Source of the DNA: Aliikangiella coralliicola | GTDB taxonomy: Bacteria; Pseudomonadota; Gammaproteobacteria; Enterobacterales; Kangiellaceae | Assembly (NCBI RefSeq): GCF_007004725.1 | Contig: NZ_ML660164.1 | Location: 371,501-435,500 of the forward strand | Direction: 5' to 3' | DNA length: 64,000 bases | Shown here: positions 1 through 64,000 of the stretch, piece after piece | Layout: each line of letters starts with the position of its first letter | Position numbering within the stretch: position 1 is the first letter of the stretch | Notes under the pieces: generated by a model | Told to the model about the DNA's origin: nothing | The model's database searches: none | What the model saw: the letters and a program-made list of their open reading frames with translations, nothing else | Program-made: the position numbers and the translations under genes

Positions 1-537
1 AGCTTGCGTTTTTGTAGTGGGATTATCGAGTTGATCGGCGAGAAAAAAACTAAAGATAACCACAGCAATGCTTGCAAAAATACTTGCCGTTAACCCTCGG
101 CCGCCATCAAGAAAGCCGAAAGCGACTCCCTGTGATTGAGTGCCACCCCATTCTCGAGTCGCTTTAATCATTGCCGCCCAGAATAACAAAATTGTGGTTA
201 TTCCCCAGTAAGCGAATAAAAAGTAAAGTCCAACAATAGAAGGAATGAAATATAAGTAAAATCCGCCAAGTGCGGTGGCGACTAACGAGACAGCCATTAA
301 TTTCCGAGCAGAGAAGTAGTCTGCGATAACGCCGCCAGGAAAGTAAGCCAACATGCCAACAACTCCATAAACAGCGAATATGTCGCCTAGCTGTGTATTG
401 GTTAACTGGAAAACTTCGAGCAGACTGGGTCGAAAGAAGCGAGGGATATGAAAGGGGAGGCTGAAGATAATTTCTCCGGCAAATATTAACGCAATTAATA
501 TCCCGTAAGCTTTTATAGACTTGGAAGCAATAATAAT
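1..537 (-). CDS. MFS transporter, N-terminal part (runs off the window)
   Basis: This is the amino-terminal half, about 179 residues, of a membrane transporter of the major facilitator superfamily; its carboxyl end lies beyond position 1. Hydrophobic segments alternate with short loops, and the motif FPGGVIAD followed by FSARK matches the conserved loop between the second and third helices of MFS proteins. The substrate cannot be told. The start is a puzzle: between the in-frame stop at 553-555 and the first in-frame ATG there is no ATG, GTG or TTG, although homology-like sequence begins right after that stop. An AUU start at 537, preceded by AGCAAGG, or a sequencing frame error would explain it. 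The family call is firm; the start is not. Confidence 0.75.
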   Translation of the reverse strand, partial: MIIASKSIKAYGILIALIFAGEIIFSLPFHIPRFFRPSLLEVFQLTNTQLGDIFAVYGVVGMLAYFPGGVIADYFSARKLMAVSLVATALGGFYLYFIPSIVGLYFLFAYWGITTILLFWAAMIKATREWGGTQSQGVAFGFLDGGRGLTASIFASIAVVIFSFFLADQLDNPTTKTQA

Positions 538-762
538 AACCTTGCTTAATTTTTATTGATTTTGCCTAATCATTACATATGGCGTTAGACAGGTAAAGAG
601 ATATTAATATTGCAAATGCTAAAAATGAAGAACAGGGTCTTGGAGTTATTGTTATTGCCTCCGTTTAAAAATTAAAGATAGGTAAATGAGATTTATTGAT
701 AAAGTTGACTGTTAATTCCACTAATAAATTTTATTGGGTGATTTAGTTTTTGAGTGATTGAG

Positions 763-1338
763 TTATTGAGGGGCGAGTGCAAACACGTGCAGCGCGAGAA
801 AATCGAAAAAAAGACAATAGATAAATATAGGAATTGGTAAGCCAAGCAATGTGCCAATAACGTAGTGTCTAAATTTCACGGCGGATAGAGCCAGTGCATA
901 ATTCAAAATAGGGACAGTCTGAAAAATCATTCGTAAAAACACGATGCTAGAAATCGGATACCTGTCAAGACGTTGAAAGAGCCTTTGGGCAATTGGACTT
1001 TCCAGCCCTCTGAGAGCGTCTTGCCCAAGAAAACGAATGATGCCGTAGGTTACCAGGCAAGATGAAACAGCTGCGACATAAGTGGCAAGACCTCCCGCAA
1101 ATTTACCAAGTGTAATGACTGCAGCGGCTAAAAATATCCAACCGGGGATTTGGATCAGGTTTCCAACAGAAAATAACACAACAAAGATTAGCAGTCCCCA
1201 GAAAACATTGTTTTCAATCGTGTTTCGCAAAAAAGATAAATTAAAATTGTCGCGTAACCCGCTGACTTCAAACGCGAAGAGCAATAACACCAGAAATGCC
1301 AGTATTCCAGCTAGCTTGATAAGTTGCGGTTTTTTCAA
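763..1338 (-). CDS. TVP38/TMEM64 family (VTT domain) inner-membrane protein
   Basis: A 191-residue integral membrane protein with about five hydrophobic segments (roughly 8-26, 45-70, 80-105, 130-150 and 160-185). The central part, with PGWIFLAAAV, a glycine-rich GKFAGGLATY stretch and an FLRMI segment before the fourth helix, matches the VTT/SNARE-associated domain of the TVP38/DedA group. These proteins are linked to membrane lipid and proton-gradient homeostasis, and the exact substrate is rarely known. It is a single gene between the MFS gene and the divergent cyclase gene. The ATG start at 1338 opens directly into the first hydrophobic segment. Confidence 0.8.
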   Translation of the reverse strand: MKKPQLIKLAGILAFLVLLLFAFEVSGLRDNFNLSFLRNTIENNVFWGLLIFVVLFSVGNLIQIPGWIFLAAAVITLGKFAGGLATYVAAVSSCLVTYGIIRFLGQDALRGLESPIAQRLFQRLDRYPISSIVFLRMIFQTVPILNYALALSAVKFRHYVIGTLLGLPIPIFIYCLFFDFLALHVFALAPQ

Positions 1339-1631
1339 TGGGGTAAATAATTAGAATTTTGACGATATTATGCATGCAATTGCCGCCAACATCAAAAATT
1401 GCCGGTAGATAAATGATATTATATTTATACTTCAGGTTAATCAATGTCTCATGTTAGGGGCGGTAATGATTTATTGTCAATTATGACAACTTTATTGGAG
1501 GTGTTGATTTTCGCGCCAAGATTCGTGTTGTTGTTTACTCGTGACAAATTTGGCGGGTTTTCGGGTTTGCTAAAGTGTTCATTGGCGACTATTCTGAAAA
1601 GGCAGTTAATTTCAAATAATATTCGAAGGAT

Positions 1632-3449
1632 ATGAAAATACTAAAGTTAATTGGCATTCTTCTCACTGGTTGCTGGATCAAAGTCGTTTTAGCTGTTGAT
1701 TATGAGACAAAAACACTTGCAAGTGAAACCGATGCGACTAACTTAAGTAATTATGTTTATTTTTATCAAGAAGCTAGTCCGTTAGGTCTCAACGAAGTAG
1801 TGAAGCTTAGTCATTCTCAGTGGAAAAAGAATAATACTCAAAACATAAATTTCGGCTACACTGACTCTTCCTATTGGCTACGAACCTCTTTCTATAATTC
1901 CGAAGAACAAACTAGCGCTTATTTCCTTGAAATTGCCTATCCGGTGTTAGATTTTCTTGATATCTATGTTATTAATTCCGATTCGCAAAAACATTATCAA
2001 CTGGGTGATAAATACCCCTTTAACAATAGAGTCGTTCAGCACTACAATTTTCTGATTCCTATTAATGTCAAATCCAGGGAGCAGGTAACCGTTTTTATTC
2101 GTGTAAAATCTACTAGTGCGCTACAAGTACCTTTAAACTTATGGCCTAAAGAAAAGTTTTACGATGAAGATCAGTTTCGCTCAATTATTTTGGGCGTTTT
2201 TCTTGGCATAATATTGGTTATGGGACTTTATAATCTATTTGTTTACTACAAAATTAAAGATAATAATTATCTCTATTATGTTCTTTACGTTTTTTCAATT
2301 GGCATGTTTTTTTGTTCTTTGACTGGATTGTCATTCCAATATTTATGGCCGAACAATACTGTGTGGAATGACCATTTGATAGCTGTTTTTCTGAATTTTG
2401 CAATTTTGTTCGGTACTTTTTTTTCGCGAAAACTACTCGCGATTCGCCGAAGTCACCCTCAGCTGGATAAAGTCTTCTCATTTGCTATTTCTGCTGCTCT
2501 GGTGTGCCTGATTTTATGTACTCTGTTACCATATCAGCTGTTAATTCGCATTACGATTTACTTGGCAGTGTTCGTTTGCCTGCTTGGTTTAGTGAGTGGC
2601 ATTATTCGATTGTTTGATGGCTATCCACTTGCTCGCTATTATACTTTCGCCTGGGCAGCTGTGTTAGTCGGTGGCATTATTTTGGCCGCTAATAAATTCG
2701 TTTTGCTGCCGAATAACTGGTTTACCGAACATGCAGCGATGATTGGGATTTCATTTGAGGTTGCTTGCCTATCCATTGCCATTGCTGAACGTGTGATGCA
2801 AGAAAGACGTATGCGTTTTAAGGCTCAAAATACGTTATTGCATTTTCACCGAAGAAATAGTCAGGAATTAGAAAAAAGGGTGAAAGAGCGCACTGAAGAC
2901 CTGGAGTCTCTTAACCGAAAGCTGAAAGAAGCTAACAACACCGATGCACTCACTCTAATAAATAATCGGCGTTATTTCGAAAAAGCCTTTAAAGAAGAGT
3001 ATGCTCGCTGTCGCCGATTTAAGCATAATTTGTCGGTATTGATGATTGATATCGACTATTTTAAAAAAGTGAATGATAATTATGGGCATCAGGCTGGCGA
3101 TGCCTGTCTAACTTTGGTAGCGCAGGTGTTACTGCAGTCAGCACAAAGAACCAGTGATTTCGTCGCTCGTTACGGGGGGGAAGAATTTTGTGTTTTCGCA
3201 CCTGAAACTCATGCGGATCAGGGAGTAACATTTGCGGAAAAAATCAGAAATAACGTAGAGCAAATGGAATTTATGTTTAATGAACAAATCATTCCCGTTA
3301 CCGTGAGCATTGGTCTCTGCTGTGAGATTCCTGAAGGAGAGACTTATGAAGAACATCTTAGACAAGCTGACGAAGCGCTATATCAAGCAAAAACCAACGG
3401 ACGCAACCGAGTTGAAATGGCAAAGGCCAAATCAATTCATAACTCATAA
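1632..3449 (+). CDS. Membrane diguanylate cyclase with 7TMR-DISM sensor
   Basis: A 605-residue signalling enzyme that should make cyclic di-GMP from two GTP at the inner membrane. The order is a signal peptide (1-21), a periplasmic 7TMR-DISM extracellular domain (about 35-175), seven transmembrane helices (about 185-385), a coiled coil (about 395-435) and a GGDEF domain (about 440-600). The active site is GGEEF at 515-519. An RxxD product-inhibition site sits five residues upstream at 506-509, so feedback control by c-di-GMP is expected. The late RQADEALYQAK motif is intact. DISM domains are thought to bind carbohydrates or other small ligands; the ligand here is unknown. GAAGGA lies just before the ATG. 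No EAL domain is present. Confidence 0.92.
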   Translation: MKILKLIGILLTGCWIKVVLAVDYETKTLASETDATNLSNYVYFYQEASPLGLNEVVKLSHSQWKKNNTQNINFGYTDSSYWLRTSFYNSEEQTSAYFLEIAYPVLDFLDIYVINSDSQKHYQLGDKYPFNNRVVQHYNFLIPINVKSREQVTVFIRVKSTSALQVPLNLWPKEKFYDEDQFRSIILGVFLGIILVMGLYNLFVYYKIKDNNYLYYVLYVFSIGMFFCSLTGLSFQYLWPNNTVWNDHLIAVFLNFAILFGTFFSRKLLAIRRSHPQLDKVFSFAISAALVCLILCTLLPYQLLIRITIYLAVFVCLLGLVSGIIRLFDGYPLARYYTFAWAAVLVGGIILAANKFVLLPNNWFTEHAAMIGISFEVACLSIAIAERVMQERRMRFKAQNTLLHFHRRNSQELEKRVKERTEDLESLNRKLKEANNTDALTLINNRRYFEKAFKEEYARCRRFKHNLSVLMIDIDYFKKVNDNYGHQAGDACLTLVAQVLLQSAQRTSDFVARYGGEEFCVFAPETHADQGVTFAEKIRNNVEQMEFMFNEQIIPVTVSIGLCCEIPEGETYEEHLRQADEALYQAKTNGRNRVEMAKAKSIHNS

Positions 3450-3471
3450 TTGATAATTCATAAACATCGCC

Positions 3472-6024
3472 TCACACCAAGCGCGCGCCATTATTCCAAA
3501 ACTCCCTAAGTTGATTGGTGATATCGCTAATTGAACGACAAGGTGTAATTCGCCAGTGCTCAGGCATTAGTTTTTGATAGTCGTGCCGCCTGAATCGGGG
3601 ATCAACCAGAACGACAACGCCGCGATCGTTTTCTGAACGGATTACACGACCTGCAGTTTGTTGTACCCGGGTAAAACCAGGAAACTGATAAGCGTACTGA
3701 TAGCCGTTAAGCCCACGATTATTGAAGTGTTGGTCAATTTGTTTTTGTTCTTCGCTGGGCTGGGGCATGCCAGTGCCGATAACAATAGTGCCGTTGAGAC
3801 TATCACCTTGATAGTCGACGCCTTCGGCAAATATCCCGCCCATTATAGCGAAACCAATTGCAGGCTGCTCTGATTGAAAAAAGGTGTGCAGAAAATCTTC
3901 CCGTTGTTTGTCGTCACTATTAACGACTTGTTTAACAATATGAATGTCGGGATAATTTTTCTGAAATAAATCAATGGATTTATTGAGGTAGTCATAAGAG
4001 GGGAAAAAAGCGAGATATTTACCTGGTGAGCTAGAATAAACCTGAGCAATCATTTTTATCAACTGACTGAGTGAGGTGTCCCGATTTCGCCAACGCGTGT
4101 CAATGTAATCACAGCGTAAAGTTAATTGGTTTTCTGGTGGAAAGATAGCAGGGAGACTTAATGCTGATGTGCTGTCCTTGAACCCTGTCAATTGTTGATA
4201 GTATGAAATTGGATTAAGCGTGGCAGAAAAGCCAATAACCGTTCGGGCCGTTTTCAGTTTCAGCTTTAGAAATTCAGATGCGTCTAAACACATGATGCGC
4301 AGTTTTTTTTCTAGTGATTTCCTTCCACCATATCCGTGCTGAACTTTGGCCAGACTCACATGAGACTCAGTGTAAAGTTCACTAATAATATAGGTACGGT
4401 AAACTTGTTTTATCCATTCACTCAGTCCTTCAGGTTCATTATTAAACATGTCACTTTCGTTGGGGCGAAGATTGACCTCAACGGGTAACTGACGTTGAGA
4501 TGAGGAAGGTTCTTGCTCGCTATCTTGTAGTTTTAGTTCTCCAAGTAAGTGAATGACCATCTCCAAAGACTTTAAAATTTTGGTCGGTGGAGCTTCGAGT
4601 ACCTGGTTTTCATCAGCGATTGTTGCCAGACTTCGCGTCAACTTCTGTACCCGCCGTTTTAGATCGGGATAACTCTGCAGTTGTTTTGCTATCGACTTTG
4701 TCAGCGCCATTGATAAACTAGCAGAATACATTTCACGAGCTCGTTCCTGCAGGTTATGAAGTTCGTCTATGAGAATAACTCTACTCGTGCCTTTATGATC
4801 AAATACGCTGAGTCGCGTCATAGGGTCGAAATAATAATTAAAATCACAGATGACTATGCTGGCCCAGGGAATCATCTGAAGGCTCAATTCAAATGGGCAC
4901 AAATTGTTATCAGCAGCGATCACCTGAATATTTTCAGGCTTTAAGTTTCGTTTTTGCAAGCATTCGAGTCGTGCGCGAGGGAGACGATCATAAAAGCCGA
5001 CAGTTTTGCGACAAATACCTTGTTCGTTCAGACAGGCGCGTTGTTGGTTTATATCACTGGAGCGACAGGGGCAACTTTTATCTTTTGCCTGAATAATCAG
5101 GTAATCAATGTTGAGCCCATGATTTTGAAGTTGCTCGATAGTCTTTGTGGCGACATTTTGAGTTGAACCTTTCGCGGTTAAATACACAATTTGTTCAGCA
5201 ATTTCTTCTCCCATCGCTTTAACCGATGGAAAAATAGTGCTGATAGTTTTTCCAATACCAGTCGGTGCTTCGACAATGAGTTGTGTTTTATCTCGAATAC
5301 TTCGATAAACCTGACGAGCAAAATGATGTTGGCCATCGCGGTATTGCTCAAAAGGAAACGCGAGTTTTTTTGAAGTTTTGATAACCTTCAGTTTGTGGGT
5401 CTGTAGCTTCTTATACCAATCAAGATAAATACTCAATAAGTGAAAAGTGAAATTTTCCAACTCGCTTATCGTACAGATCTGGATTTCGCTAAATGTCTCT
5501 TTTTCTGCCAGGTTATACCAGGTCACTTTGACATCAAGTTTATCTGGAAGTTGGTCCTTTAGGTTGTCTTGGTTATCTGTTTCTTTGCTAACTGTTTCTT
5601 GACTAGCTAGAGATTGTGTCTGAATATGCTGTTCTACCGAGTGGTTTCCCAGATGCAACCAGTAAAGGTATGCATACACTTTTGCTTGCGCCCAGTGAAG
5701 CAGCTGTTTAGTTTCTGGAATTTTTTCTGGTGAGTGATAACTGGTTTTTATTTCTTCAATGATGATGTGGTCGTTGTGATGGTAAAGTAGATCTAATCGA
5801 CCTTGGATAGTCACCTCAAAACCGTGCATCGCTATGATTTGCTTCAAACGAAACTCTGGCTGCCAATCTTCACCACGGGATTTTTGAATCTTTTGATGAC
5901 CGATAATCCCTTCAAGACTAGATGGGCCGGCGATACTTTCAAATAGAAGATCGCCGGTACGGGCGCTGAACTCCACAAGTTCTCGTACACTAAGACGAAG
6001 CTTATTTCTGTTATCGCCACTCAA
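3472..6024 (-). CDS. XPD/Rad3-like DNA helicase with N-terminal PD-(D/E)XK nuclease domain
   Basis: An 850-residue superfamily 2 helicase of the Rad3/XPD/DinG group. The Walker A motif APTGIGKT is at 253-260 and the DELH box at 420-423. Cysteines at 318, 320, 331, 338 and 376 could hold the iron-sulphur cluster typical of this family. The first 130 residues look like a RecB/Cas4-type nuclease: GRLDLL with D78, EEIK with E91 and K93, and a QAKVY (QxxxY) motif at 113-117. One chain thus joins a likely nuclease to a 5'-3' helicase. Its ATG lies inside the end of the upstream FAN1-type gene (14-base overlap), which indicates translational coupling and a shared role in crosslink or replication-fork repair. 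Activity is inferred from motifs only. Confidence 0.88.
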   Translation of the reverse strand: MSGDNRNKLRLSVRELVEFSARTGDLLFESIAGPSSLEGIIGHQKIQKSRGEDWQPEFRLKQIIAMHGFEVTIQGRLDLLYHHNDHIIIEEIKTSYHSPEKIPETKQLLHWAQAKVYAYLYWLHLGNHSVEQHIQTQSLASQETVSKETDNQDNLKDQLPDKLDVKVTWYNLAEKETFSEIQICTISELENFTFHLLSIYLDWYKKLQTHKLKVIKTSKKLAFPFEQYRDGQHHFARQVYRSIRDKTQLIVEAPTGIGKTISTIFPSVKAMGEEIAEQIVYLTAKGSTQNVATKTIEQLQNHGLNIDYLIIQAKDKSCPCRSSDINQQRACLNEQGICRKTVGFYDRLPRARLECLQKRNLKPENIQVIAADNNLCPFELSLQMIPWASIVICDFNYYFDPMTRLSVFDHKGTSRVILIDELHNLQERAREMYSASLSMALTKSIAKQLQSYPDLKRRVQKLTRSLATIADENQVLEAPPTKILKSLEMVIHLLGELKLQDSEQEPSSSQRQLPVEVNLRPNESDMFNNEPEGLSEWIKQVYRTYIISELYTESHVSLAKVQHGYGGRKSLEKKLRIMCLDASEFLKLKLKTARTVIGFSATLNPISYYQQLTGFKDSTSALSLPAIFPPENQLTLRCDYIDTRWRNRDTSLSQLIKMIAQVYSSSPGKYLAFFPSYDYLNKSIDLFQKNYPDIHIVKQVVNSDDKQREDFLHTFFQSEQPAIGFAIMGGIFAEGVDYQGDSLNGTIVIGTGMPQPSEEQKQIDQHFNNRGLNGYQYAYQFPGFTRVQQTAGRVIRSENDRGVVVLVDPRFRRHDYQKLMPEHWRITPCRSISDITNQLREFWNNGARLV

Positions 6025-7723
6025 CGTGGATTACTCTGTGAGGAATATGATGCTGGTGAAAAAACTGCATCCAACGGATTTGATTTTTTTGCAGCCTGTC
6101 ACCGGGACCTTTTACTTCAATGAGCTCATAGCCACCACCTTCAGGAAAAAATATCAAGTCAGGAAAACCCGAACGATTAGCCCTTAAGTCACTCCAAAGT
6201 CGCTGGAAAACCGCCTGCCAGTGATGGTTTGGAATTTCAGTTAGGGCTTTTTTAATTAACGGTGTGTCGAGTGATTGAGTGTAAATAAATGGTGAAACGA
6301 TAGTCGATTTATCTCGCCAAAGTGCCAAAATTTCATCGATATTTTGATTGATATCTTTTAATTGGCTAACGGCTTTCTCATACGGCGTTTTTCGGTTTAG
6401 CAGAAAATCAGATTCATACAGATCGTGAGGCCTGGATTGAAAGGGATGAGTGAAAGCACCTTTTACTGGCGCGAAAATAACATCCCAGAAATGGAGTCCG
6501 AATAAGCCACAAAATAATGCGTTCTCCACGTAAAAGCAGTCACCCTGAGATGAAAAATAGTCGACAACGTCAAGCTCTACACACTCGTCGCCTTGTCCAA
6601 TAGAAATCGTTTCAGCGTGAGGTTGGTATTGTTCTGGTTTGGCCCACTTAACCTGGTGTTTTTTAGCCGTTCGATAGCCAAACTCTTTGGCGAAAATTAA
6701 CTCACTTTCATCAATTGGAGAATCGATGATTTGCTCACAGATTGTTAACGCCGGCTTAATCTCTTCTTTTTTTACCAGGATTCTGGCAGTGCGCTCTCTT
6801 GCAGGCGGTAATTGACATTTTGCGTAAAGCTGTAATGCGTCATCCCATTCTTCAAGCCTCTCTAATTGACGCGCTAAAGCCAGGTTAACTCGTTCTATTC
6901 GCCGCGCGAGAATATTGTCGACTTTATCCGATCGGGGAAGTTGTTGATGGAGGTTTAAAATAGCGCCTTTTTCTCGACTCATAATCTCATCGAGTTCTTG
7001 AATTTTTTCGTAGTAACTCAGGTAATTGTCAATTTCTTTTCTGTCATTAAACAAACGAGAGTTTTTATCAATCAGGTAGTTTTCAAATTGATACAATCCT
7101 AAGTCTCTTAACACAAAGTCGGTGAGATCCTGATTGAGGTTACCGAAAAATAACAACTTGTAGCTGTCAAATAATTGCGGCTGGCTTATCTCATAAAAAT
7201 TTTCTTCAATTTGTTGAACCAGCAATTGTGCGACTTCTGCTTCAAGTTGTTCAAACTCTAATAAAGTTGCTTCCAGTTCGGCACGTTTGAGTTTTTTTAA
7301 TTCTGCAATCAAGTTTTTATCAAATTGAAAGCTGGTTAGTATTTTGAGTAACTCCGGTTTACTAAATAAAGGCGTGACTTCGCTTAACTGGAGTTCGGGA
7401 TCAATGTGAATTAACTGAACATTGGCTAATTCTTCTGCAGCAGCGGTTGTGTCTGGAATTTCCTGGTAATTCAGTTTACTGCAACGAAAAATATCTCCCT
7501 TGCGAGTGAGCATACGCACATAGAGTTTTTGAGCGACTGATGAAAGCGATTTAAATGTGTGATGAAAGTTTTGTTCTTGAGCAGATAGCAAGTCTTGATA
7601 CTGTTCGAAAACAAAATCAATTAACTCAACAAAGTTGGTTAAATAATACCCTTGAGGAAGTTGTATCGCCATCAGGCCGTTGTTTGTCGCTATATTAATG
7701 ATTAGTCTGCGGCATTCTAACAT
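6011..7723 (-). CDS. FAN1-type VRR-NUC structure-specific nuclease
   Basis: A 570-residue protein whose last 60 residues form a VRR-NUC nuclease domain: FPDLIFF gives the catalytic aspartate at 522, and IEVKG gives E536 and K538. The long helical region before it (repeated EL/LE-rich helices at 130-330) and the total length fit bacterial FAN1, which cuts 5' flap structures and unhooks DNA interstrand crosslinks. It is the first gene of a two-gene operon and its end overlaps the start of the Rad3-like helicase, so the pair probably works as a repair unit. I use the FAN1 name only as a family label because the middle domains cannot be verified by eye. Confidence 0.87.
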   Translation of the reverse strand: MLECRRLIINIATNNGLMAIQLPQGYYLTNFVELIDFVFEQYQDLLSAQEQNFHHTFKSLSSVAQKLYVRMLTRKGDIFRCSKLNYQEIPDTTAAAEELANVQLIHIDPELQLSEVTPLFSKPELLKILTSFQFDKNLIAELKKLKRAELEATLLEFEQLEAEVAQLLVQQIEENFYEISQPQLFDSYKLLFFGNLNQDLTDFVLRDLGLYQFENYLIDKNSRLFNDRKEIDNYLSYYEKIQELDEIMSREKGAILNLHQQLPRSDKVDNILARRIERVNLALARQLERLEEWDDALQLYAKCQLPPARERTARILVKKEEIKPALTICEQIIDSPIDESELIFAKEFGYRTAKKHQVKWAKPEQYQPHAETISIGQGDECVELDVVDYFSSQGDCFYVENALFCGLFGLHFWDVIFAPVKGAFTHPFQSRPHDLYESDFLLNRKTPYEKAVSQLKDINQNIDEILALWRDKSTIVSPFIYTQSLDTPLIKKALTEIPNHHWQAVFQRLWSDLRANRSGFPDLIFFPEGGGYELIEVKGPGDRLQKNQIRWMQFFHQHHIPHRVIHVEWR

Positions 7724-8497
7724 TTTTACGCCAGATGGCGAGTTGTAAGGGAAAGGGCAATAACTTCCAATATTTTTCAGGAGAAGAGGCTAGGGGCCAA
7801 AGGAAAAAGAGGCCATGATTAGTCACATAAAATGCACTTCGGTTAGGTTGTAATGTGTCATGAAACTGGATGGTTTTTAACCGGTATCCTTGCCAGTTTA
7901 GTCACTGAGCAGATAATGGTGAAATCCAGTCGATGCAATGACCTGTTATATCTTTTGCGAATGTTCGCTCAATATAACGCCAATTAGGCGTGTTATCGTG
8001 GCAACTAGCGGCATAAGTCGCTCATTTTGTTAGATTTCAGACTATCTGTGGATTTATTCCTGAGACAAATATCTGTATAATTCGCGCCGTCTCCAGTACC
8101 AGACCTAAAAAGCCGCTCGGATTAGAAGCTTAAAATAGCTGATTAAAAATAATTCGATCAAAAAAGGTAACTTTGGGCTGATCGACGGTGGTTCATGGTT
8201 CATTGAGTGCTTTGGCACAAGCTTAAGTATTTTGAGATATGGTTTTTTCATCCCTGAGAATCATACTTAATCACCGGAGAATTAGTCAAAATAGCTGTGA
8301 GAGTGCTAATCTTATTCTATAGGATTTAAAAGATTGAGGTGTTTCAATTTTAAGCCTAACCGGGTTTGAGAGAGCCGGGTTAAACAATAATAATAGCTGG
8401 CAGTGGTGTTTAACAGAGAAAATCCAGGCACCAGATAAAAAATAGCCGCAACCGAAATACCCTGGTCTGAAATCATTAAAAAACGAGGATTCAGAGA
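7724..8497. other. Long intergenic region upstream of acnB
   Basis: This 774-base gap separates the divergent FAN1-type and acnB genes. I found no convincing gene; one opposite-strand reading frame that overlaps acnB lacks family features. A candidate sigma-70 -10 box (TATAAT, 8076-8081) faces acnB and would give a leader of about 410 nucleotides. An imperfect hairpin lies at about 7973-7996 (ATAACGCC paired with GGCGTGTTAT, with a bulge). The region probably holds the promoters of both flanking genes and a long acnB leader. Confidence 0.5.
8053..8081 (+). promoter_or_regulatory. Candidate acnB promoter
   Basis: A perfect TATAAT at 8076-8081 is followed by a GC-rich start region. The -35 position 17 bases upstream (TTTATT) is weak, so activation by a factor or another promoter nearer to acnB is possible. 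The long distance to the GTG start implies a leader of about 0.4 kb. Confidence 0.3.
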
Positions 8498-11083
8498 GTG
8501 TTACAAGCGTACCGTGAACATGTCCGTGAAAGAGCCGAGCAAGGCATCGTCCCCAAGCCCCTGTCAGCTGAGCAAATGGCTGACCTTGTCGAATTATTAA
8601 AAGCGCCACCTACCGGTGAAGAAGAGTTTCTACTTGATTTGTTAACTAACCGTGTTCCTGCGGGAGTAGATGAAGCAGCCTATATTAAGGCAGGCTTTTT
8701 GACCGCAGTTACTAAAGGTGATGTATCGTCGCCAATTGTTGATAAGACTCATGCGACAAAATTGTTGGGGACCATGTTAGGTGGTTATAACATCGCTACT
8801 TTGGTCGAATTGCTTGATTCTGCTGATTTAGCCGAAGTTGCCGCGGAGCAGCTTAAAGGCACTTTGTTAATGTTTGATGCATTTCATGATGTCGCAGACA
8901 AGGCGAAAGCAGGAAATGAAAATGCAAAATCGGTTATCCAGAGCTGGGCTGATGCAGAATGGTTTAAGTCACGGGATCCGCTGGCTGAGAAAATCACGCT
9001 AACCGTATTTAAAGTACCTGGTGAAACCAATACCGATGACCTTTCTCCGGCACAAGATGCATGGTCACGCCCGGATATCCCATTACACGCTTTGGCAATG
9101 CTTAAAAATCCACGTGAGGGTTTAGAAGGTAATCCGCTAGAAGTTATTGAAGAGCTTAAAAAGAAAGGACACCCGGTAGCTTACGTCGGTGATGTTGTTG
9201 GTACTGGATCATCGCGAAAGTCAGCGACTAACTCTGTACTTTGGCTAATGGGAGACGATATTCCTCATATTCCGAATAAGCGTGATGGTGGTTTTGTTCT
9301 AGGCAGCAAAATTGCACCGATTTTCTTCAATACCATGGAAGACGCGGGCGCGCTCCCAGTTGAAGTGGATGTTTCTCAGCTTGAAATGGGCGATGTCATT
9401 GATATTTATCCTTATGCTGGAAAAATCGAAAAAGCCGGTGAGCAAATTGCAGAGTTTCAGTTGAAGACTGACGTTTTGCTTGATGAAGTTCAGGCTGGTG
9501 GCAGAATTCCTCTTATTATCGGCAGAGGCCTGACCGCGAAAGCGAGAGATTTCCTTGGCTTGGAACCTGCTGAATTTTTCCGCAAACCTGCGTTAATTGA
9601 AGATTCTGGTAAAGGTTTCTCTCTTGGTCAAAAAATGGTTGGTAAAGCGTGCGGCGTTGCAGGTATTCGTCCAGGACAATACTGCGAGCCAACGATGACG
9701 ACAGTTGGATCACAAGATACTACCGGCCCAATGACACGTGACGAGTTGAAAGATCTGGCATGTTTAGGCTTTTCAGCTGATTTGACGATGCAATCCTTCT
9801 GTCACACCGCGGCTTATCCTAAGCCTGTTGACATCGACACCCAGCACACCCTACCTGATTTTATTATGAACCGTGGCGGAGTTTCGTTGCGACCGGGCGA
9901 TGGTATTATTCATAGCTGGTTAAATCGCATGTTGTTACCTGACACTGTTGGTACAGGTGGTGACTCGCACACTAGATTTCCTATCGGTATTTCCTTTCCG
10001 GCTGGTTCCGGATTGGTTGCTTTCGCGGCCGCTACAGGTGTGATGCCGCTGGATATGCCTGAATCTGTTCTGGTTCGCTTTAAAGGGGAAATGCAGCAAG
10101 GCGTTACATTACGTGACTTGGTGAATGCAATACCTTACGCCGCAATCCAGGAAGGATTATTGACGGTGGAAAAAGAAGGTAAAAAGAATATCTTCTCTGG
10201 TCGTATCCTCGAAATTGAAGGTTTGCCACACTTAAAAGTAGAGCAAGCGTTTGAATTATCCGACGCATCTGCTGAGCGAAGTGCCGCGGGCTGTACGATT
10301 AAACTCGATCAAGAACCGATCGTTGAATACCTTAATTCAAACATCACGATGCTCAAGTGGATGATCAAGGAAGGCTACGGTGATGCGCGCACAATTAGCC
10401 GCAGAATTGAGAGTATGGAAAACTGGTTAGCTAATCCAGAATTAATGGAAGGGGACGCAGACGCTGAATATGCTGCGGTCATTGAAATCGATTTAAACGA
10501 AATCAAGGAGCCTATTCTGGCGTGTCCTAATGATCCTGATGATGTTAAACCGCTATCTGAAGTTCAGGGCGACAAAATTGATGAAGTATTTATCGGTAGC
10601 TGTATGACCAATATCGGCCACTACCGTGCAGCAGGTAAATTGTTGCAAAAAACGGATTCTATTCCAACACGTCTTTGGATTGCGCCACCAACCAAAATGG
10701 ACGAACATCAATTGATGCAGGAAGGTTACTATAATATTTTCGCCACGGCGGGCGCTCGTACTGAAATGCCGGGTTGTTCACTCTGTATGGGAAATCAGGC
10801 GAGGGTAGCTGCTAATTCGACAGTTGTTTCCACTTCAACTCGTAACTTCCCGAACCGATTAGGTAATGGAGCGAATGTTTACCTGGCATCTGCTGAACTT
10901 GCGGCAGTTGCATCAATTTTGGGTAAATTGCCGACGGTTGAAGAATATATGAGTTATGCTGCCGATCTCGATACTATGGCTGATGATATCTATCGTTACC
11001 TCAACTTCCATGAAATCGAAGATTTCAAAAAATCTGCGGCGCAAATAACGCTACCGGTGCAAAATAAGGTTTATGTTGGTTAA
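8498..11083 (+). CDS. acnB: Aconitate hydratase B
   Basis: An 861-residue bifunctional aconitase B, which interconverts citrate and isocitrate in the TCA cycle and can also act on 2-methylisocitrate. The sequence follows AcnB from the first residues (the [15 protein letters not shown] region) through the HEAT-like, swivel and catalytic domains. The [4Fe-4S] ligands are visible late in the chain, in GSCMTNIGH and in PGCSLCMGN. The start is GTG, set by the AcnB-like N-terminus and by ACGAGGA upstream. The gene stands alone, with a long leader before it and a strong terminator after it. In E. coli apo-AcnB binds its own mRNA; the long leader here would fit such control, but this is inference. 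Confidence 0.97.
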
Positions 11084-11103
11084 CAAATCTTGAGTTTCAC
11101 CTT

Positions 11104-11130
11104 AAAAGCACTCTTCGGAGTGCTTTTTTT
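11104..11130 (+). terminator. acnB terminator
   Basis: A ten-base stem AAAAGCACTC pairs with GAGTGCTTTT around a stable TTCG tetraloop and continues into a T run. It lies 20 bases after the acnB stop and before folC, so it separates the two transcription units. Confidence 0.92.
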
Positions 11131-11189
11131 ATTGAAATCGTTTGAATGTCGATTCAGACGAATAAACACTCATTAAAGGAAATCTGTGC

Positions 11190-12596
11190 ATGACTGAAGA
11201 AGAAAATCCTTCTGAAGACAGCTTGAAATTTTGGTTGCAGCATATTGAAAGCTTTCATCCGGCTGATATCAAACTTGGTTTGGACAGGATCAAGCTGGTT
11301 GCTGAGCAAATCGGTCTTTTCACAAATGCTGGTCTTTTCGCAAGTACTGGCAGCGAAAGCAGAGAAGCAGGCGGTGAATTTAACGGTACTTCATCAGCCG
11401 CTCAAGCAGCAGAGAAACAACCTAAAATAATTATTGTCGGTGGCACGAACGGCAAGGGAAGCTGTGTCGCGATGCTCGAGTCTTTATGTTTGACTAATAA
11501 TTATTCGGTTGGGTGTTATACATCGCCGCATCTACTGGATTTTAATGAGAGAATTAGAATCAATGGACAGATGGTCACTGATGATGTTCTGGTTGAGGCT
11601 TTCAAATCGATTGAGCAGAAAAGACAACAGGTTGCGCTGACATTTTTTGAATTTACGACGTTAGCTGCGCTAGTGGTATTTCGGCAATTTCCTTTAGATT
11701 TAATCGTATTGGAAGTGGGATTGGGTGGTCGGCAGGATGCCACTAATTTTGTTGAACCCGATTTGTCAGTCATTACAACAATTGATATCGATCATACGGA
11801 CTGGTTGAGTAATGACATCGACCGAATTGCCTATGAAAAAGCGGGCATTATGCGCATGGATAAAACTACACTGGTTGGTGATCAGAAAAGCTATGCGCTG
11901 TTGAATAAGGTTGTGCCGGAGTTTTGTCATCAGGCTCATGTGGTCGAGAACGCACATCACGAGCTAGCAAAAAAATTAACTTCAGAACAAGATAATCCCT
12001 ATCAATTATTACCACAGAACCTGCTTTTAGCGAAAACCGCATTCGAGTCCGTGCTTGGTGTTGAGCTGAATGACCAGAACTTTTTCAATGCGCTCAGGTC
12101 TATCAAGATTAATGGACGCTTTCAGCAAGTTGATGTTGGTACTAATGACGTAATGAACAATAATATCGGCCCGGTTATTGTTGATGTGGCCCATAACGCG
12201 CAAGCTGCTGGTAACCTGGCGAAGCAGTTGGAACGATTTGTTCAAAGTAACAACATTAGTCGAGTCACAGCAATTTGTGGCATGATGGCTGATAAAGCTG
12301 TCAGTGACGTCTTAGAAACTTTGTCTTCGCAGATTAATCACTGGTGTTTTGTTGATCTCGATATGCCGAGAGCCATGGAATCATCGCAACTGCTCACGCT
12401 TCATCGAGAATTACAGTTGAAATCATCTGCGGCAATATTTATCAGTGTTAAAGAAGCGTTTGATTCTATTGTTAAGTCGTCGCTTGATAGCGAGGTTAAT
12501 TCTGGTCAAACTATGAATAAAGCTGATGAGCTGGTGTTGGTATTTGGTTCTTTTATTACTGTTGCCAATATGCTCAGGTATGCACAGAAAAAATAG
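11190..12596 (+). CDS. folC: Bifunctional dihydrofolate/folylpolyglutamate synthase
   Basis: A 468-residue Mur-ligase-type enzyme that adds glutamate to dihydropteroate and then to folates, using ATP, in the cytosol. The P-loop GGTNGKGS is at 84-91, followed by the family motifs YTSPHL and FNERIRING, and later by DVAHN. The N-terminal segment has an extra low-complexity stretch at about 45-75 before the P-loop. The gene heads the folC-dedD-cvpA-purF order known from E. coli and relatives, here without accD upstream. The ATG at 11190 follows AAAGGAAA. Confidence 0.95.
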   Translation: MTEEENPSEDSLKFWLQHIESFHPADIKLGLDRIKLVAEQIGLFTNAGLFASTGSESREAGGEFNGTSSAAQAAEKQPKIIIVGGTNGKGSCVAMLESLCLTNNYSVGCYTSPHLLDFNERIRINGQMVTDDVLVEAFKSIEQKRQQVALTFFEFTTLAALVVFRQFPLDLIVLEVGLGGRQDATNFVEPDLSVITTIDIDHTDWLSNDIDRIAYEKAGIMRMDKTTLVGDQKSYALLNKVVPEFCHQAHVVENAHHELAKKLTSEQDNPYQLLPQNLLLAKTAFESVLGVELNDQNFFNALRSIKINGRFQQVDVGTNDVMNNNIGPVIVDVAHNAQAAGNLAKQLERFVQSNNISRVTAICGMMADKAVSDVLETLSSQINHWCFVDLDMPRAMESSQLLTLHRELQLKSSAAIFISVKEAFDSIVKSSLDSEVNSGQTMNKADELVLVFGSFITVANMLRYAQKK

Positions 12597-12619
12597 ACAT
12601 AAATCGCGTATTTGCAGAG

Positions 12620-12673
12620 TTGATCAAAATTGCAGGCTTGATCGAAATTACGGGGTTGATCAAAGTCATCTCA
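12620..12673 (+). repeat. Three 18-base imperfect direct repeats between folC and dedD
   Basis: TTGATC starts at 12620, 12638 and 12656, giving an exact 18-base period with the core TTGATCRAAATT in the first two units and a decayed third unit. The repeats lie after the folC stop. No function is apparent; they could be the remnant of a duplication or a protein-binding array. Confidence 0.5.
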
Positions 12674-12728
12674 AAAGATATTTTGAGAGACCTGCTAATA
12701 AATTGTATCGTTCAGGGTAGAGAATAAA

Positions 12729-13457
12729 GTGGAAAATAGTTTAAAACAGCGAATAGTAGGTGCCATTGTATTAATTGCATTGGCAGTCATTTTTTTACCT
12801 TCGATACTAAAAGAAAAATCTAAGACTGAGCCTTTTCAAACTCAAATTCCGGATAAGCCAGCCTCATTGGTTGAAAATAAAGTTCCAGACGAAGTTGTGG
12901 ATGACATTCAGCAAACGCGCAAAACCCTGGATAAGTTAGAAAATAGTCAAAGGAAATCAAAAACGACCGATCAGAAATCCCTCGCAGATAATCAATCAAA
13001 CAGTTCGACAAGTGCTTCGCAGGAAAAAGCGGTAGAACCTAATACTGAACTGTCAAAATCGACTAAAACAGAAATAAAAACTGTCAAGTCGGATGTAGAT
13101 AAGACTGTTCCAGCTAAAGTAGTCCCTAAAAAAATTGTTAAACAAAGCCCTGAAAATCAAAAGGTTAAAACCGCTGCAGCTGAAACCATAGGGCCTCAAT
13201 TCAAAGATGCCGCCTGGGTTATTCAGGTGGCGAGTTTTTCGAGTAAAGATAACGCTGTAAGAATGGTCGAAAAACTGAAAAAGGCCGGTCACAAAGCTTA
13301 CCGCAGGAAAGGCACCAACGGTCGAAATAAGTCGATCTACCGAATTTTTGTCGGTCCTTTCATCGAAAAGTCTCGCGCTGCCAAAGATTTAGATAAAGTG
13401 GCGAAGGTCACTGACAATAAAGGCATTTTACTCCCATTTGATCCAACCAGACATTAG
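12729..13457 (+). CDS. dedD: SPOR-domain cell division protein, DedD-like
   Basis: A 242-residue inner-membrane protein: a short cytoplasmic N-terminus, one transmembrane helix (about 8-26), a long Lys/Ser/Thr-rich linker with low complexity (about 35-150), and a C-terminal SPOR domain (about 160-240, beginning AAWVIQVASF and containing YRIFVGPF). SPOR domains bind denuded septal peptidoglycan, so the protein should act at the division site. The position between folC and cvpA supports the DedD name. The start is GTG at 12729, just upstream of the membrane anchor. Confidence 0.87.
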   Translation: MENSLKQRIVGAIVLIALAVIFLPSILKEKSKTEPFQTQIPDKPASLVENKVPDEVVDDIQQTRKTLDKLENSQRKSKTTDQKSLADNQSNSSTSASQEKAVEPNTELSKSTKTEIKTVKSDVDKTVPAKVVPKKIVKQSPENQKVKTAAAETIGPQFKDAAWVIQVASFSSKDNAVRMVEKLKKAGHKAYRRKGTNGRNKSIYRIFVGPFIEKSRAAKDLDKVAKVTDNKGILLPFDPTRH

Positions 13458-13614
13458 CACTTCTTTTACCCAGAATGACGTTGAATTCGGTCCTATTGTT
13501 GAAAAAAGGGCCGATGATCTTGATGATCGATAGCGCATTTTTGCAGAGTTTAACGCCAGATTACCGATAATTCACATATTTTCCGTCTGATAAACTGATT
13601 TACTAATTTGCTTG

Positions 13615-13644
13615 CTGACTTACCCTGAACTAATTTGATAGAAT
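13615..13644 (+). promoter_or_regulatory. Candidate cvpA-purF promoter
   Basis: A -35 like CTGACT (13615-13620) and a -10 TAGAAT (13639-13644) are separated by 18 bases, and the -10 ends 32 bases before the cvpA start. No clear PurR operator palindrome is seen next to it. Confidence 0.4.
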
Positions 13645-13676
13645 TCGCCTACCAAAGTTATTGAGATATTTACAAT

Positions 13677-14189
13677 ATGCAGTGGGTCGACTGGGCGATT
13701 CTGATAGTAATAGGGCTATCGGCTGGTATTAGCTTGATGCGAGGATTTGTCAGAGAAGCGCTTTCGTTAGCTGGCTGGGTCATTGCATTTTTTGTCGCCA
13801 AAGGCTTTTATCAGGACTTTTCAGTCTTACTTAATGACCATATTGAAACACCAAGTTTGCGTTACGCGGTAGCCTGGGCAAGTCTTTTCATCATCACTTT
13901 AACCGCGACTGGTCTGGTCAATTATATTATTGGTCAATTAGTTGAAAAAGCAGGTTTGAGTGGAATGGATCGAATTATGGGCATGGCGTTTGGCGCATTG
14001 CGCGGCGTGCTAGTGGTATCCCTTGTTGTCATTGGGTTACGCGTGTTTACGCCGGTTGAACAAGATCCCTGGTGGCGACAGTCTCAATTGATTCCTCACG
14101 TTGAAATCATTGGTAATTGGTTCTACGATCATTTTAAAGATTCCATTCCTAAGGTTAATCCTGAACTACCTTTCGGAAATGAATCCTGA
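13677..14189 (+). CDS. cvpA: CvpA family membrane protein
   Basis: A 170-residue inner-membrane protein with four hydrophobic segments. It matches CvpA from the start ([21 protein letters not shown]), including the [11 protein letters not shown] signature and the [11 protein letters not shown] stretch. CvpA is needed for colicin V production and contributes to envelope stress tolerance in enterobacteria; its molecular activity is not settled. It lies 23 bases upstream of purF in the same direction, the usual cvpA-purF pairing. Confidence 0.93.
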
Positions 14190-14212
14190 CTCTTAAACAA
14201 AGGTTTATAGTT

Positions 14213-15757
14213 ATGTGCGGTATTGTCGGTATTTACGCTTCTTCCCCCGTTAATCAAGGATTATATGATGCATTAACTGTGTTACAACACAGAGGCCAGG
14301 ACGCCGCAGGAATTGTCACTGAAAAAGAAGGGAAAATGTATCTTCGTAAAGCTAATGGACTAGTCAAAGATGTTTTTCATACCCGGCATATGCGTCGGTT
14401 GCAAGGTAACATAGGCGTTGGCCATGTGCGTTATCCAACCGCTGGATGCGCCAGTTCTGCTGAAGCTCAACCGCTTTATGTTAACTCGCCCTATGGTATC
14501 GTGCTAGCGCATAACGGAAACCTGACTAATCAAGAGCAACTCAAAAAAGAGCTTTACCGCACTGATCGACGCCACATTAACACCAGTTCTGACTCTGAAA
14601 TTTTATTAAATGTATTTGCCCACGAGTTACAGAAGACTTCACAAGACAAACTTACCCCTGAGGTCATATTTAACGCCATTAAAAAGGTATATCAACGTTG
14701 CAAAGGTGGATTTGCTGCGGTGGCTTTAATTACCGGGCACGGAATGGTTTGTTTTCGCGACCCTAACGGTATACGCCCAATTGTTTTCGGCAAGAGAGAA
14801 ACCGGCGGGAAAACAGAGTATATGGTCGCGTCTGAGAGTGTTGCCTTAGATACATTAGAGTTTGATCTGGTACGTGATGTTAACCCCGGTGAAGCGATTT
14901 ATATCGATGAGAATGGAGAGCTTCATACTGAACAGTGCACCGAAGCCCATGAACTAAGCCCTTGTATTTTCGAGCATGTCTACCTGGCGCGACCTGATTC
15001 AATAATGGATGATGTCTCTGTCTATCGTGCACGCTTAAGAATGGGTGAAAAACTGGCTGACAAGATCATGCGAGTTTGGCCTGATCATGATATTGATGTG
15101 GTTATTCCTATCCCCGATACTTCAACCACCAGTGCAATTGAGCTTGCTTCAAACCTCAACGTAAAACTACGTCATGGATTTGTGAAAAATCGCTATATTG
15201 GCCGAACTTTTATTATGCCGGGCCAGCAAATGCGTAAAAAGTCGGTAAAACAAAAACTCAATGCGATAGGACTTGAGTTCAAGGGAAAAAATGTTTTATT
15301 GATGGATGACTCCATCGTGCGCGGAACCACCAGCCAACAAATTGTCGAAATGGCGCGAGAAGCAGGGGCGAAAAAGGTTTATTTTGCTTCAGCAGCACCG
15401 GCGGTTAGATACCCTAATGTTTATGGTATTGATATGCCTTCTGCCAAAGAGTTGATTGCACACGATAGAACTGAAAAAGAGGTTGAGCAATTGATAGGTG
15501 CGGATAAATTGATCTACCAGGACTTAGAAGATTTGGTAGAAACCTGCCGAGAAGGTAATCCAAAAATTAACCGCTTTGATACATCGGTATTCGATGGTCA
15601 GTATATTACAGGTGATATCGACGGCGCTTACCTCGAAGCGCTCGATAACAAAAGAAATGATTTAGCGAAAAATTCCAGTGGAATTGAAAAAGTTGACGAC
15701 GATATGGACCAGAGTGACGACTCGATTATTGGTCTTCATAACGTCGGTGGCGCTTAA
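14213..15757 (+). CDS. purF: Amidophosphoribosyltransferase
   Basis: A 514-residue enzyme of the first committed step of purine synthesis: PRPP plus glutamine gives 5-phosphoribosylamine. Cys2 of MCGIVGIY is the N-terminal nucleophile of the glutaminase domain. HRGQDAAGI and HVRYPTAG follow. The PRPP-binding loop [14 protein letters not shown] lies in the C-terminal half. The start is fixed because Cys2 must become the first residue. The acyltransferase gene begins directly at the purF stop, so the two are probably translated from one message. Confidence 0.97.
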
Positions 15758-16312
15758 GTGCTTGCCTGGTTGTCACGTAAAATTTTAGTGTTGAGAGGTT
15801 GGACTTTAATCGGTCAACCTCCCGCATTAAATCAATATGTTGCTATTGTTGCGCCGCATACATCTAACTGGGACTTTTTTTTATTTTTATTGATGAAATT
15901 TTCATTTCGTCTGAAAGTCAGCTTTATTGGTAAGCATACTATTTTTGTCTGGCCTATCGGTTGGGCTTTAAGAAGACTAGGCGGAATTCCAGTTAATCGT
16001 TCGGCGAAACATAATGTTGTTGACACTATTGTTGAAGCTTTTAACCAGAACGAAAAAATGATATTTGCGATTTCTCCCGAAGGAACGCGTAGCTATAAAG
16101 ATCATTGGAAATCTGGTTTTTATCATATTGCCCTAAGTGCAGGGGTGCCGGTACAGACTTGCTTTTTGGATACGACTAAAAAGCAAATAGGTTTTGGGCC
16201 TTTGGTTACATTGACCGGTGATAAAAGTAAAGATTTAGACGAGTTTCAGGAAATTTACCATAATAAAAAGGGGATTAAACCCGAGTTGTTCAGTCAGATC
16301 CAATTTAAGTAA
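15758..16312 (+). CDS. PlsC-like lysophospholipid acyltransferase
   Basis: A 184-residue glycerophospholipid acyltransferase-like protein. The catalytic H-x4-D is HTSNWD at 34-39 and the PEGTRS phosphate-binding motif is at 108-113. It is shorter than most PlsC enzymes, lacks a long N-terminal membrane anchor, and belongs to the small soluble-looking acyltransferases often left unnamed. The GTG start immediately follows the purF stop, suggesting translational coupling, though no link with purine synthesis is known. The substrate is uncertain. Confidence 0.82.
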   Translation: MLAWLSRKILVLRGWTLIGQPPALNQYVAIVAPHTSNWDFFLFLLMKFSFRLKVSFIGKHTIFVWPIGWALRRLGGIPVNRSAKHNVVDTIVEAFNQNEKMIFAISPEGTRSYKDHWKSGFYHIALSAGVPVQTCFLDTTKKQIGFGPLVTLTGDKSKDLDEFQEIYHNKKGIKPELFSQIQFK

Positions 16313-16468
16313 GTCAGGATCTGTTCTGAATTGTTGGATCAGGTGAACTAATTTGAATGCCGTTTTTTGAGAGGCAAAACAACGGCATAAAACTAGATAG
16401 AATAGGTTGCTCTCGATTTATCGACGGTTAGGAAACGCGCAACAATAACAAAATTCAGGGATAACTAA

Positions 16469-19400
16469 TTGCTTACAAAGTATCGTCTGATTTATCTCAT
16501 TATTCTTGTCATAAGTCTGGCTTGCGGCTGGGCGAAAGCTAATTCATTTGATCACCGAGTTAATAAAGCATTTAAAATTCAAAATCTTTCCATAGAAAAT
16601 GGATTGTCGCAAAGTGTGGCCATCGACATCGTCCAGGATGCTGATGGTTACATCTGGATAGCAACAGAAGACGGTGTGAATCGGTTTAACGGTTACGAGT
16701 TCGACGTTTTCCAGAACATCCATAGTGACCCTTACTCATTGCACGAAAACTACGTGACTGCTTTACTAGAAGATCCCCGTGGCGGCGTTTGGATGGGCAC
16801 TAAAAATGGCTTAAGTTTTTTTGACTCTGCAAGTCGAAAATTTACCAACTATTCTTCAGGAAAAGTTGACCGTCTCGCTTCGATTTATGCGCTCGCTCAT
16901 GGTAAAGATAACCAGGTTTTTATCGGCTCGGACAATGGTCTGTTTTTACTTGATAGAGAAACATCGGGCATTAGTGAGTTTACTTCACAATCCGGAAAAA
17001 TAATTGACGAGGAGGTCAGAGCCTTTAGTCGTGCCGGCGATCAACTCTGGGTTGCTAGTTCTACTTGTCTTTACCAAATATCACTTGAAAATTTCAAGAT
17101 GAAAAGCTTTTGTGATAAAACTTTAGCGGCTGTTTTTGATACCGGCGTTGTTATTGCGTTAGCTAACAACAATGGAGCAATTTGGCTTGGTAAAAGTGAT
17201 GGTTTATATAAATTATCACCTGATAGCCTGGAATGGAAATATTTTCAACACGAAGAAAATAATTCAAACTCCTTAAGCGCAAACTTTGTTCAGGACCTGG
17301 CCTTCGACGAAGCTGGAAACCTTTGGGTTGCAACAACTCGCGGGTTAAATTTATTCGACACCGAAGAATCAACGATTACCCGCTATGAGCATAAAGTTTA
17401 TGACGCAGATGGATTATCAACTCACGATGTCCTTTCATTACTCATCGATAACACCGGATTAATCTGGATTGGCACTCATACTAAAGGCGTTGATATTCTT
17501 GTGCCGGAGAAAAAGCAGTTTGAGCACATACTCACTCGATCCGATTTAGCCGAGTTTCATATGGATAATTCTGTCTTCGGAATGGCTAAAGATAGAAACG
17601 AAAATATTTGGGCCGCGACCTTTGGCGCAGGTTTGATAAAGCTTGATTTGATGACTGGTGAAACTTCACTGCCATACCGCGAACAGCTTGCTGAACTTGA
17701 AGTAACGCCCGATCATATTTATAGCCTGACTATCGATTCCCAGGAACTTTTATGGGTGGGAACGATGAGTGGATTAGCCATCGTCGATTTAAAAACAGAA
17801 AAAGCTTATGGCACACAATTATTTGCGCAAGGCGAAAAAATATACTCCAGACATTTTATCCATGGCATCTACGAAGATCATTCTGGTCAATTATGGCTAG
17901 CGACCAGCTCTGGATTGTACCTGGTTGACCGACTTGTGACGAAAGAAGGTTTAATAGAGTTACATGTGATTAATAAGCAACATGAACTACCCTATAGCTT
18001 TAAAGACCGAAGTAGCGAAGTGCTCTGCTTTTTGCAGACACGAGATGGTAGCTACTGGGTTGGTGGTAATACAGGCTTGTTAAAATATTCAACTCAAAAA
18101 AAGAAGTGGATTCATTTCGAGTTTGAAGCTGAAAACCCGCAATCGATTTCCAGTGACTACATTCAGGTAATATTTGAAGATAGCCGAGGAATTTTGTGGG
18201 TTGGGACCGCTAATGGGCTTAACAAAGTTCATCGTGATAATGAGGATGAAATCTATTTTGAGAGAATCACCAAAGAGGAAGGACTACCCAGTAACGGAAT
18301 TTATGGAATATTAGAAGATCGGCAAAAACAAATCTGGATTTCTACAACATTCAACCTGGTTCGTTACTCCGAATATAGTGACACTATGCATACTTTTCAG
18401 CGGGATGATGGTTTGTCGAGCGACGAATTTAATTTCGGTTCTGCTTTTATTGACGATGAAGGTTTGTTGTATTTTGGAAGTATCAATGGCATTACGATTA
18501 TTGATAGCCGCTTTAATGCAAAAGTTGAAAAAAATGAAGCGCTAAAACTAACCGAAGTGACGGTAGGGCAGAGAGAAGTAGATGTCTATGCACTAAACCA
18601 TTCGAAGTCACCGGTTATTTATCAATATGATAACGAAGCAACCATCAAAATTTCGGTGGCAGAACTTTACTATCGTAAACTTGGCGCACCATCTTACCGC
18701 TACCGAATTCTTGGCCTGGAAGATAAATGGGTTTACACCGGAAAAGAAAGGAGCTTTGTTTTAGCTGGTTTATCTGAAGGAAAATACTTACTCGACATTC
18801 AATCAAAAATAGGCAATGGCGACTGGTCCTCTAAAACTTTGAGATTAACTTTACTGGTTCAGGCTGATTTCTGGAAAGGGCGTAATGCCATTTATCTGGT
18901 TGTCGCCAGCTCGGTCATTTTAGCATTTGTCATTTTTTTATTGATTAAGCGTCATTTTTTGCGTCAAGTTCACAAGGTGGAAAACAGGCTGAAAATGGAA
19001 ACGATTCGGCTTAAAGACTTAAAGAAAAGAAATAGTACACTAAAATCAGAATTAAATGAGAAGCAAAACCTTATTAGCGCGATGACTGAAGAAATCGATA
19101 CGTCATCGAAAAAATTGGAAAGCCATAATTTTCGTGATCCTATCACCGGTTTTTACCGCTTTCAGAGCATTGCCAAAATGCTGTCTCAGGAGACAACAGA
19201 GAATGGTTTGCCGCACAGTTTCAACCTGGTAATGGTTATTCAGTTGAGCGATCTTCAAAAAGTAGAAAGTAACAATGGAGTAATTTGTGCTGCAGAGATG
19301 TGTTCCCACGTTGCAACAGAATTAAGAAAGATGACGCCGGCGAATTTGCATATTAGTGCTTTAGATAAAGACGCTTTTGTGGTTATGGGGAACTCGATTC

Positions 19401-19744
19401 AACACAAAAATCTCAGTTCAACATTGTTCGCAGTAAGAAATAAAATTGAGCGTAGCCAAATTGCCATTGCTAACGATGTTTTTGTACAAACCCGCGTCGC
19501 AGCGTCTTACTTTGAAATTTACCCGGACAAAATTAATAATTTAAAAGACCTGGTTGATTTAGCGACATTGCTGATTAGTTTGCATAATAAAAATAATACC
19601 GGCGAAGTCGCAAAATTAATGCGAGTAGATCTCAATAAACCGATTAATAGTTACAGCGGGTACAGTCAAAGTAATGACGGGCTACGGTCGAGCCAAATAG
19701 CAGAATTAGTTGAACTCAATGATGTTACGTTACACTTTTTATAG
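16469..19744 (+). CDS. Beta-propeller/Y_Y_Y membrane sensor with degenerate GGDEF domain
   Basis: A 1091-residue membrane protein. A signal peptide (1-24) leads into many Reg_prop repeats (about 30-680) with recurring DxxGxIWIGT-like strands, forming periplasmic propellers. A Y_Y_Y domain (about 715-795), a transmembrane helix (about 808-828), a coiled coil and a C-terminal GGDEF-like domain (from about 888) follow. The start of that domain (DPITGFYRF) is recognisable, but the catalytic signature is replaced by DKDAFVV at about 966-972, so cyclase activity is unlikely. The fold may bind a nucleotide or partner instead. The start codon is TTG, chosen because it directly precedes the signal peptide. 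Reg_prop sensors often respond to carbohydrates; the ligand here is unknown. Confidence 0.85.
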   Translation: MLTKYRLIYLIILVISLACGWAKANSFDHRVNKAFKIQNLSIENGLSQSVAIDIVQDADGYIWIATEDGVNRFNGYEFDVFQNIHSDPYSLHENYVTALLEDPRGGVWMGTKNGLSFFDSASRKFTNYSSGKVDRLASIYALAHGKDNQVFIGSDNGLFLLDRETSGISEFTSQSGKIIDEEVRAFSRAGDQLWVASSTCLYQISLENFKMKSFCDKTLAAVFDTGVVIALANNNGAIWLGKSDGLYKLSPDSLEWKYFQHEENNSNSLSANFVQDLAFDEAGNLWVATTRGLNLFDTEESTITRYEHKVYDADGLSTHDVLSLLIDNTGLIWIGTHTKGVDILVPEKKQFEHILTRSDLAEFHMDNSVFGMAKDRNENIWAATFGAGLIKLDLMTGETSLPYREQLAELEVTPDHIYSLTIDSQELLWVGTMSGLAIVDLKTEKAYGTQLFAQGEKIYSRHFIHGIYEDHSGQLWLATSSGLYLVDRLVTKEGLIELHVINKQHELPYSFKDRSSEVLCFLQTRDGSYWVGGNTGLLKYSTQKKKWIHFEFEAENPQSISSDYIQVIFEDSRGILWVGTANGLNKVHRDNEDEIYFERITKEEGLPSNGIYGILEDRQKQIWISTTFNLVRYSEYSDTMHTFQRDDGLSSDEFNFGSAFIDDEGLLYFGSINGITIIDSRFNAKVEKNEALKLTEVTVGQREVDVYALNHSKSPVIYQYDNEATIKISVAELYYRKLGAPSYRYRILGLEDKWVYTGKERSFVLAGLSEGKYLLDIQSKIGNGDWSSKTLRLTLLVQADFWKGRNAIYLVVASSVILAFVIFLLIKRHFLRQVHKVENRLKMETIRLKDLKKRNSTLKSELNEKQNLISAMTEEIDTSSKKLESHNFRDPITGFYRFQSIAKMLSQETTENGLPHSFNLVMVIQLSDLQKVESNNGVICAAEMCSHVATELRKMTPANLHISALDKDAFVVMGNSIQHKNLSSTLFAVRNKIERSQIAIANDVFVQTRVAASYFEIYPDKINNLKDLVDLATLLISLHNKNNTGEVAKLMRVDLNKPINSYSGYSQSNDGLRSSQIAELVELNDVTLHFL

Positions 19745-19804
19745 GTGTCTGGTGACAATGAAAGGCGAATAAATGAATAATCAAAAAATATTGGAATGCT
19801 TCTT

Positions 19805-21592
19805 ATGAACACAAGAATTTTACTCGCGATTAAAAGTTTATTTTTTTCACTCGTATCTGTGACTTTGCTAGTTTCAAGTGCAATTGCCGGCGAAAAAACT
19901 CAGATAAGAAATAATGCCAGCGCTAAAAACGTTCCTTTGCTAGAGTTTAACTCGCGTATATTTCCTGAGGTCGCAACCAATGGTATGGTCGTTTCGCAAG
20001 AAAGCCGAGCCACTCAAGCCGGCGTTAAAGTTTTAGAGCAGGGTGGCAATGCGGTTGATGCAGCCGTTGCCGTTGGTTTTGCCCTTGCTGTCACACTGCC
20101 AAGAGCCGGTAATATTGGTGGCGGCGGTTTTATGTTGATTTATGATAATCAGTCAAAAAAAGTAAATGCATTGGATTATCGTGAGAAGGCACCTTACCAG
20201 TCGCACAGAGATATGTTTCTTGACGAGGAACTTAATGTCGATAAAAGAAAATCACGATATTCAATATTGTCGTCGGGCGTACCTGGAACTGTCGCCGGTC
20301 TGGTCGAAGCGCATCGAAAATTTGGGCGTTTGCCCTTTGAAAAAGTAGTTCAGCCTGCGATTGAATTGGCGAGACGACTCCCAGTAACACTATCTATTGC
20401 CCAGTCACTTAATGCCCGTGCAGAATATTTGAGCCGAGACCCTGAAACGAAACGGATATTTGTTAAAGGAAAAGGAGATTCGTGGTCAGTAGGAGAGGAT
20501 TTCAAGCAACAGGACTTGGCCAATACACTCTCTTTAATTGCAAAATCTAACGGCGATGATTTTTACCGTGGTAAAACGGCAAAAAAAATAGTCAAGTTTT
20601 TCAAAGAATCTGGCGGGTTAATCACGGCAAAAGATCTGCAGGACTATCGAGCCGTATGGCGTGATCCTATTTCAACGACCCTTGGCGATTATCAAATATT
20701 TGCTATGCCGCCACCGAGTTCCGGTGGTGTTCATCTGGTTCAATTACTCAACATTGTGCGTCAGTTTCCGGTGAGTAAAAGTGGTCCGAATACGGCTTAC
20801 ACCACGCACATAAAAACTGAAGCCATGAAATTTGCCTATGCGGATAGGAGCAAATACCTGGGCGACCCAGACTTTGTCAAAGTACCAGTAAAAAGTTTAA
20901 CCGATGATAGTTATGCTGAGCGCATTGCGAAAAGAATCGACCTCAATAAAGTTTTGTCGCCACAAGAAATAAAGCCGGGACAATATTTTGATCAAGAAAG
21001 TCCGCAGACAACCCACTTTTCTGTGATAGATGGTGATGGGAATATTGTCTCAAATACTTATACGTTAAATTTTAGTTTTGGGTCGGGGATAACTGTTCCT
21101 GGCACTGGAATGTTACTTAACAATGAAATGGATGATTTTTCTGCTAAACCTGGTGTTCCTAACGCTTTTGGATTATTAGGCGGCGAGGCTAATGCAATCC
21201 AACCTCAGAAAAGGCCACTCAGTTCAATGACACCGGTCATTGCACTTAATAAAGGTGAGCCCTGGTTGGCAACTGGTAGTCCAGGTGGAAGTCGGATTAT
21301 TACCATTGTATTTAATTTTCTGCTAAATCGCCTGGCTCATGGAATGAATATCGCAGAAGCAACGATGGCACCGAGAATTCATCATCAGTGGTATCCCGAT
21401 AAACTGCAAGTGGAGAAAGGATTTCCGATTGATACGATAAGCCTGTTGAAGCAAAAAGGCCATAATGTCGAAATGAGAAAACCCTGGGGAAGTTTGCAAT
21501 CGATAGAACTGCAAGATGGCGTCTTCTTTGGTTTCGCTGATCCCAGAAGACCGGGGGCATTAGCGAAAGGTTATTTTGGTAAAAGTAATTAG
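19805..21592 (+). CDS. ggt: Gamma-glutamyltransferase
   Basis: A periplasmic enzyme of about 595 residues that removes or transfers the gamma-glutamyl group of glutathione. A signal peptide covers about the first 28 residues. The precursor should cleave itself before the nucleophilic threonine of the TTHFSV motif. Downstream are the substrate-binding NNEMDDF, a lid-loop-like GLLGGEANAIQP, PLSSMTP and the oxyanion-hole GSPGGSRI motif. The length fits the family. I place the start at the second ATG (19805) because TTGGA is well spaced for it and touches the first ATG at 19796. Confidence 0.95.
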   Translation: MNTRILLAIKSLFFSLVSVTLLVSSAIAGEKTQIRNNASAKNVPLLEFNSRIFPEVATNGMVVSQESRATQAGVKVLEQGGNAVDAAVAVGFALAVTLPRAGNIGGGGFMLIYDNQSKKVNALDYREKAPYQSHRDMFLDEELNVDKRKSRYSILSSGVPGTVAGLVEAHRKFGRLPFEKVVQPAIELARRLPVTLSIAQSLNARAEYLSRDPETKRIFVKGKGDSWSVGEDFKQQDLANTLSLIAKSNGDDFYRGKTAKKIVKFFKESGGLITAKDLQDYRAVWRDPISTTLGDYQIFAMPPPSSGGVHLVQLLNIVRQFPVSKSGPNTAYTTHIKTEAMKFAYADRSKYLGDPDFVKVPVKSLTDDSYAERIAKRIDLNKVLSPQEIKPGQYFDQESPQTTHFSVIDGDGNIVSNTYTLNFSFGSGITVPGTGMLLNNEMDDFSAKPGVPNAFGLLGGEANAIQPQKRPLSSMTPVIALNKGEPWLATGSPGGSRIITIVFNFLLNRLAHGMNIAEATMAPRIHHQWYPDKLQVEKGFPIDTISLLKQKGHNVEMRKPWGSLQSIELQDGVFFGFADPRRPGALAKGYFGKSN

Positions 21593-21601
21593 GGATAAGA
21601 A

Positions 21602-21631
21602 CTAAAAAAGCAGCGCAAGCTGCTTTTTTAG
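21602..21631. terminator. Bidirectional terminator between ggt and the next gene
   Basis: A 13-base perfect stem (CTAAAAAAGCAGC with its complement) around a GCAA loop carries A and T tracts on both sides. It lies between two convergent genes and can end transcription in both directions. Confidence 0.92.
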
Positions 21632-21646
21632 TTTGAGAGACTGGAT

Positions 21647-22273
21647 TTATTTTTCTTCAATGTGAATAATTTTTTTGTCGATGATTACTTCTGATTCATC
21701 GTCAACAATAAACTCAAATTGCGCGTCACTTTCGCCAAACCATTTCATATGTTTACCGCCTTTTCCAAATTCCATATCATCAGTGGAAAATACCATCAAG
21801 TTGTGCTCTGAAAAGTTAATTTTTTTATCAATGCCTGCAGCTGCAAATGCGTCTTTGATAATTTGCTTTTGATTATCGTCCAACTTCACGCCGCTAATTT
21901 GAACTGTGTTTTTAAAGGATTGATGAAGTGGTAACGAGCTATGAATGCGAGCACCGAGATGGCCGTCAAAACTTGGCAGTTTAACTTGCTTGCCTTCGAC
22001 ATCTAATGTCAGTCCTTCTTCAGTTTTTGAAATAAAAATGGTTTTGCCAGACTTGGTGGTAATGGTTTTCGATTCGCCCACTTCCAGTTCAGGCATAGTA
22101 AATGCCTCAGCGTCGCCATCAACTTTTAAATCGACGAGTGCGTCGTGATCGCCGGATTTGTCGACTTTGACCATGATATGACGTTTCTCCGTATCGGCTG
22201 CGCTAATAGCAACACTGGTCATGGCAATTGCCCCCAGGGTGAGCGCAGTCAAAGTCTGTTTGATATTTTTCAT
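21647..22273 (-). CDS. Exported protein of unknown function
   Basis: A 208-residue protein with a clear signal peptide (KNIKQTLTALTLG then an SxA-type cleavage site near residue 25). The mature part is rich in Asp, Glu and Lys, has no cysteine and has repeated short beta-prone segments (MVKVDKSGDHD, LKVDGDAE, TLDVEGKQ), with a helical stretch in the middle. It is transcribed alone, upstream of a good GGAG ribosome site and toward the shared terminator. I do not recognise a family; a periplasmic stress or metal-binding role would be a guess. Confidence 0.75.
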   Translation of the reverse strand: MKNIKQTLTALTLGAIAMTSVAISAADTEKRHIMVKVDKSGDHDALVDLKVDGDAEAFTMPELEVGESKTITTKSGKTIFISKTEEGLTLDVEGKQVKLPSFDGHLGARIHSSLPLHQSFKNTVQISGVKLDDNQKQIIKDAFAAAGIDKKINFSEHNLMVFSTDDMEFGKGGKHMKWFGESDAQFEFIVDDESEVIIDKKIIHIEEK

Positions 22274-22524
22274 TTTTAGCTCCAGTTTAAGTTATTTCAC
22301 CAGGATGTTTTTAATAAACGTGATTTTCAACAAACACAGCAATCAATAAGTATGCCAACCTATAATTTTCCGGTATTTGGCTGGAAGCGGGCTAAAATAA
22401 GGCTGTGTTGCTTCGTTTAACTCTATTTTTTTCCTCATATGGGGATAACTGTCCTTAAATCGGGGGCATAAATATTAGGCTTATTAAGGAGAGTTTTCCC
22501 GTCGATCGCATTTTCAAACTCTAG

Positions 22525-23940
22525 TTAATTAATATTGTGCTTTTCCAGTCGGTACAAAAAAGCCTTGTAACTGAGCCCGAGTAATTTTGCAGCTTGTGTT
22601 CTATTGTTATTGCAATGACTCAAGGCTTGTAATAGACAATCTTTTTCATGTGACTCCCAACTGATTCCTTGGGAGGGGAGTACATAATCCTTATTGGAAC
22701 CGCGTTGATGTAATTCTAGTTCCTCGACGTCTTGCAAAGAAATAACGTCTTCATAAGATAGCAATACCAGCCTTTCAATTGAGTTCCTTAGTTGGCGGAC
22801 ATTACCGGGCCAGCTGTAGGCCAGCAAGTATTTCAAGGCCGCAGAAGAAAGTTGTTTTTCACCAACACCATGCTCTTCAGTAAATATTGTAATAAAGTGC
22901 TTGATGAGAGGCAGGAGGTCGTCTTGACGATTACGTAGTGGGGGAATCGTGACTGGAATTACGTTCAGCCGATAAAAAAGATCCTCACGGAAATTCCCTT
23001 GTTTAACTTCTTCCAATAAATCCCGGTTTGTTGCAGTAACAACTCTGACATCTAGAGATATTTCTTGATTAGAGCCGACTCGCGTAATAGTTCCTTCCTG
23101 TAAAAAGCGAAGCAACTTGCTTTGCAAAATCAGCGGGAGTTCGCCAATTTCGTCAAGAAATATAGTTCCTTCGCTAGCCGCTTCCAATTTACCGACGCGA
23201 TTTTTATTTGAGCCGGTGTAAGCGCCTTTCTCGGCGCCAAAAAGTTCTGATTCTGCCAGCGATTCTGGAATGGCAGCGCAGTTTACCGGCAGGAAAAGCT
23301 TTTCTTTTCTCGAAGACAATTGATGGATGGCACGCGCGGCTAATTCTTTTCCTGTACCGCTTTCGCCGGTAATTAAGATGGTTGCATTGGTTGGAGCCGT
23401 TTTTTCGATGCGTAAAAACAGTCGATTCATTGCAGAGGAATTACCAATCATATCAAGCAATTTGTTGCGATGTTTCGATTGCGTTTTAAGTTCTTTGTTT
23501 TCGTTTTCTATTTGTCGGGTATAAACTAGCTTGCTAACTGTAAATAATAAGCTGGCTCGATCAAATGGTTTGGGAAGATAGTCATCTGCACCGGCTCGAA
23601 TGATACTGATAGCGTGAGAAGCGTCGCTGTGAGCTGTGATCAAAATAAAGCCTGTTTGTGGGTGGTTTTCTCTGATTTCGGCCAGTAGTTCGTCGCCATT
23701 TAGTCCCGGCAGTTTCCAGTCGGAAATCACAATCTCGAAGTTATCTACTCTCAGTTTTTCAATCGCATCTTCTGCGGTTTCAACTTCTGTTACCTGATAG
23801 GATTCTGCCTCAAGAATTGCCTTGATTAACGCCCTTTGATCCTTTTCATCCTCTACCAGAAGAATGCTGGTTTTAGTTGTTTTAGCGGTCTTTTTCAATT
23901 TCTCAGCCCCGATTGTTAATCCAGATGATAACATTTGCAC
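22525..23940 (-). CDS. NtrC-family sigma-54 response regulator
   Basis: A response regulator with up to 471 residues. The receiver domain (about 24-140) has a phosphoacceptor Asp at 74 and Lys at 124. The AAA+ domain has a Walker A GESGTGKE at 192-199 and a Walker B FLDE at about 261-264. A Fis-type helix-turn-helix lies at the end (about 430-468). The sigma-54 contact loop is GAYTGS (239-244) instead of GAFTGA; Tyr is a known substitute, while the final Ser is unusual. The gene overlaps the sensor kinase by 38 bases if the ATG is used. A TTG at 23898, just after the kinase stop, is an equally good start. It should activate RpoN promoters after phosphorylation by the adjacent kinase. Confidence 0.92.
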   Translation of the reverse strand: MQMLSSGLTIGAEKLKKTAKTTKTSILLVEDEKDQRALIKAILEAESYQVTEVETAEDAIEKLRVDNFEIVISDWKLPGLNGDELLAEIRENHPQTGFILITAHSDASHAISIIRAGADDYLPKPFDRASLLFTVSKLVYTRQIENENKELKTQSKHRNKLLDMIGNSSAMNRLFLRIEKTAPTNATILITGESGTGKELAARAIHQLSSRKEKLFLPVNCAAIPESLAESELFGAEKGAYTGSNKNRVGKLEAASEGTIFLDEIGELPLILQSKLLRFLQEGTITRVGSNQEISLDVRVVTATNRDLLEEVKQGNFREDLFYRLNVIPVTIPPLRNRQDDLLPLIKHFITIFTEEHGVGEKQLSSAALKYLLAYSWPGNVRQLRNSIERLVLLSYEDVISLQDVEELELHQRGSNKDYVLPSQGISWESHEKDCLLQALSHCNNNRTQAAKLLGLSYKAFLYRLEKHNIN

Positions 23941-25204
23941 CTTTATCGTTAAGGTTATTATTGATCATAATTTTTCCGTGATACTTGTGCCTGATAACTC
24001 GCTCAGCTAAGAACAATCCCATGCCGGCGCCATAAGTTTTATTGGTATTGTGTGGCGTAAATAATTTATCCAGAACTTGTTTTGAAAAACCTGGTCCCTG
24101 GTCGGTTATTTTAATCTGATAGCCACTTTCATTCGGTGTTAAATTTATCGCTACTTTAGTTCCTTCTGGAGAGGCTTCCACAGCATTTGTAATGACACTT
24201 TGCATTAAACTTTTAAATTCCGACTCAATGATACTGAGTTGGGCCTGTTCTGCATTCGATTGGAAGTCAATCGCGACGTTTTTGTCAGTCGATAATTTTA
24301 TATCCTGGATAACCGAGTGAATAGACTGCTCCAGATTTACCGGTGCAACCAGATCTGTATCATTGCCCATAACGTCCATCAGCGAGCGTACCCACTTATC
24401 AATTCGCGTTATCTGGTGCTTGGCTATTTTGGAAAGTTTCTGTTGTTCTTCCTGATTGTCAATCGTGCTCAATTGATCAATTGCCAGGTTTAAAGTGTTA
24501 AGCGGGTTTCTAATGGTGTGAGCTAGCCCCCTTGCGATTTCAGCGAGCTCGGCTAAATGGGCTTTATTTTGTAAGGTTTCATTTTGTTGCTGTAGTTGTT
24601 GAATTTGAGTGGACATTCGATTGAACGAATCGACAGTGGTGTCAATTTCGGTACTGTGCCATTGCGTATCTTTTTCAATTTGCACACCCAGATTTCCTTC
24701 TCCAATTTTTACTGAAGCATCTTGAAGTCTTTTAAGTGGGGAAGCTAATTTACTGGTGAAATAAATGGCCAATAAAATTCCGAATGCCAGGAAGCTGACA
24801 GTTGAATAAAGCACGTTATTGGAAAAATCTTCTAATGATTGATGAATCCCGGTGCGTGGAATTGGTATTTGATAGTCAGAGCCGTCGGCGTTCAGCAGAA
24901 TAAAATCGTCTTTCTGCTCGTTGATGAGTTCAATCGTCACATCTTGTTTAACCCTGGGCAGTAATTGCTCTAAGGCTTGTCGGGTGAGTCTGCCTTCGGT
25001 CATTGTCACCGCGAAAGAGTGAAATTCTATTTTTGGTTGATCAAAAATCAGCGTCTCGGCAGTTGAACGGCTAACCTCAAAAGCGGACTCTCCAATTTGT
25101 CTTGAAACATTTTCGGTAAAGCGAGTGATTGACCACCATTGGAGTAGCAGGATGCTGGTCAATAATACTGTGATAAAAATTAAACTTAAGTTTCTAAAGG
25201 ACAT
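23903..25204 (-). CDS. Membrane sensor histidine kinase
   Basis: A 433-residue kinase paired with the overlapping sigma-54 regulator. Two transmembrane helices (about 5-24 and 132-150) enclose a periplasmic sensor of about 105 residues with no recognised fold. A HAMP linker (about 150-205), a short coiled coil, a HisKA domain with the phosphorylated histidine 229 in GLAHTIRNPLNTL, and an HATPase domain with DQGPGF and GAGMGLFLA follow. Phosphate would pass to Asp74 of the partner. The signal is not evident from the neighbours. Confidence 0.93.
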   Translation of the reverse strand: MSFRNLSLIFITVLLTSILLLQWWSITRFTENVSRQIGESAFEVSRSTAETLIFDQPKIEFHSFAVTMTEGRLTRQALEQLLPRVKQDVTIELINEQKDDFILLNADGSDYQIPIPRTGIHQSLEDFSNNVLYSTVSFLAFGILLAIYFTSKLASPLKRLQDASVKIGEGNLGVQIEKDTQWHSTEIDTTVDSFNRMSTQIQQLQQQNETLQNKAHLAELAEIARGLAHTIRNPLNTLNLAIDQLSTIDNQEEQQKLSKIAKHQITRIDKWVRSLMDVMGNDTDLVAPVNLEQSIHSVIQDIKLSTDKNVAIDFQSNAEQAQLSIIESEFKSLMQSVITNAVEASPEGTKVAINLTPNESGYQIKITDQGPGFSKQVLDKLFTPHNTNKTYGAGMGLFLAERVIRHKYHGKIMINNNLNDKGANVIIWINNRG

Positions 25205-25564
25205 ATTTATTCCTGGGGTGCCAATATACTAATCTCGAATTCAGTTTGCTTATTCCACAAAGCAGGGATCATGCCAATAGGCCTTTTGCCAATCTGCTCT
25301 TGTCTCCAACTAGCGTACAAGGGCTATTGATATGTTCCGTATTCAGGCGGTAATACTTATCCCAAGTTGGGGTTACTTAAGATAATGGTAATAATATAAA
25401 GCGCGTTGACATAAAGGCGCTAATCAACCAGTGAGAGGTTTATGATAATTGACGTTATTGGTGCTTTCAACTTGGTTTGAACATGCGCCTTTACGGGTCA
25501 AAGTATGACCCGTTATCCGGCTGGACACTTTATCGGTAGAAAAGTGCTATTTAGAAAATTGAAG
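25205..25564. other. Intergenic region between two-component system and transporter
   Basis: No gene is seen in these 360 bases. They contain a perfect palindrome at 25493-25513 and should hold the promoter of the kinase-regulator operon, but no convincing -35/-10 pair stands out, in keeping with a regulated promoter. Confidence 0.5.
25493..25513. promoter_or_regulatory. Perfect palindrome with eight-base arms
   Basis: ACGGGTCA and TGACCCGT flank a five-base spacer. The palindrome lies just beyond the stop of the ZIP-like gene and about 290 bases upstream of the kinase start. It lacks a T run, so it fits an operator better than a terminator. No named regulator can be assigned. Confidence 0.45.
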
Positions 25565-26308
25565 TTAGTGCTGCGAATGGACAATCGCTAAAATTAGCAG
25601 ACCAATTACTACACCTAAGCTTTCCCACCTTAACAGAAAGTTTTTAATCGAATGGGTTTTGCTTGGTTTAGGGGGGACGTGGTTATGATGTGATTCGCTG
25701 GTATGCATACAGCCATCAGAATGAGGTTTATGAATAGCCACATGAAGCAACGAGCCTGCAATTAGGGCTTGTACTAACGCAAAGAAATAATTGTCGTGAT
25801 AGTTACTGATCATTTGGTTAAGCATGAAACCGGCTACGGTGGTTAAACCCATTAGTAACAAACTGACTAATGCGTATCTTTCTCCGATCAATGGTTTTAG
25901 TAACCACCAGATAGTGAGCCCCACCGGTACACGGTGCAATATGATGGCCAGTGTGAGCCCGCTAGCCTGATTGCCTTGATCCGTTTGTAGTGCTGCACCG
26001 TCAAGTAATGCGTGCACCAACAAACCAGAAATGCCCAGGTAAATGGTGACTTTATGGGTGGTATCGGCGGCGTGACGAAAGGCTTTTTCGATTAATGTGG
26101 GGCCTGCAAAGCCAATAGCGCCAACCAGCAGACTTAACCAGCCGATTATTTGATAAGTTTGCGGAATCACTTCGAAAACGATGATACCGGCAACAACAAT
26201 TAATACGATTCCACTGACGATTTTATCTGTTCTTCGCAATGGCCCAAAAGTTTGATAAACCAGCGGACCGACACATAGCGAAAAAAAGCTCGCGATTAAT
26301 GCAATCAT
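25565..26308 (-). CDS. ZIP-like metal transporter/membrane protein
   Basis: A 247-residue membrane protein with about eight hydrophobic helices. HALLDGAAL in the middle and ILHRVPVGL in the following helix resemble the metal-binding fourth and fifth helices of ZIP transporters (HxxxDG and HxxP). A loop rich in His (HKPHSDGCMHTSESHHNH, about 194-211) also suggests metal binding. Zinc or iron uptake is plausible but not proven. Its ATG overlaps the upstream dehydrogenase stop by four bases, so both are translated from one message. Confidence 0.65.
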   Translation of the reverse strand: MIALIASFFSLCVGPLVYQTFGPLRRTDKIVSGIVLIVVAGIIVFEVIPQTYQIIGWLSLLVGAIGFAGPTLIEKAFRHAADTTHKVTIYLGISGLLVHALLDGAALQTDQGNQASGLTLAIILHRVPVGLTIWWLLKPLIGERYALVSLLLMGLTTVAGFMLNQMISNYHDNYFFALVQALIAGSLLHVAIHKPHSDGCMHTSESHHNHVPPKPSKTHSIKNFLLRWESLGVVIGLLILAIVHSQH

Positions 26309-27690
26309 TGAAAGAGTTTACCCGGGTTCATCAAGTTGTTCGGGTCGACAACATTCTTAATCGCACGCATCATCTCAATTTCAGCAGGTGAACGAGAAAA
26401 GCTCAGGTAATCTCGTTTCAGCAATCCAACGCCGTGTTCAGCACTAATGCTGCCATTAAATGATTGGAGTATTTTGAAGATTTCAGGGTTGGCTTTAGCA
26501 CACTGGGCTTTAAAATCTTCTAGTGGTAAGTCGGCAGGTTTAAGAATATTCAAATGAAGATTGCCGTCACCGATATGCCCAAACCAGATATTTTCAAAAT
26601 CGGGATAGTTGGCGCTGACGAATTGATCGACGGCCTCGAGAAATTCTCCAACTTGAGAAGGTTTCACCGCGATGTCGTTTTTGTATGGTGGGTAGTGAGA
26701 AATTGATTCAGAAATTCCTTCGCGGTATTGCCATAGTTCCTCAGCTTGTTGGTTGCTTTGGCTAACGACGCCATCGACTAACCAGCCATTTTCGGCGGCA
26801 GATTCAAACGCGGCAAACGCGCCGTCCATTGCAGATTCGTCACCACATTCAAATTCAATCAAAACATAGTAGTTAGCGGGGTCACCAAACGGTGCTTTTA
26901 GCTCGCGATGGGCTAGCACTTTTTCTAGTGCCGCATGGGAGAAAAACTCAAATGCCATCAAGTCGATTTGTGCCTGGAAGTGGTTGAGCAGGTTTGAAAT
27001 GTCAGTCAGGCTTTCCACGGCTAACAACATGACTGTGGGCTCTTTCGGCGGCGTAGTCAGTCGCATCTCGGCTTCTGTAATGATGCCCAGAGTACCTTCG
27101 CTGCCAATCATTAAGTGGCGTAAGTCGTACCCGGTAGCATTTTTAACCAACCCATTATTCATACTGACAACTTCACCAGAAGGGGTTACTAATGTTAAGC
27201 CTGCCACCCAATCTCGAGTTAGTCCGTATTTAAGCACTTTGATTCCGCCCGCATTGGTAGCGATGTTTCCACCTATCTGGCTGGAACCGGCTGATGCAAA
27301 ATCGACAGGGTAATAGAGTCCTTGCTCTTCCGCAAAATTCTGTAACTGTTCGGTAATGACGCCTGCGCCACATCTAACAGTGCGGTCGACCGGATTAAAG
27401 TCTGTAATTTGGTTAAGCCGATCAAGAGAAAGAACGAGCTCCTGGTTAGTTGCAACAGCGCCGCCGCTTAAGCCGGTACGTCCGCCCGATGGCACAATTG
27501 CAACCTGATGTTGGAGGCAGAGTTTAACAATCTCTGAAACTTCTTCGGTGTTTCCGGGTTTAACCACAATGAGTGGATTAGGCGAGTAAAGTCGACTCCA
27601 GTCTTGCCCGTAGGTGTCAAGATCTTCTTTGCTGGTAAGCACATAGCTTTCGCCGACAATTGCGTTGAGTTGTTGAGTAAAATCTGTCAT
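26305..27690 (-). CDS. FAD-linked 2-hydroxyacid dehydrogenase (D-2-hydroxyglutarate/D-lactate type)
   Basis: A 461-residue flavoprotein of the GlcD/D-lactate dehydrogenase/D-2-hydroxyglutarate dehydrogenase group. The N-terminal FAD-binding domain has the motifs VPSGGRTGLSGG and GGNIATNAGG. The C-terminal FAD-oxidase domain has HIGDGNLH and the closing SAEHGVGLLKRDYL motif. It should oxidise a D-2-hydroxyacid to the 2-oxoacid and pass electrons to the respiratory chain; the precise substrate is open. It overlaps the ZIP-like gene by four bases. Confidence 0.92.
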   Translation of the reverse strand: MTDFTQQLNAIVGESYVLTSKEDLDTYGQDWSRLYSPNPLIVVKPGNTEEVSEIVKLCLQHQVAIVPSGGRTGLSGGAVATNQELVLSLDRLNQITDFNPVDRTVRCGAGVITEQLQNFAEEQGLYYPVDFASAGSSQIGGNIATNAGGIKVLKYGLTRDWVAGLTLVTPSGEVVSMNNGLVKNATGYDLRHLMIGSEGTLGIITEAEMRLTTPPKEPTVMLLAVESLTDISNLLNHFQAQIDLMAFEFFSHAALEKVLAHRELKAPFGDPANYYVLIEFECGDESAMDGAFAAFESAAENGWLVDGVVSQSNQQAEELWQYREGISESISHYPPYKNDIAVKPSQVGEFLEAVDQFVSANYPDFENIWFGHIGDGNLHLNILKPADLPLEDFKAQCAKANPEIFKILQSFNGSISAEHGVGLLKRDYLSFSRSPAEIEMMRAIKNVVDPNNLMNPGKLFQ

Positions 27691-27710
27691 GGGGAGATCT
27701 GCTGGTTGTT

Positions 27711-30314
27711 TTATTTTGGCGTTAATATTAATTGGTGAACAGGCTGTTGCATCGTAAAGGGAGTAGGGACTCCATCAACCCAATCTTGATGTCCTGCGCG
27801 GTAAAATGGACTAAGGGGATGACCTGATTGGCCTGTGGGCATATGTAATATACCATTTTCTTCATTTCCTGGCGCAACGACCATTCTTTGCGAGGCACCA
27901 AAGTTTTTCCCTTGCACTCTTGGCATATCCTCATCTCCCGATAAGGGATTTTTCGGCATATCAAGAAAATATCCTAACAATGGAACTGCTCTGCTGATTG
28001 GATGTTGAATTTGGGCGGTATTGTGACTGCCCCAGCTCGAGTCTTCAAGCTTCTTTTGGCTTTTATTTATTCGATCGGATTCGCGCCGTATCTGGGCGAC
28101 GAAAAAGTCGTGCCAATCGGAGTATCCACCTGGTAATAAAAATAGCGGTTGTTGATTAACAATTTGCCACAGCGGCGCTTCATATTGTGTCGTGAAACTA
28201 TCATAAGCGGGCAGAGGTTCGGTGCTCTCGACCGGTTGGAGACTACCCATACCTGTCTGATAAATCGGGTTTAGCAGTTTCGCCGCCACATTTTGGCGGA
28301 ATCGTTTGACCAGCCAGTAACCGACATCATCCTTATCTGCGTGACCAGACCAGTTAGCGACTAACTGCTTTATCTGGTTGAGTTCAGTGGTATTGAGTTT
28401 TTGTTCATTTGCTTTCTCAGCGGACTTCTTGGTTACATTTTCGAGATGTTGCAACATGAGCTTACGCCATCTGGCGAGAAACAAGGCCCTGTCATCCAGT
28501 TGAATTTTGAACAAATCTCTTTCACTGGCCGCGGTAAGTTCACTCAGATTTTGTTTTATCTGTTTTGCCCTGGCACCATTCGCCAGACCACCGTCTCCCA
28601 GTTTTTCAAAATCATTGTCGGAAACGACTCTGGCATTGGCTGTCCACAAAAACTGGTTGTCAGGATTAATGACCCTCGGGTATTCATCGGGAGATAAATA
28701 CTCAGTCCAAAGTTGGCTATTTTCAGCACCGTTGGTAGGAAGTCTGCTGTCATTCTCGGTCTGTCTTTTGGGAATCGGCCCCGCAATGGTCCAGCCTAAA
28801 CTTCCTTTGTTGTCTACCACTAACAGGTTTTGGGCTGGTATTCCCGCCCGATTGCCGATTATTAACGCCTGATTGACTGACGACGCTTTTTCAAGGTCGA
28901 GAAGCTTCAGGTTCAACCCTTCAAGATCGTGTGCAACCCAACGGTAAGCATAATTTATTCCGTGGTGCTTAATCACTGGACCCCAAATCGTTTTCGCAAT
29001 TTCTATTTCGTGGATTTGATTGTCTGAAGAAATGATGATCTGCTTAATGATTTCAAGTGGTTTTTCACCCGTTGAGGTTTGGTAATGCGTACCTGCGTCA
29101 TTAAAAGTTAATTCAACCAGATCGCTCCAGTCACCGTATGAATTGGTGAAAGTCCAGGCTACTTGTGTGTTGCTTCCCGCAACTAGTAGTGGTGTACCTG
29201 GCAGGGTCAAGCCATAAAGATTCACTGTTTTCCCGTCAGATTGATAATGCATTTGGGCTCTAAACCAGGTGTTGGGTACTCTTATTCCTAAATGCATATC
29301 GCCAGCGAGCATTGCTGACTGGTGGACGCTCAACTCACCAGATACTGCCCAATTATTGCTGCCTATTTGGGAATTCCCATAGACCTCACAATTGATAAAA
29401 CAGGGCGTACCACTCTCTGCGTTTTGAAAGGCTTTTTTATGATGGGCGTTATTGAAAACAGGTGACTGTCTACTAATGGTTTTTTTTGTGTTGAGTGTCG
29501 TGATTTGTTCGGGGGGAGATGGTTTTTTCATATTTGGTTGAGCCAGCACTTTTCCCCATTTTGAAGACTCCGGGAGGGGCGGTGGTAACATTGCATTTCC
29601 CTTTATCGGCGCATCCCACTCTGTGCCTGCAGGCAACAAGAATTCGGCAATCTCCTGTGGCAGATTTTTATAAATTAAGCCTTGAAGGTGTTCTCGATAT
29701 CCGTTTCTAGATTGAAGGGTTAAATACATCGAATAAACAACCAGTAATGAATCTTCTGCTTTCCAGGGACGAGGGGGTTGGCGCAATAACAGATATTCAA
29801 ACGGGCTTTCTTTCAGATCGGCTAAACCTTGATTAACGCCGAGGGTATACCGAGTGAGTATGGCTTTTTCATGCTTGCTGAGATTGGAGAGAACTTTTTG
29901 GGCTGTTTGCCTGAATTGATGAATGCGGATTGATTTGTCGTAGTTAACCGCTTTTTCTCCAAATAACTCAGCAAGTTCGCCCGCCGAGTTTCTACGCGAT
30001 AGATCGAGTTGGAAAAAACGCTCCTGTCCATGGAGGTAACCGAGGGCTTGCGCTAAATCAAGGCGGTTTTTTGCGTTGATATCGACTACACCGGTAGCGT
30101 CTCTTTTTATTGTCACTGTGTCAGCTAGGCCGGGGATTTTTTGTTCACCATCTAAAATCGGCAAACTGGCCCTGAGTGCAAAATAGGCATAACCGAAAAT
30201 AATAAGCAGTAGAGTGAACAGAGAATAGACTAAGGATTTTATTGATAAGGCTTTGAAACGGCGACGAGGTTTGCTGCCAAGTTCTCCAAAGATAGGACGC
30301 TTTTTTAATGACAT
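27711..30314 (-). CDS. Penicillin acylase (Ntn-hydrolase) family protein
   Basis: An 867-residue precursor of an N-terminal nucleophile hydrolase. A membrane anchor or uncleaved signal covers about residues 26-48. The alpha-chain region follows (GYLHGQERFFQLDL motif), then a long spacer. The catalytic serine 319 lies in GSNNWAVSG and would become the first residue of the beta chain after self-cleavage. The beta chain contains AGDMHLG and a late NFGASQRMV motif. Such enzymes hydrolyse amides such as acyl-homoserine lactones or beta-lactam side chains; the natural substrate here is unknown. The gene lies 20 bases downstream of no partner and upstream of the dehydrogenase gene on the same strand. 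Confidence 0.92.
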   Translation of the reverse strand: MSLKKRPIFGELGSKPRRRFKALSIKSLVYSLFTLLLIIFGYAYFALRASLPILDGEQKIPGLADTVTIKRDATGVVDINAKNRLDLAQALGYLHGQERFFQLDLSRRNSAGELAELFGEKAVNYDKSIRIHQFRQTAQKVLSNLSKHEKAILTRYTLGVNQGLADLKESPFEYLLLRQPPRPWKAEDSLLVVYSMYLTLQSRNGYREHLQGLIYKNLPQEIAEFLLPAGTEWDAPIKGNAMLPPPLPESSKWGKVLAQPNMKKPSPPEQITTLNTKKTISRQSPVFNNAHHKKAFQNAESGTPCFINCEVYGNSQIGSNNWAVSGELSVHQSAMLAGDMHLGIRVPNTWFRAQMHYQSDGKTVNLYGLTLPGTPLLVAGSNTQVAWTFTNSYGDWSDLVELTFNDAGTHYQTSTGEKPLEIIKQIIISSDNQIHEIEIAKTIWGPVIKHHGINYAYRWVAHDLEGLNLKLLDLEKASSVNQALIIGNRAGIPAQNLLVVDNKGSLGWTIAGPIPKRQTENDSRLPTNGAENSQLWTEYLSPDEYPRVINPDNQFLWTANARVVSDNDFEKLGDGGLANGARAKQIKQNLSELTAASERDLFKIQLDDRALFLARWRKLMLQHLENVTKKSAEKANEQKLNTTELNQIKQLVANWSGHADKDDVGYWLVKRFRQNVAAKLLNPIYQTGMGSLQPVESTEPLPAYDSFTTQYEAPLWQIVNQQPLFLLPGGYSDWHDFFVAQIRRESDRINKSQKKLEDSSWGSHNTAQIQHPISRAVPLLGYFLDMPKNPLSGDEDMPRVQGKNFGASQRMVVAPGNEENGILHMPTGQSGHPLSPFYRAGHQDWVDGVPTPFTMQQPVHQLILTPK

Positions 30315-30716
30315 GGTGAATTGATACTCTTATCGGCACCTCTGGTAGGAGAAATTGTATCAGAATAACTATTGAAAAAATAACGACATAGCTAAAATTT
30401 GCAGAAATTTGATATGGCAAATTTCAGTCGGAGCGGAAATGCGCGAACAGTCGATGACTTCGATTTATGCGAGTGCTACAAAGTCATCAAGATAATTCAA
30501 GTTAATTGATTGAACGTGTTGTTGGAAAATAGAGTAACTAAGAATATATCAGTTGAATATAACTGTGTATTAATTGTGAGTAAGTTCTGGACACCTTGTG
30601 CAAAAACTGTTCACATCGCTAAAAATACTTTGAAAAACGGAAAAATATTTCAGGAGGATTATAGAAACGAATGGTGTGTTAAGAAATATAATTTGAAAGA
30701 ATAAAAAGAAGCGACA
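30315..30716. other. AT-rich intergenic region
   Basis: I see no supported gene in these 402 bases. A 64-codon forward reading frame (30510-30704) has no ribosome site or protein features. An eight-base inverted repeat, GATGACTT (30453-30460) with AAGTCATC (30481-30488), is the only structure noticed. Confidence 0.5.
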
Positions 30717-30792
30717 TGGTGGGCGCTAGTGGGCTCGAACCACTGACCCTCGCCTTGTAAGGGCGATGCTCTCCCAACTGAGCTAAGCGCCC
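30717..30792 (-). tRNA. tRNA-Val (anticodon TAC)
   Basis: A 76-base cloverleaf with encoded CCA. The acceptor arm begins GGGCGCT, the D arm contains AGCTCAGTTGGGAGAGC, the anticodon loop is CTTACAA with anticodon TAC, and the T arm contains GGTTCGA. The sequence follows E. coli tRNA-Val(UAC) closely. Confidence 0.97.
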
Positions 30793-30823
30793 ATGTCGAT
30801 TGACTCTCTCAAATCTGGGGCGC

Positions 30824-30852
30824 ATTCTAGTGACAAATTGTTGGTTGGTCAA
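30824..30852 (-). promoter_or_regulatory. Promoter of tRNA-Val
   Basis: On the minus strand, TTGACC and TAGAAT are separated by 17 bases, followed by a GC-rich discriminator (GCGCCCC) typical of stringently controlled stable-RNA promoters. The -10 lies about 30 bases before the mature tRNA. Confidence 0.75.
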
Positions 30853-30936
30853 CACCTAAATTAAATATTTTTTTAAGCCAACATTTTGATAAAATATTTG
30901 TCTATAATTTTAATGTATTTAACAAGTGAATTTCTG

Positions 30937-32355
30937 ATGTCAGTAAAAACAAGATTTGCACCTTCGCCAACAGGTTACCTTCATGTTGGAGGCGCTCGAA
31001 CCGCACTTTATTCCTGGCTGCACGCTAAAGCAAATGATGGAAAGTTTGTTCTCAGAATTGAAGATACCGATCTCGAACGTTCAACACCTGAAGCGGTAGA
31101 GGCGATTATGGATGGCATGCGCTGGTTGGAGCTTGATTGGAACGAAGGACCTATTTTTCAGACCCACCGATTTGATCGTTATAAAGAAGTAATTCAGCAG
31201 CTAGTTGACGAAAACAAAGCCTATCCTTGCTTTTGCAGTAAGCAGCGTCTGGATGATTTGCGTGAACAACAAATGGCCGATAAACAGAAGCCGCGTTATG
31301 ACGGAAAATGTCGCAATTTGAATGCAGATGAAATCGATTTGGAGCAAGACCACGTTATTCGCTTTAAGAATCCGGAAGAAGGCGCTGTCACTTTTAAAGA
31401 TGTTGTTAAAGGTGAAATCACTATTTCTAATCAGGAATTGGATGACTTGATTATTGCCCGTACTGATGGCTCTCCCACTTATAATTTTACCGTTGTTGTT
31501 GATGACTGGGATATGGGAATTACTCAGGTGGTTCGCGGTGATGATCACATCAACAACACGCCACGCCAGATCAATATTTTCAAAGCGCTCAATGCACAGG
31601 TGCCTGAGTTTGGCCATGTGCCGATGATTTTGGGAGATGACGGTAAAAAGTTATCAAAACGCCACGGGGCGGTTAGCGTGATGCAATATCGTGATGACGG
31701 TTACTTACCTCAGGCCGTTCTCAATTATTTGGTGAGATTGGGCTGGTCTCATGGCGATCAGGAAATTTTCAGCGTAGAGCAAATGATAGAGCTGTTTGAT
31801 ATTAACAACATTAATAAAGCGCCTTCTGCCTTTAATACTCAGAAGTTAAATTGGCTTAACCAACAATATATCAAGTCTTTACCTGTCGAAGAGATATTGC
31901 CTCATTTGAACTGGCACCTCGAGCAAGAAGGGCTCTCGCTTGAGGGCGGACCCGATATTGCTGAATTAATTCCGGAGTTTGCAGAAAGAGTTCAAACGCT
32001 GAAGGATTTAGTGGCTGCCATTAAACCTTATTATTCTAATTTTGATAAATTTGACGAGAAAGCAGCCAAAAAACATTTAAGGCCGGTTGCAAGACAACCA
32101 CTTGAATTAGTTGAGCAAAAGTTGCGTGCTTTAGATAATTGGCAGCCTGATGCTATTCAACAGGTTATCAATGAGACTGTTGAAGAATTAGAAGTCGGAA
32201 TGGGCAAGGTAGGAATGCCATTGAGAGTTGCTGTTACCGGAGCTGGGATGTCGCCGGCTCTGGATGTGACACTTAACTGGATCGGTCAAAGTCGATGCTT
32301 GCAGAGAATTCAAATGGCTTTGGAGTTTATTACTCAACGAGAGCAAGCCGAGTAA
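30937..32355 (+). CDS. gltX: Glutamyl-tRNA synthetase
   Basis: A 472-residue class I synthetase that charges tRNA-Glu. The HIGH-like motif is [12 protein letters not shown], and KLSKRHG is the KMSKS equivalent. A zinc-type cluster, CFC with a later KCRN, lies at about 98-126. I start at the ATG at 30937, because an upstream in-frame ATG would add 17 hydrophobic residues not expected in GluRS. The gene is divergent from tRNA-Val. Confidence 0.97.
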
Positions 32356-32395
32356 ATCATTCGTGATTTTTTAGTATTAACAAAACCCAGGGAAA

Positions 32396-33295
32396 ATGAT
32401 GTTTCATAAGTGGTTATACAGTTTAAGTATTATCTTTATCACAACCAGTGCGTCAAACTTTAGCGCGGCTGGCTCCGCTGTGGTTAACAAAGCTTCTACT
32501 AATTCAGGTGACGTAGTATCTGGTCTTAAGAATGCTTATGGTGATATCGAAATCCTCAATGGCGGGCCGCAACAAGGAAGTATGATTCTGGCGCGCCTCA
32601 AGGGTGAAGGCGAGGTCTTTTACAAACAGAAAAAATTACCACTGACAAAAGAGGGTTTATTCGTATTCGGTGTCGGTCGCGATGCGCCTTCATCGATTGA
32701 GCTGATAGTTAAAAAATCGAATAAGAGTAATGTCGTTCCGATTAAGGTCAAATCTCGAGAGTGGAAGATAGAGCGAATTGATGGATTACCGCCAAGCAAA
32801 GTCACGCCAAAATCGAAAGACGTACTGGCTCGTATTTCTAGAGAAGCAAAATTAGTGAAATCTGCAAGAACGCTCGAGTCAGACAGTACTTTCTTTACGA
32901 TGGCATTTATTATGCCCGCGGAAGGCCGAATTTCAGGCGTATATGGTAGTCAGCGAGTTTTAAACGGTCAGCCTAAGCGACCACATTATGGCTTGGATGT
33001 CGCTAACAAAACAGGTACTCCGGTAATCGCGCCGGCCAACGGAACAGTATCGTTGACTCACCCGGATATGTACTACTCTGGTGGAACATTGGTGATTGAT
33101 CACGGTTTCGGGATCAGCTCAACCTACATCCACCTGAATTCTATATCAGTAAAGCAAGGACAAAAAGTGTTGCAGGGCGACTTAATTGGAACCATAGGCT
33201 CATCAGGTCGAGCGACCGGTCCGCATCTGGACTGGCGACTCAATTGGTTTCAAACTCGATTAGACCCGCAGCTATTAATTGGCGGCGCAAACTAG
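32396..33295 (+). CDS. M23 family (LytM-type) peptidase
   Basis: A 299-residue exported protein with a signal peptide over about the first 25 residues. An N-terminal domain of beta strands is followed by an M23 peptidase domain (about 180-292). Metal ligands are visible in HYGLDVA and HLDWRL, and TYIHLNS supplies the catalytic histidine. It should cut peptide crosslinks in peptidoglycan, or work as an activator if its activity is weak. All zinc-site motifs seem intact. It follows gltX by 40 bases; co-transcription is possible, a functional link is not. Confidence 0.9.
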   Translation: MMFHKWLYSLSIIFITTSASNFSAAGSAVVNKASTNSGDVVSGLKNAYGDIEILNGGPQQGSMILARLKGEGEVFYKQKKLPLTKEGLFVFGVGRDAPSSIELIVKKSNKSNVVPIKVKSREWKIERIDGLPPSKVTPKSKDVLARISREAKLVKSARTLESDSTFFTMAFIMPAEGRISGVYGSQRVLNGQPKRPHYGLDVANKTGTPVIAPANGTVSLTHPDMYYSGGTLVIDHGFGISSTYIHLNSISVKQGQKVLQGDLIGTIGSSGRATGPHLDWRLNWFQTRLDPQLLIGGAN

Positions 33296-33407
33296 TTGGT
33301 TGTATGCAACTTAATTAATCATGAAATTGATCAATCATTTTTCAGCGCGAAAATGTTATTGTCTGAAAATATCACTGATCAAATTAAACCAGTAAGCAGG
33401 CGATACC

Positions 33408-34424
33408 GTGTTAAGTTATCTAGAAGTTGAAAACGGGTTTATAGAAATTTCCAAATTAACCGGGCAGTCCTTTTCCACTGAGTGGACGCCGTTACCCAAT
33501 AACGTCAGGTTGAGAATGCTTGATGTTGGCGTTTTACAGGTGAAACCGGCTGCTCAATCTCACTCTGATATGGTGATTTCCTGTGGAATTCACGGAAACG
33601 AAACGGCCCCCATTGAGATTGTTTCGGGGTTAATTAGTCAGATAGTCACCGGTGCAATTGAACCGAAAGTTAATTTATTGTTCATTCTCGGTAACCCTGA
33701 ATCGATGAAAATCTCCGAGCGATTTGTTTCCATCAATATGAACCGATTATTTGATGGCGCCCACGCTAACTACGAGTTGAACGAAGAGAACCGTTACGAG
33801 TTAGAACGAGCTGAACGATTAGAATCGTTGGTGACGAGCTTTTATGGTGAGCATCAGGGTAATTGTCGAATGCATCTCGATTTGCACACAGCGATAAAAC
33901 CTTCTTTCCATAAAACTTTTGCCATCAGGCCATTTGAAAATAGCCCAATAACAGATGACTCAAGAAAGTTGTTAGTTGCGATGGGAATCGAGGCTGTATT
34001 ACAGCACAATAAGCCGTCAACCACATTTTCGTATTTCTCAGTTAAGAGATTTTACGCCGAAGCTTATACATTAGAACTTGGCAAGGTGAAACCTTTTGGT
34101 GAAAACAATCCAGAAGATTTCGCAGCGGCAATTAACTGTCTCCAAAATCTAATTAAAGGCGAAGCCGTTGAGGAGCCGGATGTTGGCGCTTTGATTGAAT
34201 ATAAAGTCGTTGCAGAAATTATTCGTAACAGTGATGACTTTAAATTCTACGTTCCTGATGATGTTGAAAACTTTACCGCGTATCCGCAAGGTTATCTGAT
34301 TGCCGAAGATGTTGATTACAATTATCGGGTTGCATTTGAAGAAGAGTCTGTCGTTTTTCCTAACACCAATGTGCCTGTTGGTCAGCGTGTTGCGGTCATG
34401 GTGACCAAAGCCAATCAGGGTTAA
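33408..34424 (+). CDS. astE: Succinylglutamate desuccinylase
   Basis: A 338-residue zinc hydrolase of the last step of arginine catabolism by the AST pathway: N-succinylglutamate gives glutamate and succinate. Zinc ligands H62 and E65 lie in GIHGNETAP and a later HLDLHTA gives the third. A catalytic Glu is in YTLELGK. The length matches AstE. The other ast genes are not in this window. The start is GTG at 33408. Confidence 0.92.
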   Translation: MLSYLEVENGFIEISKLTGQSFSTEWTPLPNNVRLRMLDVGVLQVKPAAQSHSDMVISCGIHGNETAPIEIVSGLISQIVTGAIEPKVNLLFILGNPESMKISERFVSINMNRLFDGAHANYELNEENRYELERAERLESLVTSFYGEHQGNCRMHLDLHTAIKPSFHKTFAIRPFENSPITDDSRKLLVAMGIEAVLQHNKPSTTFSYFSVKRFYAEAYTLELGKVKPFGENNPEDFAAAINCLQNLIKGEAVEEPDVGALIEYKVVAEIIRNSDDFKFYVPDDVENFTAYPQGYLIAEDVDYNYRVAFEEESVVFPNTNVPVGQRVAVMVTKANQG

Positions 34425-34442
34425 TGGTTGTCGCGAATAACG

Positions 34443-34793
34443 ATGGAACACCAAGCTCTGATTAATTACTTTATGTCGAAAACTGGCGCAAGTGAAAGTT
34501 ATCCTTTTGGCGATGACATCAGAGTGTTTAAAGTGGCTGGAAAAATGTTCGGCCTGATATCAGAATCCGACGATCCACTTAAAATAAATTTGAAGTGTGA
34601 TCCTGATGAGGCGATGGCGCTCAGGGACGTATTTGAAAGCGTTGCGGCGGGATATCATATGAATAAGAAGCACTGGAATACTATCACTATGGAAGGAGAC
34701 GTGCCTGAAGGAGAAGTGAAAAGAATGATTGATAACTCCTATGATCTGGTGGTGGCTTCGTTAACCAGGAAGTTACGAGATAGTTTGCGCTAA
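34443..34793 (+). CDS. MmcQ/YjbR family protein
   Basis: A 116-residue small protein of the MmcQ/YjbR family with a double-wing-like DNA-binding fold. Typical features are the ALINYFMSKTGASESYPFG opening, the LKCDPDEAMALRD middle and the HMNKKHWNTI strand followed by the DNSYDLVVASLTRK helix. Function in the cell is not known. I start at the ATG at 34443 by comparison with YjbR; a TTG at 34428 has the better-placed GGG site and remains possible. Confidence 0.8.
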   Translation: MEHQALINYFMSKTGASESYPFGDDIRVFKVAGKMFGLISESDDPLKINLKCDPDEAMALRDVFESVAAGYHMNKKHWNTITMEGDVPEGEVKRMIDNSYDLVVASLTRKLRDSLR

Positions 34794-34851
34794 ATCGAAT
34801 CTCGTTTTTATTTAATAATGCTGGAATCGGTTAACTATTATACAATATTCG

Positions 34852-34879
34852 TTGACTCTTATTAAAACCCGTATATAAT
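34852..34879 (+). promoter_or_regulatory. Promoter of the cold-shock gene
   Basis: TTGACT (34852-34857) and TATAAT (34874-34879) are separated by 16 bases. The predicted start lies about 145 bases before the csp ATG, giving the long leader seen for cspA-type genes, which usually acts as an RNA thermometer. Confidence 0.75.
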
Positions 34880-35031
34880 TCGCTTAGCTTGAAAGTAAGT
34901 CTCATATTTATGCACGCCCAATCGATGTCTGTTTTAGTACCTCGTCCAGTTCCACATAAGTAATAGCACCACTTCTAGCACCACCGCCTGATTAAGGCAC
35001 CAATTACGATTAAAAATTATAGGATACGAAT

Positions 35032-35238
35032 ATGTCTACTACTACCGGCACCGTTAAATGGTTCAACGAATCTAAAGGCTTTGGTTTTATCGAGCAAGAG
35101 TCTGGACCAGACGTTTTTGCACACTTCAGTGCAATCACTGGCAGTGGCTTCAAAACTTTAACTGAAGGCCAGAAAGTCGAATTTACTGTTGTCGACAATC
35201 AAAAAGGCCCACAAGCAGAGAACATCGTTGCTCTGTAA
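35032..35238 (+). CDS. CspA-family cold-shock protein
   Basis: A 68-residue single-domain protein with the RNA-binding motifs KGFGFI (RNP1) and VFAHF (RNP2) on an OB fold. It binds single-stranded RNA and DNA and melts RNA structure. The first residues [13 protein letters not shown] are typical. It stands alone behind its own strong promoter, with a leader of about 145 bases and an AGGAT site. Whether it is induced by cold or is constitutive cannot be told. Confidence 0.95.
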
Positions 35239-35254
35239 GTAAGCTTTAGAACAT

Positions 35255-35280
35255 GGCCTGTGGCAGATATGCGGCAGGCC
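35255..35280 (+). terminator. Possible csp terminator
   Basis: GGCCTG (35255-35260) pairs with CAGGCC (35275-35280), with an inner GC/GC pair. The tail TGAATATTT is only weakly T-rich, so termination efficiency is uncertain. Confidence 0.55.
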
Positions 35281-35487
35281 TGAATATTTCTACAAACCAA
35301 TTTATTAGTCTATTTCTCTTCTTTTTCTCAACCTGTTATCTTTTTCTAATTAGCACCAGCTTCTCAAAAAAATAAAATAATATTTCTAAAGAACATATTC
35401 GTTTTTCGGCGTCGATAGATTTTTACCAGTGCAAAAAAATTGAGCTGATTTTGTTAGTTTCAGTTAGAAATGTATCCCTGTTTCCGA

Positions 35488-36441
35488 TTATTTTCGCTTG
35501 GGATAAATTCTAGGCTCTCCAGGCGGGCGAGTTCTGAAGCGTTGATGTAACCACATATAATCGACAGGGTTATCTTTAAGGTAGTTTTCCAGGAAGAGAT
35601 TAATTCTTTTCGCATCGTCTTCTGGCGAATCTCCCGGAAAATTTTCCAGCGCAGGATGGAAAGCTAGCTCAAATCCCTTGCCGTCATCGATTCGTTTACT
35701 GGTAAACGGAACCACTTTGGCGCCGCTAATTTTGGCAAATTTAGTGGTGGCGGTTATGGTTGACGCCTGAATACCAAAAAACGGTGCAAATACACCTTTC
35801 TTTGTGCCGTAGTTTTGATCGGTTGAATACCAGACTGTCTGATTCTTTTTTAAGGCTTTGATGGTACTTCTGGCGTCATTTTGCGTTAGCAGGGCACGGA
35901 GGTGTCTTAAGCGTCCGTTGCACATCATGCGTTCAATGAGCTTGTTTTTGTTCGGCTTATACATGGCGTTAAAGTCGAAGTGATGACCCAGCAAACAGCC
36001 TGCGATCTCCATGGTGGTGAGATGAAAGAACAATACGATAACGCCATTTCCTTCCGCCTGAGCCTGTTCAAGGTATTCCTGACCAATGATGTGCGTGTTC
36101 TTATGGCGAGATTGGAGATCTGATAGCCAACAGGCAGCCGTCTCAATGATGGCTAGTGCGGTTTGTTGAAAGTTTTTTCTGAGTAAAGACTCTCTCTCTT
36201 CATCGGTTAAATCTGGAAAGCAGAGATTTAAGTTTGTTTTCGCGATATTCTTGCGCCGTTTTGCCAGTTTGAGTAAAAGCCAGCCTAAAATGTCAGCCAA
36301 TTTGAGTTGTGCTGTGATTGGCAGTTTGGCGACTAACCAGGCCAATCCGAAAAATAGCAGTCCCAACCAATACTTTGGTCGTTTGAAAAAATAAGACAAT
36401 GGTAAAACGGAGCTTGAAGTCATCATTACGAAAACATCCAC
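35488..36441 (-). CDS. LpxL/HtrB family lipid A acyltransferase
   Basis: A 317-residue inner-membrane acyltransferase of the late lipid A pathway, which adds a secondary acyl chain from acyl-ACP to Kdo2-lipid IVA. One N-terminal membrane helix (about 22-40) precedes the catalytic domain, where the H-x4-E dyad is HLTTME (140-145). Later motifs include TDQNYG and the C-terminal DYMWLHQRF, the latter near-diagnostic for the family. Whether it acts as LpxL, LpxM or LpxP cannot be decided by sight. Confidence 0.92.
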   Translation of the reverse strand: MDVFVMMTSSSVLPLSYFFKRPKYWLGLLFFGLAWLVAKLPITAQLKLADILGWLLLKLAKRRKNIAKTNLNLCFPDLTDEERESLLRKNFQQTALAIIETAACWLSDLQSRHKNTHIIGQEYLEQAQAEGNGVIVLFFHLTTMEIAGCLLGHHFDFNAMYKPNKNKLIERMMCNGRLRHLRALLTQNDARSTIKALKKNQTVWYSTDQNYGTKKGVFAPFFGIQASTITATTKFAKISGAKVVPFTSKRIDDGKGFELAFHPALENFPGDSPEDDAKRINLFLENYLKDNPVDYMWLHQRFRTRPPGEPRIYPKRK

Positions 36442-36600
36442 AACAAATAACGAGGCGCTGTAAGCATTTGATAAGTTTCTATAATTTGATTGAGTCTGCC
36501 AAGATTATAAGGAGCAATTTCACCAGTGTCACTCAGTCATAACCAGAAATCAATTTATCGCCCGCCGGGTAGCAGGCTCAATCGCCGTTAGTGCTGGAGT

Positions 36601-38157
36601 TTATGCAAGTGAGCTGTCGGCAACATGATAGTTAGGATCTTCAATCAAGTTCACTTCAACCAAATTACCGGCTTTTTGCAATAACAACTTACACTCTGGA
36701 CTTAAGTGCCGATAATGAAGTGTTTTACCACGGCGCTCGTAACGGTCTGCCAGGGCATCGATGGCTTCAATACCTGAGTGGTCATACACTCGGGCGTCGA
36801 GGAAATCGACAATGATGTCGTCGGGATCATCTTTTGGTGTGAAGATATCTTGAAAATTACGGGCAGAGCCGAAAAACAGCGGACCATGTACCGTATAAAT
36901 TTTCGAACCCTTCTCATCAACTGACTTGACCGCATAGATTTGTTTAGCGTGTTTCCATGCGAAAACCAACGCTGAGACGATCACGCCGATAATCACTGCG
37001 ATAGCTAAATCTGCGATAACGGTCACCGCGGACACCAGTACAATAATAAATATCTCAGACTTCTGAACTTTATTAAACATACGCAGAGAAGCCCATTCGA
37101 AAGTACCCAGCACGACCATAAACATAACGCCGACTAATGCCGCTAATGGAATTAACTCAATCCACTCCGAGCCGACCAAAATGAATGCGAGTAGTGCCAA
37201 CGCACCAGTGATACCCGAAAGCCGACCACGACCGCCAGAATTTATATTGATCATACTTTGACCGATCATGGCGCAACCACCCATGCCGCCAAAGAAACCA
37301 TTAACCATATTTGCGGTTCCCTGACCAATGCACTCTCTATTACCTTGACCGCGAGTTTCGGTAATTTCGTCAATTAAAGTCATTGTTAATAATGATTCGA
37401 TCAAACCGACTGCTGCCAGAATCAGGGAGTAGGGAAGTATAATTCTGAATGTTTCCCAGGTTAGCGGTATTTCTGGAATGGCAAAACTTGGTAGGCCACC
37501 AGCCAATGAGGCTTCCGGGTCTCCAGAATTTGATTTTACGTAGTCAATGACATTAGGAATAGGTAAGTCAAACCCAATAACGATACCAGTGACCACGAGT
37601 ATTGCTACCAGAGAAGCAGGTACTGCTTTGGTTAATTTGGGCAGAAAGTGAATGATCAGCATGGTTAAAGCGACCATTGAAACCATCCAGACAAGCATGT
37701 CACCTTGCATCCATTGTGCTATCTGATCGTCATCAATCACTTTAAATTGGCCGAGCTGAGCCAGAAAAATAACGATTGCAAGACCATTAACAAACCCGAG
37801 CATTACCGGGTAGGGGACCATTCGGATAAACATCCCCAGTTTAAATACGCCGGCAAGTATTTGAATAATGCCGGTGAGAACCACGGCGGCAAATAAATAT
37901 TGAACTCCATGTTGGGCAACCAGGGCAACCATTACTACTGCCATTGCACCAGTGGCTCCAGAAATCATTCCTGGTCGTCCACCAACCACAGAAGTGATAA
38001 GTCCTACCATAAATGCTGCATATAAACCCACCATTGGATCAACACCGGCGACAAAAGCAAATGCGACCGCTTCCGGTACTAGTGCGAGTGCGACGGTAAG
38101 CCCAGACAAAATGTCATTTTTAACACTAAAAGGTGTTTCACTATTTAAATTAAACAC
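36601..38157 (-). CDS. SulP family anion transporter with STAS domain
   Basis: A 518-residue membrane transporter with about 10-12 helices (residues 10-390) and a cytoplasmic STAS domain (about 400-505). The family signature [28 protein letters not shown] is interrupted here for brevity: it begins at about residue 45 and includes [10 protein letters not shown]. An internal [12 protein letters not shown] follows. SulP proteins move sulphate, bicarbonate or dicarboxylates with sodium or protons; bicarbonate or sulphate are both possible. I place the start at GTG 38157 because the open frame upstream (to 38304) does not look like coding sequence of this family. Confidence 0.92.
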
Positions 38158-38610
38158 AGCGGGTTCTCTATATGCGAAGAGGCGAGTTTCGGGCGCGAAT
38201 AGTACACCATGAAAATGTGCTGTCAATCTCAATTGGGTAAAAGAATAGTTCATAAACTGCGCAGTGCAGTAAAATTGCTGAAATAAGTGTGATAAAGGCA
38301 ACAATTTTAGTTTTCCATTAAGCGGGCTGATGAGGGAAAAAGCGCTGAAATAGCTAAAATTGAGAAAATTATTTGAAAATAAATTTAATTATAATTCAAA
38401 GGGATATGCGCTAGTTTTAATGCTTTACCTGAACTTTAGTCATAAATTGAAATCGATACCGTCATTTTAATAGCGAAATTTTATTTGCGGAACAAAGTTA
38501 ATCAACCTAAGGTCTAGCTTAGGTAGGGAAAAATTAGGGTTTTCCCTATCTTGGAAAAAACACTTGTGTTTTTAGTCGAGGAACCTACTAACCTAGAGGT
38601 AACTGCATAT
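38158..38610. other. Divergent promoter region of sulP and rmf, with hairpin leader
   Basis: This gap of about 450 bases separates the divergent SulP-type and rmf genes. The rmf-proximal end contains three consecutive hairpins (38506-38523, 38524-38548, 38556-38573). No other gene is seen. Confidence 0.5.
38506..38573 (+). promoter_or_regulatory. Three-hairpin leader of rmf
   Basis: CCTAAG/CTTAGG (38506-38523), then TAGGGAAAA/TTTTCCCTA (38524-38548), then AAAAACAC/GTGTTTTT (38556-38573) follow each other with almost no spacer. The third ends in a T run. This could be an mRNA-stability or attenuation structure ahead of rmf. Confidence 0.5.
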
Positions 38611-38784
38611 ATGAAAAGACAGAAGCGTGACCGATTTGAAAGGGCTCACCATAAAGGATTTACGGCGGGTATTAGCGGGAAATCAAGTGAAGCTTGTCCA
38701 TTTACAACTTCCGAAGTGAAAGAGCAGTGGCTCGGAGGATGGCGAGAAGCCAGGGCAGAAATGGGAAAAGGGTATTTTACTTGA
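38611..38784 (+). CDS. rmf: Ribosome modulation factor
   Basis: A 57-residue basic protein that converts 70S ribosomes into inactive 100S dimers in stationary phase. It matches RMF over its whole length: KRQKRDRFERAHHKGF, the AGISGKSSEACP middle, and QWLGGWREA. The ATG at 38611 has an AGAGGT site; a longer open frame starting at a TTG 60 bases upstream is not supported. It is monocistronic. The three hairpins before it and stationary-phase induction known from E. coli suggest post-transcriptional control. Confidence 0.95.
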   Translation: MKRQKRDRFERAHHKGFTAGISGKSSEACPFTTSEVKEQWLGGWREARAEMGKGYFT

Positions 38785-39027
38785 AGCAGGACATGAAGTA
38801 GGCCACACTTCTTTACGGTTTAATCGAAATTTATTCAGTTTTTAGGTTGGTTATTTCATTCGATTTTCATCTAGTGGAATCAACTGATCAGCCAAATATA
38901 ACCAGACTAAAAACGACTAATAATAGAATTGATTGAAAAATCACATTAATTCAAAAGGTAGTGCTAGGGGTTAATGTTAAAGAATAATTGTGAATAGCCC
39001 ACTTGAACCATAATCTAAGAATCTCCT

Positions 39028-39053
39028 AAAGCCTTCACACCTGAAGGCTTTTT
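39028..39053 (+). terminator. Intrinsic terminator downstream of rmf
   Basis: AAAGCCTTCA pairs with TGAAGGCTTT around a CACC loop and ends in a short T run. It has a good GC core and insulates nadA from rmf. Confidence 0.88.
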
Positions 39054-39236
39054 AATTTCTGTAAGGCCATTTTTGTAAATGCTTTAGCGCTGTTTTGCCC
39101 GCCAATACCAAGATACACTCCCGCAAATTTCAAAATAAACTGCGCTAAATAACATTTAGTTAGAGCAAGATTAGCCATTTTCGAGAGTTTTCGCGGACGT
39201 TTTGTCGCTTTAGACTACCACTGGAAGGAATGGGGT

Positions 39237-39245
39237 TGGTATAAT
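39237..39245 (+). promoter_or_regulatory. Extended -10 promoter of nadA
   Basis: TGGTATAAT (39237-39245) is an extended -10 element ending about 30 bases before the nadA ATG. No good -35 stands out, which fits an extended -10 promoter. Confidence 0.6.
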
Positions 39246-39276
39246 ACCCGGACCTTTAATATTTGAAGTAAATTCT

Positions 39277-40293
39277 ATGTTAGCAGTTCCCGTGACGGAA
39301 TTCCCTTTTCCCAGACCGCCGAAACAATTATCTGAAAACGAAGCCGAAAAGCTCGAAGATCTATGCGCTGAAGAGCTTGAGAAGCATAACGCTGTATTGA
39401 TTGCCCATTATTATACTGATCCAGCCATTCAGAAACTTGCCGAGAAAACGGGGGGATTTGTCGGAGATTCGTTAGAGATGGCGAAATTTGGCGCGGCACA
39501 TAAAGCAGACACTCTGGTTGTGGCGGGTGTTAAATTTATGGGCGAAACCTCGAAAATGCTGAGCCCAGAAAAGCGAGTTATCATGCCGACTTTGGAGGCT
39601 ACTTGCTCACTTGATCTCGGTTGTCCGGCAAAGGAGTTTAAGCAATTTATCGATGAGCATCCTGATCGAACAGTTGTTGTTTACGCAAATACCTCTGCAG
39701 AGGTAAAAGCCCTTGCGGATTGGGTCATTACCAGCAGTATCGCGGTAGACGTCATTGAACATCTCGATGCTAAAGGCGAAAAAATATTATGGGGACCAGA
39801 TCGACATTTGGGAGGATACATTCAAAAGAAAACCGGCGCCGATATGATTTTATGGCAAGGTCATTGCGTGGTACATGATGAGTTTAAACACATTGCATTG
39901 GAAAAAACCATCAAAATGTACCCTGAAGCCGCTGTCCTGGTTCATCCGGAGTCTCCCGATTCTGTGATAGCCCTTGCTGACCACGTTGGCTCTACCTCTC
40001 AGCTGATAAAAGCCGCACGAGATATTCCGGAAGAGCAAGTGATTGTTGCAACTGATAAAGGCATCTTCCACAAAATGCAGCAAGCCGCGCCTGATAAAGA
40101 TTTGATCATCGCACCGACAGCGGGAGAGGGCGCAACCTGTCGCAGTTGTGCGCAATGTCCATGGATGAAAATGAACGAATTGACTAATCTTGCGGGTGTT
40201 TTTAACCATGATGATAATGAAATATTTGTCGAACCAGACCTGATAAAAAGAGCACTTGTTCCGCTGGAGCGAATGGTTAGTTTTAAGAAATAA
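39277..40293 (+). CDS. nadA: Quinolinate synthase A
   Basis: A 338-residue iron-sulphur enzyme that joins iminoaspartate and dihydroxyacetone phosphate to make quinolinate for NAD synthesis. Cluster ligands are visible in ATCSLDLGC and in the C-terminal [10 protein letters not shown] region. The substrate-binding HYYTDP and GDSLEMAKF motifs are intact. The length is typical of the longer NadA type of proteobacteria. It is monocistronic, with its own promoter and a terminator shared with pilU. Confidence 0.96.
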
Positions 40294-40316
40294 CACAAGT
40301 TTTTGAACACTACCAA

Positions 40317-40345
40317 AAAAGCCGGTTGTAGTTTAACCGGCTTTT
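40317..40345. terminator. Bidirectional terminator between nadA and pilU
   Basis: AAAAGCCGGTT pairs perfectly with AACCGGCTTTT around a seven-base loop, with A and T tracts on both sides, between convergent genes. Confidence 0.92.
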
Positions 40346-40376
40346 CTGATTTTGCATTTTTGGCTGAGTCGAAAAT

Positions 40377-41507
40377 CTATAATTTGGTGGAAAAACTCGG
40401 TCCCTTTGATTGAGGTTTGATAGCATCCATATTCGCGGTTTTTTGGCCACTTTCCGATAATCTCATTTGTAAGTTCAGATCGGTTCTTGACTCTGCGAAT
40501 CTCAGCGCATCTTCACGCGTAATAGTGTTCGACTTATACAACTTAAACAGAGATTGATCAAATGACATCATTCCATCCATGTGATGTTTCTCGATTGCTT
40601 TCTTAAGCTCTTCCAGGTTGCCTTTTTGTATAATTTCCTGAATATCGGGGGCTTTTTTCAGGATTTCCAGCGCGGCAACGCGTTTTCCTTGTTGGCTCAT
40701 GACTAATCGCTGAGAAACGATGCCTTTCAGAACACTGGATAGTTCTTTCATTACAGAAGCTCTTTGCTCTGTCGGAATAAGGTTACGAATACGCTCTAAA
40801 ACTTGTTTCGCATTATTTCCGTGTATGGTTGCCAGACATAAATGGCCGGTTTGCGCATAACTAATCGCGTAATGCATGGCTTCCTCGTCTCGTATTTCAC
40901 CAATAAGAATCACATCAGGCGCTTCTCGCATCGCATTTTTGAGACCGTTTTGATAATTTTTAGTGTCTACGCCAATTTCACGTTGGTCGATAATCGACAT
41001 TTTATGCTCGTGAAGAAATTCAATGGGGTCTTCTATGGTGAGAATGTGGCTAGTGTCGCGGCGATTTCGATAATCTATCATCGCCGCCAATGTCGTTGAT
41101 TTACCACTGCCGGTTGGTCCGCAAACGAGCACCAGTCCCGAACGCTCCATCACGAGCTCAGCGGTAGCTTTGGGGAGTTTAAGTTGTTCTATGCTAGCGA
41201 TATCTGATTTGATATGCCGCATTACCATACCTACTTCACCTCGCTGAAGGAATACATTCACACGAAATCGTCCGATATCACCGACTGAGATGGCGAAATT
41301 TTGCTCCCATTCTTCTTCAAACTCCTTTATTTGCTTTTCGTCCATCAATCCGTAAGCAATATCTTTTATTGCGCCAGGAGGCATGGCGCCTTGTCCCATC
41401 GGTGTTGAAACCCCTTCTATTTTCATGTGGGGTGGTGCGCCGGTACTAAAAAACAGGTCCGAGGCGTTTTTTTCTGCCATCAGCCGCAACAGTAATTTAA
41501 TATCCAT
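40377..41507 (-). CDS. pilU: Type IV pilus retraction ATPase, PilU-like
   Basis: A 376-residue hexameric secretion ATPase of the PilT/PilU group, which helps PilT to retract type IV pili for twitching and DNA uptake. The Walker A motif is CGPTGSGKST; ILTIEDPIEF and the AIRD-like IGEIRDEEAM follow, with a His-box GHLCLATIHGN. The C-terminal tail (KPQSKGPSFSTKL region) and overall length favour PilU over PilT. Its usual partner pilT is not in the window. A roughly 230-base gap separates it from tRNA-Ser. Confidence 0.9.
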   Translation of the reverse strand: MDIKLLLRLMAEKNASDLFFSTGAPPHMKIEGVSTPMGQGAMPPGAIKDIAYGLMDEKQIKEFEEEWEQNFAISVGDIGRFRVNVFLQRGEVGMVMRHIKSDIASIEQLKLPKATAELVMERSGLVLVCGPTGSGKSTTLAAMIDYRNRRDTSHILTIEDPIEFLHEHKMSIIDQREIGVDTKNYQNGLKNAMREAPDVILIGEIRDEEAMHYAISYAQTGHLCLATIHGNNAKQVLERIRNLIPTEQRASVMKELSSVLKGIVSQRLVMSQQGKRVAALEILKKAPDIQEIIQKGNLEELKKAIEKHHMDGMMSFDQSLFKLYKSNTITREDALRFAESRTDLNLQMRLSESGQKTANMDAIKPQSKGPSFSTKL

Positions 41508-41625
41508 TAGGGATCCTTAAGTAAAACATTGTTTAATTTGGTTAGTTTTTATTCTATGGCAGTGAATAGAAATTTCACGGAGCGCCTGCCACAATCATAG
41601 ACCGAAATTAATCTTTTATAAAGCA

Positions 41626-41652
41626 TTGCCATTTAAAAGAAATTTGTATAAT
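41626..41652 (+). promoter_or_regulatory. Promoter of tRNA-Ser and ffs copy 1
   Basis: TATAAT (41647-41652) is followed by a GC-rich discriminator (CTACGCGCC). TTGCCA (41626-41631) is 15 bases upstream, a short spacing. It should make a transcript covering tRNA-Ser and the first 4.5S RNA. Confidence 0.55.
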
Positions 41653-41741
41653 CTACGCGCCTTGCAAATAAGTAGGCGAAAGCCTGTATTTGTGGCTAAA
41701 GATTGAACGAGGATTAGAAGGTTTAATTAATTCTCGTAATA

Positions 41742-41831
41742 GGTGAGGTGTCCGAGTGGTTGAAGGAGCACGCCTGGAAAGCGTGTATAGGTTAACACCT
41801 ATCGAGGGTTCGAATCCCTCTCTCACCGCCA
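41742..41831 (+). tRNA. tRNA-Ser (anticodon GGA)
   Basis: A 90-base class II tRNA with encoded CCA. It begins GGTGAGGTGTCCGAGTGG, has the anticodon loop CTGGAAA (anticodon GGA), a variable arm, and the T arm GGTTCGAATCC. It closely follows E. coli tRNA-Ser(GGA). It is 29 bases upstream of ffs copy 1 and probably shares its transcript. Confidence 0.97.
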
Positions 41832-41860
41832 GAGCTTTACCAGAAAAGTTTTTGTTCATA

Positions 41861-41976
41861 ATGGTGGTCCTATTGGTCCTCCCGCAACGATAGGTTGTAA
41901 ACTCCGCCAGGCCCGGAAGGGAGCAACGGTAGCAATTGACTCGTGTGCCGGGATGTGGCTGATAGGATCGCCTCCA
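41861..41976 (+). ncRNA. ffs: 4.5S SRP RNA, copy 1 (attL)
   Basis: This 116-base RNA contains the SRP core for Ffh binding (CAGGCCCGGAAGGGAGCA) and the returning strand TGTGCCGGGAT, so it folds into the bacterial 4.5S hairpin. With Ffh it targets membrane proteins to the translocon. It differs from copy 2 at 41882 (C, versus T) and 41899 (A, versus G). The 5' part belongs to the host chromosome; the part after the crossover should derive from the element. No separate promoter is clear, so it is probably processed from the tRNA-Ser transcript. Confidence 0.95.
41900..41976 (+). repeat. Left 77-base exact direct repeat (attL core)
   Basis: The block from 41900 to 41976 is identical to 56279-56355, which is 14,379 bases further on. 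Sequence identity stops sharply right after it. The recombination crossover must lie within this block. Confidence 0.93.
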
Positions 41977-42075
41977 GTTCTAGCTAAGCCTTTATTTTAA
42001 AGGTGTTCAGCAAAGTTAATCTTCAAAGTTTTTAATTACGTGTATCACTTGCGCGTATCACTTTGGAGTGTTTCA

Positions 42076-43116
42076 ATGCATCTAATGTTGTCCCGCCATG
42101 GAATATGGTATTACCGGAAGTCCTATTCGTTAGCATCAGGCAAGCGTAAAGAAATTCGAAAAAGTTTAGGCACTCGTAGCAAAAGGGAGGCAAAAATACT
42201 TGCCGCTAAATTATTTTCACTTTCACACAGCGCTGAGATTGGTCAAATTGCAACCAATATAATTACACAAGACAAAATCCCATCATTGGAAATATGTATT
42301 AGTAATTACTTAAGAGAGAATTCACATCTTTGGCAAGAACGGCACAAATTCCGAATCGAAGGAATTCTTAAACAATTACCTAAGCTTCACTTAGAAAGAG
42401 CCGATGTATCAAAATTAAAAAACAAATGGCTCCGTACTAAATCCATAGCCACAGTCAACAAATGCTTAGGTTATTGTTCGATGTTTTACAAATGGTTACA
42501 AGCTGAATACGACGGCATCGAAAATCTTTTTGGTAAAGTGAAACTTAAAGGTCACGTAGAAAAATCTCGAAAGGCATACACAAAGGATGAGTTAGTAAAA
42601 TTCTACAATCTCGCTATTCAATTACGAGAGAAGGGCATGGAGTCGCACTTTTGGTTTCTAATGATTGGCAGGTATACCGGCATGAGGGCTAACGAGGTTT
42701 GTCAATTGAAACCTTCTGATGTGGATTTGGATTTGAATGTGTTCTATGTACGTGGAGAAGTGCTAAAAACTAAAACTTCAAATCGTGTAATACCTATTCA
42801 CCCTAGACTTCTAGAATTGGGACTCTGTAAATTTCTAGATACAAGATCTGAAAGATTAATGGAACATTGGAAGGCTTCAAAACGCTCATTTGCGGCGATG
42901 CCTACAAAGTGGTACTCGAACTTTAGAAATCGAAATGGCTTACCTGATTACCATTCTTTAAGGCATACGGTGGCTACCGAAATGAAGTCTTCTGGAGTGC
43001 CTGCACAGTTTTCAGCGGCGATTTTGGGTCATATTAACGGAAACATTACTTTTGACAGATATGGTCATTCCATAGCCATCGAAAAATTGTCAGAAGCAAT
43101 TAATTGTTTAGATTAG
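42076..43116 (+). CDS. Tyrosine recombinase (integrase) of the island
   Basis: A 346-residue phage-type integrase that should integrate and excise the island at ffs. An N-terminal arm-binding-like segment and a SAM-like core-binding domain (about 75-165) precede the catalytic domain. Its residues are visible: Arg in TGMRANE, Lys in VLKTKTS, HSLRHT, LGHINGN and the nucleophilic Tyr in RYGH. The ATG at 42076 has GGAG eight bases upstream; a frame start 36 bases earlier is less likely. It lies about 100 bases after ffs copy 1 on the same strand, so read-through from the host tRNA-Ser/ffs transcript could express it. Confidence 0.95.
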   Translation: MHLMLSRHGIWYYRKSYSLASGKRKEIRKSLGTRSKREAKILAAKLFSLSHSAEIGQIATNIITQDKIPSLEICISNYLRENSHLWQERHKFRIEGILKQLPKLHLERADVSKLKNKWLRTKSIATVNKCLGYCSMFYKWLQAEYDGIENLFGKVKLKGHVEKSRKAYTKDELVKFYNLAIQLREKGMESHFWFLMIGRYTGMRANEVCQLKPSDVDLDLNVFYVRGEVLKTKTSNRVIPIHPRLLELGLCKFLDTRSERLMEHWKASKRSFAAMPTKWYSNFRNRNGLPDYHSLRHTVATEMKSSGVPAQFSAAILGHINGNITFDRYGHSIAIEKLSEAINCLD

Positions 43117-43118
43117 GG

Positions 43119-43328
43119 TTACTTGGGAAACAGATCTTCGATATCACATTTAAAAGCTTTACACATGTGCTCGAGAGTATCCAAAGTAACATTTTGCTCG
43201 AGTTTTTCGATTCTAGATACAGAGGCAAAAGACATTCCGTGTTGCTTTGCAAAATTTCTTAAAGGAGTGGTTCCCCTCTTGAGTTTTAGGAATTTTGCCA
43301 GTCGTTTTCTAAGTTCGTGCTGTTTCAT
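43119..43328 (-). CDS. XRE-family transcriptional regulator
   Basis: A 69-residue DNA-binding protein of the Cro/C1 type. The helix-turn-helix spans about 20-55 (LRNFAKQHGMSFASVSRIEK) with a typical second half. It ends in EDLFPK, a common ending in these regulators. It converges on the integrase, three bases apart, and is divergent from the next small gene; two palindromes lie in the divergent gap. It is probably an autorepressor controlling island gene expression. Confidence 0.92.
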   Translation of the reverse strand: MKQHELRKRLAKFLKLKRGTTPLRNFAKQHGMSFASVSRIEKLEQNVTLDTLEHMCKAFKCDIEDLFPK

Positions 43329-43353
43329 GTGTGAACTGTAATTGATTGCTTGT

Positions 43354-43375
43354 TACACATGTGACACAATGTGTA
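43354..43375. promoter_or_regulatory. Candidate XRE operators
   Basis: TACACAT (43354-43360) and ATGTGTA (43369-43375) form an inverted repeat with an eight-base spacer. Two smaller palindromes, CACATGTG (43356-43363) and ACACAATGTGT (43364-43374), lie inside. A further ATGTGTG is near the xre start. The site is in the gap between xre and the divergent gene at 43404. Confidence 0.7.
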
Positions 43376-43403
43376 TATTTAGAAACTTAAGGTATTCGCA
43401 GCT

Positions 43404-43814
43404 ATGCAATTGAGAATTAACAGCCAATTACTATTACTAGTGATAAGCACAACGCTTGTTTTAACCTCTTTCTTAGTCTTCACAAAAACACCTAGCGAAG
43501 AAGTTCAGGCGAGTATTGAGCAAATTTGTAATGGTGTCAGAAAGATGGCTAAAGGCACAATGATGATTAGGCAGGGCGGCGCTACACTTAAAAAGGCCAT
43601 GGACAATCTTCCTAAGGATGTTGAACCGCTTGTATACAAATTAAGGAAATCAATGACGCTGAAAGCTTTTGAAATTCCTCGTCAAACTCTAAAAGAATTT
43701 CAAGACTATGAGATTACCGAGTTTGAGAACAGGTATTACCGTGAGTGTTTAAAATCGAATGCTAAGAGCATCTTTACACCTGAGGAGTACAAGAAACTGC
43801 GGGAAAAGATGTAG
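43404..43814 (+). CDS. Small exported or membrane-anchored protein, unknown
   Basis: A 136-residue protein with one N-terminal hydrophobic segment (about 9-27), either a signal anchor or a signal peptide, and a basic, helical body with two cysteines. It lies opposite xre across the palindromic operator region, so it is probably under XRE control. No family is recognised. Two tiny reading frames follow on the same strand. Confidence 0.65.
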   Translation: MQLRINSQLLLLVISTTLVLTSFLVFTKTPSEEVQASIEQICNGVRKMAKGTMMIRQGGATLKKAMDNLPKDVEPLVYKLRKSMTLKAFEIPRQTLKEFQDYEITEFENRYYRECLKSNAKSIFTPEEYKKLREKM

Positions 43815-43938
43815 TTATTGGATAAGACAGAAATTGCACCGTTGTCTGAGGAAGAATTTTCAAGTCTTAATATGATTATTAACAGTAATCAGCAAAGCGT
43901 TATTGCAACGAGTTAATAACAAACTCGCAGGGATGCAC

Positions 43939-44031
43939 ATGGTTTTAGCGTGGATAGTATCTGCAATAATCTTGATAGCTGTTTCAGTAATACTGTTCAT
44001 TGTGATTAAGCCTCCCACTGATAATGACTAA
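43939..44031 (+). CDS. 30-residue single-helix membrane protein
   Basis: The frame encodes a short start, a hydrophobic helix (AWIVSAIILIAVSVILFIVI) and a charged tail PPTDND. The ATG at 43939 is six bases after AGGGA. Position after the 136-residue membrane protein and the good ribosome site support translation. It could be a toxin-like or holin-like peptide or an accessory subunit; function is unknown. Confidence 0.5.
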   Translation: MVLAWIVSAIILIAVSVILFIVIKPPTDND

Positions 44032-44096
44032 TAGCCACTCACTATGACTGTTCTATAAGTTCAGCACTTCAACACAAAATAAAAATAACTACTATC

Positions 44097-44459
44097 ATGG
44101 AGAAGTTTTCACGCACTTTAATCTTGGTCACCTTGATTATTAACCTTGCATCTTCCGCAGATAATTACAGATACAAAGGAATCCATATCAATAGCCACTG
44201 GACCAAGATTAAGACCTGTCAAACTGCTTTAAAGATTCTTAAGGATTGGGCTACGTTACCGAAGGAAACAATGATTCAACTGAGTAATCTCCCATGTACC
44301 GTCTCTGAGCTTCAACAAACATTAACAGGGCCATTTGTGAAGTTTAAGCCCTACTCTGTGACGTGGGGGAATGGGGTAGCTGTTACAGTGATATTAGATG
44401 ATGGCATGATTCAGATTATACGGTTAAATAGGAGCGTAAGAATACACCGTCATCACTAA
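44097..44459 (+). CDS. Secreted protein of unknown function
   Basis: A 120-residue protein with a cleavable signal peptide (about 1-20, ending in SSA). The mature part has two cysteines (near 37 and 65), possibly a disulphide, and a beta-rich C-terminal end closing in HRHH. No ribosome site is obvious. The length and signal peptide resemble small periplasmic proteins on mobile elements. Not recognised. Confidence 0.6.
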   Translation: MEKFSRTLILVTLIINLASSADNYRYKGIHINSHWTKIKTCQTALKILKDWATLPKETMIQLSNLPCTVSELQQTLTGPFVKFKPYSVTWGNGVAVTVILDDGMIQIIRLNRSVRIHRHH

Positions 44460-44502
44460 CTAATTTAGATTTTCAATAATTTAAACCTTTGTAACTCATC
44501 AA

Positions 44503-45039
44503 TTAGTTTTTCTTTTCTTTTAATCTAGCCAGAGCCACCTTACTCCAACTCTGAAACAACTTAAAAGCATCATTCCCACTCATTCCAGTGATGGGTTCTA
44601 GAGTCCATCTATTGTCAGGATCTAGAAACCTATGAGTCCAATCAACTCCATCGATAAACATTGAATGCTCAGAACTTCCTGAAAATGGCCACGAAACTTG
44701 AATCGTACCAGATACAGCAAACATAACCCCTTGTAGGAACCCTTGAACTTCCGAATTCCAATTAAACCACTCTCCTGAACGTCGGTGACAATCTAGTTTT
44801 TGATGTAAGTTTTCTTCAGCCACTTTTCCTAACAACTTCGAATAGAACACTAGGTGCAACTGACTAGGTGAACCTGTATTCAGATTCGAAAGACGGCTTA
44901 GAGGGTTGGTAGAAATTCCAATTTTTATAGACTTTGGCTCTTCGCAATAAATGAGGTAAAGACCTTCTACAGGTTCCTCAATTACTGAATACCCTGTTTG
45001 GGGCCCAAATAATATCCACTCTTTGTCAAAATTTCCCAT
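44503..45039 (-). CDS. GIY-YIG (T5orf172/Mug113-type) nuclease-like protein
   Basis: A 178-residue protein with a GIY-YIG-like fold of the T5orf172/Mug113 type. GLYLIYC gives the GIY strand, IKIGIS the YIG strand, RLSNLNTGSP the arginine helix, and a later EENLHQKL plus SGEWF complete the family pattern. The fold suggests DNA cleavage. The ATG at 45039 has AAGG well placed; a frame start 36 bases upstream is less likely. It lies 95 bases downstream of the 839-residue gene on the same strand, so the two probably form an operon. Confidence 0.72.
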   Translation of the reverse strand: MGNFDKEWILFGPQTGYSVIEEPVEGLYLIYCEEPKSIKIGISTNPLSRLSNLNTGSPSQLHLVFYSKLLGKVAEENLHQKLDCHRRSGEWFNWNSEVQGFLQGVMFAVSGTIQVSWPFSGSSEHSMFIDGVDWTHRFLDPDNRWTLEPITGMSGNDAFKLFQSWSKVALARLKEKKN

Positions 45040-45134
45040 GCTTGTCACCCTTGCATTAGCATAACATTTGCACAATCTGGTAGTTCATATGTAACATGAT
45101 TTTTGGGGTTCTATTAGGACTAACAATCTACTAA

Positions 45135-47654
45135 TTAGTCTTTCTTTTGGCTTGCTTCCTTTTCTAGTTTAATATTGAAGCGCATTACATTACTTCCTGT
45201 CTCCCCGAAATCGAAACCAAATTCCGCGTAATTCTCATAGTCACTCGATATCATAATCCGTAAATCAATCTTAAATTGTATCTCGTCGACAAGAGTAACT
45301 TTAAATTGTTCTAGTGAAGTTTTTGTCGTATCAATTAAATCAGAGTTTTCTGCATACTGTTCAAAAACTAAAATTGCGACATCTGGTTTAATCTCTCTGA
45401 TTAGGCATTTAAACTTTTCGACTTCTTCATCGTCATTTATAAAATAATCAGCGCTGCGCTTTGCTTCTCCAATAAACAACTTACCGTCAACAACGCCAAC
45501 TAAATCGATTTCATTTTTATTACTTCTGTCTTTCCAATCATAAAAAAGATCAACTTCTGGCAAGTAATAAAATGAGTTGTTTCTTGCCGAATACTGAATC
45601 TCACTTAGTCCCCACAATACTGGAAGACCATAATTTGTATAAAGGGTGTTCCAAATAAACTTATTCAATAAGTACTTCCATTCAAACCTATTTCCAATAG
45701 GTAACGTGTGTGTAGTATTACATATATCACAAGTATTTGACTTTTTGACAGAATCAGCCGTCCTGTAATTTTTATGACCACAAAACTCGCACGTCCACCG
45801 ATGAACTGGATAGAAAACCTCTCTCTCAACAAGCGACTCTAGTGCATCCCTGAAACAGGCATTCAAATACTCAGTCGCTTTTTTAGGCGAACTAAGCCTT
45901 AAGCCCTCTTGCACTTTGAGTTTAATACTATTGTCACGGGGGAAAAAACCATAAATCCTATTCCATTCAAAAATGTATTCATCCTCATTAAACATGTTTT
46001 CAACCGACGAAATAACATTTCTCCATAACTTATTAGCTAATAGTGATGAAGCATGGTTTAAACTATCGAACATCGATATTATTCCATTTATTCCTTTCCC
46101 TTTGTCGGAAACTCTTATAAATTCAACTTTCGAATTTTCTAAAACGGAACGTTTATCTAATCGATGATAATCTCCGCGTCCGGTAATAAGTCTAGAAAGT
46201 ACATATTCATCATCTGGCAAGTCAATGAATAACTCAACCTTGCTTTTATTACGTAAGTCGCGAGGAAAACCTTGCTTCGTACCTACTAAAAACACAGGTA
46301 ACTTGTGTCTCGAAATTCTAACACATGCTTTTCCGAAAATTTCTGCTACATACTTTCTCCTTGGAATCTCCCAATAGTCAACAACGTTTGAGTATCTTGA
46401 AAGATTGTTATGTCTATCTATTGACGCTTCAATACACCAATCACCTACTTCATGAGAAGAAAATTTAGGCATAATGTATCTGAGGTGATCAGGTTTCTCC
46501 ACATTATTAGTGGAATAATTCTCTGTCATTTTGAAGTTAAATGAATCATCATTAAGCCCAGTATAACAATGCCGAACCTCTTCCTCAGTGGGACATATTT
46601 CTCGACTAAAGTCTTCTGGTACAAAAACAAAGTTATGCGTTTTTTCAGCAAGCAAATTCCTCGCGTCATTCAACTTATCTACCGTTTCAGATTTGCTTCT
46701 AATAGCTACTTTATTATGTCCAGAACCAATAAAGTTATTTTGATTTAGGTACTTTCCTAAAGCAGTCACGAAGTTTTCATCTTCAAAATCTTGCTCGCTA
46801 ACTATTAAACTACAAAGGGAGTCATTTCTTTCATTGTAAAACAATCTAGAATTCCAAAAAGCTATTCTATCTAGTACTGTCCTGCCTAGAAATATTATGA
46901 AGCTCTCATTTAAATTTGATCCTGTTATTTCACCTATTGCTCCACTATGAATCGTGGCAAGTCTGGAAACTGTAATCGCTTCTTTATCAGCAAGTTTTTC
47001 TAATAATTCAGAAATAGAGTGAGTTCTTTCAGTACCTACAATATGATTTTCCGGTGTCTCAGAAGACGTTAGACATAGTGTTTCAAATAATTCAGGCACC
47101 TCATATAAGACACTATGTTCGACGAGTTGATTACCAAAATTATCGTGCACAAAACTCGTATCCCCATCAAATAATTGTTCACATATGATTTTCGTTTTAC
47201 GTACTTCTGAGCCAATTCTTAGTGCCGTAGATACAAACGGGCTGTGCACTGTTGAGACTGAGCCTAATGGAGAACACACTCCGTTTAAATAAGGTTTTAA
47301 AAGTTCTCTGTCTTGCGGTCCATAATTGTGCTCGATTAGTTCAGCAGGAGAGTTAATGTCTTCGATTCTAGAAATAAGAACATCACTTAACTCAACATAA
47401 CTGTACACGATATCAGGATCTAGAATATCCAACCATTTTAAATAGTCATCACTTATTAATGAGTCAGAGGTCGAAGGTATTATCAGAAATCTCGTACCGC
47501 ACCAGCACAAGTATGAAAATGCGAATATACTATCTAAGATTTTATGAGATCTCTCATTTTCTTCAAGATGTACTATAAACGCAATTTTAAGTGGACGATT
47601 GTAGCCTGTTATCGCGACATCTCTTTCTAGTTGTTTTGGTGCGTTTAGATTCAT
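45135..47654 (-). CDS. Large zinc-ribbon, PD-(D/E)XK-like protein of unknown function
   Basis: An 839-residue protein that I cannot assign to a named family. The N-terminal 600 residues are soluble and mixed alpha/beta without an ATP-binding motif. A zinc ribbon follows (CEFC at 622-625, CDIC at 642-645). A restriction-endonuclease-like core comes next: E700 in PEVD, D717 in EIDLVGVVDG, and E730-x-K732 in IGEAKR, as in Mrr/PD-(D/E)XK enzymes. It is upstream of the GIY-YIG gene and divergent from a GNAT gene, within an island. A role as a DNA-targeting defence effector is an inference. Confidence 0.7.
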   Translation of the reverse strand: MNLNAPKQLERDVAITGYNRPLKIAFIVHLEENERSHKILDSIFAFSYLCWCGTRFLIIPSTSDSLISDDYLKWLDILDPDIVYSYVELSDVLISRIEDINSPAELIEHNYGPQDRELLKPYLNGVCSPLGSVSTVHSPFVSTALRIGSEVRKTKIICEQLFDGDTSFVHDNFGNQLVEHSVLYEVPELFETLCLTSSETPENHIVGTERTHSISELLEKLADKEAITVSRLATIHSGAIGEITGSNLNESFIIFLGRTVLDRIAFWNSRLFYNERNDSLCSLIVSEQDFEDENFVTALGKYLNQNNFIGSGHNKVAIRSKSETVDKLNDARNLLAEKTHNFVFVPEDFSREICPTEEEVRHCYTGLNDDSFNFKMTENYSTNNVEKPDHLRYIMPKFSSHEVGDWCIEASIDRHNNLSRYSNVVDYWEIPRRKYVAEIFGKACVRISRHKLPVFLVGTKQGFPRDLRNKSKVELFIDLPDDEYVLSRLITGRGDYHRLDKRSVLENSKVEFIRVSDKGKGINGIISMFDSLNHASSLLANKLWRNVISSVENMFNEDEYIFEWNRIYGFFPRDNSIKLKVQEGLRLSSPKKATEYLNACFRDALESLVEREVFYPVHRWTCEFCGHKNYRTADSVKKSNTCDICNTTHTLPIGNRFEWKYLLNKFIWNTLYTNYGLPVLWGLSEIQYSARNNSFYYLPEVDLFYDWKDRSNKNEIDLVGVVDGKLFIGEAKRSADYFINDDEEVEKFKCLIREIKPDVAILVFEQYAENSDLIDTTKTSLEQFKVTLVDEIQFKIDLRIMISSDYENYAEFGFDFGETGSNVMRFNIKLEKEASQKKD

Positions 47655-47728
47655 GTTTTTGATACCGTAACTCTAGATTATTCTTTTATAATAAAGCTTA
47701 ATTCATTAAAAACAACAAAGAGCATTAA

Positions 47729-48214
47729 ATGATCATTTCTATAGCTACAGTTGAAGATTTAGATGCAGTAAACAGTATTAGGGCTGACATATATCATGAT
47801 AAGACAACTGATCACGAAGTTAGACCAGAGGACTCAGCGGACTCAATTATGAAGACTGATAGACAAATAACCTTCATAGTAACAAATGACGAAAATATTT
47901 CCACGGGTTATATTACTGTACATGAGCGAAGCCAATTTAAACCTGAAAACGAAGCGGAATTTGAATTATTTGTTAAAAGAGATTTTAGAGGTAAAGGAAT
48001 TGGTAAAATGTTGCTAAGAGCTGCTATCGATTATGTATCACATCACCCAACGTTCGATAAACTAACATTGATGGTGTACAAAACTTCGAGAGCAATGGGG
48101 TTGTACGAAAGCTTTGGTTTTAATACCATCGGAGAAATCAATAGCAAGGCTTTGGAAATGTACTTAGACGTTAAAGTAGGTAACTCTAGTTCAGCTCATG
48201 ACATCCAAAATTAA
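47729..48214 (+). CDS. GNAT family N-acetyltransferase
   Basis: A 161-residue acetyltransferase with the acetyl-CoA-binding motif RGKGIGKMLL (about 90-99) and the following helix-strand pattern ending in LYESFGFNTIGE. It should transfer an acetyl group to an amine; the target is unknown. It is divergent from the 839-residue gene over a 74-base gap. It is a full-length GNAT, not of the short TacT toxin type; no antitoxin-like gene adjoins it. Confidence 0.87.
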   Translation: MIISIATVEDLDAVNSIRADIYHDKTTDHEVRPEDSADSIMKTDRQITFIVTNDENISTGYITVHERSQFKPENEAEFELFVKRDFRGKGIGKMLLRAAIDYVSHHPTFDKLTLMVYKTSRAMGLYESFGFNTIGEINSKALEMYLDVKVGNSSSAHDIQN

Positions 48215-48301
48215 TACAAGAATTTATTCAAATAAACTTTAAATAAATGTTAATTTATCCTCGATCTATTAAGATTTATTGAACTCTTTAAGGGCAGACC
48301 A

Positions 48302-48419
48302 TAGTGATTACCGTTTTTAATCGGTCACTGCATGATAATTCAATCAAGCTAACTCCTTTGATTTACAAGGGCTAAGCGCCGGCTGTTCGCTGTTGGGGTT
48401 AGACGCTAGGCGCTTTTTC
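48302..48419 (+). ncRNA. Candidate structured RNA with terminator
   Basis: AGTGATTA pairs with TAATC(GG)TCACT (48302-48328). CTAACTCC (48349-48356) pairs with GGGGTTAG (48395-48402). AAGCGCC (48374-48380) pairs with GGCGCTT (48409-48415), followed by a T run. The last pairing would form a terminator. No promoter with a good -35 and -10 was found. Confidence 0.3.
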
Positions 48420-48537
48420 CATTACTTTAAATCTTCAAAATCACAGTATCTGTGATTAATCTAAATTTGGAATATACCCAAAATCAATGCGCTGTATAAA
48501 AATCAGTCAATGTCAGGATTAATCAATTACACGGACT

Positions 48538-48649
48538 GTCTCACAGGGGTGTACCTTATTGGGACTTCTAAAAAGTAGTTAAAACCGTCTCATTAGGGTT
48601 GACCAGAGCATTTAGAGATGATCTAATTAGAGACATATCCTATTGAGAC
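48538..48649. promoter_or_regulatory. Candidate resolution/operator site of the serine recombinase
   Basis: GTCTCA-type motifs occur at 48538-48555 and 48587-48604 (sharing GTCTCA, GGGT and ACC at fixed spacing) and, inverted, at about 48629-48649. The last overlaps the ribosome site of the recombinase gene. Several subsites in front of a resolvase gene are typical of res sites that also give autoregulation. Confidence 0.5.
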
Positions 48650-48656
48650 AATTGCT

Positions 48657-49238
48657 ATGACTACTGATAGAACAATAAATCAAATCTTTGCCTACGCACG
48701 TGTAAGCACCGCAGAGCAGAATTTAGACTCACAACTGAAAGAACTTCGAACTGTTTGCAGCGAGCAGAATATAGTCACTGAGAAAGCATCAGGAACTAAT
48801 ACAACTGGCAGACCTAACTTTAACAATCTAATTGATAACACTCTAAGGTCTGGCGACTTGCTATACGTTCAGAGACTTGACAGATTGGCTCGTAGTACAT
48901 CTGATTTGTTAAAGATTGTGGGTAAACTTGAGAAGAAGGGTGTTGATTTAATTATTATGGACAACCCTGATTTAGACACCACAACTTCAACTGGAAAAAT
49001 GATGTTCACCATTCTAGGCGCTGTAGCTCAGTTTGAGACTGACTTAAGAAAGGAAAGGCAATTAGCAGGAATTGAAATTGCTAAGGCTAAGGGGGTTTAT
49101 AAGGGACGTAAGCCGCTGTCAGAGGAGAAGATTATAGCTGTGAATGAGTTAGTTGAATCTGGTAAAAGTGTTACTCAGGCATGCAAAAAAGTTGGTATAG
49201 GTAAGGCGAGCTACTATAGACATATCAAAGCAGCTTAA
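48657..49238 (+). CDS. Serine recombinase (resolvase/invertase family)
   Basis: A 193-residue small serine recombinase. The catalytic Ser17 is in YARVSTAEQ. The conserved RLDRLARS (about 73-80) and FETDLRKERQLAGI motifs follow, and a C-terminal helix-turn-helix (about 155-190) ends GKASYYRHIK. As no invertible segment is obvious, multimer resolution of a circular form of the element is the most natural role. The start sits behind the repeated GTCTCA motifs. Confidence 0.93.
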   Translation: MTTDRTINQIFAYARVSTAEQNLDSQLKELRTVCSEQNIVTEKASGTNTTGRPNFNNLIDNTLRSGDLLYVQRLDRLARSTSDLLKIVGKLEKKGVDLIIMDNPDLDTTTSTGKMMFTILGAVAQFETDLRKERQLAGIEIAKAKGVYKGRKPLSEEKIIAVNELVESGKSVTQACKKVGIGKASYYRHIKAA

Positions 49239-49658
49239 CTGCGACCAATGATTATGGGGCTGACTATCTGTCATAAAGCCCCTACCTTTTCAGAGATCTA
49301 CCTATAAACAATTAATTCATTATAAATCAATAGGTTGGATATTTTTATTTTATAAAAAGTTTTCCAAAAACTCTGATGTAATGGGTTAAGTCTCGACACA
49401 TCAACTTTATAAATTTGAAAACCAAACCAAGAACCTGAACAGACCCCCCATGATATTTCTACCTAAGAATTAGTAAGGAACTCAAACAGCAGCTACCCCG
49501 AATTTTGGGGAAAATTAATTTTACAGACTTCGACGATCAAATAATGTACAACTAGATCCTGTGTGACATTCTAAGAGGCGTTTAGTTGACCTGATCCAGT
49601 TGTATACCTAAACCCTTTCAAGCGCTTGTGGGGGGGATCTTAAAATAGGTACTACTAA
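49239..49658. other. Intergenic region with inverted repeats
   Basis: Right after the resolvase stop, GGGGCT (49256-49261) and AGCCCC (49277-49282) form a weak terminator. Further on, an imperfect inverted repeat TACAACTAGATC/GATCCAGTTGTA (49547-49558 and 49593-49604) surrounds a 34-base spacer. No gene is seen in this 420-base gap. Confidence 0.5.
49256..49290 (+). terminator. Weak terminator after the resolvase gene
   Basis: GGGGCT pairs with AGCCCC over a 15-base loop and the tail is TACCTTTT. The GC stem is good, the tail imperfect. Confidence 0.5.
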
Positions 49659-50216
49659 TTATTCGAATGGTGAGAATAACCTGTCATCAAATACGATACC
49701 CGAGAATCCCAATGACTCAATTTGCTCTTTCGCTCTTCCTGTACAATAAACATCTTGGCAAGATTGAAAAGGTGCTTTGAAGAATAATTTGTCTCCAATA
49801 GATTCTTCTAAAAAAACAATTCTACTTTCTTGAATACTGCTTTTAGACTCGTCAACGTCAACAGTTGTGAGACAATTGAAAATATAATGAGGATTCTCTT
49901 CATCTTCTATTTGTATTGGTAAAAACTCGCCATAAGGTGACATTAAATCACTTAAGTAGCGATGAGCTTTTGGTGACAATAATAGTGTGGCATTTAACCA
50001 CTTGGTGATATCTGGGATTAAATTCTCTCTTCCTTCAATCTTACTCCAACCAGTCTTCTTCAATACCCAAAACTCACTCAAAGCAATATTGTTATAGCTA
50101 AAGTGGACTGCGTCAGCCGGAGTATATTTAGGGGGAAAAATATCAAGAATATCGGTTACCAATAAATCTAACTCTTGATACTTAAATCCATCTTCTCTTA
50201 TCGCGTAAATTTCCAT
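49659..50216 (-). CDS. Putative immunity protein (Imm43/DUF1629-like)
   Basis: A 185-residue acidic, cytosolic protein downstream of the AHH toxin gene. The start ATG overlaps the toxin stop by one base (TAATG), which gives tight coupling of toxin and immunity synthesis. It contains a few conserved-looking segments (LLSPKAHRYLSDL, YCTGRAKEQIESLGFSGIVFDD) that resemble immunity proteins of the DUF1629 group. Its position and start overlap are the main support; the family call is tentative. Confidence 0.7.
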   Translation of the reverse strand: MEIYAIREDGFKYQELDLLVTDILDIFPPKYTPADAVHFSYNNIALSEFWVLKKTGWSKIEGRENLIPDITKWLNATLLLSPKAHRYLSDLMSPYGEFLPIQIEDEENPHYIFNCLTTVDVDESKSSIQESRIVFLEESIGDKLFFKAPFQSCQDVYCTGRAKEQIESLGFSGIVFDDRLFSPFE

Positions 50217-50899
50217 TACTTCTTTCTAGCTTCCGGAGGTAAGTTGTTGTCTTGGAGCATTTTACCAATTAAATTGAGTTCCATCCTAATTGTACTTTCA
50301 GTACGCATCAATACTAGTCTGCGATTTATAAACCGTTCATAACCCTCTGTATGATACTCCTTGTGGCCCAAAGAATCTGGCATGTGCCAATGAGGTGTGT
50401 ATCGTTTCTTTTCAGGCAAATAGACTCCATTATCAGGATCATTAATTCCTATATAATTTATATGTAGATGTACCCTTGTGAAGTAGTTCACCCTAAGCCT
50501 TCCTTTACCGGGCACAATATGATGCGCGGTACAGTTATCATCAGGCTTTGGTACTCCAGCTGCTCTCATGAATCGTTCTAGCATTTCAGTGGGGTGGTGT
50601 TTTTCATTCTCTAAGGTATTGATGTCAGCTTTACGGACGTTATCGCGATACTGGTCTAATTGTGATTGTAAATCAGCCATAGTAAAAGCATTCATTCGTT
50701 GAGCTTCTAATCCAGCTTTAATGCTTTCAAATTCTTTCTTTCGCTTTTCCCTAACATCTTCTGGAGCGTTTTCTAACCTATTTCTTGCATCAAAGTATCG
50801 CTCAGCCTGTTTGGTGTATGCATCAATTGCCCTATCGAGGGGGGTCATCTCTGCGTAGTGTTGTTTAACCCTTACACCATTAACGAATTCTTCTGCCAT
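50216..50899 (-). CDS. AHH-domain nuclease toxin
   Basis: A 227-residue protein with an N-terminal coiled helical region (about 15-110) and a C-terminal AHH HNH-like nuclease domain (about 120-200). The domain motif TAHHIVPGKG (124-133) is followed by LHINYIGINDPDNGVYLP and conserved histidines near 170-183. AHH domains are polymorphic-toxin nucleases delivered between bacteria. This one has no signal peptide, PAAR, RHS or other trafficking domain, so it is either a cargo effector or an intracellular toxin. The overlapping immunity gene follows. Confidence 0.8.
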   Translation of the reverse strand: MAEEFVNGVRVKQHYAEMTPLDRAIDAYTKQAERYFDARNRLENAPEDVREKRKKEFESIKAGLEAQRMNAFTMADLQSQLDQYRDNVRKADINTLENEKHHPTEMLERFMRAAGVPKPDDNCTAHHIVPGKGRLRVNYFTRVHLHINYIGINDPDNGVYLPEKKRYTPHWHMPDSLGHKEYHTEGYERFINRRLVLMRTESTIRMELNLIGKMLQDNNLPPEARKK

Positions 50900-51008
50900 G
50901 TCCCTGTGTTCCTTTTTAGAAAATCCACACGAATTGTAATGTTTACAGACCGATTTAATTGGGGACCAGTTGGCAATTAGAAGAGCGTGTAAACACTAAT
51001 AGCAACAT

Positions 51009-51026
51009 CATCTCTAATTAGTGATG
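51009..51026. promoter_or_regulatory. 18-base palindrome between toxin and small gene
   Basis: CATCTCTAATTAGTGATG is symmetrical except for one opposed base pair. It lies between the divergent AHH toxin gene and the small candidate gene at 51036, just upstream of the latter's ribosome site. It could bind a regulator of either. Confidence 0.45.
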
Positions 51027-51035
51027 AGGGATAAA

Positions 51036-51173
51036 ATGTATTGTACTGGTGATATCAATCATCTCTACGAAACTTCTAAGAATTTTATAAATTACTTGAT
51101 CGTGTTGTACTTGGAATCCCGTTGGACAGAGAATCACACTACAAAAACAATCCATCATTTCAGATTAATATAG
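51036..51173 (+). CDS. Candidate 45-residue protein
   Basis: A short open frame, MYCTGDINHL at its start, with a strong GAGGGA site correctly spaced before the ATG and a palindrome just upstream. The product has no signal peptide or known motif. It is divergent from the toxin-immunity operon. It may be a regulator of that operon, but no helix-turn-helix is evident. Coding status is uncertain. Confidence 0.35.
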   Translation: MYCTGDINHLYETSKNFINYLIVLYLESRWTENHTTKTIHHFRLI

Positions 51174-51200
51174 AGAGACCTTTAAAGAACATTTTAAACA

Positions 51201-51231
51201 AGATGATTTATTTTATTATATAAAATCATCT
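51201..51231. promoter_or_regulatory. Strong AT hairpin
   Basis: AGATGATTT pairs with AAATCATCT over a 13-base AT-only loop, a few bases after the small frame at 51036. It has no T run; it may be a weak terminator or protein-binding site. Confidence 0.35.
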
Positions 51232-51396
51232 CCCCCTTAAGGACCCTAAGAGTTTCTGTTTAATATTGAGCAGGTATTATCAAATATACCCTTACATACT
51301 TTTAAAGATTCCCTGAGTTATTTGATAGCATTTGCTCCGAACCAAATCAGATTTTTAAGTACCTTTAACATTAGATTATTCATAAGAATAGTGATT

Positions 51397-51416
51397 AAAG
51401 CGAAGCTTCGCTTTTT
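51397..51416 (+). terminator. Palindromic terminator-like hairpin
   Basis: AAAGCGAAGCTTCGCTTT is a perfect palindrome followed by TT. The short AGCT loop and T run fit an intrinsic terminator pointing toward the iteron region. Confidence 0.5.
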
Positions 51417-51744
51417 GCAAAGTAGCTATACTGCTAGAATCACAACTAAAAAATTTTTAACCGGTTTCAACCTTACCACTTGATAGCAGTGTATAAGTGT
51501 ATTTCGTACTAGATAATTTTCTCGCTCGTCCGCTCAATTTATTGCTTCCGCCTTAACTCGCTTCAAAGTACTCTCACAGACTAGCAGAGAATGGTTGTCT
51601 CACCTAAACGCATTGCATCGGCTTAGACCATTACACATGCCTTTGCTAGAATTTACTGTATACCTTTTCAGTCACTTTGCAGGACTCTACCTCAACACTC
51701 ATAAAAAGAATCTACTCTATTTAGAGTATCTTCTTTAGGCTGCG

Positions 51745-51859
51745 ATACCCGTGGAAGGTTATCATTGTTACCCGTTGAAGGTTATCACTGATACCCGCGG
51801 AAGGTTATCGCTGTTACCCGTTGAAGGTTATCACTGATACCCGTGGAAGGTTATCGACC
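51745..51859. repeat. Five 23-base tandem repeats (iteron-like)
   Basis: Units start at 51745, 51768, 51791, 51814 and 51837 with no gaps. Units 2 and 4 are identical (TTACCCGTTGAAGGTTATC then ACTG); units 1, 3 and 5 begin ATACCCG and carry GGAAGGTTATC. The shared core is TACCCG plus GAAGGTTATC. They are followed by AT-rich DNA, then the putative replication operon. This matches the layout of iteron plasmids; spacers are absent, which rules out a CRISPR array. Confidence 0.85.
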
Positions 51860-52061
51860 TATATACTTCTGTATGTTCAGCTCCTAAAAAATAATTTAAG
51901 ATTATTTTCTTATAAATTACAATGAGTTACCTAATTCTTGAAAGTTTCTACCACATTTTTTTCAGTATCCAGCCACATAAGTGACACCTCACAAAAAACC
52001 AGTGTTACCATTTATACAAGTAGAGAAAAAACACATTTATTAGTATTTAAAGGGGAACTCC

Positions 52062-52235
52062 ATGACTACCAGAAGTACATCCACAGATAGCGAATTAATC
52101 CGGTTTCAAATTCTCATGACTGAACGAACTATTAGCAGAAATAAAGAATTGCGAAAAGAACTAGGTTTGAGCCATGAACGATTTATGAAGTTTGCTAACT
52201 TACTTGTTGAAGAAAATAAAAATCGTTTGCTCTAG
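52062..52235 (+). CDS. 57-residue small protein in the putative replication operon
   Basis: A short helical, charged protein (LIRFQILMTERTISRNKELRKELGLSHERFMK) with a helix-turn-helix-like centre. The ATG follows a strong AAGGGGAAC site. The next gene begins nine bases after its stop, so they are co-translated. It may regulate or assist the downstream protein, perhaps as a copy-number or primer factor; this is inference. Confidence 0.65.
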   Translation: MTTRSTSTDSELIRFQILMTERTISRNKELRKELGLSHERFMKFANLLVEENKNRLL

Positions 52236-52244
52236 GGGTAGTAC

Positions 52245-53051
52245 ATGTCTAGGGGGAAAAAAGACGAAACAGTGGTAAAGCCATCTTGGGGTGAGCCGGA
52301 AGAAAAGATTAATGCCTTTAATCTATCTAAGTGGATTGGTTCAGGCGTTGGCTTACAAGGTCTACCCAAAGACTACAGATTAGTTTTAAGATTTCTGAGT
52401 GACAACTACAACAGTTCAACAACAGCAGACGCGCGAAGAGGATTGCTTACCAATGTTACTAACACAGACATTCAATTTGCTACTGGTTTAGACATTAAAA
52501 CAGTGGCACCAATTATGGATAGATTGGATGAATTTGGTTACATATTTAGGACTCGTACAAATAACCGACAACCATGGACTGTTTGGTTAAATGTAAGAAA
52601 CCTAGTTAAGGTTATGGACGGTAGAGCAACAGCACCAACTATTGAGAAACGTGGTAGTGGTAACGGTAAGCGAAAAGGACCAGTTAAGCGGTCTGAGAAA
52701 GCTCCTGCGAAGGTTGAGCCTGTGGTTGTAGACGAGCCAGCAAAACAAGTGGCTACTAAAGCGGAACTTGAACTAACACCCGATCAGAAAGCAACGCAAA
52801 ACTATGTGATTAAAATGCGTCGTGTTAATGCTCTTAAAAGGGCAAAGCAAGTGGCAGAAGCAAAAAAAGCATTGGCAAATGGTGATGCGACGACTATGCA
52901 CCAATACATCATCAAAGAAGCTGAAAAAGCAGCTGGAGAGTTAAAACTCGCCCAAGACGCTGTAAAAAATGGTACTGCAACGAATCAGCAAAAAGACCTT
53001 GTAGATTCCGCTATCTTCGTTGAGAAAGAGTTAAGTAAAGTAGCAGTCTAG
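52245..53051 (+). CDS. Winged-helix protein, candidate replication initiator
   Basis: A 268-residue protein with an N-terminal winged-helix-like domain (about 40-120: LPKDYRLVLRFLSD, then NTDIQFATGLDIKTVAPIMDRLDEFGYI) similar to replisome-organiser/HTH_36 domains. The C-terminal half is Lys/Ala-rich with long helices. The gene starts nine bases after the 57-residue gene and lies about 390 bases downstream of five tandem iterons. A replication-initiator or partition role is proposed from the layout; it lacks the recognised Rep_3 or RepA signatures. Confidence 0.6.
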   Translation: MSRGKKDETVVKPSWGEPEEKINAFNLSKWIGSGVGLQGLPKDYRLVLRFLSDNYNSSTTADARRGLLTNVTNTDIQFATGLDIKTVAPIMDRLDEFGYIFRTRTNNRQPWTVWLNVRNLVKVMDGRATAPTIEKRGSGNGKRKGPVKRSEKAPAKVEPVVVDEPAKQVATKAELELTPDQKATQNYVIKMRRVNALKRAKQVAEAKKALANGDATTMHQYIIKEAEKAAGELKLAQDAVKNGTATNQQKDLVDSAIFVEKELSKVAV

Positions 53052-53179
53052 CAACTACGACGAACTAACCACAAAGTACTTCCAAAAGCCAATTTTAGAC
53101 TTAATCAAGTCCAACTTGAGGGTTGCGCATGTCTATTAAATATCAAAACTCAAACCAAATTTAAGAGGAGTAATTTACT

Positions 53180-53467
53180 ATGAACAATTCATCTGAACGA
53201 GAACTACCCCAAGGTGTTAGCCATATACCTGATAGCAAAAGAAATCCCTTTAGGGCTCAAATTTCTATCAACAATAAAGTTCGATACCTTGGATCATATA
53301 GGAGTCCAGAATTAGCTGCGGATGCCTACAACAAAGTTAAAAAGGCTCGCGATGCAGCTAATAGCAAACCTAACATAGATTATGTAGAAAGAGCCTTGCA
53401 GCTGATAAAAGCTACTGCATCAACACAGCAAGCTAAGTCCTCTACTACTGGTGTGTGCAATGCTTGA
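53180..53467 (+). CDS. Stand-alone AP2-domain DNA-binding protein
   Basis: A 95-residue protein whose middle (about 12-58) reads GVSHIPDSKRNPFRAQI, then VRYLGSYRSPELAADAYNKVKKA, the pattern of AP2 DNA-binding domains: three strands followed by a helix. In bacteria AP2 domains usually sit in integrases or HNH homing nucleases; here nothing else is attached. The start has a strong AGAGGAG site. The next small gene overlaps its end by eight bases. Confidence 0.75.
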   Translation: MNNSSERELPQGVSHIPDSKRNPFRAQISINNKVRYLGSYRSPELAADAYNKVKKARDAANSKPNIDYVERALQLIKATASTQQAKSSTTGVCNA

Positions 53468-53591
53468 TTATTCTTTTACAGTTACCTTAGCAGAGCTGAT
53501 ACGAGGCGTGGGTATAATTGTCGCTTTGGTTGCAACAGCAAATCTAATTAAAGACCAATTTAAATCAGATGAAATACAGGTGCCTCAGTAG
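53460..53591 (+). CDS. 43-residue membrane protein overlapping the AP2 gene
   Basis: The frame starts eight bases before the AP2 stop and encodes one membrane helix (about 15-32, GVGIIVALVATANLI) with a soluble tail ending QVPQ. Overlap with the upstream gene supports translational coupling. Its stop overlaps the end of the convergent gene on the other strand by seven bases. Function unknown. Confidence 0.45.
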   Translation: MLDYSFTVTLAELIRGVGIIVALVATANLIKDQFKSDEIQVPQ

Positions 53592-53968
53592 TGCTGAGGT
53601 CTTCTACTTCGTGATACTGGCGCATCTAAAAGACTGGCCCGACGGACCAATCTAGGACGCCAATCATCAACTACAGCAAAAGCAGCTCGACAGTGCAGAA
53701 GATAACAACCTTGTAGGTAATCGCCACCATTAATATCTACCCATTTCATAGAGTAGTTGGGCTCTACCTTAGCATAAGCAGAAACCTCCAGTCTGACTGG
53801 TTTTGCAAGCCCTTGGTGTTGTAGATGTTTAGCAGAACCTAGTTCAATAAATCCGAGCCATTTAACAAACTCTATATCATTTTGACGAGTATATACTCCA
53901 ATGATTTCATGGCTATTTGCTTTCAGGACTTTGTAGGTGTGATTGTGTACGTATCGTATCTCTAGCAT
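53585..53968 (-). CDS. Unknown small protein
   Basis: A 127-residue basic protein (start ATG 53968; a TTG at 53977 is a less likely start). It contains YVHNHTYKVL near the start and an Arg-rich tail (RPRLVRRASLLDAPVSRSRRPQHY, shortened here). No known motif, signal peptide or membrane helix. It is on the same strand as the SRAP gene, 33 bases downstream, and may share its transcript. Confidence 0.5.
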   Translation of the reverse strand: MLEIRYVHNHTYKVLKANSHEIIGVYTRQNDIEFVKWLGFIELGSAKHLQHQGLAKPVRLEVSAYAKVEPNYSMKWVDINGGDYLQGCYLLHCRAAFAVVDDWRPRLVRRASLLDAPVSRSRRPQHY

Positions 53969-54001
53969 AGATACCAATACTAGTTAAATAAGTAGTGTTT
54001 T

Positions 54002-54694
54002 TCAATCGGCTTTTATGATTTCACTTTCGCCGATTGGAGTTAATGTAGCAGGGGAATCCACTGGTGTAACTTTCCAGTCAAACTTAATCGTCGACTGAAG
54101 TAGGTCTTCGAATGCCTTTGTATTAGTGAATTCATGGTCTAACCACATCTCAAAATCATCCGGTTGAAGCATTAACGGGATTGATTTTTTATGAATGTGC
54201 ATGAACTTATCATGGGATGGTAGAGTGATACTAGCTGTGACGGGTACTGCTTCACCTTCAATGCTTTTGAAGTCATATAGACCCCCCATTGCAATTGCTG
54301 AGCCGTCAGCTGATTCGATGTTAAAGCAGGTCTTATTACCATTCCACATTGACCACTCGTGAAATCCACTGATGGGGATTATTGAGCGTTTGTTCTTGAA
54401 CAGTGGCTTCCAGAGCCTACTAGTACGAAGATTTCGAGAAGCAGCGTTAAAGGTGCTTAGGGGCCTACCTTGAGCATTTTTAATTTGTCGATAGTTACCA
54501 GTATTTGGGTTGTGTTCGATAAGTACAGACCAGAAACCATCAATTAAATGACGTCCATTTTGGTCTTGATAAACGAACTCCATAGCTGACAATGGGGCTA
54601 CATTCAATCGATCTTGCGGATAAAGAGGCATCCCTAAACTTTTCATCAGTTCTCGCACGTACAGATTGTCAGTTACGTTGTATCTTCCACACAT
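54002..54694 (-). CDS. SRAP (YedK/HMCES-like) abasic-site protein
   Basis: A 230-residue SRAP protein. The catalytic Cys2 (MCGRYN) becomes the first residue and forms a covalent link with abasic sites in single-stranded DNA. An intact GFHEW and an IHKKSIPLML segment give the other active-site residues. The usual NARxET motif reads NAASRNL, a divergence that may alter activity. SRAP proteins often occur on mobile elements and phages and protect their DNA or counter host responses. Confidence 0.88.
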   Translation of the reverse strand: MCGRYNVTDNLYVRELMKSLGMPLYPQDRLNVAPLSAMEFVYQDQNGRHLIDGFWSVLIEHNPNTGNYRQIKNAQGRPLSTFNAASRNLRTSRLWKPLFKNKRSIIPISGFHEWSMWNGNKTCFNIESADGSAIAMGGLYDFKSIEGEAVPVTASITLPSHDKFMHIHKKSIPLMLQPDDFEMWLDHEFTNTKAFEDLLQSTIKFDWKVTPVDSPATLTPIGESEIIKAD

Positions 54695-54750
54695 AAACCA
54701 GTCAGTAAATTATTGAGCATCACCAAATGATAGACTAGAATCTCTAAAAA

Positions 54751-54990
54751 GTGATATCTATTGTGGTTAAATCAATGGCAAAGGAAAAAGGTTTTTATCA
54801 AGTAAAGTTCGTTGATTGTGATGAACCATTCAGCATCCTCTATTTTGATGGTCAACGATTCTGGAGCTACGGAGACGATGATACTGTTGAACTAGGTGCT
54901 ATTGAACAAATCAGCAGCCAACCAATGCAGTTAAATCAAGGCGTGGGTTGGTCAGATACTAACCAATGGTTAGATGATGCTGAGTATTAA
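54751..54990 (+). CDS. Unknown small protein
   Basis: A 79-residue acidic protein (GTG start 54751), or 71 residues from the ATG at 54775, which opens MAKEKGFYQVKF. It is beta-rich (KVKFVDCDEPFSILYFDGQRFW) and has no known motif. It is divergent from SRAP and convergent with the next gene. No ribosome site decides between starts. Confidence 0.5.
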   Translation: MISIVVKSMAKEKGFYQVKFVDCDEPFSILYFDGQRFWSYGDDDTVELGAIEQISSQPMQLNQGVGWSDTNQWLDDAEY

Positions 54991-54999
54991 TGGATACCT

Positions 55000-55674
55000 T
55001 CATGATTTATGAAATAACGCAAAGACAAGGTCTCTCAATGCATGCTTCACTAAAAACCAACGATCACGAGCTGTAAACTTAAATCGGACAGATAAGTTCT
55101 TTTCATTTTCAACGATAATATGGAATCTCTTTACGAGTTCCATGTTCAAAAACTGAATTACGATATCGAACTCTTTGTATTCATCAGTATAGGTTTTGCA
55201 GTTTTCAGTTTTTTCTGCATTCAAATCAAATAAGTTGTGGACAAAGTATTCCTTATTGCTTGAATTATTTGTCTTGTCTTTGATTGTAGTGAAGAGCACT
55301 AAAGTGGCGCTTCTTCCAACTTCTATGACCGTTTCTTTCGACAACTCTGTTGTACCTGATTGTTGCCAGAAAACCGGTCCCACTGCTTTTCCTTTCTCTC
55401 TATCAAATAAATAAACATTGCTTATTTTTGCATCATGTCTCATTCCACCTAGTAAAAACTTTGATGGTAAGTTTCTAAATGTAACGTGTAATTGTGATAC
55501 ATTTTTATCGCCAATAGTTCTTGAACTCCTACCAGAACCTGAATTTACAATTTTGGGTTTTGATGTACGTATTCCCAAGTAGTAGAAAAATATTGCGACA
55601 ATTGCATTAATCGTGAGCGGTTCAATGAATCTTGATAAATCTGGTAAGAAACTGAAAAAGTCTGGTTTTATCAT
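55000..55674 (-). CDS. Membrane-anchored protein of unknown function
   Basis: A 224-residue protein with one N-terminal membrane helix (about 20-38, LTINAIVAIFFYYLGI) and a basic cytoplasmic body with a beta-rich domain. It has no cysteine pair or known enzymatic motif. An inverted repeat (AATAAGTT/AACTTATT, 55691-55722) lies immediately upstream of its start and could be an operator. No family recognised. Confidence 0.6.
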   Translation of the reverse strand: MIKPDFFSFLPDLSRFIEPLTINAIVAIFFYYLGIRTSKPKIVNSGSGRSSRTIGDKNVSQLHVTFRNLPSKFLLGGMRHDAKISNVYLFDREKGKAVGPVFWQQSGTTELSKETVIEVGRSATLVLFTTIKDKTNNSSNKEYFVHNLFDLNAEKTENCKTYTDEYKEFDIVIQFLNMELVKRFHIIVENEKNLSVRFKFTARDRWFLVKHALRDLVFALFHKS

Positions 55675-55690
55675 AAGAATTAAAATTTAT

Positions 55691-55722
55691 AATAAGTTTT
55701 ATCACTAAAGATATAACTTATT
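55691..55722. promoter_or_regulatory. Inverted repeat before the membrane-anchored gene
   Basis: AATAAGTT (55691-55698) and AACTTATT (55715-55722) flank a 16-base spacer. It is 17 bases upstream of the minus-strand start at 55674. Confidence 0.35.
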
Positions 55723-55868
55723 AATCAAGGATTTACAATCACAAACTACATATTCTGAGTTCAATATAAGCTTAATCTCACAAGGAGTTAAGAAAGCGAC
55801 TATTTCTGGTTAAATAATCAGCTGATATCCTCCACAAGTTCTAACAAACGATGGACAAAGGAGAGAGA

Positions 55869-56096
55869 ATGGAACCACTAAAGCGACGAGTACGTGGCTT
55901 GATTACAAGAGAATGCGTATCAAAAGGAATGAACTACCGCTGTGTTCAATTGGGTATTGAGCGTGGTGAATACTTATTGGATAAAGGTCTATCGATACCA
56001 AGCAGTGTCAGAGGAGGGGTCGCGGTGGCGGCCTGCCAGCAACGCTTAGCAAACTTCGTAGTAGTAATTAGGAGTGTTAGTGCTGGAGATGGCTAA
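55869..56096 (+). CDS. Small basic protein next to attR, possible excision factor
   Basis: A 75-residue basic protein (ATG 55869 with an excellent GGAGAG site; an ATG at 55851 is a weaker start). LKRRVRGLITREC and GVAVAACQQRL are the main features. It is about 140 bases before ffs copy 2. In the circular form of the element it would lie upstream of ffs and the integrase. This placement suggests an excisionase or integrase regulator, but no Xis/AlpA motif is visible. Confidence 0.45.
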   Translation: MEPLKRRVRGLITRECVSKGMNYRCVQLGIERGEYLLDKGLSIPSSVRGGVAVAACQQRLANFVVVIRSVSAGDG

Positions 56097-56239
56097 TTCC
56101 TGATTAAAGAAATAAAACTGGTTAATAGAAAACTTTCCAAAGTGATACACATAGGTGGTACACTCCTGCCTCAAATTGAAGATTTACTAAGCTGTCACAG
56201 CCAAATCTGACTGACTGTATACAATACCGCATTCAAATT

Positions 56240-56355
56240 ATGGTGGTCCTATTGGTCCTCTCGCAACGATAGGTTGTGAACTCCGCCAGGCCCGGAAGGG
56301 AGCAACGGTAGCAATTGACTCGTGTGCCGGGATGTGGCTGATAGGATCGCCTCCA
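56240..56355 (+). ncRNA. ffs: 4.5S SRP RNA, copy 2 (attR)
   Basis: The same 116-base 4.5S RNA as copy 1 except for T at 56261 and G at 56278. The first change gives a G-U wobble in the stem, so the fold is preserved. Its 5' part belongs to the element and its 3' end to the host, leading to dnaX. A TACAAT (56220-56225) may serve as its own -10. It is followed by dnaX about 165 bases later. Confidence 0.93.
56279..56355 (+). repeat. Right 77-base exact direct repeat (attR core)
   Basis: Identical to 41900-41976. It marks the right end of the island. The sequence on each side of the identical block differs completely, as expected for attachment sites. Confidence 0.93.
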
Positions 56356-56457
56356 TCCTTTCTTATATTCTACTTCTTGTATTATCTGTTTATTCTTCCA
56401 ATGACTTTCAGATTAATTGAAGTCTCGTAGCCAATTACACCAAAATTTAAATAATTT

Positions 56458-56486
56458 TGTGACAGCAGCTTTGCTTCGCTTATAAT
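56458..56486 (+). promoter_or_regulatory. Promoter of the dnaX-ybaB-recR block
   Basis: TTGTGA (56458-56463) and TATAAT (56481-56486) are separated by 17 bases, 35 bases before the dnaX start. It lies between ffs copy 2 and dnaX in host DNA. Confidence 0.65.
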
Positions 56487-56521
56487 GCACATTATCCGAT
56501 GAACAGATGTTGAGAGTTTTA

Positions 56522-58597
56522 ATGAGCTATCATGTGTTAGCCCGAAAGTGGCGTCCTGCTAACTTCAATGAATTAGTGGGTCAGCGACAAACATCGCAAG
56601 CACTGATTAACGCTCTTGAAAGCCAAAGGCTTCATCACGCGTATCTATTTACCGGGACTCGCGGGGTTGGTAAAACAACAATAGCGAGAATATTGGCTAA
56701 AAGTCTAAATTGCGAGAAAGGAATTACCTCGCAGCCTTGCGGTGAGTGTTCGAGTTGTGTAGAAATTTCTCAGGGCAATTTTGTTGATTTACTAGAAATT
56801 GACGCGGCATCCAAAACCAAAGTCGAAGACACTCGCGAGTTATTAGATAACGTCCAATACCGACCTACCCGTGGTCGTTATAAAGTTTACCTGATTGACG
56901 AAGTTCATATGCTAAGCGGGCACAGTTTTAACGCGTTGCTAAAGACACTTGAAGAGCCTCCGCCTCACGTTATTTTTCTTTTAGCGACCACAGATCCTCA
57001 GAAGATGCCGGTGACAGTTTTGTCACGTTGTTTACAATTCCATCTGCGCCGAATGGAGGAGCCGGAAATTGTGAATCATCTGAGCATGATATTAAAATCA
57101 GAAGACATTCGCTTTGAAGAAGGTGCGCTTGAGCCTATCGCTAAAGGGGCTGACGGAAGCATGCGAGATGCGCTTAGCTTATTAGATCAGGCGATCGCAT
57201 TTTGTGGCGAGCAACTTGATAAAAAAACCGTGCTGGATATGCTCGGAACGATTGATCGTGCCTATGCCGTTAAATTGTTGAACGCGATAAAGTCGAATGA
57301 TGTCACCGCTTTGATGGCGGCCATCGACGAAATTTCTGAGTATGCACCTGACTATGATGAATTATTGGCTGACTGGTTATCATTACTCCATCAGATTGCA
57401 GTGGTCCAGGCGACGGGGGTCTCTGACGACTCCCAAATAAATGCGATGGCTCAGGAAGTAACGCCGGCAGATTTGCAGTTATTTTATCAATTGTCATTAC
57501 ATGCTCGTAGAGATTTGCCTTTCGCGTCACATCCACGTCAGGGGTTTGAAATGGCGATGTTGCGAATTCTGGCTTTTAAACCGCAGACAAAACCAACCCT
57601 GCCTGGAGATAATAAAAAAAAAATTAATCAAACTGAGTTGAGTTCATCGCCAAATACAGTGAGAAAAGTTGAGCGGCCACAACCACAACAACCCTCTGTT
57701 GACAGACCTACTGTAGCGAGTGTGGAAAACAATGGGATTGATCAGCATGCAATTTCGAATAACCTTCAGCCATCAACTGAGGCTGGCAAAAACTCATTTG
57801 AATCGAACAATGAATCTGTCGCTAGAAAAATTTGGCAGCAAACTGAAGCTGATTCTGGCGTAGCTGAAAAAGAAGGAGAGTCATCACCTCCGTTACGTGT
57901 CATTGTTAACAATACCAGCAACACTGCCGATATTAGTAATAATGACCTCGGTAATGTTGGCGATAAAAATACGCTCAATGGCCGCTCGGAAGATTTATCG
58001 AGTAATAAAAATAAAGTATCTAATGAAGCTTCTAACACCGATATTTCTCAAGCCGGTGTTGTTCAATCTATTGATTCAGGTTCATTATCTAATCAGCTTT
58101 TAGAAGCCTCTGGCGAACCTCCTGGTCATCAGCCGAAAAGTGAGTTGGAAAAGCCTGAAACCATGGCGGAGCGAGCTGCGAGAAAAAATCTTGAATGGCT
58201 TTCGTTAGAAAAAGTTAATGCAGCTAACTGGTATAATGTAGTAGAAGCATTGACGCTGGAAGGGAATGGATTACAAGTATTGCTTAACTCGATCGCTGAG
58301 AACCAACAAGGTAAACTTGTTGTCAATTATCTTAGTAAGATGGAACCATTATTAACGAGCAATGCACTTAAGTTGATTCAAGCACAATTGAAAGAATATT
58401 TTGCTAACCAACAACTGATTATTGAATTAAATACGGTCAGCGAAACGAGTGAAAATCCGAGAGAACGGCAAACTCGACTACGTGAACTTGCGATTGATGA
58501 AGCTCAACAAAAGTTGTTATCTGATCCACAAATTAGTTATTTGATGGATACTCTCGGTGCGACGCTTCCGAGAGAGTCTATTTCACTAAAAAGCTAG
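56522..58597 (+). CDS. dnaX: DNA polymerase III subunits tau and gamma
   Basis: A 691-residue tau subunit of the clamp loader. MSYHVLARKWRP and the P-loop TRGVGKTT (near 45) open domain I; four zinc cysteines (about 64-79), the DEVHML Walker B and the SRC sensor follow. The AAA+ and domain III region ends near residue 360. At codons 365-367 an A10 run (57614-57623) with GGAG at 57605-57608 allows slippage: the -1 frame reads Asn and then TAA, giving a 368-residue gamma-like product. The C-terminal part is polar and low in complexity until about 530, then the polymerase-binding domain follows. The start at 56522 has GAGAG upstream; the ATG at 56507 is not needed. ybaB and recR follow. Confidence 0.95.
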   Translation: MSYHVLARKWRPANFNELVGQRQTSQALINALESQRLHHAYLFTGTRGVGKTTIARILAKSLNCEKGITSQPCGECSSCVEISQGNFVDLLEIDAASKTKVEDTRELLDNVQYRPTRGRYKVYLIDEVHMLSGHSFNALLKTLEEPPPHVIFLLATTDPQKMPVTVLSRCLQFHLRRMEEPEIVNHLSMILKSEDIRFEEGALEPIAKGADGSMRDALSLLDQAIAFCGEQLDKKTVLDMLGTIDRAYAVKLLNAIKSNDVTALMAAIDEISEYAPDYDELLADWLSLLHQIAVVQATGVSDDSQINAMAQEVTPADLQLFYQLSLHARRDLPFASHPRQGFEMAMLRILAFKPQTKPTLPGDNKKKINQTELSSSPNTVRKVERPQPQQPSVDRPTVASVENNGIDQHAISNNLQPSTEAGKNSFESNNESVARKIWQQTEADSGVAEKEGESSPPLRVIVNNTSNTADISNNDLGNVGDKNTLNGRSEDLSSNKNKVSNEASNTDISQAGVVQSIDSGSLSNQLLEASGEPPGHQPKSELEKPETMAERAARKNLEWLSLEKVNAANWYNVVEALTLEGNGLQVLLNSIAENQQGKLVVNYLSKMEPLLTSNALKLIQAQLKEYFANQQLIIELNTVSETSENPRERQTRLRELAIDEAQQKLLSDPQISYLMDTLGATLPRESISLKS
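57605..57631 (+). promoter_or_regulatory. Candidate dnaX frameshift or slippage site
   Basis: The A10 run at 57614-57623 lies in codons AAA AAA AAA ATT. GGAG five bases upstream could act as an internal Shine-Dalgarno that stimulates -1 shifting. The -1 frame ends within two codons and the +1 frame within six, so either shift makes a short subunit after domain III. Confidence 0.6.
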
Positions 58598-58762
58598 GAC
58601 GATAAGAAACCATTTACTTTTCGGTTTTTAGTGCGTAAGAAAATGATGGAACAATAAAAAATAATAAAAGCTAGAAAGAACAATTAAAATACAGTTTTAA
58701 CATTGCTACATATATTTAAGTGTTTAAACAGTTTAACGACATAGTATTAATTAGAGGTAGAT

Positions 58763-59083
58763 ATGAATAATCTTGGCGGCTTAATGAAACAAGCCCAACA
58801 AATGCAGGAAAAAATGCAAAAAGCGCAAGAAGATGTCGCTAGTCTTGAAGTGGTCGGCGAGTCAGGTGCTGGTTTGGTCAAAGTATCTATGACCGGTCGA
58901 CACGATGTGACTAAGATCGAAATCGATGATGGGTTATTATCTGATGAAAAAGAAATTTTGGAAGATCTGATTGCGGCGGCGGTCAATGATGCGGTAAGAA
59001 AGGTAGAGGCCGAAAGTAAAGAAAAAATGGCGTCAGTCACATCGGGAATGTCATTACCTCCTGGTTTTAAAATGCCTTTTTAG
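58763..59083 (+). CDS. ybaB: YbaB/EbfC family nucleoid-associated protein
   Basis: A 106-residue DNA-binding protein that forms a tweezer-like dimer. It matches the family from [18 protein letters not shown] to the C-terminal [12 protein letters not shown]. It lies between dnaX and recR, the standard gammaproteobacterial order, and may share their transcript. Confidence 0.95.
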
Positions 59084-59099
59084 TTTGGATTAAAAATTA

Positions 59100-59717
59100 A
59101 TGAGTGCAAAACCTTTACTTCACCAGCTCGTTGAATCATTACAGTGTTTACCTGGAGTTGGAAAAAAGTCAGCTCAACGTATGGCTTATCAACTTCTTGA
59201 ACGTAATCGAAACGGTGCTTTGCGTTTGGCCGATGTGTTACAAGAGTCGATGCGAAGCATCGGCAATTGTGAAATGTGTCGTGATTATACTGAAACGAGG
59301 TTGTGCACCATTTGTTCTAATGAGAAACGTGACGCGCAAATGTTGTGTATTGTTGAGTCTCCGGCGGATATTGCAGCGATTGAATCAACCGCTGGTTACT
59401 CTGGACGTTATTTCGTTTTGATGGGGAACTTATCGCCTTTAGATGGTATTGGACCTGACGAAATTGGTTTGACATCGCTGGCGCGGCTTGTTTCTGAACA
59501 ACAATGCCAGGAAGTTATTATTGCGACCTCTGCGACGGTAGAAGGGGAGGCGACCGCTCATTATATTAAAGCGATGCTCACTAATATTGATCGCGTAGAA
59601 GGGAGTGAACCAATCAGAGTCACTCGTTTGGCGCAAGGTGTTCCAATTGGTGGAGAGCTCGGTTATATTGACCAATCAACACTGTCGCTGTCACTGGCCA
59701 ATCGACAAGATATTTAA
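59100..59717 (+). CDS. recR: Recombination protein RecR
   Basis: A 205-residue protein of the RecFOR pathway, which loads RecA on gapped DNA. The helix-hairpin-helix (LPGVGKKSAQRMAY) is at the start; the C4 zinc finger (CEMC and CTIC) lies at about 57-71; the Toprim domain with IVESPADIAAIE follows. The gene follows ybaB by 16 bases. Confidence 0.96.
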   Translation: MSAKPLLHQLVESLQCLPGVGKKSAQRMAYQLLERNRNGALRLADVLQESMRSIGNCEMCRDYTETRLCTICSNEKRDAQMLCIVESPADIAAIESTAGYSGRYFVLMGNLSPLDGIGPDEIGLTSLARLVSEQQCQEVIIATSATVEGEATAHYIKAMLTNIDRVEGSEPIRVTRLAQGVPIGGELGYIDQSTLSLSLANRQDI

Positions 59718-59828
59718 TTACTAAACATTTAGATAGTAAACATTTAAGTGCTAAACAGAAGCGCTATTGCCAAAAAACTAGTGACTTTACTCCTCGAATT
59801 GGACTCTGTAAATAAATCTGCGCTTCCG

Positions 59829-60842
59829 CTAATTACTCAGTTCGCCTCGTAAATTTAACTGCATTTTTTGTTTTATCTGTTCGACAGTGCAATTACTACT
59901 AAGTAAGTAACTTAACTTCGTTAATGTGGCTTCAGGGGTCATATCGTAGCCACTAACAATACCGATGTCTAAGAGTCTATGGCCGGTTTCGTAGCCTTTC
60001 ATATCGACTGCACCTTTATAACATTGGGTACAGTTAACAATAACGACACCGTTATCGGAGGCCTGTTTTAGTAAACGCAATAATTCTCCGTCGCTACAGG
60101 GCGCATTACCCATCCCGTAAGTCATCAGAACCAATCCTTTGATCGAAGTTGAAAGCACACTTTCAAGCAGCTCCGCAGGGAAACCAGGAAACAACGATAA
60201 AATAACGACTTTAGGTGGAATTATTTTCTGGATTTTAAGCTTTTGCGCTGGTTCGGTTAACAGTAGCTCGTCACGCACGGTTATTTTTGTGCCCACCTCA
60301 GCAATTGCCGGAAAGTTCGGTGATTGAAAAGCGTGGAAACCACTCGCATCTAATTTTCGTGAACGATTACCGCGGTAAAGTCGATTGTGAAAGTAGAGAC
60401 CTACTTCAGGAATGTCGTAGTTACCAGCTAAAATAAGCGAAGTAATTAAGTTGTCTCTGGCGTCAGTTCGCATTTGTGACCAGGGGATTTGCGAGCCAGT
60501 GACGATGACGGGTTTTGACAAGTCTTCCAGCATAAATGAAAGTGCTGAAGCGGTATAGGCCATAGTGTCGGTTCCGTGAAGTACCACAAAACCATCAAAC
60601 TCATCGAAACGTGATTTAATGTCTTGAGAGATCCTGTACCAGTCCTCAGGTGTAATATTGGAGGAATCTATCAAGTTATCATATTCGTGCACTTCGATAT
60701 TCGGCATATCAGGTGAGTCGAACTCCGGCAGTGATGAAATTTGTTCTGAAAAATAACCTGATTCAGGAACAAAGCCTTTATCACTGGGTTTCATACCGAT
60801 TGTTCCGCCAGTGTAGGCGACATACACTTTCTTATTATTCAT
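59829..60842 (-). CDS. ansA: L-asparaginase, type I
   Basis: A 337-residue cytosolic enzyme that hydrolyses asparagine to aspartate and ammonia. The first catalytic motif YTGGTIGM contains the nucleophilic Thr near position 13; the second, VVLHGTDTMAY, completes the active site. There is no signal peptide, which distinguishes it from the type II periplasmic enzyme. It is separated from sppA by a terminator. Confidence 0.95.
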   Translation of the reverse strand: MNNKKVYVAYTGGTIGMKPSDKGFVPESGYFSEQISSLPEFDSPDMPNIEVHEYDNLIDSSNITPEDWYRISQDIKSRFDEFDGFVVLHGTDTMAYTASALSFMLEDLSKPVIVTGSQIPWSQMRTDARDNLITSLILAGNYDIPEVGLYFHNRLYRGNRSRKLDASGFHAFQSPNFPAIAEVGTKITVRDELLLTEPAQKLKIQKIIPPKVVILSLFPGFPAELLESVLSTSIKGLVLMTYGMGNAPCSDGELLRLLKQASDNGVVIVNCTQCYKGAVDMKGYETGHRLLDIGIVSGYDMTPEATLTKLSYLLSSNCTVEQIKQKMQLNLRGELSN

Positions 60843-60962
60843 AACTTCTGCTGATTATCCGCGGTTTGTGTTGGAGTTCTGTATTCGAGTTTTGCGTTCG
60901 AGATCTGAAATCTAATACTTCTAAAGAAGGCTAAGCATAATCTAAAGCGAATTTGAAAACAA

Positions 60963-60990
60963 AAAAAAGCGGTGTAAACACCGCTTTTTT
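60963..60990 (-). terminator. Terminator of sppA
   Basis: GCGGTG pairs with CACCGC around a TAAA loop, with A/T tracts on both sides that extend the stem. It is about 20 bases after the sppA stop. Confidence 0.92.
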
Positions 60991-61007
60991 ATCAATATTT
61001 TTGATGG

Positions 61008-62855
61008 TTATTGAAAGCTACAGAAGCAATTGGCATAGGCATGTTTTGGATCATTCCAAATATCAAGCTCTCTTAAAGAAGCATTAATCTGCTCAAGCAT
61101 TTTGCTTTTCAACCCTGGCTGTTTCGGCGCGTTAACATAACCGGCGAGCTGTTCTTTGGCGTCGCCGTTGCCAAAAAGCTCAGTCAACAAACGCTCTTGT
61201 TCGGAAAGTTTTCTTTTAACGTACCAGGTATCATATTTTTCAATACCAGCGAGCGCGGCAGCTGACTTAACGGCATCATTAAGTGATCCAAGTTGGTCAA
61301 CCAAACCAAGCTTATGGGCCTGAGCGCCCGACCAGACTCGCCCTTGTGCGACGGCATCGACTTGATCACGACTCATGCCACGGCCTTCGCCAACGATTTG
61401 CAGAAACTTCTCGTAGCCTGCGTCAATGCCGGTTTGAATGATATCTGCAACATCCTGGCTCAGTGGTAACCCGGTATCGACAGGGTTCGAGTACTTGGTT
61501 GTACCTACGCCGTCGCGGAAGATTCCATATTTGTTAAGTGGCTTCTCAAAGGTCGGAAGCATACCGAAAATGCCAATTGACCCTGTAATTGTGGAAGGAC
61601 GAGCCCAAATTTCATCGGCAGTAGCTGAAATCCAGTAACCGCCGGAAGCTGCAACATCCCCCATGGAAGCAACCACTTTTATTCCATCTTGCTGGGCTTT
61701 TACCAACTCTTCACGAATGATTTCTGAAGCAAAAGCGCTACCGCCGCCACTGTCTACCCGTAATACAATCGCTTTAACCTTGTCGTTTAAACGCGCTTTT
61801 CGGATTAAATTAGAAACAGTATCGCCACCAATACTGCCTTCTTTTTGGTTACCGTTAACAATGGTACCTTTCGCAATAATGACGGCAACCTTATCAGTTC
61901 TGGGATTGACATATGGGAAAGGTCCACGGATGGCCTTTAAGTAGGATTTATGAGAAATTTGTTTAAAACTTCTTAAGTCATCGTCTTTGCCGACCAGATC
62001 AATCATATAATCTCGAAATTCGATTCGGCTCATCAATTTGTCGACAAACCCTTTTTCCAGGGCCAATTTCGCAGAGTCGCCTTTGTAAGTACTAAGTGAT
62101 TCTTTGTAATCATTGATATAAGCGGATATGTCATCAACCTCTAAAGAGCGGTGAGTGGCAATATTTTGAGTAAAGTCGCCCCATAAATCGCCTAACCAGG
62201 CTTTATTCGCTTCTTTCGCTTCCTCTGACATATTGTCTCGAATATAAGGTTCTACGGCTGATTTATAAGTACCTACTTTAAATACGTGGACATTGACGCC
62301 AACTAAATCCAATAACGACTTGAAATAGGTGCCAATACGAGAAAAGCCAGTCAGGAATACGCCGCCCTGATGTCCCATATAAACTTCGTCCGCTAGTGAA
62401 GCAAAGTAATATTGCCCCTGTGTGTAGTTATCGTCATAGGCAATGACTTTTTTACCGCTTTCTTTAAAGTCTTTGATTGCTACTGCCAAATCTTGCAGTT
62501 TTGTAACACCACTTCCCCAAAGGTATCGTGTCGAAATCACGAGCGTGGTAATTCGATTGTCATCCTTAGCATTTTCAATCGCGTCAATTAAGTCATAAAG
62601 TGAAGTTTCCGGTGGCTCTTCTCTGCCGGTCGCTTCCTGAGTTGCGACTTCGATGGGATCGCGGTAGGTTAGTTGTTCAACAATATATCCCTGAGGTTGC
62701 AGTACCAGTGCCACCCCTTTTTCAACGGAGGGCTTGTCGCCGGTACTGGCGATCATTGCGATCATCCAGAACAACAGTAGAAAAAATACCAGGTTCAAAA
62801 TAATTTTACGGGTTAGATCCAGCCCGTACCACAAATTCTTAATCAGCTTAGTCAT
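61008..62855 (-). CDS. sppA: Signal peptide peptidase SppA (protease IV), long type
   Basis: A 615-residue membrane serine protease that degrades leftover signal peptides. A single N-terminal membrane helix (about 20-42) precedes two tandem peptidase domains. The general-base Lys is in GTYKSAVEP of the first repeat; the nucleophilic Ser is in ASGGYW of the second. The start at 62855 follows AAGGA; an upstream frame of 16 residues is less likely. It is monocistronic. Confidence 0.95.
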   Translation of the reverse strand: MTKLIKNLWYGLDLTRKIILNLVFFLLLFWMIAMIASTGDKPSVEKGVALVLQPQGYIVEQLTYRDPIEVATQEATGREEPPETSLYDLIDAIENAKDDNRITTLVISTRYLWGSGVTKLQDLAVAIKDFKESGKKVIAYDDNYTQGQYYFASLADEVYMGHQGGVFLTGFSRIGTYFKSLLDLVGVNVHVFKVGTYKSAVEPYIRDNMSEEAKEANKAWLGDLWGDFTQNIATHRSLEVDDISAYINDYKESLSTYKGDSAKLALEKGFVDKLMSRIEFRDYMIDLVGKDDDLRSFKQISHKSYLKAIRGPFPYVNPRTDKVAVIIAKGTIVNGNQKEGSIGGDTVSNLIRKARLNDKVKAIVLRVDSGGGSAFASEIIREELVKAQQDGIKVVASMGDVAASGGYWISATADEIWARPSTITGSIGIFGMLPTFEKPLNKYGIFRDGVGTTKYSNPVDTGLPLSQDVADIIQTGIDAGYEKFLQIVGEGRGMSRDQVDAVAQGRVWSGAQAHKLGLVDQLGSLNDAVKSAAALAGIEKYDTWYVKRKLSEQERLLTELFGNGDAKEQLAGYVNAPKQPGLKSKMLEQINASLRELDIWNDPKHAYANCFCSFQ

Positions 62856-63151
62856 CGTATTCCTTAATAGTAAATTCAATAGATTTAAGCACTTACGCCG
62901 CACCGTATATATTTTAAACTAAGCTACTCTCAAGTGTTAGTACAAATCACCAATAATAGACCATGAGCGCCGGTGTAGTGTATATCCTATTGAAATATAA
63001 GGTTTTATTTAGTTTTTTAAAGTGTTAACAGATTTTTCTTGGCGATGTTTTCACTCAGAATGGTTTAATGTCACTCTAAGGATTCCATCAACTGGTCTAA
63101 TCTGTTATAAATAAGGCCCAATTCGAGCCAATGTTAAGTGGAAAGTACTCA

Positions 63152-64000
63152 ATGTCAGAAAACCAACATTATAAAGCACTCTTTGAGCCGTTAGAGATAC
63201 ATCAGCATACATTGCCTAATCGGGTGATTATGGGGTCCATGCATACGGGGCTTGAAGAAATGCGTGGTGGTTTTGACAAATTGGCCCAATATTACAAAGA
63301 AAGAGCCGAGGGTGGTGTTGGCTTAATTGTGACCGGAGGAATTGCCCCAAATCTTGCAGGCCGCGTTTCGCCGTTAGGTAGTCAGCTGAGCTTTTTCTGG
63401 CAAGTCGCTAAACATCGAAAAATTACCGATGCCGTTCACTCTGTCGGTGGAAAAATAGCGATGCAAATTCTTCATACAGGGCGTTACGCTTATCACCCGT
63501 TTTCGGTGGCACCTTCGGCGATTAAAGCGCCAATCACTCCTTTTAAACCAAAAGCGCTCAGTGAAAGAGGTATTCAAAAAACGATTCGTGATTTTGTTAA
63601 TTGTGCAAAAAAAGCACAACAAGCTGGTTACGATGGTGTTGAAGTAATGGGGTCTGAAGGTTATCTAATTAATCAGTTTATCGTGAGTAAAACCAACAAA
63701 CGAAATGATCGCTGGGGCGGTAGTTTTGAAAATAGAATTCGGCTGGCGATAGAAATTGTAAAAAGTATTCGGCGTGAGACTGGTGATAATTTTATCATTA
63801 TTTTCCGTTTATCAATGTTAGATTTAGTCGAGAAGGGAAGCAATTGGGAAGAGGTCGTCAAACTGGGTCAGGCAATTGAAGAAGCAGGTGCGTCAATCAT
63901 TAATACCGGCATTGGCTGGCATGAAGCGCGGGTACCAACGATCGCCACTTCAGTGCCAAGGGCTAACTTTGTCTGGGTGACTGAAAAAATCAAACCGCAT
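63152..64000 (+). CDS. fadH: 2,4-dienoyl-CoA reductase, N-terminal part
   Basis: The first 283 residues of an old-yellow-enzyme family protein that runs off the window. YKALFEPLEIHQHTLPNR, NRVIMGSMHTGLEE, GLIVTGGIAP and WGGSFENRIRLAIEI match FadH, which reduces 2,4-dienoyl-CoA in beta-oxidation of unsaturated fatty acids. The iron-sulphur and FAD/NADPH domains would follow outside. The ATG at 63152 is supported by GTGGAAAG upstream. Confidence 0.9.
   Translation, partial: MSENQHYKALFEPLEIHQHTLPNRVIMGSMHTGLEEMRGGFDKLAQYYKERAEGGVGLIVTGGIAPNLAGRVSPLGSQLSFFWQVAKHRKITDAVHSVGGKIAMQILHTGRYAYHPFSVAPSAIKAPITPFKPKALSERGIQKTIRDFVNCAKKAQQAGYDGVEVMGSEGYLINQFIVSKTNKRNDRWGGSFENRIRLAIEIVKSIRRETGDNFIIIFRLSMLDLVEKGSNWEEVVKLGQAIEEAGASIINTGIGWHEARVPTIATSVPRANFVWVTEKIKPH

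Follow-up and report, generated by a model that had tools for sequence, protein, structure and literature searches.

A conserved A10 tract in dnaX of Aliikangiella coralliicola and its relatives is a probable site of programmed transcriptional slippage

The window, as the term is used here, is the whole 64,000-nucleotide stretch of Aliikangiella coralliicola DNA that was analysed. Its forward strand carries dnaX, read as a tau frame of 691 codons at positions 56522..58597. The product scores above cut-off for NCBIfam model NF005942 and matches TIGR02397 (dnaX_nterm). The longest open reading frame begins somewhat earlier, at 56507, and would encode 696 amino acids, so that an alternative start is possible. 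Pfam domain III occupies residues 233-353 and tau domain V residues 566-687; the domain V match is weaker than those of domains I-III and is still significant. Downstream on the same strand, at 58763..59717, lie ybaB/ebfC and recR (TIGR00103 and TIGR00615, both above cut-off), the usual neighbours downstream of dnaX, which are given as context only.

Shortly past domain III, an uninterrupted run of ten A occupies positions 57614..57623 of the forward strand. It starts at codon 365 of 691, covers codons 365-367 plus one base, and is read in the tau frame as AAA AAA AAA ATT AAT. The initial annotation, made from the letters of the window, described this run after domain III, a TAA directly behind it after a -1 shift, and stops in both alternative frames. 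All three are present as described: TAA stands at 57625..57627, 1 nt past the run, and the second stop, TGA, stands at 57639..57641, 15 nt past the run and just beyond the interval given in that annotation. The unshifted gene is predicted to encode tau, with 691 amino acids and 76.5 kDa. With one additional A, or after a ribosomal shift to -1, translation would run into the TAA and yield a predicted gamma of 368 amino acids (41.2 kDa) ending in KKKN. With one A fewer, or two more, it would run into the TGA and yield one of 372 amino acids (41.6 kDa) ending in KKKLIKLS.

The dnaX tract is the only run of nine or more A in the window, both strands counted; shuffled sequences average 9.3 nine-A matches. 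The 7.04-Mb genome contains three A10 matches on its two strands, the dnaX tract included. Neither of the other two lies clearly within a gene, and one falls in a doubtful open stretch of 117 codons. The first (positions 997-1006 of locus L205) is found about 80 nt before an opposite-strand gene labelled by eye as lysine/alanine-rich and histone-like; the second (positions 1025-1034 of L204, where it appears as T10) is found 55 nt past an open reading frame labelled, again by eye, as short-chain dehydrogenase-like.

Conservation of the run in relatives had been proposed as a check on the annotation. The family surveyed bears the code f1 in the genome collection used; NCBI places the genera Aliikangiella and Kangiella in Pleioneaceae and Kangiellaceae. 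A dnaX match was obtained in all 40 family genomes searched, and the site is covered in 39, the match in genome G003 ending short. These 39 genes are related and do not count as independent trials. In 38 of them the dnaX linker carries a tract, A10 in 34 and A9 in four, with no other length represented, at a position 3 to 49 residues beyond the aligned end of domain III. No run of eight or more A occurs in domains I-III of any of the 39 genes. Because the tract is the sole A9+ run of the window, is one of only three A10 matches in the genome, and is kept in nearly the whole family, we do not regard it as a product of chance. The single family gene of the 39 to lack an A9 or A10 tract is that of Aliikangiella marina GYP-15 (G001; loci L027 and L062), whose linker is free of runs of six or more A to a distance of about 80 residues from domain III. 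The interruption in a close relative that the initial annotation had named as a refuting observation occurs this once, against 38 of 39 genes that keep the run, and by this sequence the slippage device would not be indispensable within the genus. One uncultured Kangiella (L048 from G031, the same as L064) has two A9 runs in a single dnaX linker, separated by about 24 codons.

The linker sequences around the tract differ widely between lineages. The tract itself starts in all three codon phases, with at least six phase changes on the tree, so that the run persists even though the peptide it encodes differs from gene to gene. These observations bear on the view that the run is a mere lysine-rich linker of an AT-rich gene, without a programmed product. 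Lysine codons in family dnaX genes are indeed mostly AAA (median 0.68), shuffling of synonymous codons within each gene yields A9+ in about one third of genes, and A. marina does without the run. The simple lysine-codon explanation was nonetheless rejected, since A9+ is observed in 32 of 33 intact tau genes against 12.2 expected from that shuffling. With the shifting phase and peptide, and with the paired stops and gamma-first genes described below, also speaking against it, we give a lysine linker very little credence. Scarcely credible at all is a phase-variation tract, on which replication slippage would toggle tau between cells. A homopolymer of this size has, in principle, the length required, and species do differ in their default frame, but length is held to 9-10 in 38 of 38 genes, frames agree inside close clades, and tau is essential in well-studied bacteria.

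Stops follow the tract closely throughout the family. In all 38 tract-bearing genes exactly one frame enters the C-terminal part of tau, and the other two stop within 24 nt, a limit that is the largest value observed and was set after seeing the data. At random positions in the same linkers both stops are found this near in a mean of 9.2 of 38 genes, with a maximum of 19 in 20,000 draws. Collapsing near-copies to 25 lineages, with representatives chosen by hand, gives both stops in 25 of 25 against a null mean of 6.8 and a maximum of 17; as the lineages are themselves related, the p-values should not be read literally. Shorter runs (A5-A8) read in the same frames have both stops as near in 28 of 105 cases, a contrast that a lysine-rich linker would leave unexplained. 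Median distances, which are independent of the 24-nt limit, separate tract from shorter runs in the -1 frame (4 vs 13 nt) and in the +1 frame (8 vs 28 nt).

The template frame encodes tau in 32 of the 38 tract-bearing genes and gamma in six (L032, L061, L035, L045, L051 and L052). In the gamma-first genes frame 0 ends at the run, and reaching the tau frame takes a -1 shift in five and a +1 shift in L035 (genome G035), whose tract is A9. The default frame has changed at least three times on a quick tree in which 17 of 43 inner branches are weakly supported. Over the portion that matches, the C-terminal frames of these six genes are 47 to 62% identical to tau of relatives, with E at most 3e-33. 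The shifted tail of the pair L051/L052 has a dN/dS of 0.27, indicating purifying selection; dN/dS is measurable for this pair, synonymous sites of the other pairs being saturated or nearly so. Tau in the gamma-first species seems, from these reading frames, to depend on a shift at the run. As tau there is readable only by a shift, these genes supply the strongest indirect sign of real slipping at the tract.

The gamma-first genes would lose this value if they were sequencing errors or truly split genes, uninformative on slippage. Homopolymers are error-prone, and a single assembly underlies each of L035 and L045; the A9 of L035 could be a miscounted homopolymer, and a search for independent assemblies of G035 and G030 found none. 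Two TTG codons also stand shortly ahead of the end of the run in the C-terminal frame of L035. Apart from these TTGs, the C-terminal frames have their first start codons 77 to 435 nt beyond the run, and a split gene with its own C-terminal start was rejected, there being no other suitable start near the run. One gamma-first layout is common to two species (L051 and L052), the pair with the constrained shifted tail, and another is common to two further assemblies (L032 and L061), which are nearly identical in their shared part. Errors or splits are, on this evidence, a quite improbable account of the six genes. Outside the family, Thiolinea disciformis DSM 14473 (L140) has an A9 run with a frame-0 stop 4 nt later and a -1 frame open for 558 nt, again a gamma-first arrangement.

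A comparison set of 134 loci from outside the family consists of 78 named loci (80 less two family members) and 56 picked from a search of the order, the latter chosen among the matches listed, with some weak-match families left out. A run of nine or more A occurs in the dnaX region of nine of the 134, and in nine of nine both other frames are closed within 32 nt. At thirteen of the 134 an A_AAA_AAG is followed by a -1 stop no more than 5 nt away, and the median distance from these thirteen sites to the +1 stop is 37 nt (range 13 to 232), against 8 nt at the family tract. A near -1 stop is thus common to both kinds of site, and a near +1 stop marks the A9+ sites. In one further case, L190 (family f18, from a 1.2-Mb genome), frame 0 ends at GAA AAA AAG TCC TAA and the -1 frame is open for 320 nt, which is the reversed layout on A_AAA_AAG.

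In Escherichia coli, dnaX is subject to a -1 ribosomal frameshift at A_AAA_AAG, with an upstream Shine-Dalgarno (SD) sequence and a downstream stem-loop. The window resembles it in having a similar site after domain III, with a -1 stop directly behind and a gamma-like product; it differs in that its run is A10 followed by TT rather than A_AAA_AAG, the SD is not conserved, and another stop stands near in the +1 frame. Programmed -1 ribosomal frameshifting on an A_AAA_AAA within the run, in the E. coli manner, would yield the same gamma of 368 amino acids. A_AAA_AAA is itself slippery for ribosomes, the -1 stop lies 1 nt after the run in the window and at a median of 2.5 nt in the 38 genes, and at the two best outside matches of the order search (L142 and L143, both from f4, a family in the same order) a -1 stop follows A_AAA_AAG. 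A GGAG also stands upstream of the run in the window, at 57605..57608 of the forward strand. The initial annotation was right as to its presence, but a stimulatory role finds no support in relatives and the motif is probably incidental. Nor does it stand out within this dnaX gene, where a fraction of 0.077 of the segments compared pair as well with the anti-SD sequence. In the 14 nt upstream of the tract, anti-SD pairing in the family has a mean percentile of 0.44, with two of 38 sites at or below 0.05, and a conserved SD stimulator in the family was rejected, pairing being ordinary in the 38 sites; six A_AAA_AAG controls have percentiles of 0.021, 0.021, 0.005, 0.041, 0.196 and 0.155. Downstream folding is weak in the family, with a mean z of -0.46 and three of 38 sites below -2, but it does not discriminate, as the six A_AAA_AAG controls scatter too and do not separate from the family. 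The window itself, with z of 0.61 for the 60 nt after the run and 0.28 for the 121 nt around it, folds no better than shuffles. The lack of SD enrichment in the family, the near +1 stops in 38 of 38 genes, which -1 shifting would make superfluous, and the +1 shift that G035 requires for tau together make a purely ribosomal device unlikely.

The reading we prefer, with a probability of roughly 0.83, is programmed transcriptional slippage at the A10 tract, of the kind found in Thermus dnaX. RNA polymerase would add or drop As on the tract, giving a mixed pool of mRNA. Transcripts with 10 As, or with 10 plus or minus 3n, would be translated into tau, and the remaining transcripts would meet the TAA or the TGA just past the tract and give gamma, consisting of domains I-III and a short tail. 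Transcriptional slippage is the best reading because the site bears the same marks as the cases described for dnaX by Antonov 2013 (PMC3711429) and for Thermus (PMC1088944). The initial annotation had called this a programmed slippage site with a gamma-like product of about 368 residues, a proposal now well supported by conservation of the tract, the paired stops and the shift-dependent tau of relatives. It had left open whether the mechanism is ribosomal or transcriptional, and the evidence favours the latter. We infer that the shifting is the work of RNA polymerase and not chiefly of the ribosome; ribosomes slipping on A_AAA_AAA may contribute to some extent. On the strength of conservation, gamma would presumably be functional in the family, and it would be used in the clamp loader, and the ratio of tau to gamma products is likewise a predicted quantity.

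A broader reading, which we hold tentatively and at a little less than even odds, is that the tract occupies the place that an E. coli-type ribosomal signal has in f4, and that the default product has become nearly neutral, with three or more switches from tau to gamma, one of them into a state needing +1. Under transcriptional slippage the default could be near-neutral because slippage feeds all three frames, and the +1 state would be beyond what -1 ribosomal frameshifting can supply. The order in which f4 and the three f1 groups branch is not fixed by the tree, which hence gives no direction of change between the two devices.

Transcriptional slippage in dnaX of Thermus thermophilus was reported by Larsen 2000, as described in PMC1088944 and PMC5009743. 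There, according to Baranov 2005 (PMC1088944), the run is A9 and stops lie behind it when the count of As is off; the same paper reports that signs of selection against runs can be seen at nine nucleotides in a large share of genomes. Like that gene, the gene in the window has an uninterrupted A run, tau in the template frame and near stops in both other frames. Unlike it, the window has A10 in place of A9, belongs to a gammaproteobacterium and has some gamma-first relatives, and its slippage is predicted from sequence.

Antonov 2013 (PMC3711429) takes varied shift direction among orthologs as the mark of transcriptional realignment, and it describes 17 reversed dnaX genes, in two open reading frames, nine of them with A10 and all needing -1. 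The six gamma-first relatives are like these in that frame 0 ends at the run and a shift is required for tau. The window differs from the genes described there in being tau-first, and its family in holding both layouts, with at least three switches and one +1 gene. According to Atkins 2016 (PMC5009743), where efficiencies are nearly equal, a change of one nucleotide is enough to swap the roles.

Slippage-made gamma is thus already known from Thermus, and gamma-first dnaX with A10 from Antonov 2013 (PMC3711429). A search of the open literature found no paper joining dnaX, frameshift and Kangiella. As far as open papers show, the new element is a family-wide set that holds both layouts, with repeated switches and one possible +1 case. 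The 38 genes form a natural series on how a tract is retained and how the default of dnaX could be flipped without losing either subunit. In routine annotation a gamma-first dnaX may pass for a truncated or frameshifted gene. The series predicts bacteria in which tau would arise only through an error-like event.
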